From Betaproteobacteria bacterium (GTDB taxonomy: Bacteria; Pseudomonadota; Gammaproteobacteria; Burkholderiales; Casimicrobiaceae), in assembly GCA_013298695.1 (NCBI GenBank), contig JAAFIS010000006.1:62001-126000 (forward strand): a stretch of DNA of 64,000 nucleotides. Reading direction: 5' to 3'. Below the pieces are notes generated by a model that was given only the letters and a program-made list of their open reading frames with translations, had not been told where the DNA came from and searched no databases. This document shows positions 1 through 64,000 of this stretch, piece after piece (the stretch's first letter is position 1; each line of letters opens with the position of its first letter). Both the position numbers and the translations under genes were made by a program.

Positions 1-1
1 T

Positions 2-235
2 CATCGTCAGCTATGGATTCCGCCCGGCTTCGCACACGGCTTTTTAGTCACCAGCGAACGTGCAACGTTTCTCTACAAAACGACCGACTATTACGCGCCG
101 GCCTTTGATCGCACGCTTGCCTGGAACGATCCGACACTCGCGATTGATTGGCCGCTGACCGACATCAGCGCGCCGCAGGTGAGCGAGAAAGACAAGATGG
201 GCAAATCGCTCGCGGACGCTGAAACCCATGCTTAA
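2..235 (+). CDS. rmlC: dTDP-4-dehydrorhamnose 3,5-epimerase, C-terminal part (cut by window edge)
   Basis: This is the last 77 codons of an RmlC-type epimerase, which isomerises dTDP-4-keto-6-deoxyglucose in dTDP-L-rhamnose synthesis in the cytoplasm. The visible part holds the family motif LWIPPGFAHGF of the cupin barrel, followed by a segment with KTTDYYAP and the DPTLAIDWP block that is typical of the RmlC C-terminus. The start lies outside the window. The next gene, rmlD, begins nine bases after the stop codon, so the two are surely co-transcribed and the upstream sequence probably carries rmlA and rmlB. The rhamnose would feed O-antigen or exopolysaccharide. The assignment rests on the motif match and on the neighbour. 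Confidence 0.9.
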   Translation, partial: HRQLWIPPGFAHGFLVTSERATFLYKTTDYYAPAFDRTLAWNDPTLAIDWPLTDISAPQVSEKDKMGKSLADAETHA

Positions 236-244
236 CGCGAATCG

Positions 245-1135
245 ATGAAGGTGCTCGTCACGGGTGCAGGCGGCCAGCTCGGCTTGGCGCTTAGCCGAAA
301 GCTCGGCAATGTGCACGAAGTCATTCGCGCTAATCGCGCAATGCTCGACATCACCGATTCGGCCTCGTGCGAGCGGGAGATTTCGTCAACCGCCCCAGAC
401 GTTGTAATCAATTGCGCTGCGTACACCGCCGTCGACAAAGCCGAGAATGATCGCGACGCGGCGTTCGCAAGCAACGCAACTGCAGCGGGCAATTTGGCGC
501 GCGCAGCCCGCGAATGCGGCGCATTGTTGATCCACTTTTCAACCGATTACGTGTTCAACGGTGTCGCACCGCAGACGAGCAACGGCGCACGCCCGTGCCT
601 TGAAACGGACGCGACCGACCCGCTAGGTGTATACGGCCAGAGCAAGCGCGAGGGCGAGCTTGCGGTGATGCACGCGGGTGGCGAACACCTGATTTTTCGG
701 CTGAGTTGGGTGTATTCCAACGACGGCGCGAATTTCTACAAAACCATGCTGCGTCTGGCTAGCGAACGCGATCAGCTTCGTGTGGTGGCCGATCAATTCG
801 GGACACCGAACTTCACGGGTGATTTAGCCGACGCAGTGGCGCATGTACTCAGCTTTTCGCGTGAGGCGCTCGCCGCGCGAGTTGGGCTGTACCATCTGAG
901 CGCGAGCGGTGTCACTTCATGGCACGCATTCGCTGAGAAAATCATTGCAGGCGCGCAACTGACGCGGATGCCTAGGGTCGAACCGATTACAACCGCACAG
1001 TTTCCTACACCGGCCGTGCGCCCCGCCTACAGCGCACTCGACGCAAGTCGCTTTGAGACGACATTCGCATGGACTCTTCCTAATTGGGAAGCGGGGCTCG
1101 CGCGATGTCTTGCAGAGCGTCGCGTGTCAGCGTAA
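245..1135 (+). CDS. rmlD: dTDP-4-dehydrorhamnose reductase RmlD
   Basis: A 296-residue short-chain dehydrogenase that performs the last step of dTDP-L-rhamnose synthesis, the NAD(P)H-dependent reduction of dTDP-6-deoxy-L-lyxo-4-hexulose. The N-terminal Rossmann motif TGAGGQLG is at residues 6-13, the STDYVFNG block at 99-106, and the catalytic Tyr130-x3-Lys134 pair lies in VYGQSK. Length and motif order are normal for RmlD. The ATG at 245 follows the rmlC stop by nine bases, which indicates one operon. No terminator is obvious before the unrelated protease gene at 1215. Confidence 0.95.
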   Translation: MKVLVTGAGGQLGLALSRKLGNVHEVIRANRAMLDITDSASCEREISSTAPDVVINCAAYTAVDKAENDRDAAFASNATAAGNLARAARECGALLIHFSTDYVFNGVAPQTSNGARPCLETDATDPLGVYGQSKREGELAVMHAGGEHLIFRLSWVYSNDGANFYKTMLRLASERDQLRVVADQFGTPNFTGDLADAVAHVLSFSREALAARVGLYHLSASGVTSWHAFAEKIIAGAQLTRMPRVEPITTAQFPTPAVRPAYSALDASRFETTFAWTLPNWEAGLARCLAERRVSA

Positions 1136-1214
1136 ATTCGACGTGTTGCGTTGAATCCAGGATTAAGTCGAAAAACGCACACGCTTCATTCCAGATTTTG
1201 AGAGGACAACTACG

Positions 1215-3242
1215 ATGAAACATCAATGGCTCGCTTGGGTCGGCGCATTAAGTGCCGCCATCAGCATGAATTCGTCGGTGTACGCAGTCACCGAAAACTT
1301 ATCGAGTGGCGCCCCCTCCTCGGTGCCCGGTGAGAAGCGAAGCGTTCCTCAGGCAGTGCTAGACGGCGAAAAATCACTGTCTGTTGAGCGTTTTTTAACC
1401 AACGCAGCGCCCAGCCGCACGCTCACAATAGATGCATACTCGGCGGATCAACTTCAAAAGAAGATGGCAGAAACTGCGGCGACAGGTAAGAACAAAGTGC
1501 CGTTGGTCGCAGGCGTGGGGCGCGACGTTCCCATCAGCTCCCAGTTAGTTCGATTAGCTGATTTATCTTGGTCAACACTTGCGAACGGTTCACGGGTTGC
1601 GAAGATGGCGGTGCGGCTCACCGATGGCGTTGGCATGCGTTTGGGCTATCGCATCGACGGACCGGTCGATGGTCTCACGCTTCGTTTCGGCACTGCTACA
1701 CAAGACACGGCGTACATCGGCGCGCCGATTGAAAGTGGCGCGCGCAGCTGGTCGCCGACGATCGACAGTGCTGAAGGTATCGTTGAATTCGCATTGCGCG
1801 CTGACGCAAATCCTGCGACCTTTGAAATGCGACTCGAAAAAATTTCGCAGCTCGCTAAGGTTGGCGGCGATCTCAAAGGTGCGAGCCCACGTGCACCCAG
1901 TGTCTGCAGCAGCAGCCCAAATAGCATCGGCTGCCGGGATGCATGCAACATTGACCTCGCGTGCATCCAAAATCCATCGCAAGCGCTGCGCGATGTAGGC
2001 AAAGCGACGACAAAATATCTCTACACCGACGACAGCGACGGTCGAACCTACATCTGCACCGGCACCTTGCTTAACTCGAACGCGAGCCCACGCCGCCCGT
2101 ATATCTACACCGCCGCGCATTGCATTTCGACGCAGCGTGAAGCCTCGACGATGGAGACGTATTGGTTTTTCGATTCGATTTCGTGCGCTGACACCATCTC
2201 GACGCCGCCCTTCCAACGCATCACCACTGGCGCATCGCTCAAGCTCGCCGATGAAAACATGGACGTTTCGCTGGTTGAGATGAACAGCTCGCCGCCGCTG
2301 GGCGTGGTGTTCGCGTCATGGGACGCAACAATCATCCCGCGCACTGCCATCTTGGTCGGTGTGCACCATCCCTACGGCGATCTGAAAACTTTTTCCGAAG
2401 GCACGATGCAGGGCTACGAGAAGCTAACCAGTATCGATAACTTCATCAAAGTTCGTTGGACGCCGGGAAAAGGCACAACCGAGCAAGGCTCGAGCGGCTC
2501 CGGCATCTTTACTTACAACGAAGATTGTGGCGGCGGCGCACCTTGCTATCAGCTGCGTGGCGGCCTGGAGGGTGGTGCGGCGTCGTGCCAAAACCCAACG
2601 GGTGCTGACTACTACTCGCGCATGGATCTATTGTTTACCAAGCTCTCGCCGTATCTCTCACCTAGCTCGGCGATTCCAACGACGACGTCTTCGCAAGCGT
2701 CCATGGTCGAGTACTACAACCCGCAGTTTGACTACTATTTCATGACCTCGCGCGAGACTGAGAAATCGATCCTTGACGGTATCCGCAACACCTCCGGTGA
2801 CGCGCTTTGGTACCGCACCGGTTACTGGTTCAAAACCGATCCATTTGCAACGCCGAACACCAGTTCGCTCACGCGCTACTATGTTCCCGGTGCCGCGAAA
2901 AATTCGCAACGCGGAACACATTTCTACACCGTGCTCACAACAGATCGTCAAGCGATTACTAGCACCGGTAAAGAGCGTTTCAGCAGCTCGGGTTGTAGCG
3001 ATGTCGCGAACACTTTTTTCTGTAACGAAGGCACTGATTCGTACGCCGCACCGCCGATTGGCAGCGGCGCAGCCGGACGCTGCGCAGCGGGCGAACAATC
3101 GGTGTGGCGGGTATTCCGAGGCAACTCGCGGTTCCCCGATGACGCGAACCACCGCTACGTAACGACGCCGGGGCTCTACAACTACATGGTCAACGAGCTG
3201 GGTTGGGATGCAGAGTTCGTCAATATGTGTGTACGCCCGTAA
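1215..3242 (+). CDS. Secreted lysyl-endopeptidase-like serine protease with C-terminal DUF5648 module
   Basis: A 675-residue secreted protein. It starts with a Sec signal peptide (about residues 1-24, cleavage near VYA) and a propeptide-like region (25-225). A chymotrypsin-fold protease domain (about 228-485) resembles Achromobacter lysyl endopeptidase: His302 in YTAAHC, Asp350 in ENMDVSL and Ser427 in GSSGSG form the likely triad, with several cysteines for disulfides. The C-terminus (about 495-675) has aromatic-rich YYNPQFDYYFMTS and HFYT segments typical of DUF5648, a module seen on many exported betaproteobacterial proteins and of unknown role, perhaps in attachment. ATG 1215 is preceded by GAGAGGA. 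Secretion and cleavage after lysine are inferred from family likeness, not from specificity residues. Confidence 0.85.
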   Translation: MKHQWLAWVGALSAAISMNSSVYAVTENLSSGAPSSVPGEKRSVPQAVLDGEKSLSVERFLTNAAPSRTLTIDAYSADQLQKKMAETAATGKNKVPLVAGVGRDVPISSQLVRLADLSWSTLANGSRVAKMAVRLTDGVGMRLGYRIDGPVDGLTLRFGTATQDTAYIGAPIESGARSWSPTIDSAEGIVEFALRADANPATFEMRLEKISQLAKVGGDLKGASPRAPSVCSSSPNSIGCRDACNIDLACIQNPSQALRDVGKATTKYLYTDDSDGRTYICTGTLLNSNASPRRPYIYTAAHCISTQREASTMETYWFFDSISCADTISTPPFQRITTGASLKLADENMDVSLVEMNSSPPLGVVFASWDATIIPRTAILVGVHHPYGDLKTFSEGTMQGYEKLTSIDNFIKVRWTPGKGTTEQGSSGSGIFTYNEDCGGGAPCYQLRGGLEGGAASCQNPTGADYYSRMDLLFTKLSPYLSPSSAIPTTTSSQASMVEYYNPQFDYYFMTSRETEKSILDGIRNTSGDALWYRTGYWFKTDPFATPNTSSLTRYYVPGAAKNSQRGTHFYTVLTTDRQAITSTGKERFSSSGCSDVANTFFCNEGTDSYAAPPIGSGAAGRCAAGEQSVWRVFRGNSRFPDDANHRYVTTPGLYNYMVNELGWDAEFVNMCVRP

Positions 3243-3297
3243 TTATTGGGCGCGCGCTGAGTTTCGGCGGGCTTTCGATATAGTTTCTTTTCCTCGT

Positions 3298-3322
3298 GTT
3301 CGCCCAATTAAATTGGGCGAAC
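3298..3322. repeat. Perfect 12-bp-arm palindrome between convergent genes (CCCAATT family)
   Basis: Arms GTTCGCCCAATT (3298-3309) and AATTGGGCGAAC (3311-3322) flank a single A. The element sits between the stop of the protease gene (3242, plus) and the stop of the MOSC gene (3345, minus). No T-run follows on either strand, so it is not a classical intrinsic terminator, though it may act as a 3'-end barrier for both messages. A near copy lies at 62455-62481. Confidence 0.8.
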
Positions 3323-3344
3323 GCTCAATGGACTGAGCAACGGA

Positions 3345-4211
3345 TTAGAAGCGGTAATTTGCGGTTGCGACTGCGCCGCGCTCGATGCGTCCGCTCCGCG
3401 CTACCACCGCATTCCAGCCGAACGTCACGCCGCCTAAATCAGGATTGTTGCGAAAGCGCGCAAGCGTGTTGAGCGGTTCATCTGACAGTCGAGCGCCGGA
3501 ATTCTGGTCGGTCGTTGTGATTTCGCAGCGAACGCACGGTTTCACGAGCTTAAATTCGACATCGCCAACCGAGATTGTTTCGATGTGATCTTCGTCCCAG
3601 GCGGGCAGCCCACGCAAGACGACGTTGGGACGAAACCGATCCATCGGCATTAGCGCGTCGCCTGTTCGGTTCATGCGCACGTTGAGATCGGCAAGCGACG
3701 CTTCGTTGGCAACTAACACCGGATAGCCGTCAGCGAAAAAAGTGTGGGCACCCGTATCGCCAGCGTAGCGCGCATTGCAGAGACGCTGCTGTTCCGGGTG
3801 AAACTTGACCAGCCGCACGCTACCGGGCTTCATTCCAAGCGCCGCGCTCAACCAATTTGCCGCCTCATCGCCCGCGTCCAGCGCGACCACTTCGCTGCTC
3901 CACACTTTCACTCTCGCAAGTGCATGCGCCGCCGGCTTCGCAACGACAAGCTCAGCGGCACTGTCGCGATGCAAAACGAGGCCGCCATCGGCGAGCGGGG
4001 TGGCGCGCAAGGTAGCGAGCAGTGGTTGTTCGCGTTGCGTAATAAATCGCTGCGGTGTCGCTCGTGGATCAACGAGCATCCAGCTGCGATCTTGGGCGAG
4101 CCCGGTGACGGCGACGTCGATCGCATCCGCTGCGTTGGCGCGCAACGACTTCACCGGATAAACAAAAAGCCCGGCGACTGTGATGTCTTCCGGGCTTTCG
4201 AGGTGCGTCAT
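3345..4211 (-). CDS. MOSC domain-containing protein (YcbX/mARC-like)
   Basis: A 288-residue cytoplasmic protein with an N-terminal MOSC beta-barrel domain (FVYPVKSLRA near residues 16-25) and a C-terminal MOSC domain. The C-terminal domain carries the block DRFRPNVVLRG and the conserved cysteine in KPCVRCEITT, expected to coordinate the molybdenum cofactor. Relatives such as YcbX reduce N-hydroxylated compounds using electrons from a partner. This protein has no fused 2Fe-2S ferredoxin domain at its end, unlike E. coli YcbX, so a separate electron donor would be required. It begins 35 bases after the cytochrome c4 stop on the same strand, so the two are probably co-transcribed; whether they share electrons is not known. 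Confidence 0.85.
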   Translation of the reverse strand: MTHLESPEDITVAGLFVYPVKSLRANAADAIDVAVTGLAQDRSWMLVDPRATPQRFITQREQPLLATLRATPLADGGLVLHRDSAAELVVAKPAAHALARVKVWSSEVVALDAGDEAANWLSAALGMKPGSVRLVKFHPEQQRLCNARYAGDTGAHTFFADGYPVLVANEASLADLNVRMNRTGDALMPMDRFRPNVVLRGLPAWDEDHIETISVGDVEFKLVKPCVRCEITTTDQNSGARLSDEPLNTLARFRNNPDLGGVTFGWNAVVARSGRIERGAVATANYRF

Positions 4212-4246
4212 GAACTGAGCTTGCGCGGCGCGCTTTGAGCTGCGCG

Positions 4247-4897
4247 CTAGTTGGCTTTGAGTCCTGCGGTGTACTCGGAGAGCGCCTTGATTTCAGCGTC
4301 AGTCAGTTTCGCTGCGATCTGCATCATCATCTTGCCGCTGGCATTGGAATCTTCCTTTGTAGCCTTGCCGCGAACACCGGTTTTGAACGCGGTGAGCTGA
4401 GCCAGCGTGTATTCCGCGTGTTGGCCGCCGATGCGCGGATACTGCGCGGGAATGCCTGCTCCAGAAGGCGAATGACAGCCCGCACAGGCTGGCAGGTTGC
4501 GCGACGCGTCGCCCGCGCGATAGAGTTTTTCGCCCGTTTTTGCGAGCACGAGATCTTTGCTGCCGACGCTGCGCGGCTTCTGCGCCGAGTAGTAAACGCC
4601 AAGCGCTTTCATGTCGGCGTCAGACAAATTCGCGGCAAAGCCCTTCATGATGGCGTTGTCGCGTTGGCCCGTTTTGAAATGCTTTAACTGACGCGCGATG
4701 TATTGCCAAGACATGCCAGCAAGGCTTGGCTGGTTCGGCACCGACGAGTAGCCGTCTGCGCCGTGACAGCCTGAGCAAACGCCAGCGAGCGCTTGACCTT
4801 TAGCAAAGTCAGGGTCTTTGTTCGCCTGCGCGAAGGAGAAAACAGAGAGAGTGCACGCGAAAAAAGCGGCGGCTCGGAAAGCAAATTTGATCGGCAT
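4247..4897 (-). CDS. Diheme cytochrome c4
   Basis: A 216-residue periplasmic cytochrome of the c4 family. The signal peptide spans residues 1-25 (ending SFAQA). Two haem-binding sites, CSGCHG at 41-46 and CAGCHS at 138-143, mark two homologous class I domains with methionines available as axial ligands. Cytochrome c4 carries electrons from the bc1 complex to terminal oxidases, notably cbb3, which is encoded later in this window. Upstream on its strand is a TATAAT box (4975-4980). Length and domain structure are normal. Confidence 0.92.
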   Translation of the reverse strand: MPIKFAFRAAAFFACTLSVFSFAQANKDPDFAKGQALAGVCSGCHGADGYSSVPNQPSLAGMSWQYIARQLKHFKTGQRDNAIMKGFAANLSDADMKALGVYYSAQKPRSVGSKDLVLAKTGEKLYRAGDASRNLPACAGCHSPSGAGIPAQYPRIGGQHAEYTLAQLTAFKTGVRGKATKEDSNASGKMMMQIAAKLTDAEIKALSEYTAGLKAN

Positions 4898-5222
4898 GAT
4901 CGTGATCTCGGCGGCTGACTTAGCGCGCCGTGTGGCACGCCGAAAGCGCGTAATTGAACTGACAACAACCCGAAATTATAGCTTTCGGCGGACGGTTTTT
5001 TGTCGGTTCTCTGCAGACGCGCACTGCGACAAGCGCGAGCAGAACTTCAGCGAGTTTTTGGCTGTGGCGCGCGCACTCTTTCGCCCAACATCGCCGACGC
5101 CGTTTGGCAACGTAGGAGACAATCAGCAACTTCGCGACAGGCTCGTCTGCTGCGTACGCCATAGCGTCGCTTGCGCAACGAGACAACGTATTTGTTCGCC
5201 CTGTAGTCTAACGCCCCCATTT
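4898..5222. other. Divergent intergenic region (cytochrome c4 / engB)
   Basis: About 325 bases lie between two divergent genes. On the minus strand there is a perfect TATAAT at 4980-4975 about 80 bases before the cytochrome c4 ATG, but no good -35 element at 17 bases. The reading frame of engB stays open across this stretch up to 4818. The homology to EngB begins only at the ATG at 5223 and the upstream frame reads as non-coding, so I treat the whole stretch as promoter and leader DNA. Confidence 0.5.
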
Positions 5223-5912
5223 ATGCAAGCTGCCAAGCCCATTCGCCGGATCATCGATTCCGCCCATATTGAACGCATCACCCATTTTTCTGGGGCGAGC
5301 TTCGTTAAATCCGTTGTTGAGTATGATGGATGTCCGCCAGAAACTGGGCCCGAAGTCGCGTTCGTGGGTCGCTCCAATTCCGGAAAATCGAGCACCATCA
5401 ACAAATTTGCGGGGCAAACGCGCCTCGCGTACGCGAGCAAGATGCCGGGGCGTACGCGCGAGCTCAATTTTTTCGCGCTGCGCGGCGGCGGATATTTAGT
5501 TGATCTGCCGGGCTATGGATTTGCCCGAACACCGCGCGATAAACAACGTGTTTGGATTGGCGTGATCGAAGAATATCTTCGCTCGCGCTCAGCGCTGAAG
5601 GGCGTTGTGCTGCTGAGCGACGTGCGTCACGCACCGCACGCGATGGATCTTGAATTCATCGACTGGCTTAACCGCGAGAGCGAATCCAACATTCCGCGCC
5701 CCGCTGTGCTTTGGTTGCTCAATAAAGCCGACAAGCTCACGCAAAGCGAGCGCATGAAAATCGAGCGCGAAACTCGCGCGCAAATCGCTGAATATCTGCG
5801 TCCTGGCGACGCGGTGGTGTTGTTCTCTGCCCATAGTGGTCTGGGCATGAAACACTGCGCGACGACGTTTGACGCGTGGTTCACGCCGCCAGATCCGATC
5901 GCCGCCGACTAA
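5223..5912 (+). CDS. engB: Ribosome biogenesis GTP-binding protein EngB (YihA/YsxC)
   Basis: A 229-residue GTPase of the TrmE-Era-EngA-EngB family, needed for late assembly of the 50S ribosomal subunit. It has all five G motifs: G1 GRSNSGKSS, G2 in PGRTRELN, G3 DLPGYG, G4 NKAD, and G5 SAHSG. The open frame extends 135 codons further upstream, but family members start with a short lead like MQAAKPIRR, so the ATG at 5223 is chosen. A ribosome-binding site before it is weak. In many betaproteobacteria engB is next to a cytochrome c4 gene transcribed the other way, as it is here. Confidence 0.93.
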   Translation: MQAAKPIRRIIDSAHIERITHFSGASFVKSVVEYDGCPPETGPEVAFVGRSNSGKSSTINKFAGQTRLAYASKMPGRTRELNFFALRGGGYLVDLPGYGFARTPRDKQRVWIGVIEEYLRSRSALKGVVLLSDVRHAPHAMDLEFIDWLNRESESNIPRPAVLWLLNKADKLTQSERMKIERETRAQIAEYLRPGDAVVLFSAHSGLGMKHCATTFDAWFTPPDPIAAD

Positions 5913-5990
5913 ACGAGCAACGCGCTTGATGTTCTAAACAAACGCGTATTTGCGAGAGCTCGCCGTCAGGCCGTGAAGTTCGGATGAGGC

Positions 5991-6029
5991 AAAAGAAAAG
6001 CCCCGGATTACCTTAGCAATCAGAGGCTT
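5991..6029 (-). terminator. Strong intrinsic terminator, minus strand
   Basis: Read on the minus strand, arms AAGCCTCTGATTGC and GTAATCCGGGGCTT (6029-5998) close a TAAG loop. The 14-pair stem has one mismatch and two G-U pairs, and is followed directly by TTCTTTT (5997-5991). It ends a minus-strand transcript that cannot belong to engB. comM ends 325 bases upstream, and a good promoter lies between, so an independent RNA is the better explanation. Confidence 0.8.
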
Positions 6030-6105
6030 AATGTCCGAAGCCACATCGAGAAGAGGGAGCCGCGAACACCCGTTCAGGGAGGAGAAACGGGAGACGAAAC
6101 GTCTA
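5991..6105 (-). ncRNA. Candidate trans-acting small RNA with CUCCUCCC loop
   Basis: Between engB and comM the minus strand holds a complete small transcription unit of roughly 110-115 bases. The promoter is at 6140-6112. The predicted 5' end runs straight into a small hairpin (AGACG-TTT-CGTCT, 6104-6092). A second hairpin follows, with stem CCCGTT/AACGGG (6091-6086 and 6074-6069), whose 11-base loop reads TCTCCTCCCTG, a near-perfect complement of a Shine-Dalgarno sequence. Next is a pyrimidine-rich single strand (CTCCCTCTTCTC) and finally the terminator at 6029-5991. Exposed CCUCC loops are known from several bacterial small RNAs that block ribosome-binding sites. No known family is recognised, and expression is inferred only. 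Confidence 0.6.
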
Positions 6106-6111
6106 GCTCGA

Positions 6112-6140
6112 ATTCTGTTGACGTTTTCGAAGTCTGTCAA
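6112..6140 (-). promoter_or_regulatory. Sigma-70 promoter of the candidate small RNA
   Basis: On the minus strand a perfect -35 TTGACA (6140-6135) is followed after exactly 17 bases by CAGAAT (6117-6112), a 4/6 match to the -10 consensus. Transcription should start near 6105, at the foot of the first small-RNA hairpin. Confidence 0.6.
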
Positions 6141-6224
6141 GTGTCCAAGACAAAACGGCAGCTGACTACCCTAATTTTGATAGGCCGGATCGTTGGATCC
6201 ACAAATAGCTATTATGCTTATATC

Positions 6225-6240
6225 GCCCAATTTACTGGGC
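6225..6240. repeat. CCCAATT-type palindrome, short form
   Basis: GCCCA-ATTTAC-TGGGC lies 114 bases downstream of the comM stop on the minus strand. It shares the CGCCCAATT core with the elements at 3298 and 62455, but only five outer pairs are kept. Confidence 0.5.
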
Positions 6241-6353
6241 ATCACGCGGATTATTCGTTTTTTCGATATCTACATAAAAATTAATGTTTTCCCAATGGAA
6301 TGAACGTTAAATAGCGCTTTTCATTTTCACGAATGCAGCGACGCAACGCTGCT

Positions 6354-7850
6354 TTAAGTTTGCCGATACCCAAGCGCTTCCGCGAGATGTGAAAGCGCGA
6401 TCGGTTCAACACCCGCCAAATCAGCGATGGTGCGCGCAACGCGAACGACGCGATGCTGGGCGCGCGCAGACAGGCCCATCTTTACCGTGGCTTGCTGCAT
6501 CAGCGCTTCGCTTGAAGCGTCAAGCGCGCAAAGTTCAGCCAGTTCGCCCACGCCGAGCAGGGCGTTAGGTTTGCCTTGCCGCAGCAGCGCTCGGCCGTTG
6601 GCCTCGACCACTCGCTCACGAATCACCGCGCTCGCCTCTCCTAAGCCTTTGCTCGGGTCGCGAAGCATGTCGCTGCCCTGCATCGGCACCGTAATTTGCA
6701 TGTCGATTCGATCCAGTAGCGGCCCGGAAATGCGCCCGCGATAGCGCGCAATTTGGTCGGGCGTACAGCGGCAGGGCTTCGCTGCGATCTGGGCGCCGAG
6801 GTAGCCATCCGGACAGGGGTTCATCGCGGCGATCAACATGAAATTTGCGGGGTACGTAACCTGCCGTGCCGCGCGCGAAATGTTGATTGCGCGATTTTCA
6901 AGCGGCTCACGCAACACTTCGAGGATGCGTCGATCATATTCGGCGAATTCATCCAAAAACAAAACGCCGTGATGCGCGAGGGAGATTTCACCCGGTTTCG
7001 GATCGCTGCCGCCGCCTACCAGTGCCGCCGCACTCGCCGAGTGATGCGGGGCGCGAATCGGGCGCTCGGCGAACGCATCAGCGCGAAACTTTCCAACCAA
7101 AGACAACAGCGCAGCACTCTCGACCGCTTCTTGTTCGCTCATCGGCGGCAAGATGCTCGGCAAGCGATGCGCGAGCATACTTTTCCCGGTGCCGGGCGGA
7201 CCGATCAACAAAACGTTGTGACGCCCAGCGGCCGCGATTTCAAGCGCGCGTTTGGCCTGCGCCTGCCCGCGCACATCGGAAAAGTCAGGGTAAGTCGGCG
7301 CGCTGGCCGACGTTGCGACACTCGCTGCGGCTAACGATTGACGGCCGGCAACGTGCGCCGCAACCTGCAGCAGCGATTGCGCAGAAAGCACATGTGCGCC
7401 CGGCGCAAGTGCGGCTTCGGCCGCTGATGCCGCCGGAACGATCAGCGTGCGGCCCGAAGCCTTTGCAGCAAGCGCCATTGCGAGCGCGCCGCGCACTGGG
7501 CGAAGATCGCCGTTTAAGCCTAATTCACCGGCAAATTCGAATTCCGCCAGCCGCTTCACCGGCAACTGACCGCTGGCAGCGAGCAACGAAATCGCGATGG
7601 GGAGGTCAAACCGCCCTGATTCCTTGGGAATCTCGGCGGGTGCCAAATTCGCAGTGAGCTTGCGATACGGAAAATCGAAACCCGCGGTTTGGATCGCGGC
7701 GCGCACGCGATCACGGGATTCACGCACCTCAACCTCAGGCAATCCGACCAAATTGAACGCAGGGTTGCCGTTCGCGATGTGCAGTTCAACCGTCACCGGT
7801 TCGGCATGCATGCCCGAGAGGGCGCGAGAGTGTGCGATAGCGAGCGACAT
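6354..7850 (-). CDS. comM: ComM/YifB-family AAA+ ATPase (Mg-chelatase-like)
   Basis: A 498-residue protein of the YifB/ComM family. ComM is a hexameric branch-migration helicase that extends homologous joints during natural transformation. The N-terminal third is the ChlI/Lon-like fold (MSLAIAHSRALSGM, then VGLPEVEVRESRDRVRAA). The AAA+ core has Walker A GPPGTGKSMLA, Walker B VLFLDEFAEY, and a zinc-site-like NPCPDGYLG...CRCTPDQI region typical of the family. Length is normal. A consensus LexA operator lies 19-38 bases upstream of the start, which suggests induction with the SOS response. With the pilus genes in this window it would complete a DNA-uptake pathway, although no other competence gene is seen here. 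Confidence 0.93.
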   Translation of the reverse strand: MSLAIAHSRALSGMHAEPVTVELHIANGNPAFNLVGLPEVEVRESRDRVRAAIQTAGFDFPYRKLTANLAPAEIPKESGRFDLPIAISLLAASGQLPVKRLAEFEFAGELGLNGDLRPVRGALAMALAAKASGRTLIVPAASAAEAALAPGAHVLSAQSLLQVAAHVAGRQSLAAASVATSASAPTYPDFSDVRGQAQAKRALEIAAAGRHNVLLIGPPGTGKSMLAHRLPSILPPMSEQEAVESAALLSLVGKFRADAFAERPIRAPHHSASAAALVGGGSDPKPGEISLAHHGVLFLDEFAEYDRRILEVLREPLENRAINISRAARQVTYPANFMLIAAMNPCPDGYLGAQIAAKPCRCTPDQIARYRGRISGPLLDRIDMQITVPMQGSDMLRDPSKGLGEASAVIRERVVEANGRALLRQGKPNALLGVGELAELCALDASSEALMQQATVKMGLSARAQHRVVRVARTIADLAGVEPIALSHLAEALGYRQT

Positions 7851-7868
7851 AGCGTTGTTTCGAGAAAA

Positions 7869-7888
7869 TACTGTTTAAGGATACAGTA
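7869..7888 (-). promoter_or_regulatory. LexA (SOS) box upstream of comM
   Basis: TACTGTTTAAGGATACAGTA is a perfect TACTGT-N8-ACAGTA inverted repeat and fits the CTGT-N8-ACAG LexA consensus of gamma- and many betaproteobacteria. The flanking AA and TT extend the symmetry to nine-base arms. It lies between comM (start 7850, minus) and the DUF6600 gene (start 8021, plus). It is 19 bases from the comM start codon, a repressing position. Confidence 0.75.
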
Positions 7889-8020
7889 TTTGCATGAGTC
7901 CGCCGCGTCGTTAGCCGTAGATTCAGAAGTTTTTGAGTTTGAGTGTTTTCCTCGCTCGGTCAACGGGTCTGTTTCGGGAGACGTTGGCTGAACACAAAAT
8001 CTGATTTCGTAGGAGGCCCT

Positions 8021-10159
8021 ATGTTTAGAGGCATTTCGAGAGTGTTTTCATGGTCTGCTGCGGCAGTTGCTTCTCTCGCGCTCGTCGCCGCGAACGCTTT
8101 CGCCGACGCGCCTGGTCGGGTCGCACGGCTCGCAGAATATGCGGGCGACGTTCGCGTGGCCTCGCAAGCCGACGGCTGGCAGCCTGCGTATCGCAACAAT
8201 GTGATTACCGCAGGTGACAACTTGTGGGTCAGTGACGGCGGACGCGCTGAACTCGACGTCGGTCCACTGCAGGTGTGGCTCTCCGGCGGCGCAAACATCT
8301 ATTTCGAGCGTTTCGACGATCAGAACTTAGTTGCGCGCTTGGCTAGCGGAATCATTGCTGTGCGCATTCGTCAGTGGGAACCACGCGACGCGATGCGGGT
8401 GGCCACCGAGCATGGCGAAGTGTCGTTCACGCAGCCCGGCTTGTATTTCGTAACCGCGGGCAATCGAAGCTTCCCGAGCGTCGTTGCAACGCGTTTCGGT
8501 CAAGCTGAGCTCAATACGTTTGGGCGCATCAATGCGGTAAATCGCGATGAAACTTTCGCGTTCGACCAAGGCGGCACGCGTTTTGATCGATTCGCGTATG
8601 CGGGCGTGGCCAGCGGTGGCTTTGAATCGTGGGTGGTTGCGCGCGATCGTCGGATTGAGCGCTGGGAATCGCGCAATCGAGGTTACTTTAATCCTTGGAT
8701 GGTCGGCGTGCGTGATCTCGACGATCACGGCTACTGGGAATCAAACTACGAATATGGACGGGTTTGGTATCCGAACACGGTGTCTTCGAATTGGGCGCCG
8801 TATCGCTATGGTCGCTGGTCGTGGGTGCAGCCTTGGGGCTGGACTTGGGTTGACGACGCGCCGTGGGGCTTCGCGCCGTTTCACTACGGTCGCTGGGTGC
8901 GCGTCGGCGGTCGCTGGGCTTGGTGCCCGGGCTCGTACGTCGGTCGCGCTGTTTACGCGCCTGCGCTAGTCACGTTCTACGGCGGCAATGGTTGGAGCGT
9001 GAACGCTTCGGTCGGACCAACCTATTCTTGGGTGCCGCTCGGCTGGAACGAACCGTATGTGCCTTGGTACACCTATTCGCCGAATTACTGGCGCACGGTG
9101 AACCGCCCATACGTTAGAAACAGCGCCGAAGACCCGTGGCGTCCGCCAGCATACGTTCACGCAAGCGTGCCCGGTGCGATCACCACCATCGCAGCTGCCG
9201 GGTTGATCTCCGGGCGTCCGGTCGCTCAAAACTACATTCGCAACGTACCAACTCCGGATCTCCGAGCCGCGCCGCCGGCTCGGATGGGCGAAGTGATTCC
9301 GCAAGTTCGCGGCGCGCGCTTTGATCCGAATCCAGTCGCGCCGCGCGCTGGTGTGAGTGAAGTTGCGCCACCGGTGCGTGGTTCACCGCCTGCGGGCGCA
9401 GTAACCGAGTCTGCACCGGGTCGCGCGCAACCGTTCCCGCAGGTGCGCGAGCGCGCAGCGGCACCGATTCAACCAAACGTTAACGTCGCGCAGCCGCGTG
9501 TTTGGCAAGATCCAAACCCGATTGCACCGCAGCGCGTGGAAGCGCCGATACGCGGGACGGAACGAGGGCTGGAGCGGGGGGTGCCAGTGCGTGAACCCGC
9601 TACACGTGAGCCGGGCATGCGTGAACCGCTGTCGCCGCCGCCCGTGCGAGAGGGCGCGACAAGTGCGCCGCCGTCGCCGCGGGAGCGCAACGCGCCTGAA
9701 CCTCGCGAACTTCGCGAACCTCGCAATGTTGCGCCAAGTGCTGCTCCCGGCGGCCCCGGTGTTCGTGCGCCAATTGAAGAACGAAGTGCGCCGCCTGAAA
9801 ACAAAGGCCGCGCACCTGCTCCTGGCCCTGGACCACAAAGCAGCGTTGCCCCACCCGCCGTCGAGCGTGCTCCGCGTGCGCTGGTCGCACCACGCGCGGA
9901 TACCGTAGCTTCGGACCAGCGAGCAGAACAAGCTCGTGAGCGACAAGCGCTTCGCGCGCAACAACGAGAGCGCGAAACGGCGATACGCGTTGCGCAACGA
10001 AACAGCGCCGCAGAAGAAGCGAAAGTCGTGCGCGCGGTGCGTGAGAAAGAACGGCGCGTTGAAGTGCGTGAGAGCGAGCCGCGACCACGATTGAAAGAAA
10101 AAGCACACGCTAATCAAGATACGCAGCGTGAAAACATCAAAAAGCGTGAACCGCTATAG
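8021..10159 (+). CDS. Exported FecR-like / DUF6600 protein with Pro/Arg-rich tail
   Basis: A 712-residue envelope protein starting at ATG 8021 behind a strong AGGAGG; the frame is open further upstream but that start is clearly better. Residues 1-29 are a signal peptide ending ANAFADA. Residues 30-180 look like a FecR-type beta domain (GDVRVASQADGWQPA, GGRAELDVGPLQVWLSGG). Residues 230-350 are full of W, Y and G with repeats such as YGRWSWVQPWGWTWVDD and FHYGRWVRVGGRWAW, the hallmark of DUF6600. From about 380 the chain is proline-, arginine- and alanine-rich with REP-type repeats, and it ends in a basic, probably helical segment. Function is unknown; a periplasmic structural or surface role is a guess. 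Confidence 0.8.
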   Translation: MFRGISRVFSWSAAAVASLALVAANAFADAPGRVARLAEYAGDVRVASQADGWQPAYRNNVITAGDNLWVSDGGRAELDVGPLQVWLSGGANIYFERFDDQNLVARLASGIIAVRIRQWEPRDAMRVATEHGEVSFTQPGLYFVTAGNRSFPSVVATRFGQAELNTFGRINAVNRDETFAFDQGGTRFDRFAYAGVASGGFESWVVARDRRIERWESRNRGYFNPWMVGVRDLDDHGYWESNYEYGRVWYPNTVSSNWAPYRYGRWSWVQPWGWTWVDDAPWGFAPFHYGRWVRVGGRWAWCPGSYVGRAVYAPALVTFYGGNGWSVNASVGPTYSWVPLGWNEPYVPWYTYSPNYWRTVNRPYVRNSAEDPWRPPAYVHASVPGAITTIAAAGLISGRPVAQNYIRNVPTPDLRAAPPARMGEVIPQVRGARFDPNPVAPRAGVSEVAPPVRGSPPAGAVTESAPGRAQPFPQVRERAAAPIQPNVNVAQPRVWQDPNPIAPQRVEAPIRGTERGLERGVPVREPATREPGMREPLSPPPVREGATSAPPSPRERNAPEPRELREPRNVAPSAAPGGPGVRAPIEERSAPPENKGRAPAPGPGPQSSVAPPAVERAPRALVAPRADTVASDQRAEQARERQALRAQQRERETAIRVAQRNSAAEEAKVVRAVREKERRVEVRESEPRPRLKEKAHANQDTQRENIKKREPL

Positions 10160-10246
10160 CTTGGTATTAAAAGTACCGTTTCACTCGGGCTACGTGCAGA
10201 TAAAGTGCGACGTTGATAACTCCGTCCACCTTCGAATTGCCCCATT

Positions 10247-10798
10247 TTAATTTGGCGTTTCGCTAAGTAGCCGCTTCAACTCGATCGCGGTGAGTCTGAG
10301 TTTGTAGCGCGAATCAAGCGCGCGCCCGCGCGGCCTCACGCGAACGCATATCGGCCAATCTGCGCCATCAAGATTTAATCGCGCAGTGCCATCGCGCGCT
10401 ACTTCAGCATTGATTTCCGCGCCCAAATTAATGAGCTCGATTTCAACGTCTTTTGCACTATCGGCCACCACGTCGAGCACGATGTCGCTGCCCGCGTGTG
10501 CCCAGCCTTCCGCAACCGGGCCCATCAGCTTAGGCTCAAACCGCGACAGCGCGCGCATCGCTTCGAGCGCCGTTTCGCGCTGGCTTTGCAGCTGTTCCGC
10601 GTGTTCGTCGTCACCGTAGAGCGCGTGATACGTTTTGATTTCAGCGATGATTTCGTCATCGGTGGGCAGCGGCGTACTGCGCGGCGAAAGTCCGAGCGAA
10701 TCGAGGGCTTTGCGTCGCGCGAGCGACCAATCGGTGAGCTGAGATTCAACGATGATGCGCGCAGCGACAGCGGCGAGCGTTTCGCGATCATGAGACAT
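10247..10798 (-). CDS. Conserved hypothetical protein, possibly nucleotidyltransferase-fold
   Basis: A 183-residue soluble protein beginning 18 bases after the mrcA stop, thus probably in one operon with it. Residues 1-100 are helical and acidic (LPTDDEIIAEIKTYHALYGDDEH). Around residue 95 the segment FEPKLMGPVAEGWAHAGSDIVLDV recalls, weakly, the G-S-x-A-x-G...SDIDL signature of nucleotidyltransferases, and the C-terminal part is beta-rich. The second catalytic aspartate is not evident (SDIVLD rather than SDIDL). No signal peptide or membrane segment is seen. I do not recognise a named family; the fold remark is a guess from one motif. Confidence 0.7.
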   Translation of the reverse strand: MSHDRETLAAVAARIIVESQLTDWSLARRKALDSLGLSPRSTPLPTDDEIIAEIKTYHALYGDDEHAEQLQSQRETALEAMRALSRFEPKLMGPVAEGWAHAGSDIVLDVVADSAKDVEIELINLGAEINAEVARDGTARLNLDGADWPICVRVRPRGRALDSRYKLRLTAIELKRLLSETPN

Positions 10799-10816
10799 CG
10801 GCGTAGGACTTCGGCG

Positions 10817-13180
10817 CTAAAACAGCTGCTGACGAACCTCTTCGTCTTGCTTGCTGCGCACCCCTTCGTTGCCCGTGAGCGGGTCAACAAAATAGCGCGG
10901 CGGGAACTCGGCGTAGAACCAATCGCTTACACCTTTGGCATCAACCAAGCCGCTCGCATCGACGTCACCGCCAACCGTTGAATTGATAACGCCCTTCGGC
11001 GGCGTCAACGGCTTTTCAGGCACCCCTTTGAGCGCGGTTCGCATGTAGTTGATCCAAATGGGCAGCGCGACGCCACCGCCAGTTTCGCGCTCACCGAGTG
11101 ATCTTGGCTGATCGTAGCCGACCCATGCAACGCCCACAATTGAGGCGTTGTATCCTGCAAACCATGCGTCAAAGCTGTCATTAGTCGTGCCCGTTTTACC
11201 CGCAAGATCGCCACGACCAAGGGCCATGGCTTTAGCGGCGGTTCCCGCTCGCACCACATCGCGCATGAGCGTCGTCATGATAAATGCGTTTCTTGGATCG
11301 ATCGCTAATTCAGCATCTTTGCCTGCGACTACGGGCGTCTCCTCAAAAATGATGGTTCCCCGAGCATCGACTATTTTTTTGATGAAATGAGGCTTGATGC
11401 GATAACCGCCGTTCGCGAACACGGCGTATGCGGCGGCCATTTGCAGTGGATTGGTTTGCCCTGCGCCAAGCGCAAGCGTCAAGTACGCCGGCGTGAGCTT
11501 CGGATCAAATCCAAATTTTGCGGCGTAGTCCTGCGCGTAGCTTGGGCCAATTGATCGCAGAATTCGGATAGACACCATATTTTTCGATTTCGCGAGCGCA
11601 GTTCTCACCCGCATCGGGCCATCGAATTTGCCGTCGTAATTCTTCGGTTCCCATTCGTCACCGCCTGTTTGGGCCGCTGAAAAGAACAGTGGCGCATCGT
11701 TGATGACGGTCGCAGAGGTGATGCCTTTTTCTAGCGCAGCAGAATAAACGAACGGTTTAAACGCAGAGCCCGGCTGGCGGCTTGCTTGAGTGACATGATT
11801 AAACTGGTTTCTGTAAAAATCGAAACCACCGACCAAACTTTGTATCGCCCCGTTATTCGGGTCGAGCGCCACTAAAGCTGATTCAACTTGCGGCAGCTGC
11901 GTCACTCGCCACGCGCCCTTTTCGTCGGCCACGATGCGCAGCACTGCGCCGCGGCGAACGCGCTCTGCGACCGGTGCGTTGTCCGCCAATGCATTGCGGA
12001 TGAATCGGATGGCGTCGCCTTCAAGCGTATAGTTTTCGCCGTCGCCGCGAGAGACGACAACGCGCTTGCTGCTCGACTCAACCACCACGGCCGTGAGCAA
12101 ATCATCGCTGTCGGGAAACTGCTGCAGTGCGCTGTCAATGGCGTCGCTTTGCGCGTCTTTGTTGTTCACGGGGATCTCGACGAGACCCTCTGGCCCTCGA
12201 AATGCCTGTCGTTTCTCGTAGTCGAGCACGCCTCGGCGAAGTGCCTGATAAGCGGCCTCCTGCGGCTTCGCTCGAATCGTGGTGGTTACGGTCAGCCCGC
12301 GCGTGTAGGCCGATTCACCAACCAAATCAAATGCGAATTGGCGCACCATTTCGTTTAGAAATTCGGAATGCACCTGCGGCGATTGATCCCGTTTCAACGT
12401 GGGCACCGCAGCGGCGGCGAGCGCGGCTTTGTGTTGCGTGTCGTCCAAAAATCCCAGTTCATGCATGCGGCGCAGAACATATTGCTGACGAAGCGCGGCG
12501 CGCTTCTGGTTCGCGAATGGGTTGAATCGAGACGGTGCTTTGGGCACGCCCGCCAACATTGCGGCCTCAGCGATAGTGAGCTGTTTCAGTGGTTTGCCAT
12601 AATAAACTTGGGCTGCCGCCGCAAAGCCATAAGCGCGCTCACCGAGGAAAATCTGGTTGATGTAGAGCTCGAGGATTTGGTCTTTGGTGAGTTCGCGCTC
12701 TATCTTGTAGGTGAGCGCAACTTCGTTGGCCTTCCTAAGGATCGTTTGTTCGCGGGTGAGAAAGAAGTTGCGCGCCACCTGCATGGTGATCGTGCTCGCG
12801 CCTTGCTTCGACCCCGTCGTCGCGTTTGAATACACCGCGCGCAGCACGCCGATCCAATCAACGCCCGAATGTTCGTAAAAATTCGAGTCCTCGGCGGCCA
12901 AGATGGCCTGCTTCAAAACTTCGGGCACATCAGCGAGTTTGACCAAGCTTCGGCGCTCTTCGCCAAACTCAGCGAGCAACAACCCTTCTTCGGAAAGCAC
13001 TCGCAATGGAAGCTTCGGTTGATAGTCAGTAATCACTTCTAACGATGGTAGCCGTGCGCTGATTAGGGTCCAGACGAGTGTGCCGACGACGACGCCAACT
13101 AACGCTAGTCCCGCGATTACCGAGGCCGAATAAACGATCCAACGCTTCAACATAGCTGCAACCTTTGCCCCCGAAGTCAT
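10817..13180 (-). CDS. mrcA: Penicillin-binding protein 1A (bifunctional transglycosylase/transpeptidase)
   Basis: A 787-residue class A PBP that polymerises and cross-links peptidoglycan at the outer face of the inner membrane. A membrane anchor covers about residues 14-40. The glycosyltransferase domain carries the catalytic EDSNFYEHSGVD (Glu97) and the motif GASTITMQVARN. An OB-like insert follows. The transpeptidase domain has SxxK (SAFK), SKN and KTGTTNDSFDAW. Length is typical of PBP1A. A second ATG nine codons in has a better-placed AAAGG and could be the true start. It is divergent from pilM, the usual arrangement in betaproteobacteria and pseudomonads. Confidence 0.95.
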   Translation of the reverse strand: MTSGAKVAAMLKRWIVYSASVIAGLALVGVVVGTLVWTLISARLPSLEVITDYQPKLPLRVLSEEGLLLAEFGEERRSLVKLADVPEVLKQAILAAEDSNFYEHSGVDWIGVLRAVYSNATTGSKQGASTITMQVARNFFLTREQTILRKANEVALTYKIERELTKDQILELYINQIFLGERAYGFAAAAQVYYGKPLKQLTIAEAAMLAGVPKAPSRFNPFANQKRAALRQQYVLRRMHELGFLDDTQHKAALAAAAVPTLKRDQSPQVHSEFLNEMVRQFAFDLVGESAYTRGLTVTTTIRAKPQEAAYQALRRGVLDYEKRQAFRGPEGLVEIPVNNKDAQSDAIDSALQQFPDSDDLLTAVVVESSSKRVVVSRGDGENYTLEGDAIRFIRNALADNAPVAERVRRGAVLRIVADEKGAWRVTQLPQVESALVALDPNNGAIQSLVGGFDFYRNQFNHVTQASRQPGSAFKPFVYSAALEKGITSATVINDAPLFFSAAQTGGDEWEPKNYDGKFDGPMRVRTALAKSKNMVSIRILRSIGPSYAQDYAAKFGFDPKLTPAYLTLALGAGQTNPLQMAAAYAVFANGGYRIKPHFIKKIVDARGTIIFEETPVVAGKDAELAIDPRNAFIMTTLMRDVVRAGTAAKAMALGRGDLAGKTGTTNDSFDAWFAGYNASIVGVAWVGYDQPRSLGERETGGGVALPIWINYMRTALKGVPEKPLTPPKGVINSTVGGDVDASGLVDAKGVSDWFYAEFPPRYFVDPLTGNEGVRSKQDEEVRQQLF

Positions 13181-13396
13181 TAAATCCCTAGCCCCACATC
13201 GAAGTTAGCAACCACCAACTTCGAGCATCCATCGCTAGTTAAACAATCTCTTGCGAGCCTGTAAATATGACGAATGTTGTTTTTTTTGCGATTATAGGTC
13301 GCGTGTCGCCGTCCGAAGCTTGCCACGCGGAAGGGGTTGTGCAAAACTCACTCCCCAACTTAAAGTTTCAGGCGATAAAAGTCTCCTAAACTCCCA

Positions 13397-14488
13397 ATGC
13401 AAAAAGATATTTTGGGTTCTCTCCGGGGCGCATTCGGGGCCAAAAGTACGCCAATAATCGGGATCGACATCTCGTCGACCGCCGTCAAATTGGTGGAATT
13501 AAGCGGCAGCGCAGAAAAGCCTGAGCTAACCAGATACACCATTGAGCCGCTACCTCGCGACGCGATGACCGATGGCAACGTTGCCAACCTGGAAACCGTG
13601 GGTGCGGCTCTTGAACGCGCGGTTCGCAAACTCGGTTCACGCACAAGAGGTGCGGCGGTTGCACTTCCCACCAGCATGGTAATTACCAAGCGCATCACGC
13701 TCCCGGCAACGGAGCGCGACGACGATTTGGAGTTCGCTGTAGAAGCTGAAGCCAACCAGTACATACCGTTCGCGCTTGATGAAGTGAATCTCGACTTCGC
13801 GGTTATTGGCCCAGTCGCGAACGATCCGACACAAGTCGAAGTGATGATCGCAGCTGCGCGCAAAGAAAAAATCGAAGATCGTGTTGCTGCCATTGAAACT
13901 GCGGGCTTAAAAGCCGCGGTGGTCGATGTTGAAGCGATGGCGGTGATGGGCGCATTCGAACGGATGGCCGATAATCTTCCAGGCAAAGGCGTCGATCAAA
14001 ACGTTGGTGTTCTTGACGTAGGCGCCACGTCGACTCGGTTTTATGTGTTTCGCAATCAAGAACAAATTTTCATGCGCGAGAGCCCGTTTGGCGGAAACCA
14101 GCTCACGCAAGAAATTCAGCGCGCGTACAACATGACGAACGAGGAGGCGGAAGCTGCAAAGCGCAGCGGAAGTCTGCCGTCAAATTATGACAACGACGTG
14201 CTCCGTCCGTATGTCGATACACTCGCCATCGAAGCTGCGCGCGCCCTGCAGTTCTTTTTGACATCCAACGCGCAGGGGCAGCTCGATTACCTGCTGCTTG
14301 CAGGCGGTTGCGCCTCGCTTCCAGGCTTGGTCGAGGCAGTATCGCGCCGCACCAACGTCACCGCATCAATCGCAAACCCGTTTGCGGGAATGTCGCTTGG
14401 TTCAGGCGTGAAGTCACGCCAACTGGCTGCAGACGCCCCGTCGCTCATCGTTGCGTGTGGGCTTGCTCTTCGGAGGTTTGACGCATGA
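13397..14488 (+). CDS. pilM: Type IV pilus assembly ATPase-like protein PilM
   Basis: A 363-residue cytoplasmic, actin-like protein. The first ATP-binding segment is GIDISSTAVKLVEL (22-35), the second the NVGVLDVGATSTRFYVF region, with a late GGCASLPG nucleotide loop. PilM binds the N-terminal INLLP peptide of PilN and anchors the inner-membrane alignment complex of the type IV pilus machine. It is the first gene of the pilMNOPQ operon and overlaps pilN by four bases (ATGA). The upstream 216 bases shared with mrcA must hold its promoter; no convincing -35/-10 pair was found. Confidence 0.95.
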   Translation: MQKDILGSLRGAFGAKSTPIIGIDISSTAVKLVELSGSAEKPELTRYTIEPLPRDAMTDGNVANLETVGAALERAVRKLGSRTRGAAVALPTSMVITKRITLPATERDDDLEFAVEAEANQYIPFALDEVNLDFAVIGPVANDPTQVEVMIAAARKEKIEDRVAAIETAGLKAAVVDVEAMAVMGAFERMADNLPGKGVDQNVGVLDVGATSTRFYVFRNQEQIFMRESPFGGNQLTQEIQRAYNMTNEEAEAAKRSGSLPSNYDNDVLRPYVDTLAIEAARALQFFLTSNAQGQLDYLLLAGGCASLPGLVEAVSRRTNVTASIANPFAGMSLGSGVKSRQLAADAPSLIVACGLALRRFDA

Positions 14489-15126
14489 TTCGCATCAATC
14501 TACTCCCGCACCGCGCAGAACGTCGCGCGCAACGCAAGCGCGAATTCGGCTTCATCCTACTTGGAACCCTTGTCGCAGCGGCAGCGGTTTGGTACGTCGG
14601 AAAACTGTATTTGGACGAACGGAACGCGGAACAGCAACGTCGTAACGATTTACTTGTCGCCGAAAACAAGAAACTCGACACCCAAATCGAAGAAATCAAG
14701 AAACTCAAGGATCAAACTGCACAGCTTCTCGCACGGAAAAGCGTGGTCGAAACGTTGCAAGTGAACCGCGGCGCATCGGTCAAGCTTTTGGATCAGCTGG
14801 TGCGCCAACTTCCCGATGGTGTTTACCTAAAAGCGGTGAAGCAAACCGGGAACAAGATCAATTTGATCGGTTTGGCTCAATCCAATGCTCGCGTTTCAAC
14901 GCTCATGCGCAACCTCGAATCTTCGCCGTACTTGACCCGCGCCGAACTCGTTGAGATTAAAGCGGTTGTCGATAAAAACCAGCAGCGGCTCAATGAATTC
15001 AGTTTGAACATCAGCCTGAAGGGGCTCGAAGATCCTAACGCCGTCAAAGCGGCCGGCGGACAAGCCGCAACTCCTGCGGGCGCACCTACATCACGCGAAA
15101 AAGTGATGCAAGCGATCACGAAGTAA
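14485..15126 (+). CDS. pilN: Type IV pilus inner-membrane protein PilN
   Basis: A 213-residue bitopic membrane protein. It opens with MIRINLLPHR, the PilM-binding peptide, followed by one membrane segment (about 22-39), a coiled coil (45-85) and a ferredoxin-like periplasmic domain. It forms heterodimers with PilO and links PilM in the cytoplasm to the PilP-PilQ channel. The ATG overlaps the pilM stop. The C-terminal tail is alanine- and glycine-rich. Length is slightly above the usual value of about 200. Confidence 0.95.
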   Translation: MIRINLLPHRAERRAQRKREFGFILLGTLVAAAAVWYVGKLYLDERNAEQQRRNDLLVAENKKLDTQIEEIKKLKDQTAQLLARKSVVETLQVNRGASVKLLDQLVRQLPDGVYLKAVKQTGNKINLIGLAQSNARVSTLMRNLESSPYLTRAELVEIKAVVDKNQQRLNEFSLNISLKGLEDPNAVKAAGGQAATPAGAPTSREKVMQAITK

Positions 15127-15135
15127 GGCTTGAAA

Positions 15136-15771
15136 ATGACTTTAGACGAAATACGCCGTCTCAATCCGAAAGACATCGGGATTTGGCCTTGGCCAGCCAA
15201 AGCGGGAGCACTGATTCTGCTCCTAACGCTTCTTTTAACCGCTGCTTGGTACTTTGGCTGGTCTGCGCAGAGCGACGAGCTCGAGCAGAAACGCAATCGC
15301 GAACAAACGCTTCGACAAGAGTACACCTCTAAGAAAGCTCAAGCGATCAACTTAGATCTGCACATCCAGCAGCTCAAGGAAGTCGAACAACAATTCGGCG
15401 CTTTGCTTCGTCAACTGCCGAGCAAAAGCGAGATGGACGCTTTGCTCTCCGACATCAACCAGGCCGGGCTCGGTCGCGGACTCCAGTTCGAGCTTTTCAA
15501 GCCGTCGCAAGAGCGGTTGCAGGAGTTCTACGCAGAGTTACCTGTTGATATTCGCGTTACGGGCGTTTATCACGACATCGGAGCATTCGCGAGCGACGTG
15601 TCTCAGCTCTCTCGCATCGTCACGCTCAATGACATGGCGATTTCGAACAAAGATCCGAAAGACAACACCATTTTGACCATGGAAGCGGTGGCGAAAACCT
15701 TCCGTTATCTCGACGACGAGGAAATTTCGAAGCAGCGTAAAGCAAAAGAAGCGCAAAAGGCACCGAAATGA
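15136..15771 (+). CDS. pilO: Type IV pilus inner-membrane protein PilO
   Basis: A 211-residue partner of PilN with the same layout: a short cytoplasmic start (MTLDEIRRLNPKDIG), one membrane segment (about 22-42), a coiled coil and a periplasmic alpha/beta domain. The ATG at 15136 is preferred to the TTG two codons earlier because AAGG sits seven bases before it. It ends in a charged lysine-rich tail and overlaps pilP by four bases. It belongs to the pilMNOPQ operon. Confidence 0.94.
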   Translation: MTLDEIRRLNPKDIGIWPWPAKAGALILLLTLLLTAAWYFGWSAQSDELEQKRNREQTLRQEYTSKKAQAINLDLHIQQLKEVEQQFGALLRQLPSKSEMDALLSDINQAGLGRGLQFELFKPSQERLQEFYAELPVDIRVTGVYHDIGAFASDVSQLSRIVTLNDMAISNKDPKDNTILTMEAVAKTFRYLDDEEISKQRKAKEAQKAPK

Positions 15772-16289
15772 GTAAACGGACGTTAACTCTTTGCCTTGCG
15801 ATTTCTTTTGTGGCACTTACCGGTTGCGGAGGAAGCGGTGACGACGATTTGAAGGCTTGGATGGCAGAACAAGGCGCATCGTCTCGCGGAAAGATCGATC
15901 CGATTCCGCCAATTCGACCTTACGAAGCGTTTACCTACAACGCGTTTACGATGCCAGATCCGTTCAAGCCGCGCAAAATCGAAAGTGCTAAAGGCACTCG
16001 TGGACCCGATCTTACCCGCCGCAAAGAAGCTCTCGAGTCTTACCCGCTTGAAACGCTTGCAATGGTAGGAACACTTCAACGCGGCAAGGCAACGATTGGC
16101 CTAGTCAAGGCGTCGGACAACAAAGTGTTCCAGGTGCGTCAAGGCAATTACATGGGACAAAACTTTGGCGTCATCACATCTGTATCCGACGCCGAGATTT
16201 CTCTGAAAGAACTTTTTCAAGATGGTGCTGGTGATTGGGTAGAGCGCCAAACCAAGATGATGCTGCAAGAGCGGGAGCAAAAGAAATGA
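15768..16289 (+). CDS. pilP: Type IV pilus lipoprotein PilP
   Basis: A 173-residue inner-membrane lipoprotein. The lipobox ends LTGC with the acylated Cys20. A disordered linker follows, with DPIPPIRPYEAFTYNAF, which in homologues runs along PilN/PilO. The C-terminal beta domain (TLAMVGTLQRG, YMGQNFGVI) is the HR domain that docks on the N-terminal domains of the secretin PilQ. ATGA overlaps on both sides show tight translational coupling. Confidence 0.94.
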   Translation: MSKRTLTLCLAISFVALTGCGGSGDDDLKAWMAEQGASSRGKIDPIPPIRPYEAFTYNAFTMPDPFKPRKIESAKGTRGPDLTRRKEALESYPLETLAMVGTLQRGKATIGLVKASDNKVFQVRQGNYMGQNFGVITSVSDAEISLKELFQDGAGDWVERQTKMMLQEREQKK

Positions 16290-18505
16290 AGTGCCGTATA
16301 AATATTTTCACCGGGACCGTAGGGGCCCGATTGTTCGCCTCTCTAGTGGCGCTGAGCGGTATTGGCGCACTGAGTGCGCCCGCCATCGCGCAAAACGTAA
16401 TTGAGGACGTCGCAGTCGCTAAAGGCGCCGCCGGCCGCACCACCTTAACGTTTAGCTTGAAGGATGCAACCGCGGCGCCTCCAACTGTGTTTTCGATCGC
16501 GTCTCCACCTCGGCTTGTTTTGGATTTCCCAAACACCAATAGCGCAACTAAGCCTACTGTAGAGGTTTCAGACGCAGTAGTTCGTAGTTACAACATAGTA
16601 CAGGCGCAAGGCCGTACACGCGTGGTGCTCAACTTAGTTAAACCGCAGTCGTACGACTTAAAGGTTGATGGCGGTAAGGTCGCGCTGGCGCTATTCGACG
16701 CCGCTGGCACTGCGGTTGCCGATGCGACACCAGATACCGGCCGATTTGCGGCTTCGAGTAAGAGCGACGGGGTGACTTACAGCTTGCGTGATGTGGACTT
16801 CCGTCGCGGCACTGCGGGTGAGGGTCGAGTCATTGTTGACCTTTCTGCGGCTAACTCCGGTGTCGAAATCAAGCCGCAGGGCAAAGTCTTGATCATTGAT
16901 TTTTTGCGTACGCAAGTCCCTCGCAATCTTGAACGCAAACTAGACGTAACGGACTTTGGTACGCCGGTGCAAATGATTGACACCTTCGTCCAGGGCGCAA
17001 ACACCCGTATGGTTATCGAACCGAAAGGACTTTGGGAACATTCTGCGTACCAAACGGACAATCGCCTAATTGTCGAAATCAAGCCGATCATCGAAGACCC
17101 GAACAAACTAACCCAGGGCTCGCGTGCGGGATATAAGGGCGAAAAGCTCTCCCTCAATTTCCAAGACATCGCAGTACGATCCGTCCTCCAGGTCATCGGT
17201 GACTTCACTGGGCTCAACATCATCGTATCCGACACAGTAACGGGCAACGTAACGCTACGCCTTAAGGATGTGCCGTGGGATCAAGCGCTTGATCTGGTGA
17301 TGCAAGCCAGATCGCTCGATATGCGCAAGAACGGCAACGTAGTATGGATTGCACCGAAAGAAGAGTTAGCGCTTAAAGAGAAACAAGAGCTAGAGGCGAA
17401 GGCTCAAGTGGCTGACATCGAGCCTCTGCGCACGGAGATCTTCCAGCTTAACTATCAAAAGGCTGACGAAGTTCGGAAAATGATTACTCCGCAGGCCGGC
17501 ACTGGCGGAGCGGCGGGGAGCACCGGAGGCGTGCTATCGAAACGCGGCACTTCAACGGTGGACGCGAGAACGAACGTCTTGATTGTGCAGGACACACCAT
17601 CCAAACTCGACGAAGTGCGAAGACTTCTCCAGCGCATTGATATTGCCGTGAAGCAAGTTGTTATTGAAGCGCGAGTCGTAATAGCCGATGACAAATTCAG
17701 TCGTCAGCTTGGTGCGCGATTTGGAATTGGGGCCGGCATCTACAACAATGGTCGCAATATCGCGGTCAATGGGCGTCCTGATGGTGACGCGAACGGCGCG
17801 CTAGCAAATGTGCCAACCACCTGGACGGCGACGGGTCTACCTCCTCCCTACTACTACACGAGAATCAAAACCGAAGACGGCGTACGCACGTGGGAAAACA
17901 TCAACTCTGTCCCCTACAACGTAAATCTTCCAGTTTCGAATGCTGCCGGATCCTTGGCACTAACATTTTTGAATTTAGGGAATGGAAATCTGGTCAATCT
18001 TGAGCTTTCTGCAGCGGAGGCCGCGAATCGCGGCAAGGTCATTTCGAGCCCACGAGTCGTGACGGCCGACAACACCAAAGCGTTTATCGAACAAGGACAA
18101 GAGATAAAACTTCGTGTATCAGGCGGGGTTGGCGGCGCTGGAAGCGTTGTAACTGTCAATGCAAAATTAGGACTCGAGGTCACGCCACAGGTGACCCCCG
18201 ATGGCAAAGTCGTGTTGGACGTTTCCATAACAAAAGACTCAATTGCTGGATTTACTGACGGAAATCCAATCGTAAACACTCGCCGTGTGACGACTAAAGT
18301 CGTAGTTAACAACGGCGACACTGCTGTACTAGGCGGCATCTATGAAGAAACGATTACCGATACAGTGGATAAAGTACCGTTCCTAGGAGATGCGCCGCTT
18401 GTGGGTAATCTGTTTCGCAGAACGAATCGTGGCTCCGACAAACAGGAACTCTTGATTTTCCTCACTCCGCGAGTTGCGACCGATGCAAGTGGTGTGGTTA
18501 GATAA
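16286..18505 (+). CDS. pilQ: Type IV pilus secretin PilQ
   Basis: A 739-residue outer-membrane channel for the pilus. The ATG at 16286 overlaps the pilP stop and gives a signal peptide ending PAIAQ near residue 36; the frame is open 17 codons further but within pilP. Domain order: two AMIN domains (about 40-125 and 145-245) for peptidoglycan binding, a secretin/TonB short domain (LSLNFQDIAVRSVLQVI), a secretin N domain with a glycine-rich insertion, and the C-terminal secretin barrel ending VPFLGDAPLVGNLFRR and ELLIFLTPRV. Its length is near the family norm. A probable terminator follows at 18527-18555. Confidence 0.96.
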   Translation: MKCRINIFTGTVGARLFASLVALSGIGALSAPAIAQNVIEDVAVAKGAAGRTTLTFSLKDATAAPPTVFSIASPPRLVLDFPNTNSATKPTVEVSDAVVRSYNIVQAQGRTRVVLNLVKPQSYDLKVDGGKVALALFDAAGTAVADATPDTGRFAASSKSDGVTYSLRDVDFRRGTAGEGRVIVDLSAANSGVEIKPQGKVLIIDFLRTQVPRNLERKLDVTDFGTPVQMIDTFVQGANTRMVIEPKGLWEHSAYQTDNRLIVEIKPIIEDPNKLTQGSRAGYKGEKLSLNFQDIAVRSVLQVIGDFTGLNIIVSDTVTGNVTLRLKDVPWDQALDLVMQARSLDMRKNGNVVWIAPKEELALKEKQELEAKAQVADIEPLRTEIFQLNYQKADEVRKMITPQAGTGGAAGSTGGVLSKRGTSTVDARTNVLIVQDTPSKLDEVRRLLQRIDIAVKQVVIEARVVIADDKFSRQLGARFGIGAGIYNNGRNIAVNGRPDGDANGALANVPTTWTATGLPPPYYYTRIKTEDGVRTWENINSVPYNVNLPVSNAAGSLALTFLNLGNGNLVNLELSAAEAANRGKVISSPRVVTADNTKAFIEQGQEIKLRVSGGVGGAGSVVTVNAKLGLEVTPQVTPDGKVVLDVSITKDSIAGFTDGNPIVNTRRVTTKVVVNNGDTAVLGGIYEETITDTVDKVPFLGDAPLVGNLFRRTNRGSDKQELLIFLTPRVATDASGVVR

Positions 18506-18526
18506 CTTGTTCGCGCGGCGACAAAA

Positions 18527-18555
18527 AGCGCGTTACGCGCTCTCTTCTGCTTTTT
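18527..18555 (+). terminator. Probable terminator of the pilMNOPQ operon
   Basis: AGCGCG-TTA-CGCGCT (18527-18541) is followed, after a pyrimidine-rich gap, by TTTTT at 18551-18555. The stem is short but GC-rich and starts 21 bases after the pilQ stop. Confidence 0.55.
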
Positions 18556-19180
18556 AGTTGGCGTTTCGCGCGAGTAAGACGGCAACAGACGTGTCAGGCG
18601 TTCGGCGGCGTCACTTGCGTTTAACCCGCAGGTAACTTTGTACGCTGACTAGTCGCACACCATTTCTATCAAATGGGTTACGGTCTCTGAAACGCGATAG
18701 TGTCTGGCAACGGAGAGCAACAGGGCCAGTGTCCGGGCGGTCTCTAGCGAGCGGTTAGTCAATCGGCAAAAAACTTCCCAGAGCTAGTTTTGATTTTTCG
18801 CTGGGCGACAACCACCTCGCTCGAGACTCAAAAAACATACTCGGCTTTCCTTTGCCTTGGCCTACCCGTTCAATCGATGCAAATCAAATTGTCACGACCC
18901 GCACAGGTGGAGAGATATTCATAGCGGTTTCCATTGGCGCCCGCGACACTCAAACTAAGCGCATCGTTCTTTGCGGCGCACGACCGGAGAGTGGCGGAGA
19001 CTAAACTGAACTTGGCAAGCTCGGAGCGGTGCCGATCAGCAATGCTCAAACGCATCGCCGATCGTCGAATAAGTACGACGTCGATTGCCTAGATGCGCTG
19101 ACCGTCCCGCTTTTCGTCGGCAGCGTTCAAACAGTGTTTCCATTTTGTAGCCTTATCAGCGCTTAGTCTTCAAACGTCAC
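18556..19180. other. Long gap without a recognisable gene
   Basis: More than 600 bases with no supported gene lie between pilQ and the terminator of the minus-strand lipoprotein. The longest frame is 61 codons on the minus strand (19055-18870, ending LSTCAGRDNLICID); it has no clear ribosome-binding site and no family resemblance. Related genomes carry aroK and aroB directly after pilQ, but no shikimate-kinase P-loop or dehydroquinate-synthase motif is readable here. The stretch may be remnant DNA after a deletion or insertion. Confidence 0.5.
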
Positions 19181-19206
19181 AAAAAAAGGGCGCAAGTGCG
19201 CCCTTT
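19181..19206 (-). terminator. Intrinsic terminator of the Ig-like lipoprotein gene
   Basis: On the minus strand a stem GGGCGC/GCGCCC with a four-base loop (19203-19188), flanked by AAA and TTT, is followed by TTTTTTT (19187-19181). It starts 21 bases after the stop codon at 19228. This is a canonical intrinsic terminator. Confidence 0.85.
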
Positions 19207-19227
19207 CAATGACGTCAGCAAGGACTC

Positions 19228-20583
19228 CTACTGGCAGTTAATCGTAGAAGTCGCTACGTTACTTTTCGAGTCAGTGACTTCTACAGTAATAGAGGTAGCG
19301 TTTGGACCCTGCAGAGCACTAGTAATCGTAACTGTATTTCCGGAAACTAGTGTATCTCCGGGACGACTCGTACGTAGCGTGTAAGGAGCTGTCCCGCCGA
19401 CCACGGAGAATGTCACAGCACGATTACTCGGCGGACCCGGGCAAGTAACAGTAACCGTACGTGGGCTGATGACCAGAGTCGTCGGTGCCGGTGGCGCAGG
19501 CACCTCATTCTCACCCTGCTGCTCCTCATAGGTCACCTCAAAGTTTCTGCCGGCTGAGTCTGTTACAACAATCGAGCCTTTGTATCCAGCACACGCAGCC
19601 AGCGAAGTCGACGCTCTGAAGCTTCCACCAGAACTCTGGATGACCACGGGATCGCCTACTACCCCATTTACCGACAATCGGATAGCGTTGGGTAACGAGG
19701 ACCGGGCAGTGTACGGTGCACGTCCGCCGTATACGAGAAAATCACCGCTTGTGCCTCCGCACTCGCCTTTGAAGAAGGCTTTCCCCACGTATCCTCCGCT
19801 TGGAATAACGCTAAGCACAGCCGACCCATCAATTTTTTGGACAATCGTGAAAGTCGTGTCCACGCGATTTCCCGTAGTTAAATCGGTCGCGCGAATAAGT
19901 GCCGCCTGCGATGCAACACCATCCGCCGTTTTAAGTAGCGCATTTGCGACGCCATTTTGGTCAGTCACGACAGTCACTGAACTTGAGGCATTCGCACCGC
20001 TGGGATCAGTGACAAACTGAAAATTGCCAAAAACTGCGTCAAGGCGGACTTGACGACCTGGGATGACAGCGGTGTTTGCCGACCGGACAGCCACCCTTGC
20101 GGTCGCAGTATCACCCGTGCAGACGCCAGTTGGTGAGCTTGAGGAAGACGATGCCGTCCCGCACGCAGAATTCGCAAGCGGCACGATTTCGACATTTCCT
20201 ACAAGCGTCGCCGGTTTCACATTTACAGGGACCGCTACGCTTCTTCCAAGCCCATCTCGGATGGTGACGGTAACCGCCGTATCCGCATTGACGTTAGAGG
20301 GCACAAGCGTTAACAACGTGCCGCTAATCGACGCCGCGACCGGTAACACCACAGAATCGCTGGTGAACGCGCTAAACGGCGCTACGCCGCTGCTAATCGT
20401 GAGCACCGTCGGAATATTGGCGTAGATCGTGGCAGAGGTTGGGTTAACGACTAATGCTGGCGCCGGAGGCCCCGAGTCGAACGGATCTTTTGCACCGCCG
20501 CCGCCGCAACCAGCGAGCAGGGTTGTGGCGGCGATCGCCGCGAGAGCGATGACAGCTTTGAAGTGACGGAATGTTGAAAGCAC
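19228..20583 (-). CDS. Ig-like-domain lipoprotein of unknown function
   Basis: A 451-residue exported protein. The signal sequence ends in a lipobox LLAGC (about Cys26), followed by a glycine-rich linker, so it is a lipoprotein. The rest is all-beta and built of bacterial Ig-like repeats. Examples are a domain with NADTAVTVTIRDGLGRSVAVPV, a Big_1/invasin-like domain around TDQNGVANALLKTADGVA, and two later units with GGRAPYTARSS and GGTAPYTLRTS repeats. Pairs of cysteines in the second half could form disulfides. It sits alone between pilQ and gltB, has its own terminator and runs against the flanking operons. A surface or adhesive role is plausible but not shown. Confidence 0.8.
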   Translation of the reverse strand: MLSTFRHFKAVIALAAIAATTLLAGCGGGGAKDPFDSGPPAPALVVNPTSATIYANIPTVLTISSGVAPFSAFTSDSVVLPVAASISGTLLTLVPSNVNADTAVTVTIRDGLGRSVAVPVNVKPATLVGNVEIVPLANSACGTASSSSSSPTGVCTGDTATARVAVRSANTAVIPGRQVRLDAVFGNFQFVTDPSGANASSSVTVVTDQNGVANALLKTADGVASQAALIRATDLTTGNRVDTTFTIVQKIDGSAVLSVIPSGGYVGKAFFKGECGGTSGDFLVYGGRAPYTARSSLPNAIRLSVNGVVGDPVVIQSSGGSFRASTSLAACAGYKGSIVVTDSAGRNFEVTYEEQQGENEVPAPPAPTTLVISPRTVTVTCPGPPSNRAVTFSVVGGTAPYTLRTSRPGDTLVSGNTVTITSALQGPNATSITVEVTDSKSNVATSTINCQ

Positions 20584-20952
20584 TGTGAGCCCCTTTTAGC
20601 GCGAAAAATCAGAGTTAAGGTGCTTCCCTCAATCTGGCATTCCACGATCAATCAATGAGTTACGAGGATTTTCTCGATTTAACCGCAAGTTTGTAAGCAC
20701 TGCAAGCGCTCTGGTGCGACACCTGATTTCGCCGCGCTGACGCCTGCCTCAAAACAACAAACGAGCGCCACAATTGCGGCCCACAAATCGTGTAAACTAT
20801 GCGTCCGTTGAATTACATTATGCCGATCCAGCATCGCGGAGTGCCATAAGCACCACGCAAGCGCCATAAGCGCAGGCCCTCAACGTATAAAGAACGACGC
20901 ACTGCGCGCGCCAGCGCAGCGTCATGTGACCGACCGACTGGAGTATTTCACC
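20584..20952. other. Intergenic region upstream of gltB
   Basis: About 370 bases between divergent genes. It must hold promoters for the lipoprotein (minus) and gltB (plus). A possible gltB -10 TAAACT lies in GTGTAAACTATGCG near 20790-20803. A short direct repeat GCCATAAGC occurs twice, near 20843 and 20862. No open frame or stable hairpin is convincing. Confidence 0.4.
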
Positions 20953-23900
20953 GTGAACACGTTATCAGAGCGCTCATCGAAACCGGCAGCGCAAGGCCTC
21001 TACGACCCAAAAAATGAGCACGATGCGTGCGGCATGGGATTTGTTGCGAATATCAAAGGCGTTCGAAGTCACGATATCGTTGAAAAGGGCCTGAAGGTTC
21101 TTGAAAACTTGTCGCATCGCGGCGCGGTAGGCGCTGACAAACTGCAAGGCGATGGCGCGGGCATCCTGATTCAAGTGCCCGACACGTTCTTTCGGCGCGA
21201 ATGCGGAAAGCTGAAAATCACACTGCCTGCCGTTGGTCAATATGGCGTTGGTATGATTTTCCTCCCGCAAGAACCCGCGTCGCGCATGGCTTGCGAACAA
21301 GAAATCGAGCGAGCGATTGCCTCTGAAGGACAAGTCCTGCTCGGGTGGCGCGATGTTCCGGTGGACAACAACGGATTCAGTGAAGGCGTGAAGGCGATTC
21401 AGCCGATCATTCGCCAAGTGTTCATCGGTCGCGGCGCGAAAGAAATGACGCAGCAAGACCTTGAACGTAAGCTCTACATCATTCGTAAGAGCTCGGGACA
21501 CGCGATTCAAGCGCTCAAACTGCGCCACGGCAAAGAGTTTTACGTGCCGTCGATGTCGACGCGCACGATTGTCTACAAAGGCATGTTGCTCGCGGATCAA
21601 GTCGGTACGTTCTATCTGGATTTGCAAGACCCCATGCTCGTGTCTGCACTCGCGATGGTGCATCAACGTTTCTCGACAAATACGTTTCCAACTTGGGATC
21701 TCGCGCATCCTTTCCGCCTCGTTTGTCATAACGGTGAGATCAACACCTTGCGCGGCAACTGCAACTGGATTCGCGCCCGCGAAGGCGCGATTGCGTCGAC
21801 CGCGCTCGGCGAAGATTTGCCGAAATTGTGGCCGCTGATTTACGACGGTCAATCCGACACGGCGTCGTTCGACAACTGCCTTGAGCTCCTCGTGATGAGC
21901 GGCTATTCGCTCGGCCACGCAACGATGATGATGATTCCTGAGGCCTGGGCGGGCAATCCGCTGATGGATGAGGATCGTCGCGCGTTTTACGAATATCACG
22001 CAGCGCTGATGGAGCCGTGGGACGGCCCCGCTGCCATTGCGTTTACCGATGGCCGTCAAATCGGCGCCACGCTCGATCGCAACGGTTTACGCCCTGCTCG
22101 CTACGTTGTCACTGATGACGGCTTGGTGGTGATGGCGTCCGAAGTGGGCGTGCTCGATATTCCTGAAGAAAAAATCGTTAAGAAATGGCGCTTGCAACCC
22201 GGCAAGATGTTGTTGCTCGATCTAGAAAAAGGCGAAATCGTTGATGACGATGCGCTAAAGAGCGAACTTGCAAGCGCGAAACCGTATCGCGAATGGATCG
22301 CAACGAGCCGTGTGTCTCTCGAAGATTTGCCCGAGCCTGCGCCGGCTGACAAATCCGAAGTTTCGATGCTTGACCGTCAACAAGCGTTTGGCTACTCGCA
22401 AGAGGATTTGAGGGTGATCCTCGCGCCGATGGTCGCGAATGCGGAAGAAGCGACCGGCTCGATGGGCAACGACGCGGCGCTGCCGGTGCTGTCGAACAAA
22501 GCAAAACCTTTCTTCAATTACTTCCGCCAATTGTTCGCACAAGTCACCAATCCGCCAATTGATCCGATCCGCGAAGAGCTGGTGATGTCACTAGTAACCT
22601 TTATCGGGCCTCGCCCTAATTTATTGGGGCACGACTCAAAAGAACCGCAATCTCGACTGGAAGCACAAAATCCCGTCTTGTCCTCACAAAACATGGAGCG
22701 TATTCGTCATGTTGAGCTCTTTTCGAGCGGTGCGTTTAAGTCGAAAGAGCTAGACATTACCTACCCCGCAACGTGGGGCACCGAAGGCATCGAAGCGGCG
22801 GTTGCGAGCCTCTGCGCCGCGGCGGTGGACAACATCAAGCTCGGCTACAACATTTTGATTCTCTCGGATCGCATGGTGTCGTCGTCACGTGTGCCGATTC
22901 CTGCGTTGCTTGCAACGTCTGCGGTGCATCAGCATTTGGTGAAAACGGGGATGCGCACGTCGGCGGGGCTTGTCGTAGAAACAGGTTCGGCGCGTGAGGT
23001 GCATCACTTCGCGTTGCTCGGCGGCTACGGCGCGGAAGCGATCCATCCGTATCTCGCGCTCGAAACGCTCACGCAGCTGAGCGACGTTGTTCCGCAAATT
23101 TCGAAGTACGAAAGCGAAAAGCGATTCGTAAAAGCAATTTGCAAAGGCTTGAACAAAGTGATGTCGAAGATGGGTATTTCGACCTATCAGAGCTATTGCG
23201 GTGCGCAAATTTTCGAATCAGTGGGATTGAATCAAGCGTTCCTCGATAAGTATTTCACCGGCACTGCGAGTGCGGTTGAAGGCATCGGTATTTTCGAAAT
23301 CGCCGAAGAGCAAATGCGCATGCATCACGATGCGTTTGGCAACGATCCTGTGCTCGAAAATTCACTCGAAGCGGGTGGCGAGTACGCCTTGCGCACACGC
23401 GGCGAAGAACACATGTGGACGCCGGCGACGATCAGCAAGTTACAACACGCCACGCGTGCAAACAACGCAAGCTCGTACAAAGAATACGCCGCACTTATCA
23501 ACGACCAAACCGGCAAGTTGAAAACCTTGCGCGGTCTCTTCGCGTTCAAATTTGATCAACGCACGCCGATTGCCATTGATGAAGTCGAACCCGCGAAAGA
23601 CATCGTTAAGCGTTTTGCAACGGGTGCGATGTCGCTCGGCTCGATTTCAACAGAAGCTCACGCCACGCTCGCCGTTGCGATGAACCGCATCGGCGGTAAA
23701 TCGAACACTGGCGAAGGCGGCGAGGATGCAATGCGCTACATCCCGCTTAAAAAGGGCGAGACGATGCAATCGCGACTGGGCAACCATCGCGTGGTGAAGG
23801 ATGTGCCGGTCGTCGAAGGCGATTCAATGCGCTCAAAAATCAAGCAGGTTGCATCGGGACGTTTCGGCGTGACGGCGGAATACCTGGCGAGCGCGGATCA

Positions 23901-25656
23901 GATTCAGATCAAGATGGCGCAAGGTGCAAAGCCCGGCGAGGGCGGCCAGTTGCCGGGGCACAAAGTCTCGGAGTACATTGCGCAGCTTCGCTTCTCGGTG
24001 CCCGGCGTTGGACTGATTTCGCCGCCACCGCATCACGATATTTATTCGATTGAAGATCTCGCGCAACTCATTCATGATTTGAAAAATTCAAATCCAAAGG
24101 CGAGCATCAGCGTGAAGCTCGTGTCGGAAGTTGGCGTGGGCACAATTGCGGCGGGCGTTGCCAAATGCAAAGCCGATCACGTCGTGATCGCAGGGCATGA
24201 TGGCGGCACGGGTGCGTCGCCAATTTCATCGATCAAACACGCTGGCACGCCTTGGGAATTGGGGCTTGCGGAGACTCAGCAAACGCTCGTACTCAATCGC
24301 TTGCGCGGTCGTGTGCGTGTGCAGGCCGATGGTCAGATGAAGACCGGACGCGATGTGGTGATCGCGGCGCTGCTCGGTGCGGACGAATTTGGTTTCGCAA
24401 CCGCGCCGCTCGTGGTCGAAGGCTGCATCATGATGAGGAAATGTCATCTGAACACCTGCCCCGTCGGCGTGGCAACGCAAGACCCAGAGCTTCGAAAAAA
24501 ATTCACGGGGCAACCTGAACACGTGGTGAACTACTTCTTCTTCGTTGCCGAAGAAGTGCGCGAATTCATGGCGAAATTGGGCGTGCGTACGTTCGATGAA
24601 CTGGTGGGCAAAAGCGAATGGCTCGATACGCAAACCGGCATCGCGCATTGGAAAGCGCGTGGCTTAGATTTCAGCAAAGTGTTCTACACACCGAAAATGC
24701 CTGCTGACGTATCGCGCTCGCATAGCGAATCGCAAGATCACGGCCTTGAAGGCGCGCTCGATCACTCGTTGATTGCGAATGCGAAAGCAGCGCTTGAGAA
24801 CAAAACGAAAGTAGAGTTCGCCTCCATCATCGGCAATCACAATCGCTCGGTCGGTGCGATGCTCTCGAATGCCGTCGCAGTGAAATACGGTCACGCGGGA
24901 TTGCCTGCGGACACGATCACAGTGCGCTTCAAAGGCATTGCGGGGCAGAGTTTCGGTGCATTCCTGTCACGCGGCGTGACCTTCGAGCTCGAAGGCGCGA
25001 CCAACGATTACTGCGGCAAAGGTTTGTCGGGTGGACGTATCGTGGTGTATCCGGATGCAAAATGCCCCGCGAAGGCCGAAGACAACATCGTGATCGGTAA
25101 CACCGTGATGTACGGCGCGACCGAAGGCGAGGCGTTCTTCCGAGGCGTTGCAGGCGAGCGCTTCGCGGTGCGCAACTCCGGTGCGACGGCGGTCGTTGAG
25201 GGCACTGGCGATCATGGTTGTGAATACATGACCGGCGGTACGGTCATCGTGCTTGGCAAAACAGGCCGCAACTTCGCGGCGGGCATGTCGGGCGGTATCG
25301 CGTACGTTTACGATCCTACACAGTCGTTTGCAAAACACTGCAACATGAGCATGGTTTCGCTGGAGCCGTTGCTTTCTGAAGTGGAGCAAACGGGCGTTGA
25401 GCAAGAAGCTATCGCGCAAGGCAAAGGTCGCAAGCGACATTTGAATGCGAGTGATGAATCGATTGTGAAAGCGCTTGTTGAGCGGCATTTGCGCTACACC
25501 GGCTCGGCCGTTGCGCTCTCAATCATGGATGATTGGGCGACGCATCGCAAACATTTCGTCAAAGTCTTCCCGAATGAATACAAGCGGGCGCTAACGGATA
25601 TGTATGCAGAGTCGATGAAAACATCGAAAACGCCGAAAGAAGTGGTCGCGAAATAA
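20953..25656 (+). CDS. gltB: Glutamate synthase (NADPH) large subunit
   Basis: A protein of about 1567 residues that transfers the glutamine amide to 2-oxoglutarate. The N-terminal class II amidotransferase domain begins after a short propeptide, with the nucleophilic cysteine in [11 protein letters not shown] central domain and the FMN-binding synthase domain follow ([14 protein letters not shown], then [10 protein letters not shown]). The 3Fe-4S ligands lie in [15 protein letters not shown]. The C-terminal GXGXG beta-helix is rich in glycine ([24 protein letters not shown]). I prefer GTG 20953, which has GGAG nine bases upstream and matches family starts; an in-frame GTG at 20926 would add nine residues. 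It is followed by a DUF1272 gene and gltD. Confidence 0.95.
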
Positions 25657-25670
25657 GCGCGAGGTTTCAG

Positions 25671-25919
25671 ATGCTAGAAATCCGTCCGAATTGCGAGTGT
25701 TGCAATACTGATCTGCCGAACGAATCGACCGACGCGCGCATTTGCACGTTTGAATGTACGTTTTGCGCGGATTGCGCAGAAAGCAAACTCGCGAATAATT
25801 GTCCGAATTGCGGCGGCGAACTGGTTCGTCGTCCGCGTCGACCTGCCGAAAAATTGGGCAAGTACCCAACGTCACTAAATCGAATTTATAAACCCGAAGG
25901 CTGCGCACGCGCGGCGTAA
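25671..25919 (+). CDS. DUF1272 cysteine-rich zinc-ribbon protein
   Basis: An 82-residue soluble protein placed between gltB (14 bases after its stop) and gltD (18 bases before its start), so co-transcribed with them. Eight cysteines occur as CECC, CTFECTFCADCAE and CPNCGG, the pattern of DUF1272 proteins, which probably bind one or two zinc ions. The C-terminal part is basic (RRPRRPAEKLGKYP). The function of the family is not known. Its place inside the glutamate synthase operon is unusual and could mean a link with assembly or regulation, or simple hitch-hiking. Confidence 0.85.
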   Translation: MLEIRPNCECCNTDLPNESTDARICTFECTFCADCAESKLANNCPNCGGELVRRPRRPAEKLGKYPTSLNRIYKPEGCARAA

Positions 25920-25937
25920 ATCAAACAGTAGATTGTC

Positions 25938-27413
25938 ATGGGAAAAGTCACCGGTTTCATCGAATATCAACGCCTCAAAGAAGCGAGCGAAGCGCCGCAA
26001 TCGCGAGTGAATCACTATCGCGAATTTGTGATTACGCTCAACAACGACGAGGCGAAACAACAAGGCGCGCGCTGCATGGATTGCGGCATTCCGTTTTGCC
26101 AAACGGGTTGCCCAATCAACAACATCATTCCCGATTGGAACGATCTTGTGTATCGCGGCAACTACGCCGAAGCGCTTGATACGCTGCACTCAACCAACAA
26201 TTTCCCCGAGTTCACCGGGCGCGTGTGCCCCGCGCCGTGTGAGGCGGCCTGTACGTTGAACATCAACAACGATGCGGTAGGCATCAAATCGATTGAGCAT
26301 TTCATCATCGACAAAGGTTGGGAAGAAGGCTGGGTGAAGCCGCAAATCAATGCGAACAAAACGGGGAAAACCGTGGCTGTTGTTGGCTCGGGGCCTGCGG
26401 GGCTCGCAGCCGCGCAGCAGCTCGCACGTGCGGGGCACGCGGTGACGGTGTTTGAAAAGTCGGATCGCATCGGCGGCTTGCTTCGCTACGGCATTCCTGA
26501 TTTCAAGATGGAGAAATCGCATATTGATCGTCGCGTGGCGCAGATGGAAGCTGAGGGCGTGACGTTCAAGACACGCGTCATGGTCGGCAACGGTGAATTG
26601 GTCGCAGGCGTCGGCAATGATGCAAAAGAAATCGTATCGCCCGAAACGCTGCAGAAAGAATTTGACGCTGTCGTGCTCGCAGGCGGCGCAGAGCATCCGC
26701 GCGATTTGCCAGTGCCGGGTCGCGAACTTAACGGCGTTTATTACGCGATGGAATTTCTGCCGCTGCAAAACAAGCGCGTTGCAGGCGATGACGTTGAAGT
26801 GATTTCCGCAAAGGGCAAACACGTCGTTGTGATCGGTGGCGGCGATACGGGCAGCGATTGCGTCGGCACCAGCAACCGCCACGGCGCAGCCAGCGTCACG
26901 CAATTCGAATTGATGCCGCAACCGCCCGAAGAAGAAAACAAAGCGATGACCTGGCCGAATTGGCCGCTCAAAATGCGCACCTCGTCTTCGCATGAAGAAG
27001 GCGCGAATCGCGATTGGTCAGTAACGACGAAAGCGCTTGTAGGCAAGGACGGTCAGGTGACCGCGCTCAAGGCCGCGCGCGTCGAGTGGAAAGACGGCAA
27101 GATGCATGAAATCGCGGGCAGTGAATGGGAAATGAAGGCCGATATCGTGCTGCTTGCGATGGGCTTCGTGCATCCGGTCGCGCCGGTACTAAAAGCGTTC
27201 GGCGTTGAGCGTGACGCTCGCGGCAACGCGCGTGCGAACACCGAAGAGAACGATGGCGCAGCAAAAGCGTATTCGACGAATGTGCCGAAAGTATTCGCAG
27301 CAGGTGACATGCGTCGCGGCCAAAGCCTTGTCGTTTGGGCGATTCGCGAAGGTCGCCAATGCGCGAAAGCGGTGGATACATTCCTGATGGGATCGTCGGC
27401 GCTGCCGCGCTAG
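25938..27413 (+). CDS. gltD: Glutamate synthase (NADPH) small subunit
   Basis: A 491-residue flavoprotein that passes electrons from NADPH to the large subunit. The N-terminal cysteine clusters [15 protein letters not shown] and CPAPCEAAC bind two 4Fe-4S centres. Two Rossmann motifs follow: the FAD site [20 protein letters not shown] and the NADPH site [12 protein letters not shown]. The C-terminal FAD contact is [16 protein letters not shown]. Length is standard. It ends the gltB-DUF1272-gltD operon; an 11-bp-stem inverted repeat follows at 27423. Confidence 0.95.
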
Positions 27414-27422
27414 CGCAGTCGC

Positions 27423-27448
27423 CAGAGCTCGCTTTGCAGCGAGCTCTG
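27423..27448. repeat. Inverted repeat with 11-bp perfect stem after gltD
   Basis: CAGAGCTCGCT-TTGC-AGCGAGCTCTG begins ten bases after the gltD stop. It forms a very stable hairpin on either strand but lacks a T-run, so it may be a Rho-assisted or 3'-stabilising structure of the glt message. Confidence 0.7.
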
Positions 27449-27540
27449 CAGATCAGATATACACAACATTGCTCGCTATCGGCCTATTCTGTTGGGCGGT
27501 TACGCTATTTCGCGAGCGATTCAACAATTGTTAAAAATCA

Positions 27541-27570
27541 CTGTATTACCCAATTAAAACGGGCATACAG
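27541..27570. repeat. Bulged stem-loop with CCCAATTAAAACGGG core
   Basis: Outer arms CTGTAT and ATACAG enclose CCC-AATTAAAAC-GGG. It is a looser relative of the CCCAATT palindromes seen at other gene ends, in the gap between gltD and the next gene. The assignment is weak. Confidence 0.35.
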
Positions 27571-27699
27571 CGTATAGTTATATGCAAGTGCATCGGCGCT
27601 GACGGCGCGTACGGCTGCAACCATCTTCGTGAAGGTGCATCGAACGTGAGTCACCCCATTGCCTAGAGCGTTTCCGCGCTCGCGCGTTAGCATTTCACC

Positions 27700-28485
27700 A
27701 TGACGATCTCAGTTGCGACCTCTTCCTCTCCGCGCTCGCGTAGGCTCGGCGTGCATTCCCGCGCGATGGCGATTGCGCTCCTCTGCACGCTTTTCACCCT
27801 CGCCGCACACGCAACCACGTTGCAACTTCTCTCGGTAGGCGCGAAAACAAAAGCGCGGATGAGTATTGATGGCGCGGCGCGCGAGCTCGTGATCGGCCAA
27901 TTTACAGACGAGGGATTGTTGCTGGAAAAGATCGATGGCGATTACGCCGTGTTTCTATTCAATGGAGAGACCAAGCGCATGCGGGTCGGTGAAATCGCAA
28001 TTGTGGATTCGCAAACGCAAGGCTACGTTTCGCATCAAATCCGCGCCGATCAAAAAGATAAATACATGACGCCGATGCTCATTAACGGCGGCAATTTGCT
28101 GGGCGAAATTGATCGGCGCGCCGACGCCGTGGTGATCCCAGCAGCTGATGCGGATCGGCTCGGTTTGCCGTATAAAGAAAAGCCATCTAAGAGCTTCAAA
28201 GTGTTGCCAACGCCCGCGCCAAAAGATGAGTCGAAAGAGGCAAAAGAGTTACGAGAGGCAAAAAACGCAGAGCTTGAGAAAGCAGTGAAGGATGGCAAGC
28301 CTGCTATGTACAAAACGTACGTGCTTCCGCTTAATTCCATTCGCGTTGGCACGGTCGATGTGTACGGCGTCAACGCGATCATCAGCGAAAAACCTGGTCT
28401 CACCCATGCAGTCGTCGGCAAACCTTTTTTGCGACGCGTTTCACCAAGCTGGTCAAATCGCACCCTCAGTATCGTTAGGCGCTAA
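27700..28485 (+). CDS. Exported retropepsin-like protein with degenerate active site
   Basis: A 261-residue protein with a signal peptide (about residues 22-39, ending AHA). The body resembles clan AA aspartic proteases of the TIGR02281 type. The block GNLLGEIDRRADAVVIPAADADRLGL aligns with the family pattern that normally contains VDTGATxV...ADAERLGL, and the end VGKPFLRRVS aligns with the usual LGMSFL. The catalytic D-T-G is D-R-R here, so peptidase activity is doubtful. A lysine/glutamate-rich insert of about 40 residues lies between the two halves. Its stop overlaps the hemE ATG by one base (TAATG), so the two are translationally coupled. The retropepsin assignment is by motif only. Confidence 0.65.
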   Translation: MTISVATSSSPRSRRLGVHSRAMAIALLCTLFTLAAHATTLQLLSVGAKTKARMSIDGAARELVIGQFTDEGLLLEKIDGDYAVFLFNGETKRMRVGEIAIVDSQTQGYVSHQIRADQKDKYMTPMLINGGNLLGEIDRRADAVVIPAADADRLGLPYKEKPSKSFKVLPTPAPKDESKEAKELREAKNAELEKAVKDGKPAMYKTYVLPLNSIRVGTVDVYGVNAIISEKPGLTHAVVGKPFLRRVSPSWSNRTLSIVRR

Positions 28486-29558
28486 TGCAGTTTAAAAATG
28501 ATTTGTTTCTCCGTGCTTTCACGGACGAAACGCTTCCCCGCGCGCCGCTGTGGCTGATGCGGCAAGCAGGGCGCTATTTGCCTGAATATCGACAGAGCCG
28601 CTCGAAATTTCCGAGTTTTATGGATGCGTGCCGATCGTCCGACTTTTGTGTCGAAGTAATGCTGCAGCCACTTGCACGCTATCCACTCGACGCGGCGATC
28701 CTGTTTTCCGACATTTTGACCATTCCAGACGCGATGAATCTGGGCCTGACGTTCGGCGTAGGCGAAGGACCGCGATTTGCGTCACCGTTGCGGGATGAAA
28801 CAACCATTCGCGCGCTCCGCGCTCCGGATTTGTCCTCGCTGCACTACGTGTTTGATGCCGTGTCTGCGTGCAAACGCGCCCTCATCGACGACGGCGTAGC
28901 GCGCGTCCCGCTGATTGGTTTTGCCGGATCCCCGTTCACGCTTGCTTGCTACATGATCGAAGGCGCGGGCTCCTCGAGCGAATTCGCAGCGGTGCGAAAA
29001 ATGATGTTTCAGCGGCCGGATCTTCTCAAGCGTGTGCTCGAAATTAACACTGCGTGCGTGATTGACTACCTTGAACAACAAGCGCGGTCCGGTGCAGATG
29101 TGTTGATGATTTTCGATAGCTGGGGCGGTGTATTGTCGCCTTCTCAGTACGAAAAATTTTCGCTCACCTCGCTACAGCAGATCGCCTCCGCACTTAAACA
29201 GCGCCTACCAAACACGCCTCTTATTTGCTTCAGCAAGGGCGCGGCGCAGAGTTTTTCCTCGCAAGCGCAAGCAAGCGTCGACGGCCTTGGTGTCGATTGG
29301 CAATCTGATCTTTCACAGGTACGCACCCAGGTGGGTGAGCGAATCACGCTCCAAGGAAATTTTGACCCCGCAATCTGCGCCACCGACGCCGAGAGCGTAC
29401 GCCAACACGTATTGGAGCGGTGGCGCGGTTTCAATCCGAATCGGCGCTATGTCGCAAACCTCGGTCACGGCATCACGCCCGACGCGTCACCAGAGCTAGT
29501 TGGCGCTCTCGTTGAGGCGGTTCGAAAAATCAGCGAAAAAACGCTTGACAAACCGTAA
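28485..29558 (+). CDS. hemE: Uroporphyrinogen decarboxylase
   Basis: A 357-residue cytoplasmic enzyme that removes the four acetate carboxyls of uroporphyrinogen III to give coproporphyrinogen III in haem synthesis. The N-terminal signature PLWLMRQAGRYLPEYR, the FSDILTIPDAM segment with its catalytic aspartate, GFAGSPFTLACYMIEG and the late NLGHGITP loop are all present. The start codon overlaps the stop of the preceding gene. Its product feeds, via oxygen-independent HemN further along, the haem needed by the cbb3 oxidase. Confidence 0.96.
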   Translation: MQFKNDLFLRAFTDETLPRAPLWLMRQAGRYLPEYRQSRSKFPSFMDACRSSDFCVEVMLQPLARYPLDAAILFSDILTIPDAMNLGLTFGVGEGPRFASPLRDETTIRALRAPDLSSLHYVFDAVSACKRALIDDGVARVPLIGFAGSPFTLACYMIEGAGSSSEFAAVRKMMFQRPDLLKRVLEINTACVIDYLEQQARSGADVLMIFDSWGGVLSPSQYEKFSLTSLQQIASALKQRLPNTPLICFSKGAAQSFSSQAQASVDGLGVDWQSDLSQVRTQVGERITLQGNFDPAICATDAESVRQHVLERWRGFNPNRRYVANLGHGITPDASPELVGALVEAVRKISEKTLDKP

Positions 29559-29580
29559 ATCGCGTTGGAACCCGCATCAG

Positions 29581-29589
29581 TTATGCACA
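29581..29589 (+). promoter_or_regulatory. DnaA box (TTATGCACA)
   Basis: TTATGCACA fits the TTATNCACA DnaA consensus and lies 22 bases after the hemE stop. A second, perfect box follows at 29761 in the same orientation. Confidence 0.55.
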
Positions 29590-29760
29590 ATTGTGACAAG
29601 CTTGTAATGCGTGAGTGTTCGCCTTCGCTGGAAGCGTTGATTTGCGTTGCAACTTATTGATAAATATACACTATTTTAAAGTCTCCAGTTTCAGTTAAAT
29701 CGCCTCCAATGCCCCGAAACACGTGGGTTTGATTGAATCGAGCTGAAACGAGTCACATAG

Positions 29761-29769
29761 TTATCCACA
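29761..29769 (+). promoter_or_regulatory. DnaA box (TTATCCACA)
   Basis: TTATCCACA is the highest-affinity DnaA box sequence and is found 55 bases before the priA start. Between the two boxes is an AT-rich stretch (29650-29700, with TTATTGATAAATATAC). Either DnaA controls priA, or this is a secondary DnaA-binding locus. Confidence 0.6.
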
Positions 29770-29823
29770 GATTTTTGCGATACGACATCAACAACGCTTT
29801 CCAGCGCTCTAAAACCCATTGCC

Positions 29824-31989
29824 ATGCAAGTGCTCACTAAAGTCACTGTCGAAGTGCCGCTTGCGATTGGTAGGCCGCTGGACTACGTCGCACCGGTGGA
29901 TTCAGGCATTGACGTGGGCAGCGCGGTTGAGGTCACCGTCGGCACTCGCGCTCACATCGCGCTCGTGCGAAGCATTTCTGAGGTCTCTTTAGCTGAAAGC
30001 GCGGCGCTCAAACCCATCGTGCGCGTTGTTTGCGGCGCATTGCCAACTGAGCTCATTGAATTGGCGGAGTTTGTCGCTCGCTACTACCAAGTCTCCGCGG
30101 GCGTAGCGTTTGGCCTGATTACACCGAGCGACGTCGAACCAGCGCCCGAAACGACTGCCTGGGAACTCACTGCGCGCGGCCTAGCGCGAAGAAAGTTGTT
30201 AAGGCCAAGGCAAACGTCGCAGCTCGCCTTAGCGGCAAAATTAACGCCGCAGCTTGACGTCAACAACTACCAAACTCTGACGCCTGCACAACGAAAAACG
30301 CTGCGAGAGTGGCTCGCCGATGGCTTGGTCGTTGCGTTGACTCACAGCGCGCAGCTGCCCCTCATGCAAACGAATTTGCCGCCGTTTAATCCGGAGCAAA
30401 TCCACGTACGTGACGAACTTGCGAAGCGCGCGACCGGATTTTCTGTGTGTGTACTGCTCGGAGTAACCGGTAGCGGCAAAACTGAGGTGTACTTAGACCG
30501 CGTTGCGGCGACGCTTGCTTCAGGGCAGCAAGCGCTGCTGCTCGTACCCGAAATCAATTTAACACCGCAGCTCTTGGATCGAATTGGCGCCGCGCTGCCG
30601 CAAGCCGCTTGCGCAGTTTTGCATTCGAAGCTCACGCCGTCGCAACGCAATCGCGCATGGCACGACGCACACAGCGGACGTGCGAGTCTTGTCATTGGCA
30701 CTCGATTGGCGGTGTTCGCGCCATTGAAAAATCTTGGCCTGATTGTCATCGACGAAGAGCACGATGCGTCTTACAAACAAAACGAATCACCGCGCTACCA
30801 CGCACGCGATGTCGCCATCATGCGTGCGCAGCGATTGGGCGTGCCCTTGATCCTTGCTAGCGCGACGCCGAGCCTTGAAACTTGGCGGCATGCACGAACC
30901 GGTCGCTATGCAACACTGCGTTTGAACAGTCGTGCGACTGCATCACCCGCGCCGCGTATGCGATGCGTTCCGGCCAAAGGCAGGCACGTGAAACTCGGTC
31001 TTTCGGACACCCTTGCCGACGCGATTTCCGAGCGACTCGGCAGGCGTGAACAAAGCCTGGTGCTGGTAAATCGACGCGGTTTCGCACCTGCGCTTTACTG
31101 CCCGCATTGCGCCTGGAGTGCGCCGTGCAAACGCTGCGATGCCAAAATGACCTTGCACCAGTTTTCGCGATCACTTCGCTGCCATCACTGTGGATCGCAA
31201 ACGGGTGTGCCCACGAAATGCCCAGCGTGTGGTCATCCGGAGCTCATCGGCAGCGGCGTGGGCACACAAAAACTTGAACAAGCGTTGATCGAGCGTTTTC
31301 CCCATGCGCGAATCGCGCGCGCAGACACAGACGCGCTTTCCGGAAAATATGCTTGGCAACAGCTCTACGAACGAATACTCAATCGCGACATCGACATCGT
31401 GGTTGGCACTCAAATGCTCGCCAAGGGACATGATTTTCCGGCGCTAACGTTGGTCGGCGTAGTCGACTCTGATCGCGCTATTTTCTCAACCGATTTTCGC
31501 GCGCAAGAAGATTTGTTTGCTCTGCTGACGCAGGTTGCAGGGCGCGCGGGCAGACACACGATTGAGGCGGGCGAAGTCATCATTCAAACAGAGTTTCCCG
31601 ATCATCCCACCTATCAAGCGGTATTACGAAATGACTTCGATTCTTTTGCTAACGAAACGCTAATCCAGCGCGATGCTTTTGGTTTGCCGCCGTTAACGCG
31701 AATGGCGCTCATTCGCGGCGAATCAAAAGATGCACAGTCCGTTGCTGATTTTTTTGCTATCGCTCATCGAACGTTGCGCGAAGCACTCGCAGACGATGAC
31801 GGCGAAGTGTTCGCGCCTACTCCCGCACCGCTCGCAAGGAAAGCAGATTTCACACGCTGGACGATGACTGTGATGGCGCCCAAGGTCGCTCCGCTCGCGA
31901 ATGCGCTCGCCTCGATGCGCATCGCACTCGAATCAGCAAAGCCGAAAGTGCGCTGGACCATCGACGTTGATCCCTATGACTTTCAATAG
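29824..31989 (+). CDS. priA: Primosomal replication-restart helicase PriA
   Basis: A 721-residue superfamily 2 helicase that restarts collapsed replication forks. The N-terminal 3'-DNA-binding domain spans about residues 1-105, followed by a winged-helix part. The helicase has Walker A GVTGSGKTEVYL and the DEEH box. The zinc-binding insert has eight cysteines in CPHC...CKRC...CHHC...CPAC. Motifs V and VI (GTQMLAKGHDFP, QVAGRAGR) are intact. Length is normal. The hemE-priA order is common near the chromosome origin in Burkholderiales. Confidence 0.96.
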   Translation: MQVLTKVTVEVPLAIGRPLDYVAPVDSGIDVGSAVEVTVGTRAHIALVRSISEVSLAESAALKPIVRVVCGALPTELIELAEFVARYYQVSAGVAFGLITPSDVEPAPETTAWELTARGLARRKLLRPRQTSQLALAAKLTPQLDVNNYQTLTPAQRKTLREWLADGLVVALTHSAQLPLMQTNLPPFNPEQIHVRDELAKRATGFSVCVLLGVTGSGKTEVYLDRVAATLASGQQALLLVPEINLTPQLLDRIGAALPQAACAVLHSKLTPSQRNRAWHDAHSGRASLVIGTRLAVFAPLKNLGLIVIDEEHDASYKQNESPRYHARDVAIMRAQRLGVPLILASATPSLETWRHARTGRYATLRLNSRATASPAPRMRCVPAKGRHVKLGLSDTLADAISERLGRREQSLVLVNRRGFAPALYCPHCAWSAPCKRCDAKMTLHQFSRSLRCHHCGSQTGVPTKCPACGHPELIGSGVGTQKLEQALIERFPHARIARADTDALSGKYAWQQLYERILNRDIDIVVGTQMLAKGHDFPALTLVGVVDSDRAIFSTDFRAQEDLFALLTQVAGRAGRHTIEAGEVIIQTEFPDHPTYQAVLRNDFDSFANETLIQRDAFGLPPLTRMALIRGESKDAQSVADFFAIAHRTLREALADDDGEVFAPTPAPLARKADFTRWTMTVMAPKVAPLANALASMRIALESAKPKVRWTIDVDPYDFQ

Positions 31990-32386
31990 CGGTGGAGTTC
32001 TCTTCAGATCAGTTGCGTAGCGAAATCGAAATAGCGGTTTGATTGCGCGTTGAGAGCCGTGGTGGCGCACTGCCGAGTGTGTACATGACTGCAGGAACCC
32101 GGTAAAGACTTAAAACCAATAAATGCGGTTTCATTGGGCTTTGTGATTATTTTTTGCAATAGTCGTCTTTACGCGTAAAAGTTATTTAGCCCAACGTTAT
32201 CGTTGTATCAAAGCGATTTCCACTACGAAACTTTTACGGGCTGCACACGCAAGCCGACATAGAAGTCGGCTTCCGGATGCGACGTTGATCGTTTACACAC
32301 TGTTACCGACCGTTCACGACGTGTTTGCACGCGACAGAGATAGTTCTCCCATCAAAACGGTGCTAGACACCAGGGAGCAAGACATC
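31990..32386. other. Leader region of the FNR-family gene, with two inverted repeats
   Basis: About 400 bases precede the regulator ATG. TTTACGCGTAAA (32168-32179) is a perfect 12-bp palindrome and a possible operator. AAGCCGAC-ATAGAA-GTCGGCTT (32251-32272) is a perfect 8-bp-stem hairpin without a T-run, perhaps a 5'-leader structure or attenuator. An ATCAA half-site near 32208 is not a full FNR box. The reading frame of the regulator is open from 32285, but the ATG at 32387 has the better ribosome-binding site. Confidence 0.5.
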
Positions 32387-33115
32387 ATGAACCTGCAAAC
32401 ACAACGCGTCGCTTTTGATCAATCCAAAATGGGCACGCCGTCATTCTTAAGAAATGCGTCGAGCAGCAGCGACGACATTGTCGAAACCATTCTCGCGCTC
32501 GGTCGCGCTCGCGTGATCGCTCCGAACACCGCAATCCATCGCGCTGGCGATGAATTCCGCTCGGTGTTTTACGTCCGCTCAGGTGCAATGAAGCGAACGC
32601 TGATTCAAGAAGACGGTCGCGAGCAAGTGCTCGGGTTCCCACTTCATGGCGATCTGTTGGGCATGGAGTCAATCGACGCGGGAACGCACTCCACGACCGT
32701 CATCACGCTCGACATGTGCTCAGTAGTGGAGATTCCATATGATGCGATTGAAGCGCTCGCGTTTGAGCGACCCAAGGTAGCAAGATTCTTGTATCAGCGC
32801 ATGAGCGCTGCGCTGCGCGATGAACACGGCTGGCTTGCAGCGCTTGGGCTACTCAACGCGGATGAACGGGTCGCCGCATTTTTGTTGGATCTGTCTCAGC
32901 GTTTTGCAGCGCGTGGATTTTCACCGACCCGCTTCTTGCTGCGCATGACGCGCGCAGAAATTGGCAGTTTTCTCGGCTTAACGCTCGAAACTGTGAGTCG
33001 AGTGTTTTCGAGGCTTCAAAAGCTCGGCCTCGTTAATGTCACACGTCGAGAAATCGAACTCGTTGACGTTGCAGCACTTGTCGCTTTGGCGCATGCAACG
33101 TCCTCCATACACTAA
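32387..33115 (+). CDS. FNR/CRP-family transcription regulator lacking iron-sulfur cysteines
   Basis: A 242-residue regulator from the ATG at 32387, which has GGGAG nine bases upstream. It has a cyclic-nucleotide-binding-type barrel (GDEFRSVFYVRSGAMKR, GFPLHGDLLGMESI), a dimer helix, and a winged helix with RMTRAEIGSFLGLTLETVSRVFSRLQ. The recognition helix keeps the E-x-x-SR residues that read TTGAT half-sites in FNR. It is close to E. coli FNR along its length, but the N-terminus contains no cysteine and the only cysteine (DMCSVVEIP) is three residues off the FNR Cys122 position. A 4Fe-4S cluster is therefore unlikely; it resembles FixK-type proteins in that respect. It heads the respiration island containing FNR boxes. 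Confidence 0.88.
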   Translation: MNLQTQRVAFDQSKMGTPSFLRNASSSSDDIVETILALGRARVIAPNTAIHRAGDEFRSVFYVRSGAMKRTLIQEDGREQVLGFPLHGDLLGMESIDAGTHSTTVITLDMCSVVEIPYDAIEALAFERPKVARFLYQRMSAALRDEHGWLAALGLLNADERVAAFLLDLSQRFAARGFSPTRFLLRMTRAEIGSFLGLTLETVSRVFSRLQKLGLVNVTRREIELVDVAALVALAHATSSIH

Positions 33116-33131
33116 CGATTTCGCGAACCAA

Positions 33132-35252
33132 TTAAGTTTCTTTTGTGGGTCGTTTGCGTGCAAGCGGCCTTTTTTGCGGTTGCTCCGAATCAAGCGACAT
33201 TCGGACCTGACGAGCGAGTTCCTCTCGAGAATACGGCTTACGTAAAAAACCAAAATCGCTATCGCGCGGGAGCTGCAATGGCAGCGCTGATTTCGCATAA
33301 CCCGAAGTGAACAGCACGCGCAATTCAGGCTTTAATTTGCGCAGCGCATCGACCACTTTCGGCCCGGTTTCGCCCGCTTGCAAGACGACGTCGGTGAAGA
33401 CGAGGTTCACATCGCCGCCTCTCTTGAGGGCAGCTACGGCTTCGCGTTGATTCTGTGCGGCGAACGCGCGATAGCCAAGCCCTTCAAGAAACCGAACCGC
33501 GACCTCGCAAACAGACGCATCGTCTTCAACTACCAAAATCGTTTCACCGCCGCGTGCTGTGAGCGTGCTGCGGTTAGCCGGTGCGCCCTCGGGAACAGGT
33601 GCGCGCACTAGTTCGCCACTCGCAGGAAGATAGAGATTGATCGTGGTGCCCCTGTTGATTTCGCTATACGCGCTCACATGACCTGCGGACTGTTTCGCAA
33701 ATCCGTAGACCATGCTCAATCCGAGACCACTGCCCTTGCCGGCAGCCTTAGTCGTAAAAAATGGCTCAAACGCGCGCGCTATGGTTTCTCGCGACATTCC
33801 TTCGCCACTATCGGAAACGGACACACGAACGTAGTGTCCCGCGCGCAAATCCGCGTCAGCACCCACAGTTTCACCGTCCCGGATCACAGCCTCGCTGGCA
33901 TCGATCACCAATCTGCCGCCGTTCGGCATCGCATCGCGCGCATTGACGGCTAAGTTGAGCAGTGCCGTATCTAGCTGCCCGCGATCCGCGATCAACATCG
34001 GTAAATTCTTTGCGACGCGGATCTCGATCGCAATGTTTTCTCCAAGCGTTCGCGAAAGCAAATCCCGGAAGGTGTGCAGGCACTCATCTACGTCCAGTGG
34101 CTGAGGGCGCAGTGTCTGGCGTCGAGAAAACGCGAGCAATCTGTTGGTAAGTTCGGCGCCCCGCTGCGTTGAGCGTAGAGCCGCCGCAATGGCGCGATGC
34201 GCGTACTCATCCTCGAACTTCATTTCCGACAAGATTTGCAGATTGCCCGACATTACGGTGAGTAGATTATTAAAGTCGTGCGCTACGCCGCCGGTTAACT
34301 GACCCAGCGACTCGAGCCGTTGCGCCAAAAGCAATTTTTCCTCGCTATCGTGGCGTTGGATGGCGTTGGACACAATGTGAGCCGTTGCCTCCAAAAACGC
34401 GACATCGTCTGTTGAAAAGCGGTGTGGTTCTGTGCATCCGGCGACCAGAAAACCGGTGCAACGCTCACGGCTGTTAAGCGGCGCGAGCATTAAGCTGCGC
34501 AGCGCAGCGTCGTTCAATACGTTCGGCAGCGCCACGGTCAACGCATCACTGTCCCCCACCAACAGAGGAGATGCATTGGCGAGCGCCTGCGCCACCCACT
34601 CGATGTGATCACGCGCAAAACCCTTGCCAGCGAGCGTTGTGGCGGCGCTGCCGCTCGCCGCCTTACAAGTAAAGTGACCATCCTCAGGTTTCAACAAAAA
34701 AACTGCCAGCACATCAGCATCAAGCGGGCCACAAATCGCGTTGGTTACGCTTTCGAGCGCGCGCTCAAGTTCGCGTTCGCGCAGCATCAGATCGCTCACT
34801 CGCGTTAATGCTTTTGCCCGCTGAAGTTCGCGCTCGGTGCGTCTTGCGCGCATGCGCTCGCTCACATCGCGAAGAATGACGATCACTTCACCATCTTTTG
34901 CGTCCGATCCTCCCTCGCGCGCGGGCGCGAGCGAAATCTCGACTGGAAACTCGCGCCCGTTGAGTTTGACTGCCTGCAATGCCAACCCAATGCCCATGGG
35001 TCGCTTGTGCGGGTTCTCGAAAAAGCCCTCTCGCAAATTTTTGTGACGTTTGCGGGCGGCCAAAGGTACAAGTCGTTCAACTGGAACGCCGAGCAATTCG
35101 CCTTCTCCCGCCTCGAGTAATCGCTCAGCTTCGGAATTATTTCTGCGAATCACACCATCGCGGTCGACCACCAGGATCGCGTCGGGCGCAGCGTCGAAGA
35201 GCAGTTTGTATGAGACGTCAGTCGCTTTGAATTGTTGGAGCGTTGATTTCAC
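33132..35252 (-). CDS. Hybrid sensor histidine kinase (PAS-GAF-HisKA-HATPase-REC)
   Basis: A 706-residue soluble kinase with a GTG start overlapping the stop of the regulator gene upstream (GTGA). A PAS domain (about 15-135) has a RH-x-N-L...GFFENPHKRPMGIG segment that aligns with the haem-proximal histidine region of FixL, although the same motif occurs in PAS domains without haem. A GAF domain (about 150-290) follows. The histidine kinase core has the phospho-His in GGVAHDFNNLL and the N, G1 and G2 boxes (NLAVNARDAMPNGG, DSGEGM, GSGLGLSMV). A C-terminal receiver has FTDVVL. There is no membrane segment, so it senses a cytoplasmic cue. Convergent with the FNR-type gene. Confidence 0.9.
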   Translation of the reverse strand: MKSTLQQFKATDVSYKLLFDAAPDAILVVDRDGVIRRNNSEAERLLEAGEGELLGVPVERLVPLAARKRHKNLREGFFENPHKRPMGIGLALQAVKLNGREFPVEISLAPAREGGSDAKDGEVIVILRDVSERMRARRTERELQRAKALTRVSDLMLRERELERALESVTNAICGPLDADVLAVFLLKPEDGHFTCKAASGSAATTLAGKGFARDHIEWVAQALANASPLLVGDSDALTVALPNVLNDAALRSLMLAPLNSRERCTGFLVAGCTEPHRFSTDDVAFLEATAHIVSNAIQRHDSEEKLLLAQRLESLGQLTGGVAHDFNNLLTVMSGNLQILSEMKFEDEYAHRAIAAALRSTQRGAELTNRLLAFSRRQTLRPQPLDVDECLHTFRDLLSRTLGENIAIEIRVAKNLPMLIADRGQLDTALLNLAVNARDAMPNGGRLVIDASEAVIRDGETVGADADLRAGHYVRVSVSDSGEGMSRETIARAFEPFFTTKAAGKGSGLGLSMVYGFAKQSAGHVSAYSEINRGTTINLYLPASGELVRAPVPEGAPANRSTLTARGGETILVVEDDASVCEVAVRFLEGLGYRAFAAQNQREAVAALKRGGDVNLVFTDVVLQAGETGPKVVDALRKLKPELRVLFTSGYAKSALPLQLPRDSDFGFLRKPYSREELARQVRMSLDSEQPQKRPLARKRPTKET

Positions 35253-36070
35253 AAGCTCGACTTCTGATCGCTGCCACTATCGCTTGAAGGAGTCAGGACA
35301 TAACCGACTCCGCGTATTGATCTGATCAGCGTCGGCGCTTTTCCATCGTCGCCTAGTTTTTTGCGTAGCCGGCCGATCTGCACGTCGATTGTTCTATCAA
35401 ACGGACCGGCGTCGCGATGGTGAGTGGTCTGCAAAAGCTGATCGCGCGTTCGCACCACGCCAGGGTGTTGAGCGAGTGCGTGTAAGAGTTCGAACTCGCC
35501 TGTTGTCAGTGCGATGGTTCCGCCGCTTCTGCGGCGCAGCTCGCGCCGGCCCGTATCCAGAAAAAACGAGTTGAACTCAAGCACGTCGGCCGTTGATCGG
35601 GAGCCAGGTTCATCGACTAACTTCAGCGGTGCCGTACTGGTTCTCCTCGCTACACTCCGCACACGCGCGAGCAGCTCTCGCAGCTCGAATGGTTTGGTGA
35701 CGTAATCGTCGGCGCCGATTTCAAGACCGACGACGCGATCCACGGTGTCAGAGCGTCCCGTCACCATCAGTAGCCCACCCGCCCAGAGCGCGCGCAAGCG
35801 ACGCGCAATCGCGAAGCCATCTTCGTTGCCCAGATTCACGTCGAGCAAAATCACGTCAGGTGCGTGCGACTTAACCGTTGCGATCACATCTGCTTCACAA
35901 CCAGCCTGTAAAACCGAAATCCCTTGGCGGGCGAAATACGCGCTGACCAGTTCGCGGATATCGCTGTCGTCATCCACGACAAGCACACGGAGTTGCGAAT
36001 TCGATTCAGCAGCTGTCACGCTTTTGCGAAAGAAAGAATCATAGGCGTCAATTATGTCGCCTTTCCGCAC
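35249..36070 (-). CDS. OmpR-family response regulator
   Basis: A 273-residue regulator. The receiver (about 28-145) has the acidic pair VDDDSD, the phosphoacceptor in ILLDVNLG and the conserved lysine in DDYVTKPFEL. The winged helix (about 175-262) ends VQIGRLRKKLGDDGKAPTLIRSIRGVGYVL. Translation appears to start at a GTG (36070) inside the traR-like gene, giving a 23-base overlap and likely coupling. The pair with the downstream kinase is a two-component system embedded in the cbb3 island and probably expressed from the promoter at the FNR box at 36513. Confidence 0.88.
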   Translation of the reverse strand: MRKGDIIDAYDSFFRKSVTAAESNSQLRVLVVDDDSDIRELVSAYFARQGISVLQAGCEADVIATVKSHAPDVILLDVNLGNEDGFAIARRLRALWAGGLLMVTGRSDTVDRVVGLEIGADDYVTKPFELRELLARVRSVARRTSTAPLKLVDEPGSRSTADVLEFNSFFLDTGRRELRRRSGGTIALTTGEFELLHALAQHPGVVRTRDQLLQTTHHRDAGPFDRTIDVQIGRLRKKLGDDGKAPTLIRSIRGVGYVLTPSSDSGSDQKSSL

Positions 36071-36452
36071 CGGTTGTGGATGCGAAATGCCTTGATTCTG
36101 CGCGCGTTTGGCAGGCTAAGCAACGCTCGGCTGTGGGGTGCGCTAAGAGCCGAGCGTAGCCAATCTGGGTGCCGCAGGTCTCGCATTGACCAAACTCTGA
36201 AGTTTTGTGTTTTTTGATCGCTCGATCATACGCTGCAAGCTCGGTAGCGTCATGCTCAACTCTGAGCAACGCGGCATCCGCTTCCGAGGTCGCTGTGGTC
36301 CAGTCCGCGTCGGTCTCCGGCGTTGCGCGCACCTCGTCGTTAGCGTCGACATGCAACCCGCCGCGTAAATGCTCACTCAACGCATTCCTCTGTTGTTTTA
36401 ACAGTGCGCCGATGTCCTCAAGTTCTTTAGCGCTAAGTGCCTTGGTAGTCAT
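36048..36452 (-). CDS. TraR/DksA-family C4 zinc-finger protein
   Basis: A 134-residue protein with a helical N-terminal part (KELEDIGALLKQQRNALSEHL) and a C4 zinc finger (CETC...CLAC). It carries the usual GYARLLAHPTAERCLAC sequence of DksA/TraR proteins, which bind in the RNA polymerase secondary channel. The acidic tip of DksA (DxxDxA) is approximately represented by the EADAALL segment. It is the first gene of the traR-regulator-kinase operon, divergent from ccoI. Similar small DksA-like proteins often lie in microaerobic or stress gene groups; the exact role is not known. Confidence 0.85.
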   Translation of the reverse strand: MTTKALSAKELEDIGALLKQQRNALSEHLRGGLHVDANDEVRATPETDADWTTATSEADAALLRVEHDATELAAYDRAIKKHKTSEFGQCETCGTQIGYARLLAHPTAERCLACQTRAESRHFASTTGAERRHN

Positions 36453-36512
36453 TGGGTGTTCGATTCATTGGCAAAGAGGAACCCAGTATCTTGGGTCACG
36501 TAGGATCGGACT

Positions 36513-36526
36513 TTGACTTGGGTCAA
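36513..36526. promoter_or_regulatory. FNR-type box between traR-like gene and ccoI
   Basis: TTGAC-TTGG-GTCAA is a perfect inverted repeat fitting the FNR/ANR form TTGAY-N4-RTCAA. On the minus side a GATACT -10 element (36490-36485) lies 32 bases from the box centre, the exact class II spacing. On the plus side TAGCGT (36549-36554) has the same spacing but is a poorer hexamer. The box may serve both directions. Confidence 0.7.
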
Positions 36527-36560
36527 CTCATTGTTGGTAAATTCCGGATAGCGTTCGGCT

Positions 36561-38837
36561 ATGACCCCAACAAACTTGCCACTGCCCGGCAATCATGTTC
36601 CGCACGGACGTTCATCGCCCCAGTCATTTTCCGGAGCAAACGCAGCGTCGCCTTCCGCGAGTATTGAGACATGCGTGTTGGACGTGCTCGATATGGATTG
36701 CGCAGCGTGTGCAATCCAGATAGAAGCGGCACTCGCCGACTCGCGGGGCATTGTGAAAGCACGCGTGCATTTTGCAACGCAGCGCGCCCGTGTTACCTAC
36801 GATTCAACGCTTACAAACGCTCTAGCTGTCGCGCAACTTATCGAGCAACTTGGCTACTCTACCGAAGGCACGTCAAGCGCGACGAGAGCAGAGAAAGTTC
36901 GTGCGCGTCGGAAGCAGTTTCAGCTCAACACTGGAATAGCGGCGTTTTGTGCGATGCAGATCATGATGTTTAGCGTGCCGCGTTACTTAGGCGGTGATGA
37001 GATCGAACCCGTAATAGGTCGACTCATGGACGGATCTGCGCTTGTGTTGACGCTTCCGGTATTGCTTATTTGCATGGGCAGTTTTTTGCGCGGAGCGCGA
37101 CGCGAGATCACCATGCGAAGAATCGGCATGGATACCGCGATTTGTGTAAGCACGGCGCTGGCATTTGCCGGATCAATTTGGCACGTTTGGCAGCAAAGTG
37201 GGGCACTCTATTTCGATTCGATTGCGATGTTCGCCGCGCTGTTGCTCTCCGTGCGATGGTGGGAGTGGGAGCGGCGCGAACGCAATCGAGAGCTTATCGA
37301 GAGCAGTGCGCGGCAAGGCGACGTGCCGTCGGTCTTTCGCGTAGAGCGGCACTCGGCGAGCACACTCGAGGCCAATCCGCGCAAGGTGAGCGAGATTGTG
37401 TCTGCAGCTGACATCGAAGTCGGCGACAGATTACTCGTCGCTAACTCAGAGACATTCATCGTGGATGCGGAGCTGTGTAGTGCTGAGACCTCGTGCGACG
37501 AGTCTTCGCTCACGGGTGAATCAAACCCGGCGTGGAAGCGGCACGGCGATTTAGTGCTTGCGGGCACCATCAACCTAGGCGGCGCCGTCACCGTGCGCGC
37601 CATCGCTTCTTACGGCACGAGTTCTGCGGATCGTTTGCTTCAATTAGCCGATGAGAGCGCACGTCCGCAAAACGAATCTATCTCACACAAAATCGCTGCG
37701 TATTTTCTGCCGATTGTTGCTTCGTTTGCGGCGGTTGTCTTCATCGCGTCTATGCCGCTTGGGCTAAACGTAGCGCTTGAACGGATGATCGCGGTGCTGA
37801 TTGTGTCGTGCCCGTGCGCGATCGCACTTGCGTCTCCAGCGGCGCGTGCGCGAGCCTTTGCACAATTGCTAAGCATCGGCGTTTTAGTTCGCAGAAGTGA
37901 AAGCATCGAGCGCCTCGCGCAAGCAAACTCGTTTGTGCTCGACAAAACCGGTACGCTGACACGTCCTACGGAAGTGTGTGTTGAACATCTTCGAGCCGAC
38001 TTTGACCCGACACGCGCATTGACAATAATCGCCGCGCTTGAGCGCGGGTCTAATCATCCACTGGCTCGCGCAATCCGCTCAAACTTAAGTTTTGAAGTAA
38101 AAGAAAAAGCAGTAAACGCACGTTTTAATGCGGCGATAGCGAGAATTTATGGTTATGTTGGTAATTTGCAATACTCGTTCGGCCGCCCAATAAACTCGAC
38201 AGCTGAAGAATTTTTTTATTATGAAAACCGCAACCTAGAAACGAGTTCACAGGACACCACTGCACTCACGCTTGAGGACGCAAAGGGCTGGATTTGCTCA
38301 CTGTCAGTTGCCGAGATCATCCGCGTCGGTGCCTACGCGTTAATCGATACGCTCAAGCAACACGGCAGCGTCAGCGTAGTAAGTGGGGACAGCGAAGCGC
38401 GGGTGAAAATCGTGGCTGAATCTCTCTCTATTCCAGCGGCGGTTGCGGCGAGTTCACCGCAAGAGAAAGCCGACTTCGTGCGCTCCGAGCAATCGCGCGG
38501 GCGAGTCGTCGCGATGATCGGTGACGGCGTAAACGACAGCATCGGATTTGCGGGTGCCGACATCGCAATCGCTGCCAACGGCGCGCTCGATGGACTGCGC
38601 GCTAGCGCGGACATCGTGTGTACCGCAGAAGATCTGTCGGTCATCGCGTCGACGATCAACTACGCCAAACGCGTTGCATCAACGGTCAGGCAAAACTACG
38701 CGTGGGCGGTCGCGTACAACGCTCTCGCGCTGCCGTTTGCCGCGCTCGGATACGTGACCCCACTACTTGCGTCGCTCGGAATGGCGGTGAGCTCAGCAAT
38801 CGTCGTGTTGAACGTCACGCGCCTGCGGCTGCCGTAG
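36561..38837 (+). CDS. ccoI: Copper-exporting P1B-type ATPase for cbb3 oxidase assembly (CcoI-like)
   Basis: A 758-residue membrane ATPase. One N-terminal heavy-metal domain has MDCAAC (about residues 43-48). Eight membrane segments are expected, with the ion-site motif CPCAIALASPA in the sixth. The actuator motif SLTGESNP, the phosphorylation motif DKTGTLT, the NHPLARAI motif and GDGVND are all present. CcoI delivers copper to subunit CcoN. The nucleotide-binding domain between about 38080 and 38270 is AT-rich and the expected G-x-G loop is not visible (NAAIARIYGYVGN instead). ATG 36561 has no good ribosome-binding site and lies near the transcription start expected from the FNR box. It is followed by ccoS. 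Confidence 0.9.
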   Translation: MTPTNLPLPGNHVPHGRSSPQSFSGANAASPSASIETCVLDVLDMDCAACAIQIEAALADSRGIVKARVHFATQRARVTYDSTLTNALAVAQLIEQLGYSTEGTSSATRAEKVRARRKQFQLNTGIAAFCAMQIMMFSVPRYLGGDEIEPVIGRLMDGSALVLTLPVLLICMGSFLRGARREITMRRIGMDTAICVSTALAFAGSIWHVWQQSGALYFDSIAMFAALLLSVRWWEWERRERNRELIESSARQGDVPSVFRVERHSASTLEANPRKVSEIVSAADIEVGDRLLVANSETFIVDAELCSAETSCDESSLTGESNPAWKRHGDLVLAGTINLGGAVTVRAIASYGTSSADRLLQLADESARPQNESISHKIAAYFLPIVASFAAVVFIASMPLGLNVALERMIAVLIVSCPCAIALASPAARARAFAQLLSIGVLVRRSESIERLAQANSFVLDKTGTLTRPTEVCVEHLRADFDPTRALTIIAALERGSNHPLARAIRSNLSFEVKEKAVNARFNAAIARIYGYVGNLQYSFGRPINSTAEEFFYYENRNLETSSQDTTALTLEDAKGWICSLSVAEIIRVGAYALIDTLKQHGSVSVVSGDSEARVKIVAESLSIPAAVAASSPQEKADFVRSEQSRGRVVAMIGDGVNDSIGFAGADIAIAANGALDGLRASADIVCTAEDLSVIASTINYAKRVASTVRQNYAWAVAYNALALPFAALGYVTPLLASLGMAVSSAIVVLNVTRLRLP

Positions 38838-38857
38838 ATCGCGCGGAAGGAGTTAAC

Positions 38858-39001
38858 GTGGAAAGTTTGTTCATCCTCATACCGCTGTCGCTTTTCATTG
38901 CGGCGCTCATCGGCATACTGTTTTGGTGGAGCGCGAGCTCGGGGCAATTCGATGATCTCGACCACGAGGGAACGCGCGTCATTGAAGACGATGATCACTA
39001 A
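38858..39001 (+). CDS. ccoS: cbb3 oxidase maturation protein CcoS
   Basis: A 47-residue membrane protein with a GTG start behind AAGGAG, 20 bases after ccoI. One N-terminal helix (LFILIPLSLFIAALIGILFW) precedes the family motif WWSASSGQFDDLDHEGTRVI and an acidic tail. CcoS is needed for cofactor insertion into the oxidase. The frame is open upstream inside ccoI, but only this start fits the family. Confidence 0.92.
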   Translation: MESLFILIPLSLFIAALIGILFWWSASSGQFDDLDHEGTRVIEDDDH

Positions 39002-39055
39002 GGTGTTGCAAAAAATTTTGCAGATTTCCTGCGATTTCCGCTTTGTATTAGTTCA

Positions 39056-39069
39056 TTGACTTGAATCAA
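39056..39069 (+). promoter_or_regulatory. FNR-type box of the ccoNOQP promoter
   Basis: TTGAC-TTGA-ATCAA matches the FNR consensus at nine of ten positions. A TAATGT hexamer (39092-39097) lies 32 bases from the box centre, which fits a class II promoter starting near 39104, 40 bases before the ccoN start codon. Confidence 0.75.
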
Positions 39070-39143
39070 GTTCTCGCGTGCGTTCGCGAACTAATGTTGA
39101 AGTCATTGAGCCAAGCGGGTTAATCGCAGTAGAGGGAATCAAA

Positions 39144-40586
39144 GTGACCGCAAAAAACAAAGTATTCGCGAACGAGTCTTACAACTACGGCGTTGTCTAT
39201 CGCTTTTCAATCATGACGGTGGTGTGGGGCATCATCGGTATGACCGTCGGCGTGCTCATTGCCGCGCAGCTCGTTTGGCCTGAGCTCAATGTCCACGAGT
39301 TCCTAACCTACGGTCGCTTGCGCCCCCTACATACGAACGCGGTTGTATTTGCGTTTGGTGGTTGTGCACTGTTTGCAACGTCGTACTACGTCGTACAGAG
39401 GACGTGTCACGTTCAGCTATTTGCGCCGAAGCTCGCAGAATTTACTTTCTGGGGCTGGCAGTTGGTTATCGTTCTTGCGGCGTTAACCCTGCCGCTTGGG
39501 ATGACCAGCGGCAAAGAATACGCTGAGCTTGAGTGGCCGATTGATGTGCTGATTGCGATAGTCTGGGTTTCCTATGCCGTCGTCTTCTTCGGGACTTTGG
39601 TCAAGCGCCGTACGAGTCATATCTTCGTTGCGAACTGGTTCTTCGGCGCATTCATCTTAACCGTTGCAATCCTGCACATCGTCAACAGCGCGGCGATCCC
39701 TGTTTCGCTGACCAAGTCTTACTCTGCCTACGCCGGCGTACAAGACGCGATGATCCAATGGTGGTACGGACACAACGCAGTCGGTTTCTTTTTGACCGCA
39801 GGCTTTCTCGGCATCATGTATTACTTCGTGCCGAAGCAGGCTGAACGTCCTATCTACTCATATCGCCTATCGGTTGTTCACTTCTGGGCGTTGATCTTCA
39901 CCTACATGTGGGCAGGCCCCCACCATCTGCATTACACCGCCCTGCCGGACTGGGCGCAATCGCTCGGCATGATTTTCTCGCTGGTGCTTCTTGCGCCTTC
40001 GTGGGGCGGCATGATCAACGGCATCATGACGCTCTCAGGCGCATGGCATAAGTTGCGCGACGATCCGATTCTTAAGTTCTTAGTGACTTCCCTGTCTTTC
40101 TACGGCATGGCCACCTTCGAGGGCCCCATGATGTCGATTAAGACCGTAAACGCTCTCTCGCACTACACGGATTGGACGGTCGGACACGTGCACTCCGGCG
40201 CATTGGGTTGGGTCGCGTTTATATCGATCGGTGCGATCTATTACATGATTCCGCGCTTGGTGGGAAAAGAGCAGATGTACAGCAAGAAATTGATCGAGAT
40301 TCACTTCTGGATCGCAACGCTTGCAATTGTGCTCTACATCGCTGCGATGTGGATTTCGGGCGTGATGCAGGGGCTGATGTGGCGGGCGGTCAACCCCGAC
40401 GGCACGCTTACCTACAGCTTCGTTGAGTCGGTGAAGAGTAGTTATCCATTCTGGTTCATTCGTTTCCTGGGCGGTGCGCTCTACCTGTCGAGCATGTTCA
40501 TCATGGCCTACAACGTCTACATGACCGTGCGCAGCGCCAAGGTGTCAAAACCGGCCGTGCCAATGCCAGTGCTCGCAATCGCTTAA
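39144..40586 (+). CDS. ccoN: Cytochrome c oxidase cbb3-type subunit I
   Basis: A 480-residue polytopic catalytic subunit with the low-spin haem b and the haem b3-CuB centre. Histidine ligands are visible in [33 protein letters not shown] (with the cross-linked tyrosine region typical of cbb3), [15 protein letters not shown] and [17 protein letters not shown]. Twelve helices are expected. The start chosen is GTG 39144, with AGAGGGA six bases upstream; an in-frame GTG at 39078 would add 22 residues and lies almost on the FNR box. It heads the ccoNOQP operon. Confidence 0.96.
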
Positions 40587-40608
40587 GAAACATAGCAAGA
40601 ACGCCATC

Positions 40609-41220
40609 ATGAAAATCACACACGACACCATCGAACGAAAAACGGGCTTACTCATCGCGCTTGTAATCTTGGTGGTGAGCATCGGCGGATTAGTCGAAAT
40701 TGTTCCGCTCTTTTTTCAAAAGGATCTGATTGAGCCCGTAGCAGGTCTCAAACCCTACGAGCCGCTACGACTCGTCGGTCGCGACATCTATGTACGCGAG
40801 GGTTGCTACAACTGTCACTCGCAGATGATTCGTCCGTTCCGTTCGGAAACTGAACGCTATGGCCCTTACTCTGTTGCCGGCGAGTTTGTGTACGACCGAC
40901 CGTTTCAATGGGGTAGCAAACGAACTGGACCGGATCTCGCACGCGTCGGCGGGCGCTATAGCGACGAATGGCATCGGCTCCATTTTGAAGACCCACGCCA
41001 GGTTGTGCCCGAATCCAATATGCCGAGCTACGCGTTCTTAAATCGACCACTCGACATGGATGTGAAGCGCCGAATGACCGTGCTTCGGATTTTGGGCCAC
41101 CCCTACTCGCAGAAAGAGATTGACGAATCCGACGCGGCAATGAAAGGCAAGACAGAGCTAGACGCGCTAATCGCCTACCTGCAAGGACTTGGCATACAGA
41201 TCAAAACGGTGAAAGGCTGA
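40609..41220 (+). CDS. ccoO: Cytochrome c oxidase cbb3-type subunit II
   Basis: A 203-residue membrane-anchored monohaem cytochrome c. An N-terminal helix (about 13-34) is followed by the haem site [12 protein letters not shown] and a distal methionine in [10 protein letters not shown]. It carries electrons from CcoP to CcoN. It lies 22 bases after ccoN; length and motifs are standard. Confidence 0.96.
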
Positions 41221-41222
41221 TC

Positions 41223-41387
41223 ATGGAGACCGTACGCAGCGTATTCACGATCGTTTCGTTGTTAACTTTCTTTGCAATCGTGCTTTGGGCGTTTGGCGCT
41301 CCCGGCAAGCGGCGAGCTGCGGCGGCGAATGCAGATCTCCTAAGCGATGATGATCGCGCACATCTGCGCAATCACGAAACGGGCTAA
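41223..41387 (+). CDS. ccoQ: cbb3 oxidase subunit CcoQ
   Basis: A 54-residue membrane protein starting two bases after the ccoO stop. One helix (SVFTIVSLLTFFAIVLWAFG) is followed by a basic and then acidic tail (RRAAAANADLLSDDDRAHL), exactly the CcoQ layout. CcoQ stabilises the CcoP-CcoNO complex. Confidence 0.93.
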   Translation: METVRSVFTIVSLLTFFAIVLWAFGAPGKRRAAAANADLLSDDDRAHLRNHETG

Positions 41388-41402
41388 ATCAAGCAACATA
41401 CT

Positions 41403-42326
41403 ATGACAAACGAACTACTCCCTTCGGGCTGGGCTTGGTATATCGCGATACTCACCGTGCTGAGTTTGCTTGCTTGCCTGTGGCTGCTCAAGAGCAACAG
41501 CACGCGTCACGAGGTGAAGGATCAACCCGAGCTGCACGGCAGCAACCAATGGGACGGCTTGCACGAATACGATAATCCACTACCAAAATGGTGGTCAAAC
41601 TTGTTTGTTATCACGGTCGTTTTCGCATTTGGTTATCTCGCTCTTTTCCCTGGCCTTGCAGTCCTTCCTGGCATGCTTGGATGGTCCACAAAAGAGCTCT
41701 ATCGACAAGAGATCGCGACTGCAAAAGCGGAAACCGATCCACTTTTCAACGCCTATTTGAATCAAGACGTTGCGACTGTTTCGCAAGACAAGGGCGCGTT
41801 ACAGATCGGTGGGCGACTGTTTCAAACGTACTGTGTGCAATGCCACGGTAGTGATATGCGCGGGTCACGTGGATTTCCGAATTTGGTTGATGCCGACTGG
41901 CTCTATCCGAGCACACCGGACGGAATAAAAACCACGATCATGGACGGGCGCGTTGGCGGGATGCCCGCGTTCGCGCAGCAATGGAGTGGCGACCAACTAA
42001 AAAATGTCACGCAATATGTGTTGTCGCTTTCTGGACGCGCCACGTCGCCCTCCGCAGCCAAGCTCGGAGAGGCAACGTTCAAGCAGGTCTGCGTGGCGTG
42101 TCACGGTGCTGAGGGTAAAGGCAATCAAGCGATTGGCGCACCCAACCTTACCGACAACGTTTGGCTCTACGGCGGGAGCGCCGCCACCATCGAAGAGACC
42201 CTTGTAAAGGGGCGGAGCGGGCAGATGCCAGCGCAAAAAGAAATCCTTGGAGAGGCTCGCGTACACCTTTTGGCAGCCTACGTCTACGCAAAAGCACGCG
42301 AGTCAGCCACCGACGGCGCGCGTTGA
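41403..42326 (+). CDS. ccoP: Cytochrome c oxidase cbb3-type subunit III
   Basis: A 307-residue dihaem membrane cytochrome. Two N-terminal helices bracket the conserved HGSNQWDGLHEYDNPLPKWW linker. The periplasmic part has the haem sites CVQCHG and CVACHG, each with a downstream methionine (GGMPAF, GQMPAQ). It accepts electrons from soluble cytochromes such as c4. It is the last structural subunit of the operon and is followed by ccoG 25 bases later. Confidence 0.96.
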   Translation: MTNELLPSGWAWYIAILTVLSLLACLWLLKSNSTRHEVKDQPELHGSNQWDGLHEYDNPLPKWWSNLFVITVVFAFGYLALFPGLAVLPGMLGWSTKELYRQEIATAKAETDPLFNAYLNQDVATVSQDKGALQIGGRLFQTYCVQCHGSDMRGSRGFPNLVDADWLYPSTPDGIKTTIMDGRVGGMPAFAQQWSGDQLKNVTQYVLSLSGRATSPSAAKLGEATFKQVCVACHGAEGKGNQAIGAPNLTDNVWLYGGSAATIEETLVKGRSGQMPAQKEILGEARVHLLAAYVYAKARESATDGAR

Positions 42327-42351
42327 TTCGGTGCAGTAAGGAATTCGTTTC

Positions 42352-43752
42352 ATGAGCGAGGCCACCGTTGAAACCAGGGTTGTTTCGCTCTATCAGTCAG
42401 CGAAAAAGATCTATCCGAAGTCAGTGAGTGGACGATTCGCGAACTGGCGAATCGCGATGGTGCTTCTCACCCAAGCGCTTTTCTACGGGTTGGCGTGGTT
42501 ACCGTGGAACGACCGACAAGCGGTTCTGTTTGACCTAACAGCGCGTAAGTTCTATGTCTTCGGGTGGGTATTTTGGCCGCAGGATATTCTCTACCTTACC
42601 TTCATTCTTATCGTCTCGGCGTACGCGCTGTTCTTCGTAACGGCTATCGCTGGACGGGTGTTTTGTGGCTACGCGTGCCCGCAGACCGTCTATACCGAGG
42701 TGTTCATGTGGGTCGAGTCGTGGTTCGAAGGTGACCGCGCTCGCCGGATAAAACTCGATCAAGCCCCCCTGTCGTTCAACAAAGTCTGGCGCAAGGGAGG
42801 GAAGCATGCGGTGTGGGTGCTTATTGCACTCTGGACCGGATTCACATTCGTGGGCTACTTCACACCAATTCAAACGCTTGTGAGCGAGGTGTTAGCGTTA
42901 AATACGAGCGGATGGGAGACGTTCTGGATTCTTTTTTATGCGTTTGCGACCTGGGGCAACGCAGGATTCATGCGCGAACAGGTGTGCAAATACATGTGCC
43001 CCTATGCTCGCTTTCAAAGCGTTATGTTTGATCGCGACACGCTCATCGTGTCGTACGACCAGTCGCGAGGTGAGCCGCGCGGTGGACGGAAAAAAGGCGC
43101 AGATTTCGCGGCTAAAAATCTCGGCGCCTGCGTAGATTGTTCTCTATGCGTTCAGGTCTGTCCCACTGGAATCGATATTCGCGATGGGCTTCAATATGAA
43201 TGTATCGGATGCTCCGCATGTATCGACGTTTGCGATACGGTAATGGACAAAATGGCTTATCCCCGAGGGCTCATTCGGTATTCCACTGAAAACGCCCTAG
43301 AAAAGCAGTGGGACTGGAAAGCGATTCGCGCGCATCTCTTACGCCCGCGAATCGTCATCTACTCGGTGGTCTTGTTGGCGCTGATGGGCGGCTTGGTCGT
43401 CGCGCTGGCCATTCGCAATCCGCTCAAAGTTGACGTTATTCGAGACCGGCGCGTGTTGGCTCGCGAGGTCGAGGGGCAATTCATAGAAAACATCTACACG
43501 CTCAATCTGATGAACACCATCGAAGCGCGACAACAATTTAGAGTTGTTGTTGATGGATTGCCCGGCGTCGTCGTAAAGCGTGGCGGGCTGATCGAGGCGG
43601 CAGGTGCCAGCACGGTTGCCAGTTCGGTTTCAGTTCGCATCCCGGTTGAGAGCGTGAAAGCGGGTAGCCACAGCATCCATTTCACCATTACCTCAATCGA
43701 CGACCCAAGCATCAGCACGCGTGAAAAAGCGGCGTTCTACGTACCTAAGTGA
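42352..43752 (+). CDS. ccoG: cbb3 oxidase accessory protein CcoG (cupric reductase, 4Fe-4S)
   Basis: A 466-residue membrane iron-sulfur protein that reduces Cu(II) for CcoN metallation. Its membrane segments carry CGYACPQTVYTEVFMWVE and CKYMCPYARFQS. Two ferredoxin clusters follow, CVDCSLCVQVCPTGIDI and CIGCSACIDVCDTVMD, and the C-terminus is an Ig-like periplasmic domain typical of the FixG family. Length is standard. Confidence 0.95.
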   Translation: MSEATVETRVVSLYQSAKKIYPKSVSGRFANWRIAMVLLTQALFYGLAWLPWNDRQAVLFDLTARKFYVFGWVFWPQDILYLTFILIVSAYALFFVTAIAGRVFCGYACPQTVYTEVFMWVESWFEGDRARRIKLDQAPLSFNKVWRKGGKHAVWVLIALWTGFTFVGYFTPIQTLVSEVLALNTSGWETFWILFYAFATWGNAGFMREQVCKYMCPYARFQSVMFDRDTLIVSYDQSRGEPRGGRKKGADFAAKNLGACVDCSLCVQVCPTGIDIRDGLQYECIGCSACIDVCDTVMDKMAYPRGLIRYSTENALEKQWDWKAIRAHLLRPRIVIYSVVLLALMGGLVVALAIRNPLKVDVIRDRRVLAREVEGQFIENIYTLNLMNTIEARQQFRVVVDGLPGVVVKRGGLIEAAGASTVASSVSVRIPVESVKAGSHSIHFTITSIDDPSISTREKAAFYVPK

Positions 43753-43759
43753 GAAGACT

Positions 43760-44239
43760 ATGGAAGCACTTTCGATACCCAACGACACTGCCCCAAAACC
43801 CGTAAGCAAGTGGATTTGGCCTGGAATACTGATCGCGCTACCGGTCTCGGTCGTGGTTGCCTGCATCATCACCGCATTCTTCGTTGTTGGACATCCAGAC
43901 GGACTGGTAGCGAGCGACTACTACAAACAAGGCAAAGCAATCAATGCGCTATTGGTTAAACAGGAACGAGCCACTCAACTCGGAATGAATCCGATGCGAC
44001 TTGAGCGCACGTCGAGCGGTATTACCGTTCGCTTTCCACAAGCGCAAGTGGATTCAGTTGTTGAATTTAATTTCGCACATCCGGTAGATGGCTCCAAAGA
44101 TCGTCGAATCGTCATCGCACCGGTGCGCCGCGGTGTGTATGAGATCCCACTGACAAAAGCATTCAGCGAGAGGCGCCGCGTTATCGCCACCGACCTTCCA
44201 GCGAAACAGTGGCGCAGCGAAGGCGTGCTTAGTCTCTGA
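43760..44239 (+). CDS. ccoH: cbb3 oxidase assembly protein CcoH (FixH family)
   Basis: A 159-residue protein with one N-terminal membrane helix (about 21-44) and a periplasmic beta domain. The motif HPDGLVASDYYKQGKAIN is characteristic of FixH/CcoH, which stays associated with the assembled oxidase. The ATG lies seven bases after the ccoG stop; the frame is open slightly upstream inside ccoG. Confidence 0.9.
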   Translation: MEALSIPNDTAPKPVSKWIWPGILIALPVSVVVACIITAFFVVGHPDGLVASDYYKQGKAINALLVKQERATQLGMNPMRLERTSSGITVRFPQAQVDSVVEFNFAHPVDGSKDRRIVIAPVRRGVYEIPLTKAFSERRRVIATDLPAKQWRSEGVLSL

Positions 44240-44264
44240 GGCGCAGAGGATTAAAGGAGACGCG

Positions 44265-44519
44265 ATGAAACAAACACCTGAGAGCGGAATAGTTCAGCGT
44301 TTGGGCGTGGTGCTGTGGCCAGCGTTTTTGGCCGCTGGCGTTACCGTAGGCGTCGTCTTCACGCTGATTGACCCTGAGAATATTCATCTTTTTGGATCGC
44401 GCGAAAGTGTCTCGCGGCAGTCAGCGTATTCCGTTGGTTTTTTCTGTTTTTGGTTCCTATACGCGTTCACTGCAGCCGCCTCTATTTGGTTGCACGAAAA
44501 AAACGTGGCGGATCGCTGA
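44265..44519 (+). CDS. Small membrane protein of cbb3 cluster
   Basis: An 84-residue protein behind GGAGA, 25 bases after ccoH. It has two hydrophobic helices (about 16-34 and 52-74) joined by a short loop (DPENIHLFGSRESVSRQ). No cysteine pair or haem motif is present. Small genes of this kind are common between ccoH and hemN in betaproteobacterial clusters, but no function is known to me. Co-expression suggests a part in oxidase assembly or stability. Confidence 0.75.
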   Translation: MKQTPESGIVQRLGVVLWPAFLAAGVTVGVVFTLIDPENIHLFGSRESVSRQSAYSVGFFCFWFLYAFTAAASIWLHEKNVADR

Positions 44520-44529
44520 CGCAGATCAA
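44516..44529 (+). promoter_or_regulatory. Weak FNR-type box before hemN
   Basis: CTGAC-GCAG-ATCAA keeps eight of ten FNR consensus bases. GATGAT (44552-44557) lies 32 bases from its centre, consistent with class II activation of hemN. It overlaps the stop of the small membrane protein gene. Confidence 0.4.
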
Positions 44530-44589
44530 TGCCGTATGCGCTCAAGGGGGCGATGATCACCCGAATCCAACCCTAACCTACTTTCGCAG

Positions 44590-45975
44590 ATGATTTCGCA
44601 GGCTTTGCTCAAACAGTTTGATCTCAATGGGCCGCGCTACACGTCCTACCCTACGGCTGATCGGTTTTCCACTGATGTAGCCGTCCCTGAGCTGGAAGAA
44701 GCGCTAGCGCAGGTCGCAAACACTTCGCGACCGACTTCGCTATATGTTCACATTCCATTTTGTCGTTCTCTTTGTTACTACTGCGCGTGCAATAAAGTCG
44801 TCACCAAATCGCTGGTCGCGGCCGATCAATATGTAGACTCGCTCAGTCAGGAAATCGCGCTTGTCGCGAAACACACCGGCAGATTGCGCATCGCGCAGCT
44901 CGCGTTTGGCGGGGGCACCCCCAACTTTCTCTCGCTCGAACAATTTGCGCGTTTGTTCAATTCGCTGCACGCTCACTTCGAACTTTTGGGCTCGCGCGAG
45001 CAAAGTATCGAAGTTGATCCGCGATATTTGGATGATGGCTACGCGGGAGGTCTTCACGAGCTTGGTTTCAACCGCGTGAGCTTCGGCGTTCAAGATTTCG
45101 ACGAGCGCGTGCAAAAGCTCATTCATCGCTTTCAATCGTTTGAGCAAACCGCTCGCGCAGTTCGTGAGTTTCGCGCGGCTGGGTTTGAATCAGTTTCCTT
45201 TGACTTGGTGTATGGCCTTCCAATTCAGTCGCGCGAGAGTTTCGCTGAGACGCTTGAGCGTACTTTGTTGCTAGATCCTGAACGCGTCGCTCTGTTTAAT
45301 TACGCGCACATTCCCGAGCGGTTCAAGGCGCAACGGCGAATTCCTAACGAGGCCTTGCCGACCATCGATCAGCGCGTAGAACTATTTTTGTATGCCCGCG
45401 AGCGCCTAGTTGACGCCGGGTACGTTGCGATCGGACTCGATCACTTCGCGAAACCCAGTGACGCTCTGGCAGCTGCGTTCAAAAGCGGCAGCTTGCGCCG
45501 AAACTTTCAGGGCTACTCAACGCATCAAGGCACGCAACTCATCGGGCTTGGTGCGTCCGCAATTAGTCAACTTGATAGCTGCTACACGCAGAACGCGCCC
45601 CAGCTCGATGCCTACTACGCACGGCTCGCTGATGGGCGCTTGCCAACCTATCGCGGGATATCGCTGACTCGCGATGACCGCATTCGAGCGCGAGTCATCG
45701 AATCGATCATGTGCGAAGGTCGTGTGATGTGGGCGGCGATTGAGCAAGAGTTTGTGATCTCCGCACAACACTATTTCACCAATGAAATTCGTTCGCTCGA
45801 AAAAATGCAGGATAGTGGCGTGGTGAACATTTCAGGTGACACGTTTCACGTGAGCGAACCGGGTCGATTGTTGTTGCGTGCGGTCGCGATGATTTTCGAT
45901 GCACACCGGGCGCGTCCGTTACAACAGGTGGCGAGCGAATCGGTGCACCCTGTGCGCTTTTCGAGCATCGCATGA
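44590..45975 (+). CDS. hemN: Oxygen-independent coproporphyrinogen III oxidase
   Basis: A 461-residue radical-SAM enzyme that decarboxylates coproporphyrinogen III without oxygen. The cluster motif is CRSLCYYCACN (C-x3-C-x2-C plus the fourth cysteine seen in HemN), and GGGTPN is the SAM-binding loop. EVDPRYLDDGYAGGLHELGFNRVSFGVQDF and the C-terminal HemN domain are intact. It normally belongs to the FNR regulon next to cbb3 genes and supplies haem under low oxygen, complementing hemE in this window. Confidence 0.95.
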   Translation: MISQALLKQFDLNGPRYTSYPTADRFSTDVAVPELEEALAQVANTSRPTSLYVHIPFCRSLCYYCACNKVVTKSLVAADQYVDSLSQEIALVAKHTGRLRIAQLAFGGGTPNFLSLEQFARLFNSLHAHFELLGSREQSIEVDPRYLDDGYAGGLHELGFNRVSFGVQDFDERVQKLIHRFQSFEQTARAVREFRAAGFESVSFDLVYGLPIQSRESFAETLERTLLLDPERVALFNYAHIPERFKAQRRIPNEALPTIDQRVELFLYARERLVDAGYVAIGLDHFAKPSDALAAAFKSGSLRRNFQGYSTHQGTQLIGLGASAISQLDSCYTQNAPQLDAYYARLADGRLPTYRGISLTRDDRIRARVIESIMCEGRVMWAAIEQEFVISAQHYFTNEIRSLEKMQDSGVVNISGDTFHVSEPGRLLLRAVAMIFDAHRARPLQQVASESVHPVRFSSIA

Positions 45976-45997
45976 TCACTGTTGTGCACGGACCGAC

Positions 45998-46687
45998 ATG
46001 ACCTTATCACTTCTTAGCGCTGCCATCCTAATCGGACTGATGGGCGCGGGCCATTGTGCAACGATGTGCGGCGCGACAACACTTGCGCTGGTCGCACGAA
46101 ATCCCGAAAGGCCGCGTCAACCCCTCGCAGCGCATGCTGGCCGCATACTTACTTACGCAGCGCTAGGCGCACTCGCCGCCATGCTGACGACGGCCACTAC
46201 GCGCTTTTTGCGAAATGATGTGTTGCAAACCGCTTGGTTTTTGATTCCCAACCTGCTGTTGATTTTGTCGGCAATCTATCTCATGGGCTTTCGCCAAGCC
46301 TACGCACCCGTCGAGTCGTTTGGGCGTAAGATTTGGCGCGGACTCGACGGTGTTCGCCTCTTCGCCACCGCGAAGGGCGGCATGTCGGGAGACCTGCTGC
46401 GCGGCGCGGTTTGGGGCATGTTGCCCTGTGGCATGGTGTACAGCGCGATTGGTCTTGCGGTGTTGGCTGTTGATCCGCTCGGTGCAGCCATCGTTATGAC
46501 TGCGTTCGGAGTCTCGACGATGCCTGTGCTGCTCGCGCTCGGTTTGCTCTCAAAGTCAGCCGTTGCAAAGCTGCAAACCCCGCGAGTGCGCGCAGGCCTC
46601 GGGGTGGCGTTGCTGCTTTTGGCCGTGTGGAACGTGACGCTCATACCCGCACGGATTCGCGGCACAACACTCTCGTTTTTTTGCTAA
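45998..46687 (+). CDS. Sulfite exporter TauE/SafE-family membrane protein (cbb3-cluster type)
   Basis: A 229-residue polytopic protein with about six helices. It starts MTLSLLSAAILIGLMGAGHCATMCG, and has GAVWGMLPCGMVYSAIGLA in the second half. The H-C-x3-C and PCG motifs in membrane helices are typical of the subgroup linked to cbb3 oxidase, often annotated as DUF2189/TauE-SafE-like and possibly concerned with copper or redox traffic. The ATG 45998 is preferred to an upstream in-frame start that overlaps hemN. It is the last gene of the respiratory island on this strand. Confidence 0.85.
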   Translation: MTLSLLSAAILIGLMGAGHCATMCGATTLALVARNPERPRQPLAAHAGRILTYAALGALAAMLTTATTRFLRNDVLQTAWFLIPNLLLILSAIYLMGFRQAYAPVESFGRKIWRGLDGVRLFATAKGGMSGDLLRGAVWGMLPCGMVYSAIGLAVLAVDPLGAAIVMTAFGVSTMPVLLALGLLSKSAVAKLQTPRVRAGLGVALLLLAVWNVTLIPARIRGTTLSFFC

Positions 46688-46874
46688 CTCGCTGCATCGA
46701 CGCGGCGCGCGCACCCGATAGCAGTGTCTAAGCAATAGATCATTTCTAGCAAACTGTGAACTCGCAACACAATACACGTAAGGCCGTATTTATTGGGCTG
46801 TAGTCTGCTATTCGCTATTTTTCAATAATTCGTCAAAACAATCTTTGACCCCATTGCAAACGCCATTTTGTCGC

Positions 46875-47966
46875 TTAAGCTGTAGTGCTTTCTTTCAACA
46901 CGCCGCGCCGAATCTGATCAAGCTCTATCGACTCAAACAGCGCTTTGAAATTGCCTTCGCCAAAGCCTTGGTTGCCTTTGCGTTGAATGATCTCGAAGAA
47001 GATTGGGCCGAACAAGTTTTGGGTGAAGATTTGCAGGAGCATGCCGCTGTCTTCAGGTGCGCCGTCGACCAAGATATTGAGCGATTGCAAACGCGCGGCA
47101 TCTTCGCCGTGATTCGGGATGCGCTTCGGCAGTTGTTCATAATACGTCGCGGGCGTGATCTGGAACGGCACGCTTTTTTTGCTGAGCGCTTCGACCGTGC
47201 TGTAAATATCTTTCGCGCCGAAGGCGACGTGTTGAATGCCTTCTCCGTGATACGCGTTCAAGTATTCCGCGATTTGTGATTTGTCATCGCTCGACTCGTT
47301 AATCGGAATGCGAATTTTTCCGCACGGACTGGTCATCGCTTTTGATTTCAAGCCTGTCAGTTTTCCTTCGATATCGAAGTAACGCACTTCCTTGAAATTG
47401 AACAATCGCTCATAGAAGCCCGCCCATTCGGTCATACGGCCGCGGTGTACGTTGTGGGTGAGGTGATCAAGATAAGTGAGGCCTGCACCTTCGGGCGATT
47501 GCGGTGCGCCTTCAAGCGGCACGAAATCTATGTCGTAAATGGTGACGTTGTTTCCGTTGCCGTTGTAGCGATCAACGAAGTAGAGCAGCGAGTCCCCGAT
47601 GCCTTTGATCGCGGGAATGTTCAGTTCCATCGGGCCCGGTTGTTGTTGCACGCCCCACGCACCTAGCTCGACGGCCCGCTTGTACGCGAACGCTGCATCT
47701 TTCACGCGAAACGCGATTGCACAAATCGACGGGCCATGCACTCGCGCAAAGCTTTGCGCAAACGATCCGGGTTCGGCGTTCAAAATGAAATTGATGTCGC
47801 CTTGCTGATAGCGCAACACATTTTTCGAACGATGTTTGGCGACTGCGACGAAGCCCATTTGCTCGAAGAGTTTGCCCATCGCGACCGGATCGGGCGCAGC
47901 GAATTCGATGAATTCGAAGCCGTCGGTCGCCATCGGATTGTCCCAAGTTTCAAATGCCTGTGCCAT
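46875..47966 (-). CDS. hppD: 4-hydroxyphenylpyruvate dioxygenase
   Basis: A 363-residue non-haem iron enzyme that converts 4-hydroxyphenylpyruvate to homogentisate in tyrosine breakdown. Two vicinal-oxygen-chelate domains are visible. The iron ligands are expected in LDHLTHNVHRG (His), EGIQHVAFGAKD (His) and PIFFEIIQRKG (Glu). The C-terminal GFGEGNFKALFESIE is the helix that closes the active site. Length is normal. It is divergent from an Lrp/AsnC regulator, the usual arrangement in betaproteobacteria, and likely its target. Confidence 0.96.
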   Translation of the reverse strand: MAQAFETWDNPMATDGFEFIEFAAPDPVAMGKLFEQMGFVAVAKHRSKNVLRYQQGDINFILNAEPGSFAQSFARVHGPSICAIAFRVKDAAFAYKRAVELGAWGVQQQPGPMELNIPAIKGIGDSLLYFVDRYNGNGNNVTIYDIDFVPLEGAPQSPEGAGLTYLDHLTHNVHRGRMTEWAGFYERLFNFKEVRYFDIEGKLTGLKSKAMTSPCGKIRIPINESSDDKSQIAEYLNAYHGEGIQHVAFGAKDIYSTVEALSKKSVPFQITPATYYEQLPKRIPNHGEDAARLQSLNILVDGAPEDSGMLLQIFTQNLFGPIFFEIIQRKGNQGFGEGNFKALFESIELDQIRRGVLKESTTA

Positions 47967-48036
47967 GTGCGCTTTCCAGAATGCGGTTAAGAACCCCTAT
48001 ATTTTGCAAAAACAGGCCAGATAGGAAATGGCGAAA

Positions 48037-48066
48037 TTGACTTCTAACGCTGATAGAGTTGATATA
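48037..48066 (+). promoter_or_regulatory. Putative promoter of the Lrp/AsnC regulator
   Basis: TTGACT (48037-48042) and GATATA (48061-48066) are 18 bases apart, 38 bases before the ATG at 48104. Direct copies of AGTTG flank the -10 (48056 and 48069) and could be part of an autoregulatory site. Confidence 0.45.
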
Positions 48067-48103
48067 TAGTTGCGAATTAACCGAATATTGGGGCATACAA
48101 CAC

Positions 48104-48571
48104 ATGGATCGCACTGATTTGCGCATTTTGGAAGTGCTCCAGGCCAACGGGCGTTTAACCAATATCGAGCTCGCTGAGCAAGTCAATCTTTCAGCATCGC
48201 CTTGCTTGCGTCGAGTTCGGGCGCTGGAAGAAGCGGGGCTCATCGCAAGTTACGCTGCGCTGTTAAATCCTGAAAAAGTAGGGCTTGGCTTGACCGTTCA
48301 TCTAGACGTTGCGTTGGATAAGAAGGACGCAAAAGCACGTGATCGACTGAAGGCAGCAGTGCAAACCTGGTCTGAGGTGACGTGGTGTCATTCGCTCTCC
48401 GGTGAGATGGACTACACCATGCAGGTAGTGATGCCGGATTTGAAACATTACACGTCGTTTCTGATGGATCGAGTGCTGACCTTGCCCGGCGTAATCAACG
48501 TTAAATCAGCATTTGTGCTGGAGAAAGTCAAGGAAACCACGGTGCTGCCGCTCAACTATGCGCCGCAGTAA
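48104..48571 (+). CDS. Lrp/AsnC-family transcription regulator
   Basis: A 155-residue regulator from ATG 48104 (MDRTDLRILEVLQANGRLT). It has an N-terminal winged helix with the recognition helix LSASPCLRRVRALEEAG, and a C-terminal RAM ligand domain (LDVALDKKDAKARDRLKAAV, SGEMDYTMQVVMPD). The family binds amino acids. Divergence from hppD makes control of aromatic amino acid breakdown likely. An earlier in-frame start exists but lies on the promoter. Confidence 0.9.
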   Translation: MDRTDLRILEVLQANGRLTNIELAEQVNLSASPCLRRVRALEEAGLIASYAALLNPEKVGLGLTVHLDVALDKKDAKARDRLKAAVQTWSEVTWCHSLSGEMDYTMQVVMPDLKHYTSFLMDRVLTLPGVINVKSAFVLEKVKETTVLPLNYAPQ

Positions 48572-48599
48572 ACTCTTGAGCGTTTTCACGGCTCAAATC

Positions 48600-49274
48600 A
48601 TGTTCGAACCCTTAAAGACACAATCCCGAAAAAGCGCTCCGCGCCTTCCAGTTTCGTGGTCACTACTCGTCTGTCTTGGTATCTCAGCGTGCGCAACAAC
48701 TGACGTTGCACCGCCGCCAGCGCCAACGCTGGCCGCTGCACCGGCGCAGCCGCCTGCTCCACCGCCACCACCGCCCCCAGCACCTGCCCCTCCGCCACCG
48801 CCGCTTCCGGTTGAGATGCCGGTGCCATCCAAAGAAACCGCTGCGCCTGTTGAGCTGCCGAGCTACGCAAAAAAGGGGCGACGACTTCCCGCAGACGGCG
48901 GCGACGTAGGGCGCGTGTTTTTGTCGTATTGCAAATCGTTTGAGGTTGAGCGCGACGCGGCGAGCTATTTCAAGAGGCTCCAGCGCAACAACCAGCTGCC
49001 CTCGGCAAGCGCCGTTGATGCGCGCAGTCGCGAAGCCGGGCAAACGCTGACCCAACAGCAAGTTGTTGAGCGCGATTGGGCCATTCAACGCGACAACGCA
49101 AAGACCGCGCCGCAGCGCTGTAGAGTCCTTGGCGGAAGCGTTGACGCCGGAGTTGCAGTCCTCGTCGTGGAAGCCGACATCTACGGCAAGCGCCAGCGCG
49201 GAACCGCAACTGTCGTTCCTGTGAATGGCAAATGGCGCGTGCGCGACCACGGCAGCTGGGAGCCAGCAAAGTAG
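48600..49274 (+). CDS. Proline-rich lipoprotein of unknown function
   Basis: A 224-residue exported protein. The signal sequence ends in the lipobox-like LGISAC (about Cys26). It is followed by a 40-residue stretch made almost only of proline and alanine, which could span peptidoglycan. The C-terminal domain (about 95-224) has two cysteines (SYCKSFEVERD, PQRCRVLGG) and ends in a beta-rich region, KRQRGTATVVPVNGKWRVRDHGSWEP. No family is recognised. The ATG 48600 is chosen over an earlier start inside the Lrp gene. It lies just before the Pho box of phoB. Confidence 0.7.
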   Translation: MFEPLKTQSRKSAPRLPVSWSLLVCLGISACATTDVAPPPAPTLAAAPAQPPAPPPPPPPAPAPPPPPLPVEMPVPSKETAAPVELPSYAKKGRRLPADGGDVGRVFLSYCKSFEVERDAASYFKRLQRNNQLPSASAVDARSREAGQTLTQQQVVERDWAIQRDNAKTAPQRCRVLGGSVDAGVAVLVVEADIYGKRQRGTATVVPVNGKWRVRDHGSWEPAK

Positions 49275-49283
49275 CGTCACGTT

Positions 49284-49301
49284 GTGTCATCGTGGCGTCA
49301 T
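49284..49301 (+). promoter_or_regulatory. Pho box upstream of phoB
   Basis: GTGTCAT-CGTG-GCGTCAT is two seven-base repeats spaced by four bases, the PhoB-binding pattern CTGTCAT-N4-CTGTCAT with one or two mismatches per half. A further GCGTCAC lies just upstream at 49274. The box ends 23 bases before the phoB ATG at 49325, suggesting autoregulation with a very short or absent leader. Confidence 0.65.
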
Positions 49302-49324
49302 ACGAATGAAATAAAAATCCATGC

Positions 49325-50011
49325 ATGCCCGCAAAAATACTTATCGTTGAAGACGAACCGGCCATCGCCGAACTCGTTGCACTTCACTGCAAACACGCCG
49401 GTTTCGAAACCCAATCGGTGGCCGCGGTGCTCGACGCCCGCGACATCGTGGATGAATCGCTGCCAGACCTGGTGATTCTTGACTGGATGCTGCCCGACAA
49501 GCCCGGAATTGACTTCGCGCGCGAACTGCGCAGAGATGACCGCACCAAAGATTTGCCGGTGCTTATGCTCACCGCGCGTGCGAGTGAAGACGACAAAGTG
49601 CGCGGTCTTGAAGTGGGTGCGGACGACTACGTGACGAAGCCGTTTTCGCCAAAAGAGCTTATTGCCCGCGTACGAGCGCTATTGCGCCGAGCCGCGCCAG
49701 AGCTAACCGATTCTGCGCTTGAAATTGGTGGTCTCCGCCTCGATCCGGTATCTCATCGCGTGACGGGAGACGCCACCGAACTCAAAGTTGGGCCGACTGA
49801 ATTTCGCTTGTTGCGCTTCATGATGACGCGGCCCGACCGCGTTTTCACTCGCCAAGCGTTGCTCGATGGCGTCTGGGGCGATCATGTATTCATCGAAGAG
49901 CGCACGGTCGATGTTCATGTGCGCCGGTTACGAGTAGCTCTTGAACCGAGCGGACATGATCGACTGGTGGAGACGGTGCGCGGCGGCGGCTATCGTTTGC
50001 GCAAAGCCTGA
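49325..50011 (+). CDS. phoB: Phosphate regulon response regulator PhoB
   Basis: A 228-residue OmpR-type regulator. The receiver has the acidic EDEPAI, the phosphoacceptor in VILDWMLPD (Asp54 region), TARASEDDKVRGLEVGADDYVTKPFSPKEL, and the winged helix ends FIEERTVDVHVRRLRVALEP...VRGGGYRL. The DWMLPDKPGI block is typical of PhoB. No Shine-Dalgarno is visible before the ATG at 49325, and another ATG lies four bases earlier out of frame. It is followed by phoR 18 bases later. No pst or phoU genes are in the window. Confidence 0.93.
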   Translation: MPAKILIVEDEPAIAELVALHCKHAGFETQSVAAVLDARDIVDESLPDLVILDWMLPDKPGIDFARELRRDDRTKDLPVLMLTARASEDDKVRGLEVGADDYVTKPFSPKELIARVRALLRRAAPELTDSALEIGGLRLDPVSHRVTGDATELKVGPTEFRLLRFMMTRPDRVFTRQALLDGVWGDHVFIEERTVDVHVRRLRVALEPSGHDRLVETVRGGGYRLRKA

Positions 50012-50028
50012 GCGCTACACTCGCCCGC

Positions 50029-51270
50029 ATGAACTTTGGATTACGTAGTTTTGCGGTGGTCGCGGTCGTTGTTATTGCCGCCGCATTATTCGTTTCGCCT
50101 TGGATCGGCTTTGCGTTTTTCTTAGGTGCGGCGTGCTTTTTTGCCGTCATCCGAGCGCGCAATGACGAAGCCGTGCGGGAATTGTTGCGCGATCCTGCCG
50201 CAGCTGCAATGCCATTCTCACAAGCAATTTCTACGCTTCGTACCAAACTGAAAGACGGCGAGCAAAGCCTGCGTGATCGCGATGAGGAAATCGCGCAGCG
50301 CAGGCAAATCACCAATGCGATTCCGGACGGCTTGTTTCTTCTTGATCGCGAACAACGTATCGTTTGGTGCAATCAATCGGCGCTCGTGATGCACTCCTTC
50401 GACGCGTTTCGCGACGTCGGAAAACCGATCGGACAGTTGATTCGCGCGCCCGAGTTCCTGAGTTACCTCAACGATTCAACGTTGCCCGAGCCGATCATCA
50501 CGCTCGATTCGCGGATGATTTTGTTTCACATCGAGCCAGCGCGAGACGGTATGCGTCTTTTGCTCGCGCGCGACGTGACCGATCGCGAGCGACTTGATCG
50601 CATGCGCCGCGATTTCGTTGCCAACGTATCGCATGAATTGCGAACGCCGCTCACGGTCATGACCGGATACATCGAAACCATTCGAGACTTACCGCTCTCG
50701 GATGAAGATCGAACGCGATACGTTTCTCTAATCGGTGCGCAAACCACCAACATGACCCGATTAGTCGCCGATTTGCTGACGCTTGCCAGATTAGAAAATG
50801 CGCAACTTCCCAGCGAAAACGCTGACTTTGATCTGGTGTCTGTCGTGCGCGACGCACTCGCTGATGCGGCCGCGTTGTCATCAGGATCGCACCGATTCAA
50901 CGAACATATCGAGCCGCCCATTACGATGCGCGGCAGCGCAAGCGAGCTACGTGCGGCGGTAGCGAACTTACTATCAAATGCGGTGCGCTACACGCCTGCG
51001 GGCGGCGAAATCTCGACGCGCGCGAGCTTGATCGAGCACACGATCATTGTTGAGGTTCGAGACACCGGCGTTGGCATCGCGTCGGAGCACATCGCCCGGC
51101 TCACCGAACGCTTCTATCGAGTTGATCGATCGCGTTCACGCGATACGGGCGGCACCGGGCTTGGGCTTGCAATTGTGAAACACGTCGTGCAACGACATCG
51201 CGGCACGCTCGAAATCGAGAGCGAATTTGGTCGCGGCTCAGTGTTTAGGATGCGTTTCCCGACGTCTTGA
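50029..51270 (+). CDS. phoR: Phosphate regulon sensor histidine kinase PhoR
   Basis: A 413-residue membrane kinase. Two closely spaced helices (about 5-22 and 24-42) anchor it without a large periplasmic domain, as in other PhoR proteins. A PAS domain (about 95-180, NAIPDGLFLLDREQRIVWCN) follows. HisKA has FVANVSHELRTPLTV. The ATPase has NLLSNAVRYTPAGG, DTGVGIASEH and GTGLGLAIVKH. Together with PhoB it responds to phosphate limitation, normally via the Pst transporter and PhoU. Confidence 0.93.
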   Translation: MNFGLRSFAVVAVVVIAAALFVSPWIGFAFFLGAACFFAVIRARNDEAVRELLRDPAAAAMPFSQAISTLRTKLKDGEQSLRDRDEEIAQRRQITNAIPDGLFLLDREQRIVWCNQSALVMHSFDAFRDVGKPIGQLIRAPEFLSYLNDSTLPEPIITLDSRMILFHIEPARDGMRLLLARDVTDRERLDRMRRDFVANVSHELRTPLTVMTGYIETIRDLPLSDEDRTRYVSLIGAQTTNMTRLVADLLTLARLENAQLPSENADFDLVSVVRDALADAAALSSGSHRFNEHIEPPITMRGSASELRAAVANLLSNAVRYTPAGGEISTRASLIEHTIIVEVRDTGVGIASEHIARLTERFYRVDRSRSRDTGGTGLGLAIVKHVVQRHRGTLEIESEFGRGSVFRMRFPTS

Positions 51271-51375
51271 GCAAACTGTTTCGCGAGTGAGGTGCGCTTT
51301 CTCGAATTGATTCAGACCGATGGCTGTGCCTTACAAAACCACGGGCCGGCCGTGTTACAACGCTAAAGCTCTTGT

Positions 51376-51408
51376 CCCGATATTATCGGGCTAAAAGCGC
51401 GTTTTTTG
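51376..51408 (+). terminator. Possible phoBR terminator
   Basis: CCCGAT-ATT-ATCGGG (51376-51390) is a perfect 6-bp stem, and TTTTTT follows at 51403-51408 after a 12-base gap that itself can fold weakly (AAAAGCGCGTTTT). The T-run is too far for a textbook terminator. Confidence 0.35.
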
Positions 51409-51513
51409 CAAGACTCAATAAGCCACTGATATGACCCACTTACCCAATGTATATGGCCGTTGACTGTCGTATTTGACAACAAATAGAACGCCGCGACGGG
51501 CGCCGCACGCGAC

Positions 51514-52449
51514 TTAATTACCGCTCGCGCGGGCACGAATGCGCTGCACCAGTGTGCGCTGCGCGAGCCGCATCCGTTCAACCGCCACGGTGAGCGTATC
51601 GAACTCCACCGGTGCTGCAACATTCACAGGATGCTCAATCTCACCCTTGCTCATTCGATCGACTGCTTCGCCCAATGCGCGAATCGGGTTGCCGATCGCC
51701 GCTGGCAATTTGATCGCAAGCGCCAGCGCGATGAGTAACCCCGCCACCACAGAAGTCATCATGCCTGTCCAGAGCTTGTTGAACTCCGATTTCGTGACTT
51801 CGGGTAGCGCGAGCGTTGCTTTGGTCTTGTCAGCCGACATTTCGCTAACGCCTTTGATCAAGACGCCTGACAGTCGATCCTTTCCGGCGGTGATCATAGC
51901 GTTGACCTCAATGGGCAAAAACTGCGGAAGCGATGAGGCAACAACAAGGGGGCTCACTTTCGCGGATCCCGCTGATATCGACGCGGGGGGCGAGGCCGAC
52001 CCTGCAGAAACGGCTGCGCCCATCGCGGCTTGCCTGTCATTGACCACGCCGAAGATTTTCTTCATTTCTGCTGAGTAAAACTCGGCGGCAGAGCTCCAAT
52101 TCGAAAGCTTGTTCAAATCCTCTGGCGTGTAAGCGCTATCAGCATTTGTTCGCATCGTTTGCAGAAGCTTAGCGATCTTCTCGGACGTGCCCGTCCACTC
52201 CTTGATGTAGTTATCGCGACGCTCTTGATTCGTCACGTACACAAAATACTCTTTTTCGTAGCGACGCACTTGTTGAGCCAGCAGGGCGAGCTCCGCCAGT
52301 TGCGATGATGCGATCGTATTTTTTTGAACCTTCGCGACAACGTTTTCTTCGATGGATCGCTGCCCCCAAGAAAGAAGGCCCGCTTGCACTAAAAACAGCG
52401 CAGCGATCAGCGCTAGCCCTAACAGCAGAATTGAACGTATGGATTTCAT
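51514..52449 (-). CDS. Membrane HAMP protein resembling a transducer without signalling domain
   Basis: A 311-residue protein. One N-terminal helix (about 5-27) is followed by a helical periplasmic region with ARYEKEYFVYVTNQERRDNYIKEW-like features (here RRYEKEYFVYVTNQERRD), as in four-helix-bundle sensors of chemoreceptors and PilJ. An alanine/serine-rich insert interrupts it. A second helix (about 233-255) leads into a HAMP domain (PIRALGEAVDRMSKGEIEHPV), and the chain stops about 50 residues later. There is no methyl-accepting or kinase domain. It is the last gene of the Pil-Chp operon, 33 bases after the small gene, so it probably works with PilJ or ChpA. Confidence 0.75.
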   Translation of the reverse strand: MKSIRSILLLGLALIAALFLVQAGLLSWGQRSIEENVVAKVQKNTIASSQLAELALLAQQVRRYEKEYFVYVTNQERRDNYIKEWTGTSEKIAKLLQTMRTNADSAYTPEDLNKLSNWSSAAEFYSAEMKKIFGVVNDRQAAMGAAVSAGSASPPASISAGSAKVSPLVVASSLPQFLPIEVNAMITAGKDRLSGVLIKGVSEMSADKTKATLALPEVTKSEFNKLWTGMMTSVVAGLLIALALAIKLPAAIGNPIRALGEAVDRMSKGEIEHPVNVAAPVEFDTLTVAVERMRLAQRTLVQRIRARASGN

Positions 52450-52482
52450 GAATTTTTCCTCCTGAGTATCAAGTTAGGTCTG

Positions 52483-52728
52483 CTAATGCAGATCGGTGTC
52501 TTTTAGTTTTGCAACAATTTCCGAACGTAGTCGCGCTAGTGGAACTTCGGGGGGTGTTACTCGTTCTAGGGCCAACAAAAACTGCGCGCGTAGAAGTTGA
52601 GCGTTGCCGCGCCATTCCGGGCGTTCAGAAACAATGGCAAACGCGTCATCGACGACGAATTCCGCGGCAACACCAAGCGAGTCAGCATAGAGCTGGATGA
52701 GAAAGCTTCGGAAATCAGTCTTGTTCAT
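52483..52728 (-). CDS. Small conserved hypothetical protein of the pil-chp operon
   Basis: An 81-residue soluble, probably all-helical protein (MNKTDFRSFLIQLYADSLGV...LLRAQFLLALERVTPPEVPL). It begins 16 bases after the chpA stop and precedes the HAMP protein. No family is recognised. The position between two signalling genes and normal codon use support a real gene; an adaptor role is a guess. Confidence 0.6.
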   Translation of the reverse strand: MNKTDFRSFLIQLYADSLGVAAEFVVDDAFAIVSERPEWRGNAQLLRAQFLLALERVTPPEVPLARLRSEIVAKLKDTDLH

Positions 52729-52744
52729 CGGACCCTGCAGCGAT

Positions 52745-55573
52745 CTACACTGAAACTCGGCGATTCGCGATCAAAGCATCTGCTGCAGCAATCAATTGCT
52801 GGTTCGCAAATGGCTTCACCAGATACTCGTCAACGCCACTTTCCAGCGCTGCTTGGCGGTGGCGATCACCGCCCCTTGAAGTCACCATAACGATGGGAAT
52901 TGAGGCCCAATCCGGTACTTCGCGCATCCGTCTTGCAAGCTCCAGTCCGTTTAGGTTTGGCATTTCAAGATCCGTCGCTACGAGTGAAATGCGGTGCTGA
53001 CGCAGCACCTCTAGCGCCTCGAATCCATCGCCCGCTGAGAGCACTTCAAAGCCACGATCTTCAAAGGATTGCTGTAGCGCCCGCCGGGCAGACAAAGCAT
53101 CGTCAACCACGAGCACGCGCAGCCGCGCCGCTTCCGCTCGGCGGCGCAACGCAATCGCGGCGCTGAGGCCAACTTTCGATTCAGCTCGCCGCTCAAGCGA
53201 TGCGATATCGATCAAGAATAACGGAGTGCCCTGGTCGCCAATCGTGCCGACACCGAGACCTGCGACGCGCCGCAGCAGCGCGCCAACGTCCTGTAACACT
53301 AGCTCTCGCACGTCAATGACGCGCTCTACGGCGATCGCAACGAGTCCACTCGTGCCGCGAGCGAGGATTACGGGAAGTTGCTTGAAGTCATCCGTCGAAG
53401 GGCGTTCGGCAAACCCAAGCCAATATGCAAGGCTGTGAACCTCGAACAGATCCTCACCTGAGCGCACGTATGGCCGCACGTTAACGCCGTCGTTCTCGGC
53501 AAACGCGCTGCCTGCAGGCAGCACAGCCACAATTGAGTCCGATGGCACCGCGACGATTTGCGATGCCGCTTCAACAATCAATGATTGCGCAAGACCACTC
53601 GAAACCGGCAGTTGGATGTTGAAGCGGGTACCCACGTTAGGCTCTGATTGGATTGCCAACGAACCTTTCATGGCACGGATGCGTTCGGCGACTACATCCA
53701 TGCCGATGCCGCGGCCCGAGACCTGGTTGACAACGTCTTTGGTACTAAATCCGCGCTGCAGGATCAACGCGTGAATTTGCGATGAATCGAACGCAGCATC
53801 TGGCGGCAACAGGCCGTCGCGAATTGCGCGCTCATGAACGACGTGCTCATCGATACCGCGTCCGTCATCGGCACAACTCAGGGCGAACTGTGAGCCATCG
53901 CGCGCGCACACCAGCTCAACTGTTCCAGTTGGATTCTTGCCTAGCGCTTGCCGTACCTCGGGTGCCTCGATGCCGTGGTCAACTGCATTTCGCAGCATAT
54001 GCAGCAGTGGCTCGGTCAAGCGTGAGAGCACGTCGGCGTCTAGCGTTGTGCGTTCACCCCGAACGACTAAGCGCGCTTGTTTGCCGACTTCGCTCGCCGT
54101 TTGCTCTACGCTGCGGCGAAGCCGAGCGACGATGTTGCTGAACGGTACCAAACGCGTAGCGAGTAAATCACGATGTTGCTCGCGAAGTGCGCGCTCGTCG
54201 TCGCGCAGCTGCGTAAGCGTTTCCCGGGCTTTTTGCTCGGCTTCGCGCGTGAGCTCGATCTGATCTTGCACCGTTTCAGCCAGAGTGCGAGAAAGGATAC
54301 TCAACGCATCAAAACGATCCATTTCCAGTGGATCAAACGCAACTCCGTCCTCTTGTTTCTGCTGAAGCGTAACGGCTTGGCGCTCTACCACGCGCTGGAG
54401 CTCATCGAGCTGTTGCCTAAGCTTGGCTTGGCGAGCCATTGCCGCGGCGAGTCGCTCTTCGATTTCGCGCACAGCCCGCGAGGTGCGTTGCGCTGAGGCG
54501 AGTGACTGTCCAAGGCGCGTCACCAACGATCCAATTCGCGCGGCATCAACGCGCAATACCGCGGTGTCGCTAAGGGTCGCAGGCGTGAGCTCCGAGGGTG
54601 TGACTTGTGTGGCGTCAGTTTCAGCGGCAAACTCGATCGGCGGAGGACGCATCGCGTTAGCTTCGCCGGCTGATATTTCGATGGCCCACGCTTGCATTCG
54701 CTCAAGCGTCATCAATGCGCGAGTGGGCGGTGCTTCTTCCGCATTCAGATACGCGATTGATTGCTGCAACACGTCACACGCCACCAGCGCATCGCGCACC
54801 GCAAGAGCTTGCGCTTCGGCATTGCGTTCGTCGCCGCTGTCTAACCAAACAAGCAAATCTTCGAGCGGGTGTGCAATGTTTGCAATGCCGGGTAGCCCAA
54901 CGATATTGCCAGAGCCCTTGAGTGTGTGCGCTATCCGCTGTGACTCCGCGAGCGAGCCGGAACTCGGCGAGCTCGCGCCCGCATAGTGCAGCAAGTCGTC
55001 ACGCATCCGCTCTAGTTGGCGGGGCGCATCGGCGAGCAGCGCGCTGAGTAATTCCGGGTCGGCCGCGCTACTGTCCAGACTGATCGCTTGCGGCGAAACT
55101 TCTACGTATTGAATGTCGGTTTCATCATCGTCCGAGAGAAGACTCGGCGCGTCGCTAAGTGATGCGCGGAGCGCCGCGATCCAAGCGGGGTCGGGCGAGG
55201 CGGGCGACTGTTCGGCATGATACGCAATCAATTCTGCCGCGTCTGCTGACGCGCCATTGCCCAGAAACATCCCAACAACGTCAAGCGCGTCCAACGACCA
55301 ACTTGCGCTGACCACTTCAAGTGGAGACGACTCCTCATCAGAGACCGGAAGCACTGATTCGACATGCTCCAAGAACGCTACAACGCCGCCTAAATTTAGG
55401 AGCCCAACGGCGTTCCTGGTTCGCTCGACGAACGCTCGCGTTGGCGCAAGGTCCGCCACGTTGTGTGAATTACTCGAAAAGTGTTCTGCAACTGCGCGCA
55501 GCGGCGCCTTTGCCTCTTCGAGTCCGCCCGAATACTCGCTTGCAATGAGCGCAAGCAGCTCAGAAATGTTCAT
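52745..55573 (-). CDS. chpA: Hybrid chemotaxis kinase ChpA/PilL (CheA-like)
   Basis: A 942-residue CheA-type kinase for pilus motility. Residues 1-110 look like a degenerate Hpt helix bundle without histidine. One Hpt domain follows at about 175-280 with the phospho-His in AHTLKGSGNIVG. A long coiled region leads to the ATPase with HMLRNAVDHGIE, DDGRGID and GRGIGMD. A CheW-like domain (SLIVEAASQIVAVPSDSI) and a C-terminal receiver (VVDDALSARR, ATDLEMPNLNG, EYLVKPF) complete it. Compared with Pseudomonas ChpA, which has many Hpt-like domains, it is much shorter. It lies in the minus-strand pilGHIJ-chpA operon. Confidence 0.9.
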   Translation of the reverse strand: MNISELLALIASEYSGGLEEAKAPLRAVAEHFSSNSHNVADLAPTRAFVERTRNAVGLLNLGGVVAFLEHVESVLPVSDEESSPLEVVSASWSLDALDVVGMFLGNGASADAAELIAYHAEQSPASPDPAWIAALRASLSDAPSLLSDDDETDIQYVEVSPQAISLDSSAADPELLSALLADAPRQLERMRDDLLHYAGASSPSSGSLAESQRIAHTLKGSGNIVGLPGIANIAHPLEDLLVWLDSGDERNAEAQALAVRDALVACDVLQQSIAYLNAEEAPPTRALMTLERMQAWAIEISAGEANAMRPPPIEFAAETDATQVTPSELTPATLSDTAVLRVDAARIGSLVTRLGQSLASAQRTSRAVREIEERLAAAMARQAKLRQQLDELQRVVERQAVTLQQKQEDGVAFDPLEMDRFDALSILSRTLAETVQDQIELTREAEQKARETLTQLRDDERALREQHRDLLATRLVPFSNIVARLRRSVEQTASEVGKQARLVVRGERTTLDADVLSRLTEPLLHMLRNAVDHGIEAPEVRQALGKNPTGTVELVCARDGSQFALSCADDGRGIDEHVVHERAIRDGLLPPDAAFDSSQIHALILQRGFSTKDVVNQVSGRGIGMDVVAERIRAMKGSLAIQSEPNVGTRFNIQLPVSSGLAQSLIVEAASQIVAVPSDSIVAVLPAGSAFAENDGVNVRPYVRSGEDLFEVHSLAYWLGFAERPSTDDFKQLPVILARGTSGLVAIAVERVIDVRELVLQDVGALLRRVAGLGVGTIGDQGTPLFLIDIASLERRAESKVGLSAAIALRRRAEAARLRVLVVDDALSARRALQQSFEDRGFEVLSAGDGFEALEVLRQHRISLVATDLEMPNLNGLELARRMREVPDWASIPIVMVTSRGGDRHRQAALESGVDEYLVKPFANQQLIAAADALIANRRVSV

Positions 55574-55598
55574 TGATCAGCGTGGATCAAAGCATCAT

Positions 55599-58115
55599 CT
55601 ACGCCGACGCGGGCGCGTCGGTCAATTTGAATTGACCCACCGTAGCGGTCAATCGCTCCGAGAATTCGACGAGTCGCTGCGTACTCTGTGCTTGCTCCGC
55701 AATCGCCTCACTGGTGCGACTGGTTTCCTCTGCGAGACCCGTCACGCTTTGTTGAAGCGCGCTCGCGAGCTGATTCTGACTTTGCGCCGAAACCGCAATC
55801 TGCCGCACGAGCTCCACGAGTTCCTGCGTCGTCATCCGTGTTTGCGCCATCTGCATTCCAGCCTCTTGCGCCAACTCGGATTGCTTGACCACGTCGGAGA
55901 TCAGGCGATTCACGGTGAACACCGTCTCGTTGGTCTCTCCTTGAATGTTGGTCACGAGCTGGGAAATTTGCGCGGTCGCTTGACGCGAGCTTTCAGAGAG
56001 GCGCTGCACTTCCTCCGCCACCACCGCGAACCCACGCCCAGCTTCACCTGCCGTTGCCGCTTGCATCGATGCGTTCAACGCCAGCACATGGGTTCGCTCG
56101 GCGATTGTGTTGACGAGCGCGACCGCGCTTGTAATTTCCTGTGAACGCTCACCAAGACGCTTGAAGCGCTTTTCCATCTCAGAAATGGATTGGCGAAGTC
56201 CGTCCATACCGACTACCGTGCCTTCAACCGCGTTCATAGCGGCAAGCGTCGCCTGCGCCGCCTGTTCGGCTGCGTGGTTCGATTGTTCGGAGAGTCCTGC
56301 GACGTGCACCAACTGCCCTGCTGTTTGCGCGAGTGTGGTGGCCATTGCCTCTAGTGCGCCGCGTTCCTGTTCTGCGGCGCGCTCCACCTGTACCGAACGC
56401 TCACGCACAGCTTGCGACGTTTGTCGGACGCGATCGGCAACGTCACGAACGTCAGTAAGGGCTTTGTTGGTCTCTTCTGCGAGCTGATTTACCGATGACG
56501 ACACTGTGCCCACAACGTCTGTGGTCACCGGGGCGCGTACCGTGAGATCGCGATTGGAAAGGTGAAACACCGTTTGCAACAACGAGATTACCGAGTTGTT
56601 AAGCTGTTCGTTTTCCGCCTTTGCGGCTTCTAAGGCGGCAATACGCTCGTCAAGCAGGTTATCGAACGAGCGACCCAGTTCACCTACTTCGTCTTTTTCT
56701 GTGAGTTGTGAGCGCGCCTTGCTATCACCTCCGGCGACGGCGGTCACGGTGGTGGCCAACTTATCGATCGGACGCATGAACCGCTTGAGGAAGAGTGATA
56801 CCAGCACGCCCGCGAGAAACAACACACCGAGCCCAGTCAGAACGGCACGAATGAGCGACGCGCGGTCTAGTTCGCGTAGCGATCGAGTTGCCTCGACATA
56901 GTCCTGCTTCGCCACAATCGCCCAGGTCAGACCTTGCACGCGCACCGGCGCATACGACCCGAGCGCGCGAATTCCGCGGTAATCGACGAAGTCTACGAAT
57001 CCTTCCTTACCTTCGAGCGCGGGGCGAGTGGCGTCCGAGTCAATCGTAACCAAGCCAATGGTCGATTCTTTCTTCACCATCGTAGCGGCGTCGGTCGGCG
57101 CAATCTTTCCGGCAAGAAGCTTCGCGAACGCCTCTTTGTTTTCGAGCACGTAACGGGCGTTTGACCGCATTTTTTTATCGGGTCCGACGACGAAAACGTC
57201 ACCGGTATCTCCGAGACCGACTTTTTTCCACTGGCGATCCGAGCTCATCACTTCGGTTAGCTTGTCAATTGGGTACTGAGCGAGCAATACAGCGACCTGT
57301 CGATCACCGTCGAACAGTGGAACCGCAACAAACGCCGCTTGGTCGTTGTACGAAGCGAGATACGGGGCAAAGTCACTGAGATAGGTAGCGTCTTTTTTCT
57401 GTGCACTCTTAACCTTGAAGTAAGCTTCTGCTAGCTTTGTTTTAGACGAAATCCCTTGCGATAAATTTGAAGCAAAGTCGAGCTCTTTGAACACTGTGTA
57501 AATCACAGTGTCGGTGTCGAGGTCGACTAAAAACAAGTCATAGAAGCCCTGCAGTTTTTGTGCGCGCTCAAAACTGGGGTGGAATTGCGCGTGGGCTCGC
57601 GCGTAAGGGAAATCCTGCGCAGGCACCGTTAACTTGTCTTTTTGCCCGAGCGGGTTTGGGTTCGACGTAATGAAGATCGATTGAAGCGCCACCGAATTGG
57701 CGTCACGCACCGAGATAAGGGGCGACAAATCAGGCAAAGTATCAGTGTTGCGTCGCGCGTACTCGGTGCCGAACTGCTGTTTGACGAACTCAGTCATTGC
57801 GTTGCGTGCACCGTCGCCATCTAGTCTAGGCAAATCTTTCGCCGCTGTCGAATACGAGGCTTTAAACGCCTTAAACGCGTCTAGCGTGGAGCGCTGCGCT
57901 GCGAGCGTTGCGACGTCTGCAACGCGCGCGTTAAAGTCATCAATCAGCGCTTGTTTTCGCGACTCACGAATCGATGCAAGCTCGGATTCTGTCTGCGCGT
58001 TGATCGTTTGGTTTGCGAGATCGGATGCACCCGCCCACAAGATTGCAGCAGTCAAGACGACTGGGACGACCGCGAGCGCGGAGGCGCCTAGCAAGAGTTT
58101 TTGACGAATATTCAT
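55599..58115 (-). CDS. pilJ: Methyl-accepting chemotaxis transducer, PilJ-like with Cache-type sensor
   Basis: An 838-residue chemoreceptor. A first helix (about 8-28) is followed by a 370-residue periplasmic region of mixed alpha/beta type, resembling a double Cache domain (FYDLFLVDLDTDTVIYTVFKE, VGLGDTGDVFVVGPDKKMRSN). A second helix lies at about 415-440. It has a HAMP domain (PIDKLATTVTAVAGGD), then a second HAMP-like unit (SVISLLQTVFHLSNRDLTVRAPV) as in PilJ. The signalling tip IAERTHVLALNASMQAATAGEAGRGFAVVAEEVQRL is divergent from E. coli receptors but like PilJ. Its position between pilI and chpA supports the PilJ role. Confidence 0.85.
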   Translation of the reverse strand: MNIRQKLLLGASALAVVPVVLTAAILWAGASDLANQTINAQTESELASIRESRKQALIDDFNARVADVATLAAQRSTLDAFKAFKASYSTAAKDLPRLDGDGARNAMTEFVKQQFGTEYARRNTDTLPDLSPLISVRDANSVALQSIFITSNPNPLGQKDKLTVPAQDFPYARAHAQFHPSFERAQKLQGFYDLFLVDLDTDTVIYTVFKELDFASNLSQGISSKTKLAEAYFKVKSAQKKDATYLSDFAPYLASYNDQAAFVAVPLFDGDRQVAVLLAQYPIDKLTEVMSSDRQWKKVGLGDTGDVFVVGPDKKMRSNARYVLENKEAFAKLLAGKIAPTDAATMVKKESTIGLVTIDSDATRPALEGKEGFVDFVDYRGIRALGSYAPVRVQGLTWAIVAKQDYVEATRSLRELDRASLIRAVLTGLGVLFLAGVLVSLFLKRFMRPIDKLATTVTAVAGGDSKARSQLTEKDEVGELGRSFDNLLDERIAALEAAKAENEQLNNSVISLLQTVFHLSNRDLTVRAPVTTDVVGTVSSSVNQLAEETNKALTDVRDVADRVRQTSQAVRERSVQVERAAEQERGALEAMATTLAQTAGQLVHVAGLSEQSNHAAEQAAQATLAAMNAVEGTVVGMDGLRQSISEMEKRFKRLGERSQEITSAVALVNTIAERTHVLALNASMQAATAGEAGRGFAVVAEEVQRLSESSRQATAQISQLVTNIQGETNETVFTVNRLISDVVKQSELAQEAGMQMAQTRMTTQELVELVRQIAVSAQSQNQLASALQQSVTGLAEETSRTSEAIAEQAQSTQRLVEFSERLTATVGQFKLTDAPASA

Positions 58116-58164
58116 AATTTCCCTCCGATGTCTTCTTTTCTAATTTCTGGCCGCATGACGTAAA

Positions 58165-58647
58165 TCACGTCGCTTCAAGCGCGTCAATCAGCTCGTCCAT
58201 GAGCCGCGTAACGTTCACACGCGCAAATCGCTCGCCTGCAGGGGCTGCGATGAACCCGCTGATGAGTCCTGGCTTGCTTTCCGCAACGCCGTCACTTTCT
58301 GAATCGAACGCTTCCAGCTGTTGCGGCAGTCCGTCAAACGCGATGGCTATGCGCTGGTCTGATTGGTTGGGCTGCACTGAGCCCACTAGCAATCGTTTTT
58401 TGGCGGGTGCCTGACTGGTCGACTCGGAACGTATCGATGCGTCGTTTCGACGATACCGTCCGAGATCAACCACAGGCACGATCGTGCCTTCAATGTTTAC
58501 AGCACCGACTAGCCAAGCGGGTGCGCGCGGCACCGGTGCTAGTTCAAAATCATCAACGATCATCGATGCCCAGCCGTATGGGAAGGCAACGTTGAGCGAC
58601 CCGCAGCGCACCGCTTGGAACAGCTTTCGCGCGGCGACCGGCATCAT
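58165..58647 (-). CDS. pilI: CheW-like adaptor PilI
   Basis: A 160-residue CheW-domain protein that couples the transducer to ChpA. Start is taken at the first of two ATG codons (58647); the frame is open further upstream but overlaps the pilH coding region. The CheW fold shows VNIEGTIVPVVDLGRYR, the LVGS and IAIAFDGLPQQLEAF strands, and a C-terminal helix FARVNVTRLMDELIDALE. It is a little shorter than Pseudomonas PilI. Confidence 0.85.
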   Translation of the reverse strand: MMPVAARKLFQAVRCGSLNVAFPYGWASMIVDDFELAPVPRAPAWLVGAVNIEGTIVPVVDLGRYRRNDASIRSESTSQAPAKKRLLVGSVQPNQSDQRIAIAFDGLPQQLEAFDSESDGVAESKPGLISGFIAAPAGERFARVNVTRLMDELIDALEAT

Positions 58648-58678
58648 CGGTGTTTCTCGAGAATCGTCACGATAGACG

Positions 58679-59026
58679 CTAACCGTGGGCGAGGACTTGG
58701 TCGTCGGTATAGGGCTTAGTGATGTAGCCCTTAGCTCCGAGCATTTGCGCGAACACACGGTCAGCTTTTTGATCTTTTCCAGTGACAAAAACGACTGGAA
58801 TGCCCTTGGTGATTGGATCTTGCATGAGCTGCCGCGTCGCGGAAAATCCGTCGAGCCCAGGCATGTTTACATCCATCAACACGAGGTCTGGAACCTCTTT
58901 TTTGGCCAGCGCCACGCCTTCGTTGCCCGTATTGGCAACGACGATAACCCAACCTGCATCGGCAAAAATCCGACGCAAATTTTGTTGGTCGACCGGTGCG
59001 TCGTCAACGATTAGTACTTTTTTCAT
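58679..59026 (-). CDS. pilH: CheY-like response regulator PilH
   Basis: A 115-residue single-domain receiver. The acidic pair VDDAP, the phosphoacceptor in LVLMDVNMPGLDG (Asp52 region), the conserved threonine in FVTGKDQKADRVFAQMLGAKGYITKPY and its lysine are all present. The KADRVFAQMLGAKGYITKPY block is characteristic of PilH, the regulator thought to act on the retraction ATPase pathway. It lies between pilG and pilI on the minus strand. Confidence 0.9.
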   Translation of the reverse strand: MKKVLIVDDAPVDQQNLRRIFADAGWVIVVANTGNEGVALAKKEVPDLVLMDVNMPGLDGFSATRQLMQDPITKGIPVVFVTGKDQKADRVFAQMLGAKGYITKPYTDDQVLAHG

Positions 59027-59082
59027 GTCAACCTTCGTGTCTGTACGATGTTCTATCTGAACTAAAAATAATGCGCAAAGCG

Positions 59083-60312
59083 CTACTTTGCGACCACGCC
59101 ATTTGGCAGGCCTTCAAACGCACGCGCAAGCGGATCGCGAGTTCCTTGAGGCACGTTCTCATGCGCGCTTGGCAGCGGTGAAGCACGCGACGGACCTAAC
59201 GTTGAAACTGAATCGCCAAGCTCGGGACTGTACTTGAGTAACACTTTGAGCATCTTGGATTCGTCGAGCGGTTTTGTCAAATACGCATCGCATCCTGCAA
59301 ACGTTCCACGCACTTTGTCGATAGTACCGCCGCGGCTGGTGAGCATCACCACTGTGGGTGATCGGCCGCCCGCATACTTGCGTCCCTTGATTGCCTTGCA
59401 AGTTTGGTAGCCATCGAGGCCGGCCATCATTACGTCGAGGAACACAAACTGATACTGTCCGTCTGACACTCGCACTAGCGCTTCCTCGCCGCTTCCGCAA
59501 AGCGCCACTGAAAATCCGAACGCACTCAGGCGACTGTGCATGAACTTGAGCGCCACGTCGCTGTCGTCGACCACCAATATGTTGATTTGCGATGCTACCG
59601 TCGCGGCGGGCTCAGGGACTGGGCTAGCGACCGCAACTGGCGGCTTAGCAGCTGCGGGTCGGCTGGCGGGTACCGGCGTGAGCTGCGCAGGGCGTACAAC
59701 ACGTGGAAACGAAGTCACGTTGTTTGAAATGGGTGGCGTCGAGGCGACCGGTGCCGGATTCATGGCAACGGGCGCAGCCTGCGGGGCAGAAACACCTGCT
59801 GGGCGAGCGTGTGCGGTCGCAGCGCTCAATACCTTATTCACCAAAGCGTTCGGCTGGTAAATCGGCGAACCGAGTGGCGGCATACTTGGCGTGAAGCCTT
59901 TCGATTCTTGCGCTCTTGATGAGGACGCCAAGATCATCGATGGCGTCGTTGCAGCTTGTGCCGATGGCGCGGTGTCAGCCGCTGACTCCGTCGGACGAAT
60001 TTCGGCCGCAGCAGCGTCGAGCACCGCGAGGACGGAATTCAGATTCACCGGGCGCGGGAGATGTTTCCACGCCGAGATCGCACCCGTGCCGCCAATCGTC
60101 ACTAGGACTTGCAGCCCGGGGATGATCGCAGGCGCGCTGCTTTGAGTGAAATCGTTTGCATTGCAAATTACGACTTGCGCTTGATTTGCGGCAGAGGAAA
60201 TCTCAAGCGGTCGCGGTCGGCGTGATGACACTAAACGAAAAAACGTCTCAAACGTTGCTCGTTCCGCAGGCGGAAAGCCCAGCAACGCGATGCTTAAAGT
60301 TGGATTGCTCAT
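59083..60312 (-). CDS. pilG: Extended PilG-like response regulator
   Basis: A 409-residue protein; family PilG proteins have about 130 residues. ATG 60312 is used because GAGG lies just upstream; an earlier in-frame start adds 12 residues. Residues 1-100 form an alpha/beta domain without receiver acidic residues (SIALLGFPPAERATFETFF), perhaps a pseudo-receiver. Residues 105-250 are a proline/alanine-rich linker. The receiver is at about 252-375 (NILVVDDSDVALKFM, FVFLDVMMAGLDGYQTCKAIKG, VVMLTSRGGTIDKVRGTFAGCDAYLTKPLDESK), with the PilG-typical CDAYLTKPL. A short tail follows. First gene of the pil-chp operon. Confidence 0.85.
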   Translation of the reverse strand: MSNPTLSIALLGFPPAERATFETFFRLVSSRRPRPLEISSAANQAQVVICNANDFTQSSAPAIIPGLQVLVTIGGTGAISAWKHLPRPVNLNSVLAVLDAAAAEIRPTESAADTAPSAQAATTPSMILASSSRAQESKGFTPSMPPLGSPIYQPNALVNKVLSAATAHARPAGVSAPQAAPVAMNPAPVASTPPISNNVTSFPRVVRPAQLTPVPASRPAAAKPPVAVASPVPEPAATVASQINILVVDDSDVALKFMHSRLSAFGFSVALCGSGEEALVRVSDGQYQFVFLDVMMAGLDGYQTCKAIKGRKYAGGRSPTVVMLTSRGGTIDKVRGTFAGCDAYLTKPLDESKMLKVLLKYSPELGDSVSTLGPSRASPLPSAHENVPQGTRDPLARAFEGLPNGVVAK

Positions 60313-60640
60313 GTGATCCTCGACCTCTGGTGCTTCCGCACGATCCACGAAATCTGGTCGAGCGATATTTGCTTGTTGTGACCGTATTTTCCCGCTTTAA
60401 GTGCAACTTGGTTCGCGTTTTGATCTGATTAAGATTATTCGCATCGCGCACAAGTTTTGTTTTTACGAGAAACGCTCCCGTTTCCCAAAAACCATCATTG
60501 CACAGCTGGTCAGTCGCTTGGTACCTGAGCTCAACTATTGGCACCGTTTAGCGACCTGATGTTGGATTTTTGGTACACGACCGCTAACGCTGGGCTGCGT
60601 CGGAGTTTAGTTTGGGAGAACTAACAAGCGGAAAGCCGCG
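60313..60640. other. Intergenic region upstream of pilG
   Basis: About 330 bases. The pil-chp promoter should lie here on the minus strand; TTGTGC near 60452 followed by an AT-rich TAATCT region is a loose candidate. At the far end, GCGG-CTTT-CCGC near 60629-60640 just after the stop of the fusion gene may be a weak terminator on the minus strand. No gene is supported. Confidence 0.35.
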
Positions 60641-62374
60641 CTAATTCGCACGAAAATATAGGTCTACATCGCCCCAAGCGTGCCACGAGCCGGGCCGTTG
60701 GCGGATAGCGGCTTCGAGTTTTGCGGCGTATTCGCCGAATGCTGCTTGAGCGCCTTTCGAAGTGTCGATCGGTTCGAAACGGACGTGTTGCGTCAACGTC
60801 TCCGCGTTCACGTCGCCGAACACCATCCAGAGCGTGGCATTAGTTTCAACAGCAATATCGATAACCTGCCTTGGCATATAGGCATTGCGTCCGAAAAATG
60901 CCACCTCGCTGCATCGTTTCGCGAGCGCAGGTGGAATGTCAATTGTGGCGATGACTCGCCCGTAATTTTCTAGCGCCGAGCGAACGTGTTTGCTCGCGCC
61001 TTTCATCGTGATCAGAGGCAAACCGCCCATGCGATTCATCTCACGCCAGCGAAGTTTGAAATACGGGCGCCATAGTTGATCCGTGAGCGTCGTAAATTTA
61101 GGGAACGGTGCAGATACGAGCTCGACGGGTCGACCTTGTTTCGCAAGCGAGAGCAGCATCCACCATCCGTTTCCGCGATGCGCGCTCAAGCAAACAGCGG
61201 CTCGTTCTTTCGGCGGCAAGCCTTCGGCAACGATCATGTGCTTGAGTGTATGTTTCTCGCGAAATGCGCTTAAGAACACATCGCAGCGATCCATAAAACG
61301 CAACAAACGATGCTCGCGCGATGCCGCGTCAAGATCAATGTCAGGCACGAACCGAGGCGCATTTGCGCGGAGTGCACTGACTTCGCTCGCGAAAAAACTC
61401 GCGTCGCTGGCAATGCGCCGGGCGATGCGAACGCGCAATGTGTGCGGTGCAAACGTAAACGCAAGCGGCCACAAGATCCACTCTCGAAAACGCAGCCAAT
61501 GCACGCTGTTTGCCGCGTGTTGTGAGGCCGAGACGAGCGCCGTTCCGGTGAGCACCAACGCCATGCCGATTAGCATGTTGATTGTGATGGACTCATCGAG
61601 AAAAAACCATCCCCAAAACGCGGCGAATGCGGGAAACAAAAACGCCACTGATGATGCTCGCTGCGGCCCGATTTCGCGAATCAACTTGAAGAACATAAAG
61701 TAGCCAAGCACTGTGCAAAACACTGCGAGCGCTAACACTGCAACCCACGCTTGAACCGATGGCACTTTGGCAGGCAACGCAAACAGCGAAATCGGAATCA
61801 ACCAGCACGTTGCACCCAGCACCATCCCTGTTGCACCAACAATGCCGCCGTCGTCACTCAAATATCGTTTGATGAGAAACCCAGCGACGGCGTACATCAT
61901 TGCGCCGATCAGCACTGAGAGCATGCCCGCAATCAACAGCGGTGTGATCTGAACCGATTGCAATCCCACCAGCGCGATAACGCCCGCAAACGCGGCGACG
62001 ATGCCGATCCAGCCCGCGACGTTGAGTCGCTCTTTGAACACAATGACCGCGATCAACGCGCCCCAAATGGGAGTCGTGGAATTTCCAATCGCGCTATACG
62101 CTGCGGGAATGTGGAGCGCTGCAAAACAATATAGGACGAACGGCCCCGCTGTGTTTACGGCGCCGATTGCCAGATAGCGCCGCCACTTTTCGCGCAACGG
62201 GAACGTGAGGCGCATCGCAAAGACGACCGCAAGCATGATCGCACAGGCGATTCCGACGCGCGCGCCCGCAGTAGCAAACGTTCCAAACTCCGGCGCAGCA
62301 ATCCGCAGAAACATGAACGCTGCGCCCCAGAGCGCGCCTAAGAGCAGCAGTTGTGCAAACGCTTTGACGTTCAT
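60641..62374 (-). CDS. EamA/DMT transporter fused to a lauroyl-acyltransferase-like domain
   Basis: A 577-residue two-part protein. Residues 1-285 are a complete drug/metabolite transporter with about ten helices and two EamA repeats (LGALWGAAFMFLRIAAPEF, GVIALVGLQSV, then FLFPAFAAFWGWFFLDESITINMLIGMALVLTG). Residues 295-577 resemble the LpxL/HtrB acyltransferase fold: FMDRCDVFLSAFREKHTLKHMIVAEGLPPKERAAVCLSAHRGNGWW, then VAFFGRNAYMPRQVIDIAVE. The catalytic H-x4-E of LpxL (HFGNWE type) reads H-R-G-N-G-W, so the acid is missing. Both parts are in one uninterrupted frame with no internal start signal needed. Function is unknown; lipid-linked export is only a guess. Confidence 0.8.
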   Translation of the reverse strand: MNVKAFAQLLLLGALWGAAFMFLRIAAPEFGTFATAGARVGIACAIMLAVVFAMRLTFPLREKWRRYLAIGAVNTAGPFVLYCFAALHIPAAYSAIGNSTTPIWGALIAVIVFKERLNVAGWIGIVAAFAGVIALVGLQSVQITPLLIAGMLSVLIGAMMYAVAGFLIKRYLSDDGGIVGATGMVLGATCWLIPISLFALPAKVPSVQAWVAVLALAVFCTVLGYFMFFKLIREIGPQRASSVAFLFPAFAAFWGWFFLDESITINMLIGMALVLTGTALVSASQHAANSVHWLRFREWILWPLAFTFAPHTLRVRIARRIASDASFFASEVSALRANAPRFVPDIDLDAASREHRLLRFMDRCDVFLSAFREKHTLKHMIVAEGLPPKERAAVCLSAHRGNGWWMLLSLAKQGRPVELVSAPFPKFTTLTDQLWRPYFKLRWREMNRMGGLPLITMKGASKHVRSALENYGRVIATIDIPPALAKRCSEVAFFGRNAYMPRQVIDIAVETNATLWMVFGDVNAETLTQHVRFEPIDTSKGAQAAFGEYAAKLEAAIRQRPGSWHAWGDVDLYFRAN

Positions 62375-62454
62375 TTAGCGCTACGAAGTAAACGCCTATC
62401 AAAGAGGGCGATGACGGCTTTTATTTGTTGTATCAACTCTAGATTAAATTCGAC

Positions 62455-62481
62455 TCTCCGCCCAATTCAATTGGGTGGAGA
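62455..62481. repeat. 13-bp-arm palindrome after YHS gene (CCCAATT family)
   Basis: Arms TCTCCGCCCAATT (62455-62467) and AATTGGGTGGAGA (62469-62481) flank one C, with a single C/T change that keeps a G-U pair in RNA. It lies 18 bases after the YHS gene stop (minus strand). The core CGCCCAATT-n-AATTGGG is the same as at 3298-3322, while the outer arms differ but still pair. Confidence 0.8.
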
Positions 62482-62499
62482 AGCTTGTAACTGAATCGC

Positions 62500-63084
62500 C
62501 TATTTTTGTGCTTTTGCAACTTCCGCAGCGAGCTCAGCGCCGGTTTTGTAATGCGCCACTTTCGCAACCGTGGTGCGCTTCGTGCGATGCAACAGCGCGT
62601 TGCTGCCGCTCACTTCGTCTTTCCAATATTTGTCAGCGAGTGCGACGTTTTTTTGCGGGTCGAGCATGAAAGCATCGCGCGAGCCTTTGCCACCAAAGAT
62701 GTAGACCTTGCCGTTGATCACCTCAAATGAATCAGCATCGCCGCCCCAGGGAATGCTGTACACGATGCCATTGCTGCAATAGCCGCCATATTCCGGCAAA
62801 TATTTAGCGGGTGATTGGTCAAACAAAGCTTTGTTTTGGGCTGACGAGAAATAAAACGTGATGTTTTCATAGGTCGACTTAATCGATGGGTTGCCCTGCG
62901 CGTACGTTTTGTTGGTGAAGTACGACACCACATCGGCGCCCTTCAACATCACGCGGTCGTTGCCGTCGATGGAGTGCACATTAGCCGGAGAAATTTTCCC
63001 GCCCGGATTCTGCGTTACCAGAGGCGCGCAGGCCGCCAGCGAAAGTAATGCGGCGAGCGCAACGGTGATGGACAAACTCTTCAT
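62500..63084 (-). CDS. YHS domain-containing lipoprotein
   Basis: A 194-residue exported protein. The lipobox LAAC gives an acylated cysteine at about residue 19. The YHS-like domain (about 45-140) reads RVMLKGADVVSYFTNK, NITFYFSSAQNKALFDQSPAKYLPEYGGYCSNGIVYS, the pattern of YHS proteins that may bind metal or haem-like ligands. A basic helical tail ends the chain. Similar proteins are widespread in proteobacteria with no proven role. A CCCAATT palindrome follows the stop. Confidence 0.88.
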   Translation of the reverse strand: MKSLSITVALAALLSLAACAPLVTQNPGGKISPANVHSIDGNDRVMLKGADVVSYFTNKTYAQGNPSIKSTYENITFYFSSAQNKALFDQSPAKYLPEYGGYCSNGIVYSIPWGGDADSFEVINGKVYIFGGKGSRDAFMLDPQKNVALADKYWKDEVSGSNALLHRTKRTTVAKVAHYKTGAELAAEVAKAQK

Positions 63085-63434
63085 GATGACTCCGTAAAGT
63101 TGATACTAATAATGTCTACCTTTCAACGCGACTGTGTCGTCAGGCGCTGCAACGTAGCGTGGGTGACAGGTGGAAGGAAATCATGCATTGCCACCAATAA
63201 GCAGGTCGTCGATCGGAGAGTGCATTGCAAACCGAGGATGGACGTGCGCGCAAAATCCAAGTGAATCTGCATGTACGCAGGAAACACCTTAATTGTAGTA
63301 GCCGTGGCGTGGCTAAACCTTACGCATAATCGGCGATAAAAGCGCTGTCGACGTATTCGTTTGGAATTTGCGCTGCAAACGGCAGCACCATCGTCGATAC
63401 TTTGGGCTGAATTTCCAGATACAGCTCAATGCTC
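63085..63434. other. Divergent intergenic region with one doubtful small frame
   Basis: About 350 bases between the YHS gene and the acylase-like gene. A 38-codon frame runs on the minus strand at 63436-63320 (starts MSIELYLEIQPKV, ends AFIADYA). It has plausible amino acid composition but no clear ribosome-binding site, and it abuts the start of the acylase gene on the other strand. No terminator or palindrome of note was found. Confidence 0.35.
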
Positions 63435-64000
63435 ATGCCAAATCCCCAAAAGTCGACGTTCGCTCACCGCCTTCGCGATACAAAACACATCTTTGCGTCC
63501 GCACTAATCGCGATTGCGATGTCGGGATGCGCTGCGCGGAACGTTAATTTGGCGAACGACGCGCGCGTCGCCACCATCGAGCGCACTTCATTTAATGTTC
63601 CCCACATCACGGCGTCAGACGCTGAGACGCTCGCATACGGCATTGCCTATGCCTTCGCCGAAGACAATATTTGTATGGCCGCCAACCACTTGGTCACCGT
63701 GCGCGGTCAGCGCGCTGCAATGTTCGGCGGCAGCGCGCAAGGTCTACTCGGCTTACGCGCGCTCAACAACGAGCAGATTGATCTCTTCGTTACTGCTCAT
63801 ATGAATGATGCAGCGCTGGCCGCACAATGGGGGCGCGCTTCGGCAGAAGCGCGTTCGCTTGCGGCCGGTTACGTGGCGGGCTACAACCGTTTCCTCGCCG
63901 ACAACAAAGAGCACTTGCCAAGCGCGTGTCGTGGCCGCGAGTGGGTGACGCCGATGACGATCGCCGACTACTACCGTGTCAACGAGTTGTCTGCCGTGCA
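63435..64000 (+). CDS. Penicillin acylase-family protein, N-terminal part (cut by window edge)
   Basis: The first 188 codons of a large exported N-terminal-nucleophile hydrolase. A signal sequence ends in a lipobox-like IAMSGC (about Cys27). The alpha-chain start ARVATIERTSFNVPHITASDAETLAYGIAYAFAEDNICM is the signature opening of penicillin/acyl-homoserine-lactone acylases of the PvdQ/QuiP type, followed by LLGLRALNNEQIDLF and ARSLAAGYVAGYNRFL. The autocatalytic serine lies beyond the window, so substrate cannot be predicted. An in-frame ATG two codons upstream (63429) is an alternative start. Confidence 0.85.
   Translation, partial: MPNPQKSTFAHRLRDTKHIFASALIAIAMSGCAARNVNLANDARVATIERTSFNVPHITASDAETLAYGIAYAFAEDNICMAANHLVTVRGQRAAMFGGSAQGLLGLRALNNEQIDLFVTAHMNDAALAAQWGRASAEARSLAAGYVAGYNRFLADNKEHLPSACRGREWVTPMTIADYYRVNELSAV

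Follow-up and report, generated by a model that had tools for sequence, protein, structure and literature searches.

In the gap between comM and engB, the minus strand of the window (the whole 64,000-nucleotide stretch of DNA analyzed here) carries a TTGACA-17-CAGAAT promoter motif followed by hairpins, a CUCCUCCCU loop, and a terminator, and the RNA that these elements would delimit runs from about 6106 to 5991. Promoter, hairpins, loop, and terminator are present on this strand as the first-pass annotation described them. The RNA is convergent with engB, and 68 nt separate the engB stop from the match of our own model, R1. The comM frame stops at 6354, which puts some 250 bases between it and the predicted 5′ end of the RNA; the distance of more than 300 bases given earlier holds when counted from the terminator only. 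Adjoining comM is a 738-codon open frame (7943–10159, plus strand), the C-terminal half of which is rich in proline and arginine; it has no NCBIfam match at E 1e-5. The features of the locus are as follows:

5196..5912, plus strand: engB/ysxC (GTPase), convergent neighbor; TIGR03598, 188.4 bits (cutoff 124.45); start inferred
5991..6106, minus strand: small RNA gene, diverged homologue of RF02837 (anti-hemB); ends predicted
6094-5992, minus strand: RF02837 model match, 40.6 bits, E 3.6e-8
6106-5980, minus strand: match of our own model R1, 70.8 bits; the window copy is part of the R1 training set
6112..6140, minus strand: sigma70-type promoter TTGACA-17-CAGAAT, by motif; sigma70-type in 8 of 8 genus copies
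6140-6135, minus strand: −35 box TTGACA (sequence), then a 17-base spacer
6117-6112, minus strand: −10 box CAGAAT (sequence)
6092..6104, minus strand: hairpin 1 (AGACG/CGUCU), short, at the 5′ end; predicted fold, covariation
6069..6091, minus strand: hairpin 2, stem CCCGUU/AACGGG with the anti-Shine-Dalgarno loop CUCCUCCCU; predicted fold, covariation
6084-6076, minus strand: loop CUCCUCCCU of hairpin 2 (sequence), read out as CTCCTCCCT
6032..6068, minus strand: hairpin 3, bigger than its counterpart in most relatives; predicted fold, alignment
6059-6048, minus strand: second CU-rich stretch CUCCCUCUUCUC, in hairpin 3 (sequence)
5991..6029, minus strand: intrinsic terminator hairpin and T-run, without the C-rich loop of most non-genus copies; predicted fold
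5999-5991, minus strand: terminator T-run TTTTCTTTT (sequence)
6354..7850, minus strand: comM/yifB-type AAA ATPase gene, upstream of the RNA; TIGR00368, 577.8 bits (cutoff 362.4)

Folding of 6106–5985 gave −40.5 kcal/mol, compared with −29.48 ± 3.04 kcal/mol for dinucleotide shuffles (z = −3.63), and none of the 200 shuffles was as good. The predicted fold starts at the 5′ end with a short hairpin; the hairpin with the CU loop, a further hairpin, and the terminator follow. It thus has one short hairpin beyond the two hairpins and terminator reported earlier. A simple terminator scan missed this terminator, the stem of which is interrupted.

Conservation of the structure was assessed in alignment A1, which contains 39 copies, all from the order; a joint MAFFT alignment of the order and class copies (A2) yielded three consensus pairs only and was left unused for structure. 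The A1 consensus comprises 24 pairs in four helices, with changes on both sides in 16 pairs. Paired cells amount to 94.3%, compared with 86.4% in shuffles and 28.8% to 53.0% with the structure slid, and the covariation score is 0.277, compared with 0.135 in shuffles. On five measures, none of 500 shuffles reached any of the observed values, in a control that leaves kinship between the copies uncorrected. All four pairs of the hairpin 1 helix show changes on both sides. The CCCGTT/AACGGG stem is more rigid: five of its seven pairs are invariant and a single pair covaries (C-G in 34, U-A in 4, and U-G in 1 of the 39 rows), the U-A variant occurring in L001, L004, L005, and L008, all from the window's genus; the remaining three helices covary more. 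The stretch CTCCCTGA is identical in 39 of the 39 copies. Compensatory change in this stem around an invariant loop, which the first-pass annotation had proposed looking for, therefore exists, thinly, as one covarying pair and a loop the first bases of which vary. The window copy has a bigger hairpin 3 than most rows do, and the C-run that most non-genus rows show in the terminator loop is missing from it. By itself, the promoter is within chance, a scan of 5 kb giving one site with 1.6 ± 1.4 expected; the locus stands above chance because the genus copies keep the promoter (8/8) and the stems covary.

At gathering scores, the window was without any Rfam match, and the first-pass annotation, recognizing no named family, called the RNA an orphan. 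That label has to be given up. RF02837, anti-hemB (Burkholderia RNA 7), matches along its full model (1–81 of 81) with 40.6 bits and E 3.6e-8 in a search of 451 bases; the four other Rfam families listed for 5900–6350 all have E 6.3 or worse. The score lies below the curated RF02837 gathering cutoff of 49.5 bits, which is an operational threshold and no property of the RNA itself. In a whole-genome search, the window RNA is the better of two RF02837 matches (E 7.7e-8), and it has the hairpin that is a feature of the family, with a CUCCUCCCU loop closed by CCCGYU/ARCGGG. At the same place between comM and engB, another member of the genus (G008) carries a copy that scores 58.1 bits, above the cutoff. 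Judged on sequence, the window RNA is a diverged member of RF02837, and we call it a diverged orthologue because its 40.6 bits are below the cutoff but the same-place copy reaches 58.1 bits. Across the order, RF02837 matches 164 of 200 genomes at E ≤ 0.01 and exceeds the cutoff in 132 of the 200. The order would be Burkholderiales, to judge by the name of the RNA family and by the class, one genome of which (G390) has an engB identical to the Stutzerimonas stutzeri gene. Among 14 well-known control genomes, five match at E ≤ 0.01, none of them above the cutoff, and one (Caulobacter) at E ≤ 1e-4. Compared with anti-hemB of Burkholderia cenocepacia (ncS04 and, going by its name, probably also Bc7), the window RNA shares the full-length model match, hairpin 2 with its loop, the convergent place at engB, and a terminator of its own; it differs in its score below the cutoff, a sigma70-type rather than sigmaE-type promoter, a larger third hairpin, a terminator loop that is not C-rich, and comM as upstream gene.

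To describe the surroundings of these RNAs, we used 41 order loci (L001–L041), which were fetched as best matches and hence are a nonrandom sample, with L011 and L026 representing one place. An engB gene lies within about 1.5 kb of the RNA in 38 of the 41 and the RNA is convergent with it in 37; one locus (L024) is co-directional, and three (L013, L023, and L041) have no visible engB. A c-type cytochrome gene was found in 36/41 loci, and comM in 6/41, all from the window's genus. Across the class, RF02837 matches 142 of 369 genomes at E ≤ 1e-4 (139 of 365 outside the order) and is above the cutoff in 20 of 369. Distances to engB were taken for 54 class genomes among the matches listed, using the best RNA place per genome: in 39, RNA and engB converge within 1 kb of each other (median distance 56 nt), in two they are co-directional within 1 kb, and in 13 the RNA lies elsewhere, 11 of these on another contig.

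A set of engB flanks was also chosen blind to the RNA, by engB score. It holds 90 loci outside the order (L072–L101 and L186–L245), passed over G050, G591, and G369, and has a few flanks shortened by contig ends, that of L210 nearly wholly. R1, which was built solely from the order's copies, gave 32 matches at E ≤ 0.01 in 31 of the 90 loci and no match at this threshold in the other 59. Besides the window's RNA, 39 of the 45 matches listed up to E 1 were placed relative to engB; 38 are convergent with it, at −41 to +417 nt, and the one in L198 is co-directional. Left unplaced were L216 255–384, L074, L078, L093, L214 671–793, and position 17345 of the window (E 0.055–0.82). There is good support for an extension of anti-hemB into other Gammaproteobacteria. 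Copies that read in the direction of engB were seen in L198, L024, and G438. Several Gammaproteobacteria have tandem RF02837-like RNAs (L047, L052, L053, and L066, two matches each), with engB present in L053 and L066 and none seen in L047 and L052; multiple RF02837-like places occur in G399 and G490 (four each) and in G506 (at least three). Near engB of another gammaproteobacterial genome, there is a c-di-GMP-I riboswitch (L058, 2037–2121, minus strand, 77.9 bits).

Within the window's genus, persistence in close relatives, on which the first-pass annotation had staked its claim, is partial. Of 17 genomes, eight have an R1 match, always between comM and engB, and at E 0.01 the RNA is not found in the other nine, the completeness of which is 80% to 99%. 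In five of these (G003, G005, G011, G012, and G013; loci L258, L259, L261, L260, and L268), the gap is gone, comM ending no more than about 75 nt from engB or overlapping it, and some lineages therefore do without the RNA. G010 has the gap and no RNA, G009 and G016 show no comM in the locus, and engB was not found in G014 (80% complete).

Promoter type sets this genus apart. The sigmaE-type pattern GAAC[TC]-N14-19-TC, written after the sequences were seen and modeled on what we take to be the sigmaE consensus, lies upstream of the RNA in 31 of 33 other order copies (0.93 expected from letter shuffles), in 20 of 32 class copies from the engB flanks (0.62 expected), and in none of the eight copies from the window's genus. 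In all eight, TTGAC[AT] is followed by a −10 box (0.07 expected), a combination seen in 1 of 33 order copies elsewhere and 0 of 32 class copies. Judged by these motifs, the window's genus appears to have exchanged a stress-type promoter for a housekeeping one. Loss of RpoE was considered as the cause and rejected, because RpoE is kept in 15 of 17 genus genomes; Hfq is found in 16 of 17, and the window's genome has both genes. Between the −35 and −10 boxes, L247, L248, and L249 (from G006, G007, and G004) share TTGTCTAGGACG, a possible operator that is absent from the window copy.

Other small RNAs occupy comparable places. In the excerpts available to us, ErsA is located between polA and engB (PMC8575079) and depends on sigma22, the RpoE counterpart (PMC6321483, PMC5819304). 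Excerpts of the study on sX13 describe an RNA with three C-rich apical loops that represses via G-rich motifs near start codons, always lies downstream of polA, and acts independently of Hfq; they also put ar7 at a polA-like locus and ask whether the polA locus elsewhere encodes such RNAs too (PMC3771888). In E. coli, the order is polA, spf (Spot 42), and convergent yihA/engB. At places of RF02837 or R1 matches, the models of these families gave scores that are weak and all below cutoff: sX13 (RF02232, Xanthomonas), 39.5, 37.9, 34.1, 33.3, and 30.6 bits, in five class loci; ar14, 38.6, 36.2, 30.9, and 30.2 bits; ErsA, 32.9, 32.4, and 29.5 bits; and ar7, 28.4 bits. The alphaproteobacterial ar7 and ar14 models thus match some RNAs from class engB flanks, at 28.4 to 38.6 bits. 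At L187 and the second L216 place, the cross-family agreement is with R1, not RF02837. A bridge scan of 80 loci (E ≤ 0.01 for 20, E ≤ 0.1 for 60) returned a c-di-GMP riboswitch and cspA as the only other Rfam matches.

In Pseudomonas-group loci, RF01719 (ErsA, Pseudomon-1) is above cutoff, on the strand convergent with engB, in all eight loci scanned, and RF02837 has no match up to E 1 in any of these. R1, made without Pseudomonas, matches the ErsA coordinates in 8 of 11 such loci, weakly (E 0.0043–0.2), and these eight have no second R1 match up to E 1; L106, L109, and L120 escaped it, and by eye L120 carries ErsA. The window RNA resembles ErsA in being convergent with engB, but it has neither an RF01719 match (5900–6350, E 10) nor a sigma22-type promoter motif, and the scores between R1 and ErsA are weak. 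Over the same 451 bases and at the same E, sX13 (RF02232), ar7 and ar14 (RF02342 and RF02344), and Spot 42 (RF00021) gave no match, nor did Spot 42 at gathering score in the window. The best R1 match in the 2.2-kb E. coli spf locus is Spot 42, but with 7.1 bits and E 0.034; kinship in sequence is unsupported, and Spot 42 would be linked to the anti-hemB family by place only. The place-consistent matches link ErsA, sX13, ar7, and ar14 to anti-hemB weakly. We lean slightly toward the view that the engB/polA gap holds one ancient sigmaE-controlled small RNA gene of Beta-, Gamma-, and perhaps Alphaproteobacteria, which would be split across Rfam families (anti-hemB, ErsA, sX13, ar7, and ar14, the place being taken by Spot 42 in enterobacteria) and which the window's genus would have rewired to a housekeeping promoter and lost in several lineages. 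The C-rich loops could instead have arisen by convergent evolution at a favored locus. The available excerpts of the open-licence literature state no link of anti-hemB with ErsA, sX13, Spot 42, or RpoE, and the engB-anchored link between anti-hemB and ErsA and the promoter swap are apparently new.

As to function, the excerpts at hand describe ncS04 of B. cenocepacia as a 105-nt RNA with a terminator, the gene orientation ← → ←, a convergent gene on its 3′ side, a 3′ end determined by RACE, and Northern panels; it copurified with Hfq, and none of the seven conditions of Table 2 altered its level significantly (PMC5688073, PMC4603805). Bc7 is predicted to target hemB (PMC6321483, in excerpt). 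Two Hfq-dependent RNAs of Bordetella pertussis have C/T-rich seeds, and their RIL-seq partners share a Shine-Dalgarno-like motif (PMC12235514, likewise in excerpt). Fold, covariation, conservation, and homology to the transcribed, Hfq-bound B. cenocepacia RNA support the proposal that the gap between engB and comM encodes a small RNA whose loop is of the anti-Shine-Dalgarno type. We consider it probable (about 0.8) that the locus encodes a diverged anti-hemB orthologue with its own sigma70-type promoter and terminator, most likely an Hfq-dependent, trans-acting Shine-Dalgarno repressor. In the window's organism, the RNA would be transcribed from this promoter and stop at its own terminator; it would most likely bind Hfq and repress in trans, the exposed CUCCUCCCU loop pairing with the Shine-Dalgarno regions of several mRNAs, perhaps joined by the second CU-rich stretch. 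We infer translational repression by the loop from the literature on ncS04, Bc7, and B. pertussis. The housekeeping-type promoter of the window's genus would change regulation to constitutive synthesis rather than synthesis on envelope stress.

The search of the genome for targets by loop complement and GGGAGGAG gave no convincing candidate, because the 13-base complement of the loop region, with at most one mismatch, was found nowhere beyond the RNA gene itself, and GGGAGGAG lies 2 to 10 bases before an ATG at five places genome-wide, compared with one for the reversed control. Of the frames at these five places, three are short, with 53, 25, and 2 codons. The longer ones, with 302 and 501 codons, are by eye an RsgA-type GTPase (with 11 contiguous complementary bases, also by eye) and an exported repeat protein; we do not count them as evidence for targets.

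Other readings of the locus were weighed against the proposed repressor. A role as a sponge for a second RNA or a protein, or an action on ribosomes via the Shine-Dalgarno complement instead of on individual mRNAs, would suit a CU-rich molecule with two pyrimidine stretches and no extended complementarity elsewhere in the genome. It is nonetheless unlikely, given that, in the excerpted reports, ErsA and sX13 repress chosen mRNAs (PMC6321483, PMC3771888) and Bordetella RNAs with like seeds pair with many mRNAs (PMC12235514). The convergent genes on both sides and the terminator hairpin at the end would also fit a cis element, that is, a terminator for one or both convergent units or an attenuator, with hairpins kept for termination only. 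Such an element would hardly call for a promoter motif upstream (31/33, 20/32, and, for the sigma70 type, 8/8 copies) or a conserved loop; comM is upstream in only 6/41 order loci, and the B. cenocepacia homologue is, as excerpted, a discrete 105-nt Hfq-bound transcript, so that we regard this reading as quite improbable.

Two further readings deserve very little weight. That the RNA is an orphan outside known families agrees with the empty Rfam search at gathering scores, but the full-length RF02837 match and the above-cutoff G008 copy at the same place in our view already refute it. We give almost no credence to a second function of the RNA as the message for a small protein, of the kind annotated for spf (SpfP, E. 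coli K-12). A 68-codon TTG frame does run through the RNA (5934–6140), but it begins in the −35 box and continues beyond the terminator, for which it was rejected as an explanation of the locus, and the paired changes and loop identity fit constraint on an RNA.

Anti-hemB, present in 164 of 200 order genomes, is a little-studied RNA for which a target has been predicted (hemB, in the case of Bc7); for ErsA and sX13, the excerpts cited above describe targets that have been studied. If true, the engB-anchored homology would carry the hypotheses of sigmaE control, Hfq dependence, and covering of ribosome-binding sites from ErsA to anti-hemB. It would also speak to what the excerpted sX13 paper (PMC3771888) asks about polA-locus RNAs in other bacteria. 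The window's genus offers a natural experiment on promoter swap and RNA loss.
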